Source of the DNA: a virus
Reading direction: 5' to 3' (one strand)
Length of the DNA: 26,191 nt
Virus record (IMG/VR): IMGVR_UViG_3300043331_000242
Span: 1 to 26,191 of that record
The translations under genes and the position numbers were made by a program. The notes beneath the pieces were generated by a model that worked only from the letters and a program-made list of their open reading frames with translations, was not told where the DNA came from and searched no databases. Positions 1-26,191 of this stretch are shown here, piece by piece. Position 1 is the first letter of the stretch, and each line of letters opens with the position of its first letter.

Positions 1-2
1 CT

Positions 3-413
3 GACCGGATAACGTCGCGCTCAAACCATAGCGTGATGGAACGCCGGGCTGTTATGTTTGGCAGAGCGGCGCTCGAGATGGCCGGATTCCGTCCCAAGAT
101 TCTCAAGAAGTCCCTTAAGCGATACGAAGAGGCCCTGGACGCGGTAGCCCCTGCCCGGCGAGTGACTACTACCAAGCAAACACCTGAGGCCACAGAAATC
201 TCAGTTACTGAGATAGAAGGCGGAGCTCCGGATCACACGACCCGCATCAAAGCAGCGGACCGCTTGTTTAGGATGGCCGATGTCTTACCACGTGGCCGTG
301 CTAATGAGGCCCCGCGTGAACCGTTCACGGTCGAGGTGGTAACCTACGGATCGGATGGAAAGCCCATGGCGGTAAAGGTAAGTGGCTCGACGAGATCGAA
401 CCAAGGAAGCTAG
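3..413 (+). CDS. Terminase small-subunit-like protein (5' end outside window)
   Basis: The frame is open to the left edge, and the first in-window starts (GTG 33, ATG 36) have no Shine-Dalgarno sequence in front, so the gene probably begins outside the window. The visible part is a basic helical N-terminus, a linker rich in T and E, then a DHTTRIKAADRLFRMADVLPR segment and a short beta-like end (FTVEVVTYG). A 'D..TRI.AADRL..' helix followed by a beta tail is typical of small proteins encoded just before phage large terminases and often annotated as terminase small subunits, which recognise the packaging site and load the large subunit. It overlaps the large terminase by 32 bases. The function is inferred mainly from position. 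The helix-turn-helix expected in a small terminase would lie in the missing part. Confidence 0.6.
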   Translation, partial: DRITSRSNHSVMERRAVMFGRAALEMAGFRPKILKKSLKRYEEALDAVAPARRVTTTKQTPEATEISVTEIEGGAPDHTTRIKAADRLFRMADVLPRGRANEAPREPFTVEVVTYGSDGKPMAVKVSGSTRSNQGS

Positions 414-1848
414 GCCGAATCCGGAAGAACCTAAGAAGATACGGATCCCGTATAACTTCTACCCGCGCTCCCACCAGAAGAAAGTGCTACAAGCGTTCGA
501 TGAAGGGTGCAAGCGCGGAATACTGGTCCATCATCGGCGCGCGGGGAAGGATAAGACCGCGCTCAACATCATGATCAAGAAGATGGTCCAGCAAGTTGGG
601 ACGTATTATTATTTCATGCCCACCTTCAACCAGGGTCGCAAGATTCTGTGGGACGGTATGGACGACCCGGGCTTTCCATTCCTTAGTCATTTTCCCAAGG
701 AGCTCGTGCGGGATAAGAACGAAACCGAAATGCAAGTCGTTCTACACAATGGGTCCGTATTCCAGATTATCGGAACTGACAAGATCGATCATGTGGTTGG
801 CACCAATCCGATCGGGTGTATATTCTCGGAATATTCGATCCAGAACCCTAAGGCGTGGCAGCTTATCTCGCCTATCTTGAAGGCCAATAAGGGGTGGGCT
901 CTGTTCGTCTATACGCCTCGTGGCAAGAATCACGGATTTGATCTATATAAAGGCGCGAAGAACGAGCCGAACTGGTTCGTGGAGCTTCTCACCATCGACG
1001 ACACCCGAAAAGATGCCATAGATGACAACGGTAGTTATATGCCGTTGGAAGATGGCGGACCGATCGTATCCCTCGAGCAGATCGAGGAAGATCGTCGGAT
1101 GGGCGTCCCGGAAGAAATTATTCAACAAGAGTATTGGTGCAGCTTCGAAGGCGCGATGGAGGGCTCGTATTACGGAGAGCAGTTGCGCATCGCGGAGCGC
1201 GAGGGCCGCATCACCCGTGTGAAGTACGAACCTCAGCTACCTGTGTACACGGCGTGGGACCTTGGTGCTCACGATAATATGGCCATCGGATGGTATCAGG
1301 TCATGGGGCGAGAAATCCGGTGGATCGATTGTCAGCAGGGTGGTGGCAAAGGTCTACACTACTACGTGCGTCTGGTCAAAGAAGAGAAGCCGTATATCTA
1401 CGCTCGGCATAAGTGGCCACACGATGCCGGGATTACTGAAATTGGTACGGGCAAGACCCGACTCGAGCAAGCATGGGATCTTGGTTTGTCCAACATTGAT
1501 GTTGGCAAGAAGCTGTTAGTGGATGACGGCATCGCGGTTGTACGGATGATGTTCCCGCGGATGTACTTCGATGAAGTCAAGTGCGAGCCTCTCCTCAACG
1601 CGCTGCGCAACTACCGTAAAGAATGGGACGACAAGAAGAAGCAGTTCAAGGACCATCCGTATGAGGATTGGTCCAGTCACTTCGCTGATATGGTGCGCGT
1701 GATGGCCACCGGTCATTACGATACTAGAAAGGAGGATACGCGGGCCACGAAAGCCGAGACCCGGTTCAGTCTCTTCGGGCAGGACTATCGCGAAGAGGGC
1801 GACCGGCAACTTGAGTACGACCGGTTCTGGAATCCTTATAACGCCTAG
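382..1848 (+). CDS. terL: Terminase large subunit (packaging ATPase and nuclease)
   Basis: This is the motor that pumps DNA into the prohead and cuts concatemers. The N-terminal ATPase carries a Walker A-like loop HHRRAGKDKTAL at residues 50-61 (GKDKT at 55-59). A Walker B segment GCIFSEY lies at 145-151 with the catalytic-type Glu at 150. A YTPRGKNHG coupling-type motif is at 177-185. The QEYWCSFEGA segment at 249-258 is typical of the end of the ATPase domain. The C-terminal RNase H-like nuclease shows YTAWDLGAHDN at 289-299 (Asp293) and WPHDAG at 345-350 (Asp348), both candidate metal ligands. At 488 residues it is a normal length. The GTG start at 382 has AAAGG close upstream and overlaps the preceding gene. 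It stands at the head of the morphogenesis genes, unlike T7, where the terminase lies near the right end. Confidence 0.95.
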   Translation: MARRDRTKEARPNPEEPKKIRIPYNFYPRSHQKKVLQAFDEGCKRGILVHHRRAGKDKTALNIMIKKMVQQVGTYYYFMPTFNQGRKILWDGMDDPGFPFLSHFPKELVRDKNETEMQVVLHNGSVFQIIGTDKIDHVVGTNPIGCIFSEYSIQNPKAWQLISPILKANKGWALFVYTPRGKNHGFDLYKGAKNEPNWFVELLTIDDTRKDAIDDNGSYMPLEDGGPIVSLEQIEEDRRMGVPEEIIQQEYWCSFEGAMEGSYYGEQLRIAEREGRITRVKYEPQLPVYTAWDLGAHDNMAIGWYQVMGREIRWIDCQQGGGKGLHYYVRLVKEEKPYIYARHKWPHDAGITEIGTGKTRLEQAWDLGLSNIDVGKKLLVDDGIAVVRMMFPRMYFDEVKCEPLLNALRNYRKEWDDKKKQFKDHPYEDWSSHFADMVRVMATGHYDTRKEDTRATKAETRFSLFGQDYREEGDRQLEYDRFWNPYNA

Positions 1849-1860
1849 GAGGGTGTATAG

Positions 1861-2538
1861 GTGAAAAAGTTCATTACGCTCACGTGCGCGCTCGTGTTCC
1901 TCTCGGCGGTGACGGTCGCCGTGACTGCGCCGCCTTACGGGTTCTACCCGACGCCTAACGATCTCCGCGTGAACAACGCGGTCGTCGACGGGACGCTGAC
2001 TGTTTCTGGCGTGACCCACGTCGATCCGACCCAGCCGACCCAGTTCGACGGGACGCTCGGGGTTACGGGAGTGGCAACCTTCACCGATAACATCGTTGCC
2101 AATGGTAACATCGTCGGAGATGGCGCCACTGTTATCAGCGGCGTTCGCCCGGATTGGACCGTAAACAGTGCCGATGACGCTATTACGCTCACTACCACGG
2201 ATTGCGGTAAGGTTCTGTATTTGGCTAAAGCGGCGGTTCAAACCGTGACGCTTCCAGCGGCCAGTGCCGCTGGTTGTCAGTTCACGTTCATCGCGGGGAA
2301 TGCTGGTGGAGAGATCAAGATTGACACCGCCGCTGATGGCGACGGGTGTCAGGTCTTTGCGTTCTCGGCTATCGGCGCCGATGCGGATGCTTCCATGATC
2401 TCGAAGGCGGACTGCACACCAGGGATCAAGAACACAGCGGCTACCAACGCGCTCGGGGATAACGTGACTATTATGGCCAACGGGGGATCAACCTGGATTG
2501 GTATCGGGACTCCGACGGGGATTTGGGCCACGCAATGA
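1861..2538 (+). CDS. Secreted, beta-rich fibre-like protein with signal peptide
   Basis: The GTG start is preceded by a strong GGAGGG at 1848-1853. The first residues, MKKFITLTCALVFLSAV and the following ALVA-like stretch, form a textbook Sec signal peptide: two lysines, a hydrophobic core, and small residues before the likely cleavage near residue 23. Residues 35-80 contain short repeats of the type DGTLTVSGV, DGTLGVTGVATF and NGNIVGDGAT, as in trimeric fibre shafts and stalks. The C-terminal 110 residues (GKVLYLAKAAV to NVTIMANGGSTWIGIGT) resemble a small beta-rich domain often seen at the ends of phage fibre-like proteins. No catalytic motif is visible. It may be exported to the periplasm or cell surface, or may be a decoration protein whose N-terminal hydrophobic helix is used otherwise. 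The next gene overlaps its stop. Confidence 0.75.
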   Translation: MKKFITLTCALVFLSAVTVAVTAPPYGFYPTPNDLRVNNAVVDGTLTVSGVTHVDPTQPTQFDGTLGVTGVATFTDNIVANGNIVGDGATVISGVRPDWTVNSADDAITLTTTDCGKVLYLAKAAVQTVTLPAASAAGCQFTFIAGNAGGEIKIDTAADGDGCQVFAFSAIGADADASMISKADCTPGIKNTAATNALGDNVTIMANGGSTWIGIGTPTGIWATQ

Positions 2539-2927
2539 GCAAGTATGAACAAGCTCTTATCGACGTGAAGGCACTGGAGATGATGCGGGCTGATTATCCC
2601 GGTGCTAAGCCATCCGACAACCCACTTCTGTATGAAGAATACAAGTTTCACGCGGAGAAGGCCCTGGACCGCGAGGAGAAGCAGAAGGAGAGCAAGGGCC
2701 GCGTCATCGACCTGCGGCGGTTGGACGCCCGGCAGAAGGTGGCGGTGCTCAAGGAAGCTCTGGAGCTCGCTGAATATGAGCTTAAAATCCTGGAGGAGCA
2801 GGAACCGGAAAGCGATCTCGGCGAGAATGACGGGATTGCCCGCAAGAAGCCACGGGTGGTGAAGGGCGAAGCGGGGGCCCGTGAAGTGAAGAATAGTCGA
2901 GTTCCGGAGGAGGCGAAAGAGGCATGA
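2535..2927 (+). CDS. Hypothetical helical protein
   Basis: This is a protein of 130 residues that I cannot assign. The ATG at 2535 overlaps the previous stop as ATGA, which decides the start over an upstream GTG at 2523. Residues 35-95 are highly charged and heptad-like (KALDREEKQKESKGR, VAVLKEALELAEYELKIL), predicting a helical coiled coil. The C-terminal 35 residues are polar and probably disordered. It sits between the terminase and portal genes and is coupled to both neighbours, so it is expressed with the head genes. A role as a minor virion or assembly protein is a guess from position only. Confidence 0.7.
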   Translation: MSKYEQALIDVKALEMMRADYPGAKPSDNPLLYEEYKFHAEKALDREEKQKESKGRVIDLRRLDARQKVAVLKEALELAEYELKILEEQEPESDLGENDGIARKKPRVVKGEAGAREVKNSRVPEEAKEA

Positions 2928-3082
2928 TCAAGAAGGGGCCGAAGGGGTACTCCGTGAAGAGTCACTCTGGTAAGAACCTCGGAGGCCCCTACAAGTCGGA
3001 GAAGGAAGCCCACCGGCGAATGAATCAGGTGGAGATGTTCAAGCACATGAAGGGCCGCTCGATTTCGACGAGAGGGAGGTAG
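2924..3082 (+). CDS. Small basic phage protein (52 aa)
   Basis: This short gene starts with an ATG that overlaps the previous stop as ATGA and ends in a TAG at 3080-3082, two bases before the next start. The product begins MIKKGPKGYSVKSHSGKNLG and continues PYKSEKEAHRRMNQVEMFKH. The pattern 'Y.V.SH.GK.LG.Y.S..EA..R..QVE.FKH' belongs to a common class of tiny phage proteins with a short hairpin followed by one amphipathic helix. Their function is unknown. The coding case rests on tight coupling on both sides and the coherent motif, not on length. Confidence 0.7.
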   Translation: MIKKGPKGYSVKSHSGKNLGGPYKSEKEAHRRMNQVEMFKHMKGRSISTRGR

Positions 3083-3084
3083 TT

Positions 3085-3282
3085 ATGGGGGGAGGTGGGA
3101 AGATCCCGAAGCCTGAGAAAGTAGATATGCCGGATCCGGATGCCGAGCGCATCAAGAAGGAGCAAGAAGATCGGAAGAAGGAACTTGAGCGGCGGCGACG
3201 TGGGGGTCGGTCTATTTCTACTTCACCGATGGGAATTACTGAAAAAGCCCCGGTGATGACGACGAAGCTCGGCGGCGTGTAG
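3085..3282 (+). CDS. Small portal-adjacent protein, Gly start and RGGRS motif
   Basis: The product has 65 residues. It opens with MGGGGKIPKPEKVDMPDPDA, continues as a charged helix (ERIKKEQEDRKKELERRRR), and ends RGGRSISTSPMG...TTKLGGV. Small proteins with an N-terminal glycine run, a central charged helix and a C-terminal 'RGR.ST.L.G' type tail are common immediately before phage portal genes. The tail also recalls the end of T7 gp7.3, a small virion protein, but this likeness is weak. GGAGG-like sequence at 3074-3079 can serve as the ribosome site. The portal ATG follows the stop directly with no gap. A minor head or tail protein is the best guess. Confidence 0.7.
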   Translation: MGGGGKIPKPEKVDMPDPDAERIKKEQEDRKKELERRRRGGRSISTSPMGITEKAPVMTTKLGGV

Positions 3283-4995
3283 ATGAACGGCAAGACGCAG
3301 CGAATTTTACACTTCTACGAGCAAGCCGAGCAAAGGATTGCTCAGTGGAGACCCCACTTCCAGGACTGCGCGGATTTTATTTGTCCACGCAAGGCTAACA
3401 TCAATACGACCCGTTCCCCGGGGCAGATGATTGGCGAACGGATGTTTGATTCCACGGCCAACCACGCCAATGTGGTGTTGGCAGCCTCCATGAAGGGGGC
3501 TCTTACGTCGGAGTCGAATCTGTGGTTTGGCTTACGGGCCCGGGGCCTGGAATACGATGCTGAACATGAGATTGCCGTCTGGTTTGAAGATTGTGCTAAG
3601 ACCATGTTCGACTCCTACCGGGAATCGAACTTTTATTCCGAGATCAACGAGACGTATGAAGACCTCGGTGGTATGGGCATCGGTGCGATCTTTATGGACG
3701 AGAAGGTTCCGATTGGTCAGAGTAAGTTTGGAGGATTGAAGTTCAAGACGTTGCAGCCCGGAACGTTTGCCTTTGATGAGAATGAGGAGGGGTATGTTGA
3801 TTCGATTTTTTGTGTATATCCTCTTTCTTATCGGGCTGCGGCAGACGCCTTCGGAGAACAGTCTCTCCACCCGAGCCAGCGAGCTAAACTGACCAGTAAC
3901 CCGTACGATATCGGTAAGTACCTACACGCCGTCATGCCTCGACAAGTGATGTATGTTCACCCAATGGTGAAGAATGTTCATCCTAGTAGAATGCCGTTCG
4001 CGTCCTACTGGATTGATCTTGAGAATGGACACCCAATCAGGGAAGGTGGGTATCGTGACTTTCCTGCGATGGTTCCTCGGTGGGCTAAATCTAGCGGTGA
4101 GAATGTTGGACGGGGGCCCGGCTCGACGGCACTTCCTACCATCAAGACGCTGAACAAGCTGATCGAATTGGAGCTTCGCGCTCTGGCCAAGATGATCGAT
4201 CCTCCCGTGAAGGTGAGGGACGAGGGTGTTATTGGCGCGGTGCGCCTGACCCCGGGCGGCTTGACGCACGTTCGCGATATGGAATCGGTTCAGACTCTCG
4301 AGATCGGCGGGAGGTTCGACGTCTCAGGTTCCAATAAGGAAGAGATGCGGGCCATGATTCGTCGTATGTTCTTTGCGGATCAGTTGCAACTACAGGAAGG
4401 TCCGCAGATGACAGCCTATGAAGTTCAGGTTCGTTACGAGTTGATGCAGCGCATCCTAGGTCCTACGCTCGGGCGGTTGAATGTGGAGCTTCTAAACCCA
4501 ATGACGGAACGTGGGTTTTGGATTCATTATCGGCGCGGTATGTTCAAACCGATGCCGAAGGCCCTAAAAGATGTAATCAAGCAGATGGGTATGGAGCTTG
4601 ATATTGAGTACGAAGGTCCATTGGCCCGGGCCCAGCGGCTACAAGAAGGTGTGGCGATGCAGCGGTACTTTCAGATTATTCTTCCGCTGGCAGAGTCGAA
4701 GCCAGAGATTCTCGACAACATCGACATGGACTTCGTAGCTCGCTACCATCAGGTTTCTACGGGTGCTCCTAAGAAGCTTCTTGTGGACCCGAAGGAGGTA
4801 AAGAGGATCAGGCAGATGCGCGCTCAGGCAGATGCGGAGAAGCGTCAACAGGAGAGTATGTTGGCTCTCGCCAAAGCGGCGCAGGGTGCTGCACCTGCAT
4901 TAAAGGCTCTAGGAGAAGGCGCTAAACAAGGGATTCTTCCAGCACCGGGAGCGGCGGTGAGCACGGAGAGAATTGGTGGCCAAACCGCAGCGTAA
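3283..4995 (+). CDS. Portal (head-to-tail connector) protein, T7 gp8-like
   Basis: The portal forms the dodecameric ring at the capsid vertex through which DNA enters and leaves, and on which the tail tubular proteins assemble. The 570-residue length is close to T7 gp8 (about 536). The N-terminus is characteristic of the podoviral connector family (Head-tail_con): FYEQAEQRIAQWRPHFQDCA, then FDSTANHANVVLAASMKGAL and LTSESNLWFGLRARG, followed by YRESNFYSEINETYEDLGGMG. The middle carries GRGPGSTALPTIKTLNKLIE and a proline-bearing segment MIDPPVKVRDEG, both typical. The C-terminal 80 residues are Lys-, Gln- and Ala-rich and helical, as in portal barrels. It is followed by a Bbp19-like gene and the scaffold, which is the normal head-gene order. 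Confidence 0.95.
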   Translation: MNGKTQRILHFYEQAEQRIAQWRPHFQDCADFICPRKANINTTRSPGQMIGERMFDSTANHANVVLAASMKGALTSESNLWFGLRARGLEYDAEHEIAVWFEDCAKTMFDSYRESNFYSEINETYEDLGGMGIGAIFMDEKVPIGQSKFGGLKFKTLQPGTFAFDENEEGYVDSIFCVYPLSYRAAADAFGEQSLHPSQRAKLTSNPYDIGKYLHAVMPRQVMYVHPMVKNVHPSRMPFASYWIDLENGHPIREGGYRDFPAMVPRWAKSSGENVGRGPGSTALPTIKTLNKLIELELRALAKMIDPPVKVRDEGVIGAVRLTPGGLTHVRDMESVQTLEIGGRFDVSGSNKEEMRAMIRRMFFADQLQLQEGPQMTAYEVQVRYELMQRILGPTLGRLNVELLNPMTERGFWIHYRRGMFKPMPKALKDVIKQMGMELDIEYEGPLARAQRLQEGVAMQRYFQIILPLAESKPEILDNIDMDFVARYHQVSTGAPKKLLVDPKEVKRIRQMRAQADAEKRQQESMLALAKAAQGAAPALKALGEGAKQGILPAPGAAVSTERIGGQTAA

Positions 4996-5356
4996 GCGCC
5001 AAGTCAACCGTATTAGTATTACTGGTGATGGCAAAGTAGACATAGAACTGGCTGAAACAGCAGAAGAAAAGATACAGCGCGAAGCACGTGAAACTAAGAT
5101 GGCCTATCTCGTGTTCGTTGATACCGAGAATGGGCGTCGGGTCCTACGAAATATGAAAGAGCAGTTTAATGATCAGGGCTCCTTTGTTCCTGGACATTCG
5201 GACGCCACTGCTTTTAATGAAGGTGCTCGTAAGGTATACCTTCAAATTCGTAGCATCATAAAGGAGGCGATAGCTCTCAGATCGGGCGAGGATACGAAGC
5301 AAACTTCTTACCTTGACGAACTGGAAGATATTCCAGGAATCGGAGGCGGCGACTAA
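4976..5356 (+). CDS. Bbp19-like small phage protein
   Basis: The central segment reads VFVDTENGRRVLRNMKEQF, then SFVPGHSDATAFNEGARKV and LQIRSIIKEA. The pattern 'F.TE.GRRVL..L...F....F..(D/S).ATAFNEG.R.V.L.I' matches the Bbp19 family, small proteins encoded between podoviral portal and scaffold genes. Their function is not established; a role in head assembly is inferred from conserved position. The GTG at 4976 is preferred because GGAG at 4964-4967 lies eight bases upstream; a TTG at 4973 is possible. The gene begins inside the end of the portal gene, and its stop shares bases with the scaffold start (TAATG). Confidence 0.8.
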   Translation: MAKPQRKRQVNRISITGDGKVDIELAETAEEKIQREARETKMAYLVFVDTENGRRVLRNMKEQFNDQGSFVPGHSDATAFNEGARKVYLQIRSIIKEAIALRSGEDTKQTSYLDELEDIPGIGGGD

Positions 5357-6273
5357 TGTTCATCGACAACGATAACCTTACTCCCACCATGAGGCTTCTT
5401 TCGCTCGGTTTGTCTATTTCTGGCGGGGAAGGCGAGGGTGACAAGGGTGAGGCCGGAGGCGGTGAGGGTAACATCGGAAACGAGTGGGTTACGAAGTATG
5501 TTCCGGAGGCCCTACGCAGCGAAAAGACGTGGACCAAGTTCAAGGGTACAGAAACTGAAGCCGTCGGCCAGTTAGCGACGTCGTACCACAACCTCGAGCG
5601 GAAGCTCGGATCGGCTATCAACCTACCAGCACCGGACGCCAAACCGGAAGAGGCTCAGCCGGTGTGGAATGAAATCTACACCAAGCTAGGACGTCCGGAG
5701 AATCCCGCTGGATATGAGGCGGTCAAGGTCCCGGATACGTTGAAGGACCGATGGGATGCTGAATCTGAGAAGGCGGTCAACGCCAAGCTCCACGCTCTCG
5801 GTCTAACAAAGGCGCAGCAGGCCGGTGTCATGGGTGCATACCTAGAGTATCTACAGGGAACGGTAGATGCTCAGGCCAATCTCGATTCTGCGTCCTATGA
5901 GAAGGCGTGGGACGCCCTACGATCGAAGTGGGGGGCAGTCACTCAGCGCAATGTCAATCTCCACACTCGTACTATTGGGGATTTTGGTGACGACGAGTTG
6001 CGGACTCTGCTCGACACTGAACTCCCTGGTATTGGCAAGCTGGGCAACCATCCGGCGTTCGTAGCCTTCGGCGCTCGGATAGGTCAGATTCTGCTCGAGG
6101 ATGGGGTCATCAAGTCGGATGCCATCAACATGACAGCAGATACGGCTCAGAAGGAGATAGCTGCCGTCATGGGTAACATGAGCCATCCGTATTGGAAGTA
6201 CGATGATCCCAACCACAAGGCGGCGGTCGAAAAGATGCGAGAGTTGCATCAGGTCGCGTACGGCTCGGTTTAA
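5356..6273 (+). CDS. Capsid scaffolding protein
   Basis: A scaffold directs coat assembly into a prohead and then leaves. The 305-residue product lies exactly between portal and major capsid, the position of T7 gene 9. It has a low-complexity Gly/Glu stretch near residues 22-38 and then a recognisable region: EWVTKYVPEALRSEKTW, VGQLATSYHNLERKLGSA, and WNEIYTKLGRPENPAGYE. The pattern 'S..NLE.KLG..I..P', followed by a conserved 'W...Y.KLGRP..P.GYE', is common to podoviral scaffold-like proteins. The rest is acidic and helical, ending VEKMRELHQVAYGSV, where a basic helix-turn-helix for coat binding is possible but not clear. Start ATG 5356 overlaps the previous stop. A long untranslated leader for the capsid gene follows. 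Confidence 0.85.
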   Translation: MFIDNDNLTPTMRLLSLGLSISGGEGEGDKGEAGGGEGNIGNEWVTKYVPEALRSEKTWTKFKGTETEAVGQLATSYHNLERKLGSAINLPAPDAKPEEAQPVWNEIYTKLGRPENPAGYEAVKVPDTLKDRWDAESEKAVNAKLHALGLTKAQQAGVMGAYLEYLQGTVDAQANLDSASYEKAWDALRSKWGAVTQRNVNLHTRTIGDFGDDELRTLLDTELPGIGKLGNHPAFVAFGARIGQILLEDGVIKSDAINMTADTAQKEIAAVMGNMSHPYWKYDDPNHKAAVEKMRELHQVAYGSV

Positions 6274-6284
6274 GAGATATTGTG

Positions 6285-6299
6285 CGGGCGCTAAGCCCG
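6285..6299 (+). other. Short hairpin after the scaffold gene
   Basis: CGGGC at 6285-6289 can pair with GCCCG at 6295-6299 around the loop GCTAA. No run of T follows, so it is not a canonical intrinsic terminator. A competing pairing CTAAG (6291-6295) with CTTAG (6306-6310) is also possible. It is the first of three foldable elements in the gap between scaffold and capsid genes. Confidence 0.35.
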
Positions 6300-6318
6300 T
6301 GATAGCTTAGTTTCGTAA

Positions 6319-6387
6319 TAGGCGGTCCACTCGGCAAGAGTGGGGGAACCTTGAAAGGCCCCATTAAAGGGTTGGGTGGACCGCTTA
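6319..6387 (+). promoter_or_regulatory. Structured RNA element in the major capsid 5' leader
   Basis: GCGGTCCAC at 6322-6330 is perfectly complementary to GTGGACCGC at 6376-6384. The stem extends outward to 6319/6387 with one G-U pair, and can extend inward to 6335/6371 with further G-U pairs. Inside it, GGGG (6343-6346) pairs with CCCC (6359-6362). CCT (6349-6351) pairs with AGG (6356-6358) over a UGAA loop, leaving AA as a bulge. A third hairpin, GTCCGC (6394-6399) with GCGGGC (6404-6409) over AATG, follows before the ribosome site. The pairings are seen directly; the function is inferred. Candidates are stabilising the abundant capsid mRNA, as the T7 gene 10 leader hairpin is known to do, RNA processing, or translational control. 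Confidence 0.6.
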
Positions 6388-6393
6388 GGTCGG

Positions 6394-6409
6394 GTCCGCA
6401 ATGGCGGGC
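6394..6409 (+). other. Six-pair hairpin before the capsid start
   Basis: GTCCGC at 6394-6399 pairs with GCGGGC at 6404-6409 (five Watson-Crick pairs and one G-U) over an AATG tetraloop. It lies downstream of the larger fold and about 35 bases before the capsid Shine-Dalgarno sequence, so it would not block ribosome entry by itself. It may insulate the ribosome site from the upstream structure. Confidence 0.4.
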
Positions 6410-6461
6410 AACCCACCGATAAGGACAGAAGACATTCTGAATCCAAGGGGGTTCGCTCGCT

Positions 6462-7337
6462 ATGACCACGGTAGATCAGGCATTCGTCAAGCAGTACAAT
6501 GGGAACGTGTATACCCTTCTCCAGCAGAAGGGCTCCAAGCTGCGTTCCTGCTTCCGCAACGAGAATCAGCATTCCGAGGAGCAGTTCTGGGATCGCCATG
6601 GACCGGCGACTGCTCAGGAAGTGACGACCCGGTTCGGCGATTCGCCCATGAACGAGATCGAGCACTCGCGCAGGCGGGTGACGCTCCGGTTCTTCGACCA
6701 CGGCATCATGATCGATTCCTTCGACCGGGTGAAGATGCTGCAGGACCCCGGTTCCTCGTACGTTACCCAGCAGGGTTACGCGCTCGGTCGTTCACAGGAC
6801 GACGTTGCCCTGGAAGGTTTGTTTGGTTCCGCGTGGACTGGAAAGGGCGGCACGGTCGAGGTGACGTTCCCCGCTGGTCAGGTGGTTGCCCTGAACTTCG
6901 GCGGTGTCAACGTGGGTTTGACTATCGAGAAGCTGATCGAAGCCAAGCGACTGCTCATGGCCGCGAATGTGGATTTCGACGCGGAGGAAATCTACATCGG
7001 CTGCAGTTCCAAGGGCCTCGCTGACCTTCTCAACACCACGCAGGTTCAGTCCGCGGACTACAACAACGTGAAGGCCCTCGTCGAGGGTAAGGTGGACCGG
7101 CTTCTCGGATTCACCTTCAAGTTCACGGAGCGCATCCTCAAGGACGGAGCGGCTACGTACTGGCGGTATCCGGTGTGGTGCAAGTCCGGAACGCTTTTCG
7201 CCAACGCCATCGGGATTCAAACCGAAGTCGCGAAGAGGGCCGACAAGCGCTTCAACTGGTACGCCTACGCCAAGGCCGGATTCGGCTTCGTGCGGATGGA
7301 GGAAGAGAAGATCGTCGAGATTCGGGGTCTGGTGTAA
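6462..7337 (+). CDS. Major capsid protein
   Basis: This is the coat subunit of the icosahedral head. The 291-residue product starts MTTVDQAFVKQYNGNVYTLL. It contains segments typical of HK97-fold podoviral coats of the Phage_capsid_2 type: QKGSKLRSCFRNENQHSEEQ at residues 22-41, TRFGDSPMNEIEHSRRRVT at about 56-74, ALGRSQDDVALEGLFGSAW at about 108-126, and a spine-helix and A-domain region around LTIEKLIEAKRLLMAANVDF. The C-terminus has AVGFGFVRMEEEKIVEIRG-like strands. ATG 6462 is preceded by AAGGGGG at 6445-6451. It follows the scaffold, as expected, and is set apart by a structured leader and a downstream hairpin. This suggests separately tuned, high expression. Confidence 0.92.
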   Translation: MTTVDQAFVKQYNGNVYTLLQQKGSKLRSCFRNENQHSEEQFWDRHGPATAQEVTTRFGDSPMNEIEHSRRRVTLRFFDHGIMIDSFDRVKMLQDPGSSYVTQQGYALGRSQDDVALEGLFGSAWTGKGGTVEVTFPAGQVVALNFGGVNVGLTIEKLIEAKRLLMAANVDFDAEEIYIGCSSKGLADLLNTTQVQSADYNNVKALVEGKVDRLLGFTFKFTERILKDGAATYWRYPVWCKSGTLFANAIGIQTEVAKRADKRFNWYAYAKAGFGFVRMEEEKIVEIRGLV

Positions 7338-7339
7338 AT

Positions 7340-7361
7340 CAGGACTGATCTGGTCCTGTTT
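7340..7361 (+). terminator. Terminator-like hairpin after the capsid gene
   Basis: CAGGAC (7340-7345) pairs with GTCCTG (7353-7358) over a seven-base loop and is followed by TTT, starting three bases after the capsid stop. The T run is short, so it may be a partial terminator or an mRNA 3'-end stabiliser that lets some transcripts read on. Confidence 0.5.
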
Positions 7362-7388
7362 CAATTCTGAGCCCAAGGAGGGCATGAG

Positions 7389-7862
7389 ATGGCGAGCGGA
7401 AAGGGTTACGAAGCGACTCAGCGAGATGCCAACCCGTCCAACCTGATCGGGGTTGACGTGTGGGGCAGTCGGTTGCGGTCCTACCGGTTCTCTTACAAGA
7501 GCCCGGCGGCGGCAGCGCCCGGTGTGGCCGAAACCGTGGACCTGTGCGACGTGGATGCGGGCTTCCGGCTGCTCGGAGCGTTCGTCGCGAGCGAGGCTTT
7601 CTCTTCGGGAGGTGGCACCTGCGGAATCGATATTGGTGACGCGAGTGACCCCGATCGGTTGGTGGCAGCGCACAGCATCGATGGTGCAGCGGCGGACTGG
7701 GTGGTTCCTCGACTGGATGCTGCAGGCGTGAACGGAACCGAGCCAACCTATGGCATCGGTTACAAGTACACCGCCAAGACTCGGCTCAAGGCAACGGTTA
7801 CTGGCGAAGCGATGACGACGGAGAAGGTTCTGCACGGGTTCGTCTTCGGCGTCATCGACTAA
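7389..7862 (+). CDS. Capsid-proximal virion protein, possible head decoration
   Basis: The 157-residue product is not one I can name. AAGGAGGG at 7375-7382 sits six bases before ATG 7389, one of the strongest ribosome sites in the window and a sign of high output. The protein is low in Lys and rich in Gly, Ala and Asp, and predicted mainly beta: SYRFSYKSPAAAAPGVAETV, then DLCDVDAGFRLLGAFVASEA, and a C-terminal KTRLKATVTGEAMTTEKVLH. There is no signal peptide or membrane segment. It stands alone between two hairpins directly after the coat gene, where phages usually encode decoration or cement proteins; that assignment is inference from position and expression signals. Confidence 0.75.
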   Translation: MASGKGYEATQRDANPSNLIGVDVWGSRLRSYRFSYKSPAAAAPGVAETVDLCDVDAGFRLLGAFVASEAFSSGGGTCGIDIGDASDPDRLVAAHSIDGAAADWVVPRLDAAGVNGTEPTYGIGYKYTAKTRLKATVTGEAMTTEKVLHGFVFGVID

Positions 7863-7875
7863 CTTTCAAACCGCT

Positions 7876-7899
7876 TAGGGGCGGGCCTTCCCGCCCCTA
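7876..7899 (+). terminator. Strong GC-rich hairpin, terminator-like
   Basis: TAGGGGCGGG (7876-7885) pairs perfectly with CCCGCCCCTA (7890-7899) over the tetraloop CCTT, a ten-pair stem. It lies in the 49-base gap after the capsid-proximal gene. There is no following T run, so transcript end protection or processing is as likely as intrinsic termination. Confidence 0.6.
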
Positions 7900-7911
7900 T
7901 AAGGGGGTCCC

Positions 7912-8292
7912 ATGGCAGATCGTGCTCACTCCTCCAAGCGGTTTGAGGGACAAGACCTATCCAGTCATGTTCTCGTGGAATGGACTGGTTTGGCCAACGG
8001 CGACACCGGGGAATGGATCCGGGTTCCTCAATTCGCGGACAAGACGTTCCACGCGTATGGTACCTTTGGGGTTGGCGGGAATGTACAGATTGAGGGCTCC
8101 AATGAGGATGCCCCTGATGTGGCAGGAACCAACGCTGGCCCACTGAACGATCCGGGCGGTTCGGCCATCAACATTACTACGACAAACGAGATCGAAGCCG
8201 CGCTCGAGAACCCTTTATGGGTTCGCCCTAAGGTTACGGCGGGCGACGGCACCACTTCCCTCACTGTTCGAATGCTAGGTCGGAGGCGTTGA
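7912..8292 (+). CDS. Hypothetical structural-type protein
   Basis: The product has 126 residues and starts at ATG 7912 with AAGGGGG (7901-7907) just upstream. The sequence is beta-rich: HVLVEWTGLANGDTGEWIRV, then FHAYGTFGVGGNVQIEGSNE, and a C-terminal PKVTAGDGTTSLTVRMLGRR. The element 'GTFG.GG.V.IEGSN' recurs in small phage proteins encoded between capsid and tail genes, whose role is unknown. A head-completion, decoration or minor tail protein is plausible, but no fold can be assigned from sequence alone. Its stop overlaps the next start (TGATG). Confidence 0.75.
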   Translation: MADRAHSSKRFEGQDLSSHVLVEWTGLANGDTGEWIRVPQFADKTFHAYGTFGVGGNVQIEGSNEDAPDVAGTNAGPLNDPGGSAINITTTNEIEAALENPLWVRPKVTAGDGTTSLTVRMLGRRR

Positions 8293-8750
8293 TGCAGATC
8301 GAAAAGGACTACTCAGGGGTTCGCGGTCTGCTCAAGACTTTTAAGGAACTCAAGGACCTGGAAGGCGTCATCGAGCGCGGCATCTCTTATGAACAGGCCA
8401 TCGGCGAGCGCGAGCGTACGCTTGCTGCTCTCGACGCTAAAATCAAGGAGCGTCAGGAGACGGCCGCAGTGTTGGCGAAGTCAGTCGCTGATGCTGAGTC
8501 TGTTTATAAGGAAGTGATCAAGGGACACAACGCCGAGGAATATGGCGCCAGGATGAGGGCACAGGAAGCGCGGAAGACCACCGACGCGGTGCTCAAGGAT
8601 TTGGAGCTTCGCCATCAGAATCGGGTTGCGTCACTGGATGCTCAGTACGATGCACGCAAAGACACCCTGGAGGTGGAGATCGCGAAACTGGAGCAGCGCA
8701 AGCATGATCTAGAAGTCGCGATAGCCGCGATTAAGGCTCAACTCGGGTAA
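8292..8750 (+). CDS. Coiled-coil protein of unknown function
   Basis: The product has 152 residues and is almost entirely helical, with long heptad-like stretches (QAIGERERTLAALDAKIKER, then AESVYKEVIKGHNAEEYGAR and EVEIAKLEQRKHDLEVAIAA). It has neither cysteine nor tryptophan. The ATG at 8292 overlaps the previous stop as TGATG and is preferred to an in-frame TTG at 8289. No signal peptide or membrane segment is present. Such proteins in a head-tail region may be minor virion components, chaperones or tape-measure-like spacers. Nothing in the sequence chooses among these. Confidence 0.75.
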   Translation: MQIEKDYSGVRGLLKTFKELKDLEGVIERGISYEQAIGERERTLAALDAKIKERQETAAVLAKSVADAESVYKEVIKGHNAEEYGARMRAQEARKTTDAVLKDLELRHQNRVASLDAQYDARKDTLEVEIAKLEQRKHDLEVAIAAIKAQLG

Positions 8751-8797
8751 GGTGGTTCGTGCGCGTCAAGGCGATCAACGCCGTGGTGGGGTAGCGC

Positions 8798-9418
8798 GTG
8801 GCGGTCATCTTCTCCGACAACTTCAACCGCGCGAACAGCGATTCGCTCGGCGCGAATTGGACCGAGAACGCTGCGCTCGGCACGGATGTGGACATCGTCG
8901 GCAACGTCGCCCGCGCAATGTCTCACGGCGGCAGCGGCGCCGTCATCGAGACGACGACGAACGCGCACGCGGCGATCGCCGACTGTCGCGTCACGGTGCG
9001 ACTGGTCAGCACAAGCTGCTATGCCGGGCCGATTGTGCGCTGGAACCAGAGCACGTTCGACGGGTACATGGCGGTGCTGAACGTCACCGGCACCATTACC
9101 GTCTACCGCATCATCGGCGGCACACCGACGTCGCTCGGCACGCGCTCGGTTACGCGTGTTACCGGAGAGACCGTCGGCTTAGAGGTTTCCGGTACCGGGG
9201 CGACAGTCACGTTAAAGGTCTTCCACAACGGCGCCCAGCAAGGCGCCGACATCAGCGACACCGACGCGGCGCGGATCACCGCGGCCGGGCGCACGGGCGT
9301 CGACATCGTCGCCATCGCAAACGGCGAGGTCGATGATTTCGAGGTTGATGATCTCTCGGTCAGTGGGTCCGTCATCCCGGTCATCCTTCACCACCTTCGT
9401 CAGCAGGGGATCGCATGA
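8798..9418 (+). CDS. Jelly-roll (LamG/concanavalin-like) carbohydrate-binding protein
   Basis: The opening FSDNFNRANSDSLGANWTE is a widespread signature ('D.F.RA.S.SLG.NW') at the start of concanavalin A-like/LamG-type jelly-roll domains. The rest fits: alternating strands (CRVTVRLVSTSCYAGPIVRW), a central FDGYMAVLNVTGTITVYRI and the end strand VDDFEVDDLSVSG. The 206 residues are essentially one domain. It probably binds sugars on the cell surface or pads the virion; no catalytic residues are identifiable. GTG 8798 lies 47 bases after the previous gene with a GGTGGGG-like site upstream. Base composition is visibly more GC-rich than in the flanking genes, which suggests acquisition as a module. 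The stop overlaps the next start. Confidence 0.75.
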   Translation: MAVIFSDNFNRANSDSLGANWTENAALGTDVDIVGNVARAMSHGGSGAVIETTTNAHAAIADCRVTVRLVSTSCYAGPIVRWNQSTFDGYMAVLNVTGTITVYRIIGGTPTSLGTRSVTRVTGETVGLEVSGTGATVTLKVFHNGAQQGADISDTDAARITAAGRTGVDIVAIANGEVDDFEVDDLSVSGSVIPVILHHLRQQGIA

Positions 9419-10455
9419 TCTACCTTCGTCAGTCCACCGCCTCCCAAGAAATCCCGCTCGGCTATTTCCTCGACAGCGCGAACGGGAATGACGAGGAAAC
9501 CGGACTCACGATCAACAACACAGACATAAAGCTCTGGAAGATTGGCGCCACGTCGCTCGCGAACAAGAACAGTGGTGGCGGCACGCACATCTCGAACGGC
9601 ATCTACTACGCCGTGCTCGACGCGACTGACACGAACACCGTAGGCTCGCTCGTGATCTTCTGCCACGTCGCTGGGGCACTGGCGGTCAAGGTCGAGTGTT
9701 GCGTGCTGGATGAAGCCGTGTATGACGTGCTGTTCGGGACGGTGGCACCGAGCACTTATGCTGGAGCCGATACCGCAGGGACGACGACGCTCCTTTCACG
9801 AGTCGGCGTGCCTGCCGACCTCGGCAGTGGGGCCACCGTCGCCGCCAACCTCACTGACATCGAAGGCCAGACCGATGACATCGGCGCGGCGGGCGCAGGG
9901 CTGACGGCGATCACGGGCAAGACCGACGCGCTGCCGTCTGATCCCGCCGACCAGTCCCTCATTATCGCGGCCACCGATGCGATCTTGTTGCGTCTTCCGG
10001 CCGTGTTGGTTGGCGGTCGAATGTCGTCTGATGTTGGGTCTATTAGTGGCGACGCTGCCGCCGCCGATAACGCGGAGGCGTTCTTCGATGGGACCGGGTA
10101 TCCGGGAACTAACAACGTGATTCCGAGTGTAACCACGGTCACCGGTAATGTTGACGGTTCCGTGGCAGGAGGCGTGGGCAGCGTGGCTGCTCCCGTTACC
10201 GTGGGCACTAACAACGACAAGACCGGGTATCGGCTGAGTGTAACCGGCGTTGATGACGTGCTTGACGAGGTGGTTGAAGGCGCTTATACCATGCGCCAGT
10301 TCTTGCGCCTGTTCGCTTCCGCGCTAGCGGCCAAACTCAGCGGCGCGGCGACCGCAACCGTTACGATTCGCGATGTCAGCGACACGAAGAACCGAATCGT
10401 GGCCACGGTTGATGCGGACGGTAATCGAGCTGCTGTTGTACTGGACGTTACCTGA
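9415..10455 (+). CDS. Fibre- or tail-associated virion protein
   Basis: The product has 346 residues in three parts. The N-terminal domain (about 1-110) reads LRQSTASQEIPLGYFLDSAN, then TGLTINNTDIKLWKIGATSL and NGIYYAVLDATDTNTVGSLV. This is a beta-sandwich-like module found in many phage fibre or baseplate-associated proteins. Residues 110-240 are Ala-, Gly- and Asp-rich with repetitive TLLSRVGVPADL and LTDIEGQTDDIGAAG elements, likely an elongated shaft. The C-terminal domain, MRQFLRLFASALAAKLSGAA then VTIRDVSDTKNRIVATVDAD, is another recurrent phage module. No enzyme motif is seen. The ATG at 9415 overlaps the preceding stop as ATGA, which links it to the carbohydrate-binding-like gene. The family likeness is from memory of recurrent patterns, not a search. 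Confidence 0.75.
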   Translation: MIYLRQSTASQEIPLGYFLDSANGNDEETGLTINNTDIKLWKIGATSLANKNSGGGTHISNGIYYAVLDATDTNTVGSLVIFCHVAGALAVKVECCVLDEAVYDVLFGTVAPSTYAGADTAGTTTLLSRVGVPADLGSGATVAANLTDIEGQTDDIGAAGAGLTAITGKTDALPSDPADQSLIIAATDAILLRLPAVLVGGRMSSDVGSISGDAAAADNAEAFFDGTGYPGTNNVIPSVTTVTGNVDGSVAGGVGSVAAPVTVGTNNDKTGYRLSVTGVDDVLDEVVEGAYTMRQFLRLFASALAAKLSGAATATVTIRDVSDTKNRIVATVDADGNRAAVVLDVT

Positions 10456-10583
10456 TGTTTCCTAATCGCTACTTTCCGGGGCGAATGTTAGCCCCGAGGT
10501 ATTTCCCTAAGTTGGGGTCAGGTACGCCGCCGATCGTGTTGTCTTCTATCCTTTTGTTCTGGCGTCGAAGGTGGAGGCGCTAA
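10455..10583 (+). CDS. Mini-ORF of 42 codons, NRYFP start and Arg-rich end
   Basis: ATG 10455 overlaps the previous stop (TGATG) and the TAA at 10581-10583 overlaps the tail tubular A start (TAATG), so the small gene fits exactly between its neighbours. The product begins MFPNRYFPGRM, repeats the idea in APRYFPKLG, then has a short hydrophobic stretch (IVLSSILLFW) and ends RRRWRR. A duplicated 'RYFP' element in short ORFs before tail genes is something I recall from other phages, but no function is known. The hydrophobic stretch is too short for a certain membrane segment. It may act as a coupling leader or encode a minor virion peptide. Confidence 0.6.
   Translation: MFPNRYFPGRMLAPRYFPKLGSGTPPIVLSSILLFWRRRWRR
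10573..10577 (+). promoter_or_regulatory. Shine-Dalgarno site fixing the tail tubular A start
   Basis: GGAGG lies five bases before ATG 10583, inside the end of the mini-ORF. This supports ATG 10583 over the in-frame GTG 10571, which overlaps the Shine-Dalgarno sequence itself. Confidence 0.65.
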
Positions 10584-11200
10584 TGGCAAGTGGGCCTGTT
10601 GAAATCTTCAACTTAGCGCTAACCAAAATCGGCGCGGCGGTTGTAACCGCCGTCGACGATGGCTCGGCGGAAGCTGCAGTTTGCAATGCGATTTGGCCCC
10701 ACGTTCGTGATCTCACTCTTCGGGATCACCCGTGGAATTGTGCTACTTTCCGTCAACAGTTAAGCCGACTAGACGCTACTCCAGTAGCCGGGTTTTCCTA
10801 TCAATATTCTTTGCCAACCGACCCATACTGCTTACGGGTTTTGGGTTGGGCTGATGATACGGATACCGAACCATACAAGGTGGAAGGCAATCGGTATCTT
10901 CTGACTGATGCGGCTGAGGCAAAGATTCGATATATTGGTCGAGTGGTTGATGTTACTCAGTACGACGAGCTTCTGGTTGAGGCTATGGCGTGTTTATTGG
11001 CATCCAAGATAGCCTATGCCCTTACTGAACATGCTTCGTTGGCTGAGGGTAAGTTTAAGGAGTATAAACTCGCGCTCGCGGAGGCGCGTTCCATTGACTC
11101 GCAGGAGGGCTCGCCCGACGACTCCGGGATTGACGTTCTCGTGGACGTTCGACAGAGCGGGCGTTTTGAGGATCGGTGGCGCAATAGGAATTCGAACTAA
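10583..11200 (+). CDS. Tail tubular protein A (T7 gp11-like adaptor)
   Basis: The adaptor ring joins the portal to the nozzle in short-tailed phages. At 205 residues it matches T7 gp11 (196). The N-terminus has the family pattern EIFNLALTKIGAAVVTAVDD then AVCNAIWPHVRDLTLRDHPWN, i.e. 'N.AL..IG...V....D.S.EA..C...W..VRD..LR.HPWN.A'. Later come YSLPTDPYCLRVLGW and YDELLVEAMACLLASKIAYA, as in gp11 homologues, where the last part is the helical bundle that contacts the portal. It is followed immediately by the nozzle gene, the T7 order. The start is set by the GGAGG at 10573-10577 and the TAATG overlap; the stop shares its last base with the next ATG. Confidence 0.93.
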   Translation: MASGPVEIFNLALTKIGAAVVTAVDDGSAEAAVCNAIWPHVRDLTLRDHPWNCATFRQQLSRLDATPVAGFSYQYSLPTDPYCLRVLGWADDTDTEPYKVEGNRYLLTDAAEAKIRYIGRVVDVTQYDELLVEAMACLLASKIAYALTEHASLAEGKFKEYKLALAEARSIDSQEGSPDDSGIDVLVDVRQSGRFEDRWRNRNSN

Positions 11201-14200
11201 TGGCTCGCGTCCATCCGATCTTCCCTAACTTTACTGCAGGAGAGATTACTCCCTATCTCCACAGCCGAACTGACTTTGTAAAGTATCATACGGGAGTTAA
11301 GCAGCTTTTTAACATGTACCCTCGACCACAAGGTCCGGTCAGTAGTCGACCCGGTACAAGGTTTGTCCTTGAAGCTTTTGACAGCACCAAGCGTTCAGAA
11401 TTGTTCCCGTTCCGATTCAACACAGAACAGGAGTATGTGCTCGAGTTTTCTGGTGCTGGTATGGTCAGGTTCTTCAAGGACGGCGGCGTGATCATGGGCA
11501 AGCCGGTCGGCCTAGAGCTCGTTCTTAACGGTGGTTTTCCGGTGGACCTGACAAGCTGGAACGCGGTCCAATCGGGAACCGGCTCTGCCCCTGCTGTTGT
11601 TGGCGCGGCAGCGGCGTTCGAAGTTACTGGTCCTGGTGACGGGGTTTCTGGTATTAATCAGGAAGTGACGGTAACGCCAAATACTTTTTACGTCTTACAG
11701 TTCACGGTAACTCAGGGCATCGTAAAAGTGAAGGTCGGGTCTGCTCAGGGGTTAGCCGATGTCGATCCAATCGGTACTTATGGTGTTGGTTCATACGTTC
11801 GCGTGATTCAATCTTCGACCGATAAGATGTGGATAGAAGCTTATAACGACTCGATCCAGTCAATATTGAGCACGCCGTCTGGACCTGAATTAGTAACCAA
11901 TGGGGATTTTCCCGTTGGAATCGCCGATTGGACACTCAGCCATACCGGTGATGGGATTGATCCGGCGTGGGACGCAATAAATCAGCGTGCTGATTTAGAG
12001 GTTGTTGGTCCAGGGGCTGGTACTTCTGTCATGAAGCAAGAAGTGACAGTGGCTGCTAGCACTTATTATGTTGTTTCTTTTGAAGTAGTGACTGGGCCAG
12101 TCGCAGTAAAAATAGGCTCGAGTGACGGGGCACAGGATATTCTCACCAAGCAAGAGTTTATAGCAGGTACACACAGTTTTATTCTTCGTTCACTTACCGC
12201 CCGTATGTGGATTGAATTTGAGAATGACGATATCGGCGCTATTGATGAAGTGGACAATGTGTCGATCAGGTTGGCCGGTGCTACTGTTATTTCTGCACGA
12301 GTTGATGATATTTCTCTCAAGATTGCCAACCCTATTGAGGTGGCGCATCCATACACAGAGACTCAGCTTGCAGAGTTGAAGTATTGTCAGAATGCGGATC
12401 AACTTTACCTGTTCCACCGGGACGTGTCGCCCCGTAAACTTTCACGGCTACTCAAGGCGGGTAATAGTGGGCATATTGATTGGGAGTTGGTTGAAGTACC
12501 ATTTAATCCACCCGCTACGATTGAGGATGGCTTCCTGCCTAACGCCACGTTGACACTGAATGCTACGAGCGGCATCAACATCGGGATTACCGTTAGCGAC
12601 CCGGTACTCTATACGGGCGACGTTAATCGGGTAATCTCCGCTGTAACCGGTAAAGGTCGCGGGACGATTCGCTCATGTACTACAGGTAGCTTGTTTGGTA
12701 ACCTGGACATTAGCGAGCCGTTTGACGTAGCCAGCTTTGCTCCTGGTAAGTGGAAGCTCGAAGGTTCCTCCTGCGCGAAGCTGACGCCCAGCAATGCCAG
12801 CCCGGTTGGCGCGATCACCATGCTGACGCTCGACAAGGATGGTTGGCGACTTAGCGACGTTGGGCGGTTTATTCGGGTGAATAACGGCGTGGTGAAGGTT
12901 TCAGAAGTATCGAATGTCGATCCTAAGCTCGCAGCAGGGTGGGTTCTTTCTTCTCTTAGCGGTGTTACTGATTCTCCGGCAGGTTCGTGGTCTGTTGAAT
13001 CTCCAATCTGGTCAGCGGCTTATGGGTACCCGGAGGCCGGGACCTTTTTCGAACAGCGTCTCGTCTTGGCTGGCAGTTCGCTCAAGCCGGGTGGTTTATG
13101 GGGATCGTTCACCGGAATCGGTGAATCGTACCCTCTCAGCGCCAACGATGACAACGCATGGGAGTACGTGCTCGGCGCTAATGATGTAAATAGAATCAGG
13201 TGGCTTCTCCCTACTCGCGTCTTATTGATTGGCACGGCGGCTGCTGAGTTCTTCGCGACGGGTGGTGAAGATCGAGCTATTACACCGACCAATATTTTTG
13301 TGAGATCGGATAGCGCCCATGGCTCAGGGTCGGTCCCACCCATTAGGGTTGGCAGCGTTGGGCTATTCGTTCCCGATAGTGGCCGGGAGCTTCGAGAATT
13401 GATTTATGATTATGAACAAAATGCTTTCCGTGCCAATGATATGCTTATTACCTCGAATCATCTTGTTGAAAACTACGAAATTACTCGATTAGCTTATCAG
13501 AAAAAGCCCAATTCTATTGTGTGGGCAATTCGGTCCGATGGTACGCTTCTCAGTATGACCTATCAGAGAGAGCATGAAGTCGTGGGTTGGTCCCGTCATG
13601 TGACTGGTCCTACTCAAGATTGTTCTGATGGTCAATTTGAGTCAGATACCTCAATTACTCACTGGTTGCGAGGTACAGAGTCTGTGTGGGTGGTTGTTCG
13701 AAGGTTGATTGGCGGTGTGTGGAAGCGGTACATTGAGTATCTCGATGATCGGGCTGGCCATTACGGAGAGCTACAGACTGATTCAACTCTATTGTTCTCC
13801 GGTTCTCCTGTTTCAATAGTGACCGGTATGAACCACCTAATCGGGCAGACCGTTCAAATCCTTGGTGACGGTGCGGTGTATGCGGATAAAGTGGTACAGG
13901 CTGATGGCTCGGTTGAGTTAGACTATCCACCTGCAAGTAACATAGAAGTCGGACTTCGATTTAAGAGTCTGCTCGAGACTCTCTCACCGGAAGTTACGAT
14001 TTCTGGTACTAGTCAAGGCCGCACTATTCATTGGGCAGAGGTTATTGTTCGTATGTATAAGTCCCTCGGATGCATCGTGAACGGGGAGCGTTTGAGGTTT
14101 CGTTCGGCGGACGATCCAATGGACATCGTGCCTCCTCTGTTTACTGGGGATAAGAAGAAAAAGCACGTACCATCGGCTATGAATAAAGGAGTAATTGTAG

Positions 14201-14265
14201 AACGTGATCTTCCGTTACCGTTGACTGTTGTTGGCATCTTTGGTACGCTCGGGGTAGGCGAGTGA
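11200..14265 (+). CDS. Tail tubular protein B (T7 gp12-like nozzle) with duplicated insert
   Basis: This forms the tail nozzle through which DNA leaves. The N-terminus is diagnostic: PIFPNFTAGEITPYLHSRTD, then KQLFNMYPRPQGPVSSRPGT and FPFRFNTEQEYVLEFSGAGM. After the insert the family resumes with PYTETQLAELKYCQNADQLY, then VSPRKLSRLLKAG. Further on come FFEQRLVLAGSSLKPGGLWG, WLLPTRVLLIGTAAAEFFAT and QREHEVVGWSRHVT. At 1021 residues it is clearly longer than T7 gp12 (794). Much of the excess is at residues 106-360, two copies of a carbohydrate-binding-like beta-sandwich (described separately). Similar inserts near the N-terminus could face outward on the tail. The gene overlaps the Gp13-like gene by four bases (GTGA). 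Confidence 0.93.
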   Translation: MARVHPIFPNFTAGEITPYLHSRTDFVKYHTGVKQLFNMYPRPQGPVSSRPGTRFVLEAFDSTKRSELFPFRFNTEQEYVLEFSGAGMVRFFKDGGVIMGKPVGLELVLNGGFPVDLTSWNAVQSGTGSAPAVVGAAAAFEVTGPGDGVSGINQEVTVTPNTFYVLQFTVTQGIVKVKVGSAQGLADVDPIGTYGVGSYVRVIQSSTDKMWIEAYNDSIQSILSTPSGPELVTNGDFPVGIADWTLSHTGDGIDPAWDAINQRADLEVVGPGAGTSVMKQEVTVAASTYYVVSFEVVTGPVAVKIGSSDGAQDILTKQEFIAGTHSFILRSLTARMWIEFENDDIGAIDEVDNVSIRLAGATVISARVDDISLKIANPIEVAHPYTETQLAELKYCQNADQLYLFHRDVSPRKLSRLLKAGNSGHIDWELVEVPFNPPATIEDGFLPNATLTLNATSGINIGITVSDPVLYTGDVNRVISAVTGKGRGTIRSCTTGSLFGNLDISEPFDVASFAPGKWKLEGSSCAKLTPSNASPVGAITMLTLDKDGWRLSDVGRFIRVNNGVVKVSEVSNVDPKLAAGWVLSSLSGVTDSPAGSWSVESPIWSAAYGYPEAGTFFEQRLVLAGSSLKPGGLWGSFTGIGESYPLSANDDNAWEYVLGANDVNRIRWLLPTRVLLIGTAAAEFFATGGEDRAITPTNIFVRSDSAHGSGSVPPIRVGSVGLFVPDSGRELRELIYDYEQNAFRANDMLITSNHLVENYEITRLAYQKKPNSIVWAIRSDGTLLSMTYQREHEVVGWSRHVTGPTQDCSDGQFESDTSITHWLRGTESVWVVVRRLIGGVWKRYIEYLDDRAGHYGELQTDSTLLFSGSPVSIVTGMNHLIGQTVQILGDGAVYADKVVQADGSVELDYPPASNIEVGLRFKSLLETLSPEVTISGTSQGRTIHWAEVIVRMYKSLGCIVNGERLRFRSADDPMDIVPPLFTGDKKKKHVPSAMNKGVIVERDLPLPLTVVGIFGTLGVGE
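11515..12279 (+). repeat. Tandem duplicated CBM-like module inside the nozzle gene
   Basis: Two protein-level repeats of about 124 residues begin at nozzle residues 106 and 230. Aligned landmarks are ELVLNGGFPVDLTSWN with ELVTNGDFPVGIADWT; FEVTGPGDGVSGINQEVTV with LEVVGPGAGTSVMKQEVTV; NTFYVLQFTVTQG with STYYVVSFEVVTG; VKVKVGSAQG with VAVKIGSSDG; and KMWIEAYND with RMWIEFEND. 'NG.F....W' followed by a Gln- and Val-rich strand and a final aromatic strand is the pattern of family 4/9-type carbohydrate-binding beta-sandwiches. DNA identity is low, so the duplication is old. Confidence 0.75.
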
Positions 14266-14696
14266 CCACATACCACATCGAACCTTTCCGGCGTGAACAC
14301 TTGGCTGAAATGCGCCGAGACGGACACGATTGGTTGGCGCTCTTGTCGTCACTTCATAACTACGAGCGCAATCCCGGTTTCTCGGGCTTCGCTGATGGTC
14401 GGTTGGTTGGCGCCGCTGGTGTTGTGTTTTGTAATCCGGGGGTTGCTGACGCATGGGCCATGGTGACGCCTTTGGTTCATCAACACCGTGTGTTCTTCCA
14501 CCGTACTGTTAAGCGCCTCATGAGTCACGTTATGAAGATGAACCAGTTACATCGGATTCAGGCAACAGTGTTCGCTGATGACAACAGTCTGTGTCGGTGT
14601 AAATGGATTGAAGCACTTGAATTTAAATACGAGGGCCGACTAAGAAAGTACACTCGTGACGGGCGTGATGCTCTGGTTTATGCGTACGTACCATGA
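14262..14696 (+). CDS. Gp13-like GNAT-fold protein
   Basis: The 144-residue product reads YHIEPFRREHLAEMRRDGHD, then ERNPGFSGFADGRLVGAAGV, DAWAMVTPLVHQHRVFFHRT and LHRIQATVFADDNSLCRCKW, ending KYTRDGRDALVYAYVP. This matches the T7 Gp13-type family, small proteins with a GNAT N-acetyltransferase-like fold encoded after tail tubular B. T7 gp13 is needed for proper internal core assembly. Here the usual acetyl-CoA loop (Q/RxxGxG/A) is not clear, so it may be a structural descendant rather than an active enzyme. Start GTG 14262 overlaps the previous stop (GTGA); the next start overlaps its own stop (ATGA). Confidence 0.82.
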   Translation: MTTYHIEPFRREHLAEMRRDGHDWLALLSSLHNYERNPGFSGFADGRLVGAAGVVFCNPGVADAWAMVTPLVHQHRVFFHRTVKRLMSHVMKMNQLHRIQATVFADDNSLCRCKWIEALEFKYEGRLRKYTRDGRDALVYAYVP

Positions 14697-15130
14697 TCAT
14701 TAGACAGATGGTTCCACGTGACGAAGATCAGGTACGACGGCTTCATGTTGACCGTCATCCTGGTTGGCCTCCTCGTCCCAAGTTTTGGTATTTTACTAAT
14801 CCGACCCTCGTTGTTGATCAAAAGGGCGTGGTTGTGGGATTTACATCGTTTTCGGTTACTACCCTACCAGACGGTCACACGGTTGCGTATGGGGCAGATT
14901 TAATCGTAGCCGAGGGTAACAAGGGACTCGGGAAGAGGCTCCATGAGAGTCGCTTGAAAGTGTGTAAATCGGTGGGGGCCACGACGTTCTTCGGGCTGAC
15001 TAGGCTGGATAACGTTGGAATGGTAAAGATTCTAGTGGAATTTGGATCCAGCCCCATCGGTGTGGTCAAAGATGCTTTTCCATATGACCGACCCCCAGCT
15101 GATGGGGTTCTGTACGCGGGGCCAGTCTAA
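14693..15130 (+). CDS. GNAT-family acetyltransferase-like protein
   Basis: This is a second GNAT-type protein, 145 residues, with the order expected of that fold. The N-terminal strand-helix is IIRQMVPRDEDQVRRLHVDR. A central strand pair is LVVDQKGVVVGFTSFSVT. After it comes AYGADLIVAEGNKGLGKRLH, in which NKGLGKRL resembles the acetyl-CoA pyrophosphate loop (R/Q-x-x-G-x-G/A). Then follow GATTFFGLTRLDNVGMVKIL and the C-terminal segment FGSSPIGVVKDAFPYDRPP. The loop makes it a better candidate for an active acetyltransferase than its upstream neighbour; the substrate is unknown. The tandem arrangement suggests related jobs, perhaps core assembly or modification of a host or virion protein. Confidence 0.78.
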   Translation: MIIRQMVPRDEDQVRRLHVDRHPGWPPRPKFWYFTNPTLVVDQKGVVVGFTSFSVTTLPDGHTVAYGADLIVAEGNKGLGKRLHESRLKVCKSVGATTFFGLTRLDNVGMVKILVEFGSSPIGVVKDAFPYDRPPADGVLYAGPV

Positions 15131-15660
15131 TGGCTATTATCGCAGTAGCGGCGGTTGCAGCGGTTGCGGCTGCGGCCGGAACCTACATGCAGATGCAGGC
15201 GCAGGCGGATTCTCAGCGTGCGCAGGCAAAGATGGCAAAGTACGCAGCCGAGCAGGAGCGGCAGGCTGGTGAAGCTCGTCGTAAGATGGTCAAGGCCCGG
15301 GCCGAGTCGCTTCTGGAGTCACAGGCGTCAAAGGCCGCAGCTTCGGGCGTGCAGGCGTATGAAAGCGCCTCGTTGCTCGAGAATCAGCTTGAGGCGGCTG
15401 GTTTGGCAGCCTATGAGGCCGACCTTGCCGCTTATCCGCATGAGTTAGCATCCGCTCGGGAAAGCTACACATCTAGACTGCTCAAGAGGGCCGCGCGCCA
15501 AACTGAGGAATCTGCGATTTACTCGTCCCTGATCGCAGGAGCGCAAGCTGGGACCAGCGCTTACGTTGGCGGTGGTGGAATGAAAAGTGGCGGCGGTAAG
15601 AGCATTAGCACGGGTTATGACAGTGCGAGCTTAAACTCTCAGGGTTGGGGGTACATGTGA
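15130..15660 (+). CDS. Internal virion protein (T7 gp14 position)
   Basis: The product has 176 residues. The first 20 (AIIAVAAVAAVAAAAGTYMQ) form an Ala/Val-rich hydrophobic helix. An Ala-, Gln- and Arg-rich amphipathic helix of some 90 residues follows (AQADSQRAQAKMAKYAAEQE and onward). The C-terminus is Gly/Ser-rich (YVGGGGMKSGGGKS). This is the layout of T7 gp14, an ejected core protein that inserts into the outer membrane during infection, and the gene order agrees. Sequence identity with T7 cannot be judged here. ATG 15130 overlaps the previous stop (TAATG), and the next start overlaps its stop. Confidence 0.8.
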   Translation: MAIIAVAAVAAVAAAAGTYMQMQAQADSQRAQAKMAKYAAEQERQAGEARRKMVKARAESLLESQASKAAASGVQAYESASLLENQLEAAGLAAYEADLAAYPHELASARESYTSRLLKRAARQTEESAIYSSLIAGAQAGTSAYVGGGGMKSGGGKSISTGYDSASLNSQGWGYM

Positions 15661-17336
15661 AAATCCCCCGTTATCCGTTTCCAGAGCAGGATATTGCAAC
15701 TACTCGTTATCCGACTGTCGAACAGCCAAGTACGCTAGGTAATGCACTTGTGGGCGTCTCGCAGCTAGCTCAAACCGCTGCTACAATATACGGTAAGAAA
15801 AAGGAGCTTGATGACGCCAACATGATCGCAGACCGCTATATGGCGGCGGTTACCGACATGGAGGCGGTCCACACCGAGCTACAGCGGACCCCGGATTCTC
15901 GTCGTACGGCTAAACAGACATGGGCCGAGCGGGTTACCGAGCTATCTGCTAAGTGGACAGACGGCCTGGACGCTCTAACTAAACAAAGGTTTGACCGTGA
16001 AATCTTCCCGAAGGTAGTGGAGTATAAGCACAAGGCCACCGTCCTACAGGACAAGCAGAGCGTTGACGAGGGTAAGGCTGGGATTGTGCAGGGTCGGGCA
16101 TTCGCTGAGCAGTCGGCGGCGGACCTGTCTGTTCCTGACCATAAGGCATTTGAGTTCCTATATACTCAGAAGAAAGATGGGGCCTATGAGTATGGTCCCT
16201 ATTATCGCTACCTTAAAGGGTTGGCGTCAGCAGGCTTGATTGGTGAGGATGACGCCGAAAGAGAGTTCTTGTCCGCGCAGAAAGAAGCTTCTTACGCCCG
16301 GGCCCAGCGGCTAGCAACTCTTTCCCCCAGAGCGTACGTGGATACCTCCGAGCGCGAGTCGGTGCGCGCGGGGTCCACGTTCCTTCGTTTCCTTGATGCC
16401 AACAAGAGGAACGAGCTTGATAAGTACGCCTATGGTCGGATCGAGGTGCTCGACAAGGCGGCGATCGAGAAGCGGAAGCAACAGGAGGAAGACTTAAAGA
16501 AGCGCCAGGATGCAGATGAAGAAGAGGCCGATCGTCGGGTGAGCGTGAAGTTCCGGAATCGAGACCTTGACCGGGCATTCCTCGATGATTTGGCAAACCT
16601 GCGGTTGCTGAAAGGGCCTCGGCTCGAGCATTGGTACGCTATGTTGGAACGAGAAGACATAGAGGGCGGACCGGGTGAGCCTAGGATAATTCGTGAATAT
16701 ATGATGATGTCCACGGCTCTAGACGTAACGCCTAGTTTCCTCGATAGCGTGGACCGTCAGGTGCGTCGTCGCAATATCCCATATTCTATTGGCGAAAAGT
16801 TCAAGGACACCGCGCGCAAGACCATCGAGCGGTCCCGGGATCGCGCGCTCGATATGGACCGGGACCGTCACGGGCAGGCACAGGCTCTTGCTGATTCATG
16901 GCTTACCACCAACTCACCGTCTGAAAAATTGGACCAACTGTCAGCTAACCTTAAATCGGCGTTTCGCCAAGAACTTCTTAGCTTCTCCAAGTATTATAAC
17001 CCGGAGCAAGGCGAGGATGCTCTTGAGTTCGCTTACAAGCGTCTTCCGTTCTTCATTAAACAACTTACTACGCGTAATAAAGAAGAAATAGAGACTCTTA
17101 AGGGGTTGATCACGTTCAAGGATGAAAAGGAGCTACTCGAGTCGTTTAAGCACTTGACTCGGGAGCAGGCGCTCAAGAATCCAGTGCTACAGACCCAAAT
17201 CGAATATTTTCGTAAGTTGCGGGCCCATGAAGAGGAGGATGTTGTGCTGGAAGATCGGGCCAAGGGTGGGGCTGGTACGACAGCCCCCACGAAGCCGACC
17301 AAAACTAAACCGAAGGGGCCACCGCACGCAAGATGA
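15657..17336 (+). CDS. Internal virion protein (T7 gp15 position)
   Basis: The product has 559 residues from GTG 15657, which overlaps the previous stop as GTGA; an in-frame TTG at 15645 would lie inside the previous gene. It begins KIPRYPFPEQDIATTRYPTV and is then almost wholly helical and highly charged, with repeated Arg, Lys and Glu pairs. A strong coiled-coil segment (EKRKQQEEDLKKRQDADEEE) is near residues 275-300. The end is a basic, Pro/Thr-rich tail (TAPTKPTKTKPKGPP). T7 gp15 is a long helical protein of the ejection core that lines the periplasmic channel; the size, helicity and position fit. The assignment is by context rather than by a diagnostic motif. Confidence 0.75.
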   Translation: MKIPRYPFPEQDIATTRYPTVEQPSTLGNALVGVSQLAQTAATIYGKKKELDDANMIADRYMAAVTDMEAVHTELQRTPDSRRTAKQTWAERVTELSAKWTDGLDALTKQRFDREIFPKVVEYKHKATVLQDKQSVDEGKAGIVQGRAFAEQSAADLSVPDHKAFEFLYTQKKDGAYEYGPYYRYLKGLASAGLIGEDDAEREFLSAQKEASYARAQRLATLSPRAYVDTSERESVRAGSTFLRFLDANKRNELDKYAYGRIEVLDKAAIEKRKQQEEDLKKRQDADEEEADRRVSVKFRNRDLDRAFLDDLANLRLLKGPRLEHWYAMLEREDIEGGPGEPRIIREYMMMSTALDVTPSFLDSVDRQVRRRNIPYSIGEKFKDTARKTIERSRDRALDMDRDRHGQAQALADSWLTTNSPSEKLDQLSANLKSAFRQELLSFSKYYNPEQGEDALEFAYKRLPFFIKQLTTRNKEEIETLKGLITFKDEKELLESFKHLTREQALKNPVLQTQIEYFRKLRAHEEEDVVLEDRAKGGAGTTAPTKPTKTKPKGPPHAR

Positions 17337-20300
17337 GCACTTTAACGAAGTATCAAGATGGAAAGCTTCGCAATCGAGGTGAAGACAACCTAGATTGGCT
17401 GGAGCGTACCGTCACTCAGAAGCGTGAGGCGCCTCCGGCGGCACCGGTTCCTCCGGCTCCACCCGAACCCGAGATGCCCTCGGCTATCATGAAGGGCATC
17501 GAGACTACTGCAGGGATGGCGACGGGCGGGATCGCGGGCGCGCTGGAAGGTGCAACCAAACTGTTGTTCAAGGCAGAGCCGCATCCGGAAGACGTCGGAC
17601 GCGGCACGGCTATCGAAGTGGCATCTGGTTTGGCTGGTAAGGCCAAAGCCGCTAAGCAGATATTCGATTCCCTAATCCAAATATTCCTGTCGCCGGGCGC
17701 GGGTATCGGGGCTGGCATGAACCAGCGGCTCGAAAATGTGTCGCCCGAACTTCGTCGTATGGAAGTGATCCCGGGTGGTCCTGGTGGGTTGGCACCGCTG
17801 CTCCGTGCCATGGTTGGGGGTAGAGCGTTCGCGTCCGATCTCACGCCCGAGGAAAAGGCTCGTGAGCAGGGGCCCATGACGCTCGGCGAAATCATTGATA
17901 TTTACTACACGCTTGTTACCCCACTTGCACCGGGGGCGATTCGCGGTGCGAAGGCTCGGATCACAGCTAAACCCGAGCAAAAGGCCCTTCCGGCATGGTC
18001 CGGTAAGTATGAGGCAGGGGCGGCAGAAGCAGTTAAGCCAGAGGGCCCGCTCGCGCTCCCACCGGGGGCTGGGTTCAAGAACAAGTTCGAAGCAACTCTA
18101 TGGGCTCGACGCAATAAAGTGCCAGTCCCGGGGGAAGAGGCTATTCTCAAGCGGATTGAGGAGCTACGCTCGCGCGTGGTTGAGGAACCGACTCGACCGG
18201 TGGGTGCGGCGGGTCGGGCCATTGAGCGGCAGGGTATTCTACCGGAGGCAGCGGAAGCCGGTAAGGTTCGCGCTGATAGGCGTATTGGCACGGAACCGGG
18301 CCCTAAGATGGAGGTCCCGAGCGCGGAAGTTACGAAGCGTCTCGGCGAGATTCAGAAGGACAACACCGCCGTTACTCGTCAATTGAAGGCAGCCACTGGC
18401 TGGTTGACCGACCAGTTTGGAAAGATCGTCAAGGACGTTGGAGAAGCTGGTAAGGCCGATCCGGGTGTATTGGCGAGGGCAACTATCGGAGCGCTCTTAG
18501 GCTTTGCGTCAGGCGACACGCCCGAAGAGGCGATTCGTAATGCTTTGGGTGTGGGGCTTGGTGCGGCGGCATCTCGGACCGCTGCCAAACGAATCACTGA
18601 GGTGTTGAAGAGTGAAGCGGGGGCTATCGGACCTCGGCCCTCTCTTCAAAAGGTTGTGGATCGCTTGTCCGGAGAGGTTTTTCCGGCAACGTTCCTCGGC
18701 ACTCAGGAGCGTGTTGGTGGTAAGCCGCCTATCAAGCTATATAACCTTACGCGTAAGGTTGCTGATAAGGATAAAGGATTTACGGTTAGTGGTCAATGGT
18801 TGAAGGAGCAGGGGTACAAGACTCCCGGGAAGATGAAGCTCCCCGATGCCCGCAACCCTGTGATTCTTGACCTACACGACACCCTCAAGACCAAGGACTT
18901 AGATGGGATTCCGGTCAAGCGCAGCGTACCGGGGCCTGTTGATACCGCAGTTCAAGGTCTAAAAGAAGCCGGTCACGACGCGGTAATTGTGTTGGGCGAT
19001 AAAGATATCAAAGTCGTTAGTTTTGGGAAGAAGGAACGTCCGACGGCTGAGTGGGAAAAAATGTCAGCCGCTGATCAAAAGACAGAGCTTGGCGACGTAT
19101 TCGACATCTTTAAGGACGAGACGGGCGCCGTCGATCTTGGGCGATTCATTAACATCTTCAAGGACGAGACGGGCGCCATGGGGCGTCGCAAGCCTCAATA
19201 TCCGTCGGATTACACACATCAGCCCAACTACGGTTTTATCGATGCGGCGGCTGGTGTCAAGCGCATGATGCGGGGCGTGTATAACGCTGCCAAGAAGGAG
19301 ATTGCCGAACACGGTCGCGGGAGAATCACCAACGATGAAACCCTTATTGAGGCTCATAATCGCATCGCTTCTGGTAAGATCACCCCGGAACAGATTCTCT
19401 CCTGGGATGCCGGTTTCACCGCCGATGCTGCCGATCTCACCGCCTCGCGCCTATTTGCCGTGCGCTCCGCCAACGAAGCCTTTGCTCAAGCGGAGAAAGC
19501 GATCAAGCTAGGCGACCTTGAAGCTGCCAAGGCAGCGGTGGAGGCGGCGGGGCTTTCTAAGGAGTTTCATAAGCGCGGGTTGAAGGGTGTGGGAACCGAG
19601 GCGGCTCGGACCACTCAGGCCGCAAAGATTCCTGTACGCGCGCTCGGCGTCGAGGTGAAGATCACGCCGGAGGCCCTCGCCGAGGCTGCTGATGCTGTCC
19701 GGCAGAATCTCAGCGATATGGACTTCGCCAAGATGATCTTCCATATCAAAGACGCTGAGAAGATCGCGCGGTTCACCGACGGAGTATACGCGACTGCCGG
19801 TAAGTCTGCCCTCGAGCTTTACTATGGTATGCTTCTTTCGGGGCCCATGACGTGGCTTAAGAACATTGGCGGCAATCTCGGGGCCCTGCCCGTCGCGATC
19901 CTTGACCGATTCTACGCTGAACAAATCGGTCGTCTCGGGTCCAAAAAGTATCAGCATGTAGTCCCGGGCGAAGCCAATCAGATGGCTATTGGTCTTGGCG
20001 AGGCCATGATCGAGGAAGTTCGACTTCTTCGTCACCACCAGTTCATGATTGAGCGGTTGGCCGAGATGGGGCCGACTAAGGTGGATTTATTGGACATTTA
20101 TGAAAAGAGCCCGCGACCTCCGGCCATCACTGCCGAGAATTGGGGTATATCACCAACCAACCCACTAGCGACTGCCGTGGATTTCCTGGGCAGTGCGGTG
20201 CGGGTCGGGCCAAATGTGCTCAGCCTCACTGATGCGTCGTTCAAGGCAATTAATGCCCGTATGGAGCTACGGGCACAGGCGTTTAGGAAGGCCACGTACG

Positions 20301-21694
20301 AAGCCAAGCAGGGGAAGGCGTTCTGGGATCGATTCGCCGAGTTAGTAGAGAATCCGACCAAGGATATGCTGGACGCGATCAACGATTTCAAGGACCGTCA
20401 AACCTTCACGAAGGACTTTGAAGGTAGGATGGCGTCGCTCCAGCATTTCATGGGGCACCCACTCGTCCGGATCGTAGTAGCGCCCTTCTTCCGCACGGGG
20501 GTACGTATGGCTGAGTACTTTGCCTCGCATACGCCCGGTTTGAACCTCGCGGCGGCACAGTTCTGGCGTGATGTTTCTAAGCCGGGCCCGACCCGTGATC
20601 TAGCATGGGGTAGGTTGCTCGGTGGTAGTACCATTATTGGCGGGTTCATGTATCTTGAGTATCAAAACTTTATTACTGGTAATGGACCCACGGACCCTAA
20701 GGAGCGTGAGCGTTGGATCGCCACAGGGTGGCAACCGCGCTCGGTGTATAACCCATGGACCGGGAAGTTCACCTCATATGAGGGCCTTGCGCCGCTGGCC
20801 GACCTTATCGCTGAATCTGCGGATCTTTCCTACATCATAAGGCATTTGGACGAGTACTCAGGTGCCCAGGCTTTCTTTGCGTTCACGTTGTCGCAGATGA
20901 ACAATCTCGCGACCCATGAGTACATGCTGGGTATCTCGGAGTTTTTCGAGGCGGTCAAGCAAGGGGTCAACTCTGAGGCATCCTTCCGGCTGGTCCGCGA
21001 CCGCCTCTCCTCGTGGTATCCTGCTGTACTAAGGCAGATAGAGGATTATCTCGACCCCGCACAGCGTCCAGTGGTGGTTGGCCGCAACGAGCGAGTTGAC
21101 GATAACAAGAACGTCATAAAGGATAACCCCTTGTGGGCTGAGTGGCGAGCGCTCAAGGGTAAGATGATCGCGCAGACCCCGGTGCTCTCTAGAAAGATTC
21201 CCCCGCGTCGTGACAAGATCACGGGGGAACCGGTGGCGCACGAGGGTGGTTGGCCGTTCTCACTGTTCAACCCTCTCAAGCAGAAGACCTACAAGGCTGA
21301 TTCGGTGTTGGACGAGCTTGCGGAGATCGAGCTTCACGTCCCTGACGCCCCTGAGTATGTTGGCGGGACTGCTCCCAAGATGGGCGTGTCGCTGGAAGAG
21401 CCCAACGTGAAGGAAGGCGTGCGCCTCGAGGCTGAGGAGATTGACCGTATCATTGTGTTGGCAACCAGCACGAAGATCGGCGGGATGACTCTCCATAAGA
21501 GGCTCGATAAGGAAATCAACACGCTGATGTACAAGCGGCTTAAGACTAACGAGTCCAAGCAGATTCGTTTACTCAACGTTATCTACGCGTACTATGACGT
21601 TGCAGTCCAGAAATTCCGTAAGGAAAGTCCAAAAGTTGACTTCCTGATACGCGAAAGGCTCCGGGAAAAGCTGACCAAGGAGGCGGGACGATGA
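17333..21694 (+). CDS. Giant ejection-core or polyvalent protein (T7 gp16 position) with LPD38-like domain
   Basis: The 1453-residue product is the largest in the window and stands where T7 encodes gp16 (1318 residues), the DNA-ejection motor. Residues 33-50 are Pro-rich. Residues 60-130 have Gly/Ala amphipathic helices. Near 460-560 there is a separate alpha/beta module (PIKLYNLTRKVADKDKGFTV, later HDAVIVLGDKDIKVVSFGKK) resembling domains of phage polyvalent proteins. Residues 833-850 contain LSGPMTWLKNIGGN, a recurrent motif in such proteins. The segment HPLVRIVVAPFFRTGVRMAE near 1040, followed by NGPTDPKERERWIATGWQPR near 1115, matches what I know of the LPD38 domain. Unlike T7 gp16, no lytic transglycosylase motif is apparent at the N-terminus. 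ATG 17333 and TGA 21694 overlap both neighbours. Confidence 0.82.
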   Translation: MSTLTKYQDGKLRNRGEDNLDWLERTVTQKREAPPAAPVPPAPPEPEMPSAIMKGIETTAGMATGGIAGALEGATKLLFKAEPHPEDVGRGTAIEVASGLAGKAKAAKQIFDSLIQIFLSPGAGIGAGMNQRLENVSPELRRMEVIPGGPGGLAPLLRAMVGGRAFASDLTPEEKAREQGPMTLGEIIDIYYTLVTPLAPGAIRGAKARITAKPEQKALPAWSGKYEAGAAEAVKPEGPLALPPGAGFKNKFEATLWARRNKVPVPGEEAILKRIEELRSRVVEEPTRPVGAAGRAIERQGILPEAAEAGKVRADRRIGTEPGPKMEVPSAEVTKRLGEIQKDNTAVTRQLKAATGWLTDQFGKIVKDVGEAGKADPGVLARATIGALLGFASGDTPEEAIRNALGVGLGAAASRTAAKRITEVLKSEAGAIGPRPSLQKVVDRLSGEVFPATFLGTQERVGGKPPIKLYNLTRKVADKDKGFTVSGQWLKEQGYKTPGKMKLPDARNPVILDLHDTLKTKDLDGIPVKRSVPGPVDTAVQGLKEAGHDAVIVLGDKDIKVVSFGKKERPTAEWEKMSAADQKTELGDVFDIFKDETGAVDLGRFINIFKDETGAMGRRKPQYPSDYTHQPNYGFIDAAAGVKRMMRGVYNAAKKEIAEHGRGRITNDETLIEAHNRIASGKITPEQILSWDAGFTADAADLTASRLFAVRSANEAFAQAEKAIKLGDLEAAKAAVEAAGLSKEFHKRGLKGVGTEAARTTQAAKIPVRALGVEVKITPEALAEAADAVRQNLSDMDFAKMIFHIKDAEKIARFTDGVYATAGKSALELYYGMLLSGPMTWLKNIGGNLGALPVAILDRFYAEQIGRLGSKKYQHVVPGEANQMAIGLGEAMIEEVRLLRHHQFMIERLAEMGPTKVDLLDIYEKSPRPPAITAENWGISPTNPLATAVDFLGSAVRVGPNVLSLTDASFKAINARMELRAQAFRKATYEAKQGKAFWDRFAELVENPTKDMLDAINDFKDRQTFTKDFEGRMASLQHFMGHPLVRIVVAPFFRTGVRMAEYFASHTPGLNLAAAQFWRDVSKPGPTRDLAWGRLLGGSTIIGGFMYLEYQNFITGNGPTDPKERERWIATGWQPRSVYNPWTGKFTSYEGLAPLADLIAESADLSYIIRHLDEYSGAQAFFAFTLSQMNNLATHEYMLGISEFFEAVKQGVNSEASFRLVRDRLSSWYPAVLRQIEDYLDPAQRPVVVGRNERVDDNKNVIKDNPLWAEWRALKGKMIAQTPVLSRKIPPRRDKITGEPVAHEGGWPFSLFNPLKQKTYKADSVLDELAEIELHVPDAPEYVGGTAPKMGVSLEEPNVKEGVRLEAEEIDRIIVLATSTKIGGMTLHKRLDKEINTLMYKRLKTNESKQIRLLNVIYAYYDVAVQKFRKESPKVDFLIRERLREKLTKEAGR
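19106..19177 (+). repeat. Short direct repeat encoding IFKDETGA twice
   Basis: Positions 19106-19129 and 19154-19177 both encode IFKDETGA, 48 bases apart, with one base difference in the 24-base unit (TTT versus TTC). Both lie within the giant protein at residues 592 and 608, in a linker between predicted domains. Confidence 0.7.
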
Positions 21695-23622
21695 CGGTTC
21701 TCAGCGAGGTCAACCGGATTCGGTACACGGCGGCAGGTGGCCAAACCACCTTTGCATATCCGTTCAAGATTTTTGAGTCCGGTGACCTTGACGTCTACGT
21801 TAATGGACTATTGCAGAGCGGTGGGTACACCGTCACCAACGTTGGTGTCGATGGCGGCGGGAACGTGGTATTTGTTGTAGGCCGCACTGTCAACGACATC
21901 GTTCTGATCCGCCGTAAACTCGATCTCTTCCAAGCCACCGACTACCCGGAGGGCGGTAATAAGTTCCCGGCGAAGGCCCATGAAGACGCGCTTGACCGCG
22001 GCGTCATGATTGACCAGCAATTGGGCGAAGAGATCGGCCGCTCAGTTAAGTTCCCGGTGATTACGGAGTACCGCGACATCGACTTCCCGACACCAGCGGC
22101 GGGTCAGACTATTCGATGGAATCTCGTCGGGAACGGGCTCGAAAATGTACCCCTCAACACGGACGCCCTCGGGACCTTCTTGCAGTCGGGTGCGGGCGCA
22201 GTCGCGCGCAGTCTTGCCAGCAAACTCGGAGAGTGGATCAGCGTCAAGGACTTTGGCGCCACCGGCGACGGGGTGACCGACGACACGGCGGCGATCCAGG
22301 CGGCGATCAATGCCGCGAAGGGGTCCGACGCCAACATCGCGGGTAAGTCCTATCAGACGATGGTTGGTGGCAAGGTCTACTTCCCGAAGGGTCGCTACCT
22401 CGTCTCGTCCCAGATCGCGATCAACTCGTGGGGTGTGTTTTTCATCGGCGAAGGCCTCGCCTCAACGATTCACGTTGCATCCGGCGGGTCGTTCCCGAAC
22501 GGCGCCGTCTTCTACTTCAACAACGGCGTGAACTACATCTCGAACGTTGGTGTGGTCGGACTGGCCCTCTATGGCAACGATCAGTCGGTTGGCCTTGCGA
22601 AGTTCGAGAAGTGTCGTGACAACGTGCTCATGCGGGGCTGCTACCAGCGGTACGCTAACGCGCCGATTGCCTACATGAAGGCCTGCGACGAGTGGCTGAT
22701 CGACGAGATCAAGTGGATTCCGTTCGTGTCCGGTCCCACGGCGAACGGCGTCACCGTCGACACTTGCAACGAAGGCGAGATTCGCAACAGCAAGCTCTTC
22801 GGGTGGGACATCAACGGCGCGGATAAGACATCCGGCTGGATGATTTACGCCACGCAGAGTGACGAGCTGCGTGTCCGGGGCGTGGACGGCGCGTTCTTCA
22901 CCGGCGGCGGCATCCGGCTTGACCGATGCCACGCTTTCCTGATCGATAAGTTCCAAGCCGAAACCTGCACCAAGGGCATTCTGGTCACGTCGGATGCCGG
23001 CGCACCCGCCGCCACCGACAACACCTACGGCTCGATCCGGGACACGATCTATGACGCCGCGCCGATCGAGATTGAGTACGGCACCGGCATTCTGATTGAC
23101 CAGCTCGGTTCAGGGAGCGGCGCCGGCCCGGCGATCACGCTTGGTGCCGGCGCTGACAAGTGCCAGGTGCGGCTCGTCGGCGGACGCGGCTCGACGATTG
23201 CCGACAACGGCACGAACAACTCGATTCTGACTGACGTCGCGGGGCGGCTGGAGACGAATAAAGGCTATCGCGTGCTGGCCGGCGGCGTGTTCGAGGCGGT
23301 GACGTCCGGCACGCTGCGGAGTGTCAACTCCGGGACGAGCGCGGTCGAGTCGTCCATCGTGATGAACAACACCGGCGTCCATCTTGGCGGCGGGACGGGG
23401 ATCAACAAGCTCAACTGGGGCGCGGCGAGCAGCATCACGGACGGCGCCACGATCGCGCACGGACTCGGGTCGACGCCGACGGCGGTCCTCGTGCTCGGCT
23501 CGGCGGCCGGCGAGATGTTGGCCGTGACGGCTAAGTCGAGCACGACGTTCACCGTGGCCATCAAGAAGCACGACGGCTCGGCTGGCACCTCGCAGTCGGT
23601 GTACTGGATTGCGATCCAGTGA
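21691..23622 (+). CDS. Tailspike: T7-fibre anchor plus pectate-lyase-like beta-helix
   Basis: This is the receptor-binding protein, probably a capsule or lipopolysaccharide depolymerase. Residues 1-120 are the T7 tail-fibre N-terminal domain that clips to the tail: NRIRYTAAGGQTTFAYPFKI, then DLDVYVNGLLQSGGYTV and DYPEGGNKFPAKAHEDALDR. Residues 183-208 (ISVKDFGATGDGVTDD and TAAIQAAINAA) are the hallmark of the pectate-lyase superfamily right-handed beta-helix, which continues to about residue 520. The C-terminal 75 residues (INKLNWGAASSITDGATIAH and VLVLGSAAGEMLAVTAKSST) form a terminal beta domain common in fibres. At 643 residues it is typical of podoviral tailspikes. GC content rises sharply from about 22200 onward, which marks an exchanged receptor-specific module behind a conserved anchor. 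The ATG overlaps the previous stop. Confidence 0.92.
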   Translation: MTVLSEVNRIRYTAAGGQTTFAYPFKIFESGDLDVYVNGLLQSGGYTVTNVGVDGGGNVVFVVGRTVNDIVLIRRKLDLFQATDYPEGGNKFPAKAHEDALDRGVMIDQQLGEEIGRSVKFPVITEYRDIDFPTPAAGQTIRWNLVGNGLENVPLNTDALGTFLQSGAGAVARSLASKLGEWISVKDFGATGDGVTDDTAAIQAAINAAKGSDANIAGKSYQTMVGGKVYFPKGRYLVSSQIAINSWGVFFIGEGLASTIHVASGGSFPNGAVFYFNNGVNYISNVGVVGLALYGNDQSVGLAKFEKCRDNVLMRGCYQRYANAPIAYMKACDEWLIDEIKWIPFVSGPTANGVTVDTCNEGEIRNSKLFGWDINGADKTSGWMIYATQSDELRVRGVDGAFFTGGGIRLDRCHAFLIDKFQAETCTKGILVTSDAGAPAATDNTYGSIRDTIYDAAPIEIEYGTGILIDQLGSGSGAGPAITLGAGADKCQVRLVGGRGSTIADNGTNNSILTDVAGRLETNKGYRVLAGGVFEAVTSGTLRSVNSGTSAVESSIVMNNTGVHLGGGTGINKLNWGAASSITDGATIAHGLGSTPTAVLVLGSAAGEMLAVTAKSSTTFTVAIKKHDGSAGTSQSVYWIAIQ

Positions 23623-23633
23623 GGGAGTTCGAC

Positions 23634-23696
23634 ATGGCGAAGAAGAACGGCGAGCAGGGGCAGCGCTTCCGCATCGACGGGGGAGCAGCAATTTGA
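23634..23696 (+). CDS. Mini-ORF of 20 codons before the membrane protein
   Basis: ATG 23634 has a strong GAGGGAG (23620-23626) seven bases upstream, overlapping the tailspike stop. The product is basic (MAKKNGEQGQRFR at its start) and ends at TGA 23694-23696. That stop overlaps the TTG start of the next gene. It is too short to assign. Either it is a tiny peptide gene or, more likely, a leader whose translation couples to the downstream TTG start. Confidence 0.45.
   Translation: MAKKNGEQGQRFRIDGGAAI
23679..23685 (+). promoter_or_regulatory. Shine-Dalgarno supporting a TTG start
   Basis: GGGGGAG ends seven bases before TTG 23693. No in-frame ATG or GTG lies near, and the only earlier in-frame start (TTG 23609) lacks such a site and lies within the tailspike gene. 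This picks TTG 23693 as the start of the membrane protein. Confidence 0.6.
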
Positions 23697-23947
23697 ACCC
23701 TGAGTGGTACACCGTCATAGAGTCTATATTGCTGGGCCTAGTCTCGCTCTTGCTGTTCGTCATCAAGCGGCACGCGAAGACAGAGACAACGCGCCACGAA
23801 GCGTTCGCCACGGAGAGTGCGGCTCGGCATGAAGAAAACGTGGCGTCGTTACACCGCATCGAGAATGGTTTAGTAGGCCGCTTGGAGCGGCTCGAGGATA
23901 AGGTGGACCGGCATCTCGCGTGGCACTTGAACGGCAATGACAAGTAG
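23693..23947 (+). CDS. Single-span membrane protein with coiled coil, holin or spanin-like
   Basis: From TTG 23693 the product has 84 residues. One hydrophobic segment lies at about residues 7-25 (TVIESILLGLVSLLLFVIK). A basic stop (KRHAK) and a charged helical stretch ending RLEDKVDRHLAWHLNGN follow. A single N-terminal span with a soluble helix suits a class III-like holin, an XhlA-type lysis accessory protein or an inner-membrane spanin. Its place immediately before an endolysin that lacks a signal peptide favours a holin role, since such an enzyme needs a membrane lesion. The weak TTG start would keep expression low, as expected for a lysis timer. It overlaps the endolysin gene by 11 bases. 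No nested second spanin gene was found. Confidence 0.75.
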   Translation: MNPEWYTVIESILLGLVSLLLFVIKRHAKTETTRHEAFATESAARHEENVASLHRIENGLVGRLERLEDKVDRHLAWHLNGNDK

Positions 23948-24356
23948 ATCAATCGCGGACTGCCACCCGATATTAGCCCAAGTGTTCCTGGACGCCAAGA
24001 ATCAATATGAGAGGGAGCATCCAGGATATACAGTGATAATAACGTGCACAGAGCGCTCAACCGAAGAACAGCAAAAACTTTTCAGACGAGGCCGAGTGCT
24101 GGTTGATGGGGAATGGAGGATAGACTCAGACCCCAATACCTCCATTGTTACCAACATCGATGGGGTTACCAAGAAGAGCAACCACAACCACCATCCCGCA
24201 CGTGCGATCGACTTCGCCATCGTCGCGCACGGCAAAGTTATTTGGCATCCAGCCGAATATGCGGTGTTCGCGGGCTACGCGCTCCGGGACCCTAACATAT
24301 CGTGGGGTGGTCACTGGAAGAGTTTCAAGGACTATCCACACTTGGAGCTAAAGTGA
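23937..24356 (+). CDS. Endolysin, M15-family peptidase (L-Ala-D-Glu type)
   Basis: This enzyme cuts the peptide stem of peptidoglycan at lysis. The 139-residue product has the M15/VanY-like zinc-peptidase layout. ITCTERSTEEQQKLFRRGR at about residues 35-53 is the 'T.R....Q..L...GR' segment. SNHNHHPARAIDF at 81-93 supplies a histidine (83 or 85) and Asp92 as zinc ligands. WGGHWKSFKDYPHLEL at 123-138 ends in the third ligand, His135. The size is that of the T5 endolysin (137 residues), which has the same fold. There is no signal peptide, so release should depend on a holin. The ATG at 23937 overlaps the upstream membrane-protein gene, and the stop overlaps the next start (GTGA). Confidence 0.9.
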   Translation: MTSRSIADCHPILAQVFLDAKNQYEREHPGYTVIITCTERSTEEQQKLFRRGRVLVDGEWRIDSDPNTSIVTNIDGVTKKSNHNHHPARAIDFAIVAHGKVIWHPAEYAVFAGYALRDPNISWGGHWKSFKDYPHLELK

Positions 24357-24751
24357 AGACCCACGAGGCCCTCGGCCTGCCGAGCTTTGCCGACGAGGCG
24401 TACGTCGAGAAGGTTTGCGCGGAGGCGCAGCGACTCGGGTCGGACGGCTGTTCAGGCCCGACGCTGCCGGTATACGTCGATGCCTGTCGCGAACATGACG
24501 TCCACTATCGCACCCACCAGACGCTTTATGGTGTGGCTCTCGAGCAGTGGCAAGCTGATCGCGTGCTCCGCGAGCGCATCCAGAGCCGATCGTCCTTTGG
24601 GGATTGGTCGCCCATGGCGTGGTGGAGATGGTCAGCGCTGCGTTTGTTGGGCAAGGCGGCGTGGAAAGCTAAGGATCGCGGCACGCCCATCGCGGACCAC
24701 CCGTGGCTCTACCTGCGCCGTTGGGGTGGCGAGGCACCTCCGGAGGCGTAG
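24353..24751 (+). CDS. Phospholipase A2-like / DUF1353-like protein in lysis cassette
   Basis: The 132-residue product from GTG 24353 (GTGA overlap with the endolysin stop) contains SDGCSGP at residues 30-36 and VDACREHDVHYR at 42-53. Secreted prokaryotic phospholipases A2 carry 'SDGCS..PD' followed by 'AC.RHDFGYRN', where the His-Asp pair is catalytic and the cysteines pair. Here the pair would be His48-Asp49 with Cys33 and Cys45. Further on, QADRVLRERI gives an Asp (69) in the place of the second active-site acid, and MAWWRWSALRLLGKAAWKAK resembles the tail of the DUF1353 phage family ('HD..YR...AD..F...W.....VR..G..W'). No signal peptide is seen. A membrane-lipid-degrading lysis helper is a hypothesis; DUF1353 membership with unknown function is the conservative reading. 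Confidence 0.72.
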   Translation: MKTHEALGLPSFADEAYVEKVCAEAQRLGSDGCSGPTLPVYVDACREHDVHYRTHQTLYGVALEQWQADRVLRERIQSRSSFGDWSPMAWWRWSALRLLGKAAWKAKDRGTPIADHPWLYLRRWGGEAPPEA

Positions 24752-24794
24752 CGGACGGGGCGACGCGCCATACGCCTCGTACGTCGTCGAGCGC

Positions 24795-24814
24795 GCCGCT
24801 ACTACTATAGCGGC
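24795..24814. terminator. Hairpin between convergent genes
   Basis: GCCGCTA (24795-24801) pairs with TAGCGGC (24808-24814) over a six-base loop, in the 94-base gap where the late genes meet the leftward helicase gene. A bidirectional terminator is expected there, but neither side has a clear T run, so this is a candidate only. No other signal is evident in the gap. Confidence 0.4.
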
Positions 24815-24845
24815 CCCCTATCGCGCGAGCGCCTCGGAGATACCC

Positions 24846-26191
24846 CTAAAGCCCACGCCCGGAGCCCTCGTTGAGCCGCAAATACCGTACTCGCCCGAAC
24901 GCACCGCGTGGAAGTCTTATATTGTGGGAGTGATAGCCTAGGTTGGTCAGCCTACGACCCCACACAATTTCTGGTGTGGAGAATCTATAACCCATCAGTT
25001 TTTCCCATTCATGGAAGTCACCGTATAGCTCCCGCGATGGGGTTGGCTTGTCTTGATCAGGTATGCACCTTTCTTGCAGCCAATATCTGATAGGGTCGTT
25101 CTCGAGCATGTACTCTTCTACTTCCTGATGAGATGTAACAGGAGGATCGAAATGACCACGTGCATACAACCGATGTAATCCTGCCACCCATCTACGTAGG
25201 ATACCGGGTCGCTCAAGGTAAAGCTTACGATCTAGGTCCGGGTCCGGATTGTCAACCCGGTTCGGGCAGGGAAGTATAACGATGCGTCGGCGTAATGCCT
25301 GTGAATAATCTGATGTGGCGGGCATATCGTTAACGAGTTCCAGGAAGCGCACGGACAATACAACGTTGTTCTGAGTTTCCCCGTAAAGACGTCGGATATC
25401 AATAGGATCTCCACCAGTGATTTTCTTGAGGTATGTATCCGAGACAACGTTAAGCCTCGATTGTTCACCACTGATGTTAACCAGTTTTCCGACGAGCGAC
25501 GTTCGCTTTCTTTCGTCATTGAGGTCAGTAATCGCAACGCTACCAACGGCACTCGGGTCGTGCATGTTACGCAGCACACGAGCGATAGTTCCCTTACCAT
25601 TACCCCCGGGTCCTTTCAGAAACAATAACATCTGGAACGAGGTGTCATCCACGAGGCTCAGCCCGCAAAACTCTTCCCATAGGGCTATAGCCGTATCGTT
25701 AAAGTTAAGCGTGCGTTCGATCACGTCATCATATATAGGACACTTGGCTTCATCGTCCCAATCGAAATTGAGTTGATGAAGTAATTCATGTTCAGAAGAC
25801 CATGGCTCTAGAAGTCCGGTCCGAAGATTAAGGGTTCCGTTCGTGAGGCATACTCGCTGTCGCTTGGGATCATCCCGAGGCTCGACGTGCGGCGTCCGTC
25901 CAAAACCCGGAGCGTCGGTAAGAGTATGCGCAATCGAAATAGCCGCTTTCGCCTCTCGCTCGCGGATCGTTTCGTCAAAATCGTAAATCTGACGAAGCAA
26001 TCCGGGCACATTTGCTTCGGGCCAGTGCCCATCCCTATATGCTCTAAGCTGGCCCCGGACGCACGCAACAAACTCTCTGCCGCCAAGCACTCTGAGAATC
26101 CAGTCAGCCATGACTCTCTCAGGCGGCAGTTTCTTTGGCTTTGTCCGATCGGACATGCCTTTAGCACGTGCGCTTTCGATCCATTCGGTGA
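24846..26191 (-). CDS. Superfamily 3 replicative helicase, D5/P4-type (may be cut by window edge)
   Basis: This is a DNA helicase of the phage/plasmid primase-helicase group. Counting from the ATG at 26156, Walker A is GPGGNGKGT at residues 182-190. Walker B lies around KLVNISGEQ (224-232). Motif C is FLELVNDMP with sensor Asn276, and arginines 289-291 follow. The N-terminal 180 residues (VCLTNGTLNLRTGLLEPWSS, FDWDDEAKCPIYDDVIERTL) are the D5_N domain, and the C-terminal part is the usual winged-helix-like region. No primase motifs are visible. The frame stays open from 26156 to the right edge, and that ATG has only AAAGG one base before it, so the true start and any primase domain may lie outside. 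It is the only leftward gene and probably begins a replication arm. Confidence 0.88.
   Translation of the reverse strand, partial: TEWIESARAKGMSDRTKPKKLPPERVMADWILRVLGGREFVACVRGQLRAYRDGHWPEANVPGLLRQIYDFDETIREREAKAAISIAHTLTDAPGFGRTPHVEPRDDPKRQRVCLTNGTLNLRTGLLEPWSSEHELLHQLNFDWDDEAKCPIYDDVIERTLNFNDTAIALWEEFCGLSLVDDTSFQMLLFLKGPGGNGKGTIARVLRNMHDPSAVGSVAITDLNDERKRTSLVGKLVNISGEQSRLNVVSDTYLKKITGGDPIDIRRLYGETQNNVVLSVRFLELVNDMPATSDYSQALRRRIVILPCPNRVDNPDPDLDRKLYLERPGILRRWVAGLHRLYARGHFDPPVTSHQEVEEYMLENDPIRYWLQERCIPDQDKPTPSRELYGDFHEWEKLMGYRFSTPEIVWGRRLTNLGYHSHNIRLPRGAFGRVRYLRLNEGSGRGL

Follow-up and report, generated by a model that had tools for sequence, protein, structure and literature searches.

A putative phospholipase A2 of the group XIV/DUF1353 superfamily encoded directly after the endolysin in a podovirus-type contig: a candidate extra lysis enzyme

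A previous survey of 677 phages found 91 (~13%) without a spanin, and raised the question of how else the outer membrane is crossed (PMC6139136). A lipolytic enzyme with a role in lysis is already known, namely the mycobacteriophage esterase LysB (PMC5707550). A phospholipase A2 (PLA2) is also known next to a phage-type lytic enzyme. TtaP, a DUF1353 protein, is an experimentally proven PLA2 that is inactivated by the substitution D85A, and its authors saw a relationship both with group XIV enzymes and with prophage DUF1353 proteins (PMC11525133). TtaP is encoded in the same islet as the phage-type muramidase TtsA; its loss left envelope integrity unchanged, and a possible contribution of TtaP to outer-membrane perturbation beside TtsA was suggested (PMC11525133). 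This suggestion is the nearest published idea to the one presented here. No publication linking DUF1353 or PLA2 to phage lysis was found in literature coverage that mostly leaves out subscription journals and preprints.

The window, i.e., the whole stretch of DNA analysed here, is the linear virus record IMGVR_UViG_3300043331_000242 of 26,191 bases. It encodes a podovirus-type head-tail connector (PF12236), and this connector/portal is akin to those of Pelagibacter phage Baldr and Vibrio phages VP2 and phiVC8. The late genes run rightward, and at their end lies a short lysis block, in which a one-transmembrane coiled-coil gene, an M15 endolysin gene and a PLA2-like gene overlap head to tail. 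The features of this block are as follows:

23693–23947, + strand: 84-aa protein with a TTG start, carrying one transmembrane (TM) helix at its N-terminus as well as a coiled coil; may be a holin/XhlA-like protein or a membrane lysis protein of type II
23937–24356, + strand: M15 endolysin of the L-Ala-D-Glu peptidase type (PF13539 at 4.5e-7, phrog_465 at 6.5e-23)
24344–24347, + strand: Shine-Dalgarno-like GGAG, 5 nt before the GTG start of the next gene, read directly
24353–24751, + strand: PLA2-like protein of 132 aa with a GTG start; last gene of the late operon
24440–24511, + strand: putative active-site core S30-D31-G32-C33-S-G-P36 ... C45-R-E-H48-D49-V-H-Y52-R53
24554–24562, + strand: codons of A68-D69-R70; Asp69 is the predicted equivalent of the Asp in the group XIV PLA2 His/Asp dyad and of TtaP D85

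An earlier sequence-only reading had placed the PLA2-like open reading frame directly after the endolysin; its position is exact, and the gene before it does encode an M15 endolysin, whose TGA stop overlaps the GTG start (GTGA). The motifs claimed by that reading are also present, with SDGCSGP at residues 30–36, followed by C45-R-E-H48-D49-V-H-Y52-R and A68-D69-R. The protein possesses neither a signal peptide nor a TM helix (no hydrophobic N-terminal segment). A primase/helicase gene (D5/DUF5906, phrog_864) lies 3' of it on the opposite strand, and no integrase was seen in the contig. A holin, an XhlA-like partner and an i-spanin-like protein are candidate readings of the product of 23693–23947, and small genes of a similar TM/coiled-coil type are found beside the PLA2-like gene in four other viral contigs (L068, L078, L042, and L002). 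In the tail gene region of the window, two overlapping small genes with an acetyltransferase-like reading adjoin at 14262–14696 and 14693–15130.

The combination DGC[ST]-x8..15-C-x2-HD-x2-Y has a chance expectation of ~1e-6 over the six frames of the window, and is thus not a chance match. Searched alone, the window protein matched just phrog_6098 ("unknown", E = 4.7e-4), while single-sequence searches of Pfam, NCBIfam, PDB and phage genomes (tblastn), as well as peptide-seeded scans of viral and genome contigs, returned nothing useful. The tblastn matches in RickRoss and FLC9 (E 7–9), which lie on the strand opposite to annotated genes, were rejected as chance. A strict fixed-gap motif gave no match; a variable-gap degenerate DNA motif (DGC[ST]-gap-C..HD..Y) run on viral contigs gave 41 stretches, about 39 of which are true viral homologues (L052 is a chance match, and L050 holds no matching open reading frame). 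The nearest homologues are 39–46% identical to the window protein. A family profile was built from 33 aligned homologues, and a wider set of 38 sequences adds proteins from Mannheimia and Aeromonas (ordinary tblastn) and DUF1353 members, which were found without the motif. phrog_6098 was matched by 31 of the 33 members, with a best value of 2.1e-19. These matches place the window protein in a real phage family of wide occurrence.

Searched against PDB, the 33-member profile matched four group XIV PLA2s at 4.7e-11, 1.2e-10, 3.1e-10, and 3.8e-9 (among them 4aup at 5e-11 and 1faz at 4e-9), with the next unrelated chain at 1.1, and the alignment spans the whole core, with the DGC loop at one end and the C-terminal VRxFG helix at the other. 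A narrow 13-member profile also matched PLA2s in PDB (3.8e-6 to 3.8e-5). Because the collecting motif could bias the profile towards PLA2, the selected residues were masked and the search was repeated; with all motif-fixed residues masked, PLA2 7ygk still came first (0.0055) and the Streptomyces enzyme SvPLA2 (1faz) second (0.26). The Pfam family of these enzymes, PF09056 (Phospholip_A2_3), was matched by 13 of the 33 members, with a best value of 2.3e-6 and a best score among the matches listed of 28.2 bits against a cut-off of 29.4, and the window protein fell below this curated cut-off with no match. DUF1353 (PF07087) was matched weakly by seven of the 33 (best 6.5e-5) and not by the window protein (cut-off 22.5 bits). 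The family profile matched a DUF1353 protein, that of Fusobacterium phage FNU_1P, at 4.5e-11, and phrog_6098 is common to the window protein and the DUF1353 protein of L002. The DUF1353-like tail, and the profile link to PLA2 and DUF1353 that the sequence-only reading expected, are therefore supported indirectly, through the family and its relatives, but not by the window protein searched alone.

His48, Asp49, Tyr52, Arg53, and Asp69 of the window protein align with 1faz, 4aup, and 7ygk. His48 and Asp49, whose conservation the sequence-only reading had made a test of its proposal, are invariant in 38/38 sequences together with Tyr52 and Ala68-Asp69, including the Mannheimia, Aeromonas, and DUF1353 members; Ala68-Asp69 is not part of the collecting motif. 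Val96 and Gly100 are nearly invariant among the 33 aligned members. The invariance of His48, Asp49, Tyr52, and Asp69 across such divergent sequences implies selection on catalysis. From the published description and the present alignment, TtaP D85 would be the counterpart of Asp69. Taken with the group XIV profile homology, the unselected Asp69, the DUF1353 link and 1faz as the sole plausible (weak) fold match, the window protein is likely to be a PLA2-like enzyme of the group XIV/DUF1353 superfamily, as first proposed from its motifs.

An AlphaFold2 model of the window protein, built on the 33-sequence alignment, is mostly helical and confident (pLDDT 84.5, pTM 0.75). Foldseek ranked 1faz, the Streptomyces PLA2, at the top of 350,542 PDB chains, with weak values (E 1.8, probability 0.54, TM 0.44–0.47), and every other PDB match had a probability of ≤0.04. 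In the viral model library BFVD, the best match was a 94-aa protein (probability 1.00); matches of low significance there included A0A481YVG4 of Marseillevirus LCMAC102 (DUF1353, 0.44) and A0A481Z3V6 of Pithovirus LCPAC001 (0.63). A poorer model of the relative L067 (pTM 0.53) gave no PLA2 match and nothing relevant. The predicted likeness to the Streptomyces enzyme thus stands as the best PDB match of one model, but is weak and was not repeated by the second; the modelled structure agrees with the PLA2 assignment and does not prove it.

Cys33 and Cys45, a pair fixed by the collecting motif, are both present in the window protein. A second pair, comprising the cysteine that directly precedes Cys45 and the LRxC cysteine (window residues 44 and 75), is either wholly present or wholly absent in 33/33 aligned members (19 with, 14 without) and in 38/38 of the wider set (22 with, 16 without), counts to which no formal probability is attached as related sequences are not independent. 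Since these cysteines always occur together, a second disulfide is likely in the family, and the window protein, with Ala44 and Arg75 in their place, has probably lost it on both sides. The first pair was also lost together in the two DUF1353 proteins of the 38-sequence set. Disulfides form in the periplasm, not in the cytosol, and disulfide formation might hold the lipase in a harmless state for as long as the holin has not opened the membrane; such a switch cannot apply to the cysteine-free DUF1353 proteins.

The cysteine-bearing family gene has lytic neighbours of three kinds: M15 endolysins (the window, L058, and L063), T4-type lysozymes (L068, L042, and L064), and a transglycosylase (L078). 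In L040 and L054, an M15-like gene is located nearby; about ten cassettes in all place the PLA2-like gene beside non-homologous endolysins. In L068, the genes follow the window order, with the TM coiled-coil gene first, then a lysozyme as the non-homologous endolysin, and then the PLA2-like gene. DUF1353 is found in the lysis block of L002 and beside lysis genes in about seven named phage lineages, with lysis-block copies in Fusobacterium phages FNU_1P and phiRTG5, E. coli phage Bas80, Caulobacter phage DMCA, Cobetia phage Carin1, Nitratiruptor phage NrS-3, and Pseudomonas phage phiPMW. In Bas80, two endolysins, a holin and an Rz-like spanin are followed by the DUF1353 gene Bas80_0020, labelled tail assembly chaperone. 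In a neighbour test, at least six endolysins were found among 150 open reading frames within 700 bp, against at least one among 150 located more than 2.5 kb away, which is suggestive of lysis adjacency.

Exceptions are frequent. The homologues in L056 (7136–7471, between portal and scaffold genes) and L062 (4554–4832, among tail genes), both ~40% identical, are far from any recognised lysis gene; the L045 copy precedes a terminase, the Campylobacter, Melnitz, and HTVC008M copies are located in replication regions, and the Mannheimia (PHL101) and SNW-1 copies come after a tail fibre gene. Podovirus relatives of the window found via the capsid protein lack a PLA2-like gene. That the gene recurs next to endolysins with different folds speaks for a functional link, while the exceptions indicate that this link is not obligatory. 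The survey of neighbouring genes therefore supports the proposed lysis role of a lipid-degrading enzyme through its repeated adjacency to unrelated endolysins and holins, but not as a universal rule.

PHROGs and RefSeq label phrog_1158/DUF1353 as 'tail assembly chaperone' (e.g., L108:4001–4342, NC_054640, NC_031924, and NC_015464), and a single DUF1353 query matched 234 phage records. As judged from the PLA2-like HD..Y/AD core and the location of several copies in lysis blocks, this label looks wrong in many DUF1353 records, and the family reading would correct it on hundreds of them.

No credible lipoprotein or spanin gene was detected in the 26 kb window, and the claim that no recognisable spanin is present holds for this contig; the only lipobox-like open reading frame is out of frame within the scaffold gene. 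However, the window is probably an incomplete genome, with 26 kb against the 35–40 kb of its podovirus relatives Baldr, VP2, and phiVC8. VP2 and VP5, its nearest named portal relatives, are listed among the spanin-less phages (PMC6139136). Both the PLA2-like family and DUF1353 were absent from all ten spanin-less phages tested (VP2, BPP-1, PaP3, KPP10, VP882, RcapMu, Petty, 16-3, phiHAP-1, and SIO-2). Two relatives have an Rz-like spanin nearby, namely Bas80, directly before DUF1353, and L058, in the same cassette (phrog_739, 1.9e-13), and a small lipoprotein gene adjoins the PLA2-like gene in L064 and L070. Given the 0/10 result and the co-occurrence with a spanin in Bas80 and L058, the family cannot serve as a replacement for spanins in general. 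The suggestion that this phage uses a lipase rather than a spanin is not supported, given these findings and the probable incompleteness of the window, and such use in this particular phage is possible but unlikely.

Direct support exists for the sequence and its homology, for the conservation of the catalytic residues, for the place of the gene in the cassette and for its repeated occurrence next to unrelated endolysins. A function of the PLA2-like protein in host lysis or progeny release is moderately likely, and we put the probability that it is a small group XIV/DUF1353 PLA2 acting as an extra lysis enzyme at roughly one half. The protein would be made late, in one operon with the one-TM membrane protein and the M15 endolysin, and, having no export signal, would wait in the cytosol. 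Once the inner membrane is opened, it would enter the periplasm with the endolysin, presumably through the holin lesion, and would become active with Ca2+ present and the presumed Cys33-Cys45 disulfide formed. His48 with Asp69 is predicted to activate water, with Asp49 and the DGC loop holding Ca2+; phosphatidylethanolamine and phosphatidylglycerol would thereby lose their sn-2 acyl chain. Accumulating lysophospholipid and fatty acid would then weaken the remaining membrane, and the membrane broken would probably be the outer one, from inside, after the peptidoglycan has gone.

A possible but less probable explanation is that the PLA2 is an accessory to spanin-driven lysis, which remodels or dissolves membrane remnants and thereby speeds the dispersal of progeny, or serves under special conditions only, while a spanin encoded outside the contig breaks the outer membrane itself. 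The spanin next to DUF1353 in Bas80, the one in the L058 cassette, the lipoprotein genes in L064 and L070 and the short length of the window relative to 35–40 kb podoviruses are consistent with it. Spanins are usually located in the lysis region, however, and that of the window holds no spanin or lipoprotein gene; the spanin-less state of VP2 and VP5 (PMC6139136) also speaks against this explanation. Should the gene instead encode a virion-associated lipase, it might act at entry and help DNA or internal proteins across a membrane, a reading that fits the homologues beside portal, tail or tail-fibre genes in L056, L062, Mannheimia PHL101, and SNW-1. Parvovirus VP1 has a PLA2 domain, which is a comparable idea. 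The translational coupling of the window gene to the endolysin, the recurrence of this pairing with non-homologous endolysins and the lack of any fusion to a structural protein among ~40 members make an entry role improbable.

Copies after the tail fibres of temperate Mannheimia phages, copies in replication regions and the mention of prophage DUF1353 relatives of TtaP (PMC11525133) fit a cargo (moron) gene, which would alter host membranes or fitness in infection or lysogeny and whose position between tail fibre and lysis genes would be incidental. Given the lack of an integrase in the contig, and the tight endolysin overlap and the recurrence in about seven DUF1353 phage lineages, both of which point to late, lysis-linked expression, this origin seems more improbable still. 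Least probable is a relative that has lost catalysis or been repurposed, and that binds membranes with no cleavage of lipids: catalysis by the phage members and their active-site geometry are deduced from sequence, but His48, Asp49, Tyr52, and Asp69 stay unchanged across 38 divergent sequences.

If the extra lysis enzyme is real, PLA2 beside an endolysin would be a concrete candidate route through the outer membrane for at least some spanin-less phages. A broader and speculative proposal is that the PLA2 superfamily (phrog_6098 with DUF1353/phrog_1158) forms a third general class of phage outer-membrane disruptors, released with the endolysin; its cysteine-bearing branch might be switched on by a periplasmic disulfide, it might replace spanins in some phages, and TtsA-TtaP might be a domesticated cassette. 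E. coli phage Bas80 offers a laboratory system for DUF1353 in a lysis block, and a short enzyme attacking bacterial phospholipids after wall digestion would be relevant to lytic enzymes against Gram-negative bacteria.

Compared with known systems, the window protein shares with group XIV PLA2s (PF09056; SvPLA2 1faz/1lwb and Tuber borchii 4aup) the DGC...C..HD..YR pattern followed by the catalytic Asp, and its Cys33-Cys45 pair corresponds to their first disulfide; the phage family also shares their C-terminal 'W/Y..VR.FG' helix, with profile matches of 1e-11 to 4e-9. Unlike them, it lacks a signal peptide and the second cysteine pair, has a shorter N-terminus, lies below the Pfam cut-off when taken alone, and is phage-encoded in a lysis operon. 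DUF1353 proteins (PF07087; phrog_1158) resemble the phage family in the HD..Y, AD, and VR..G core and in their cassette position in several phages, but carry DGAS or DFAS without cysteines, whereas the window protein keeps Cys33 and Cys45. Judged by these residues, it is intermediate, with the cysteines of group XIV and the phage encoding of DUF1353. For its own family, phrog_6098, PHROGs assigns no function, and the PLA2 reading is new. Spanins (Rz/Rz1 and u-spanin) and LysB resemble the proposed role in being a third lysis component that acts on the outermost lipid layer. The window protein differs from spanins in having no lipobox, TM helix or fusogenic coiled coil, and from LysB in that the latter is a mycolyl-arabinogalactan esterase of phages with mycobacterial hosts, not a phospholipase.
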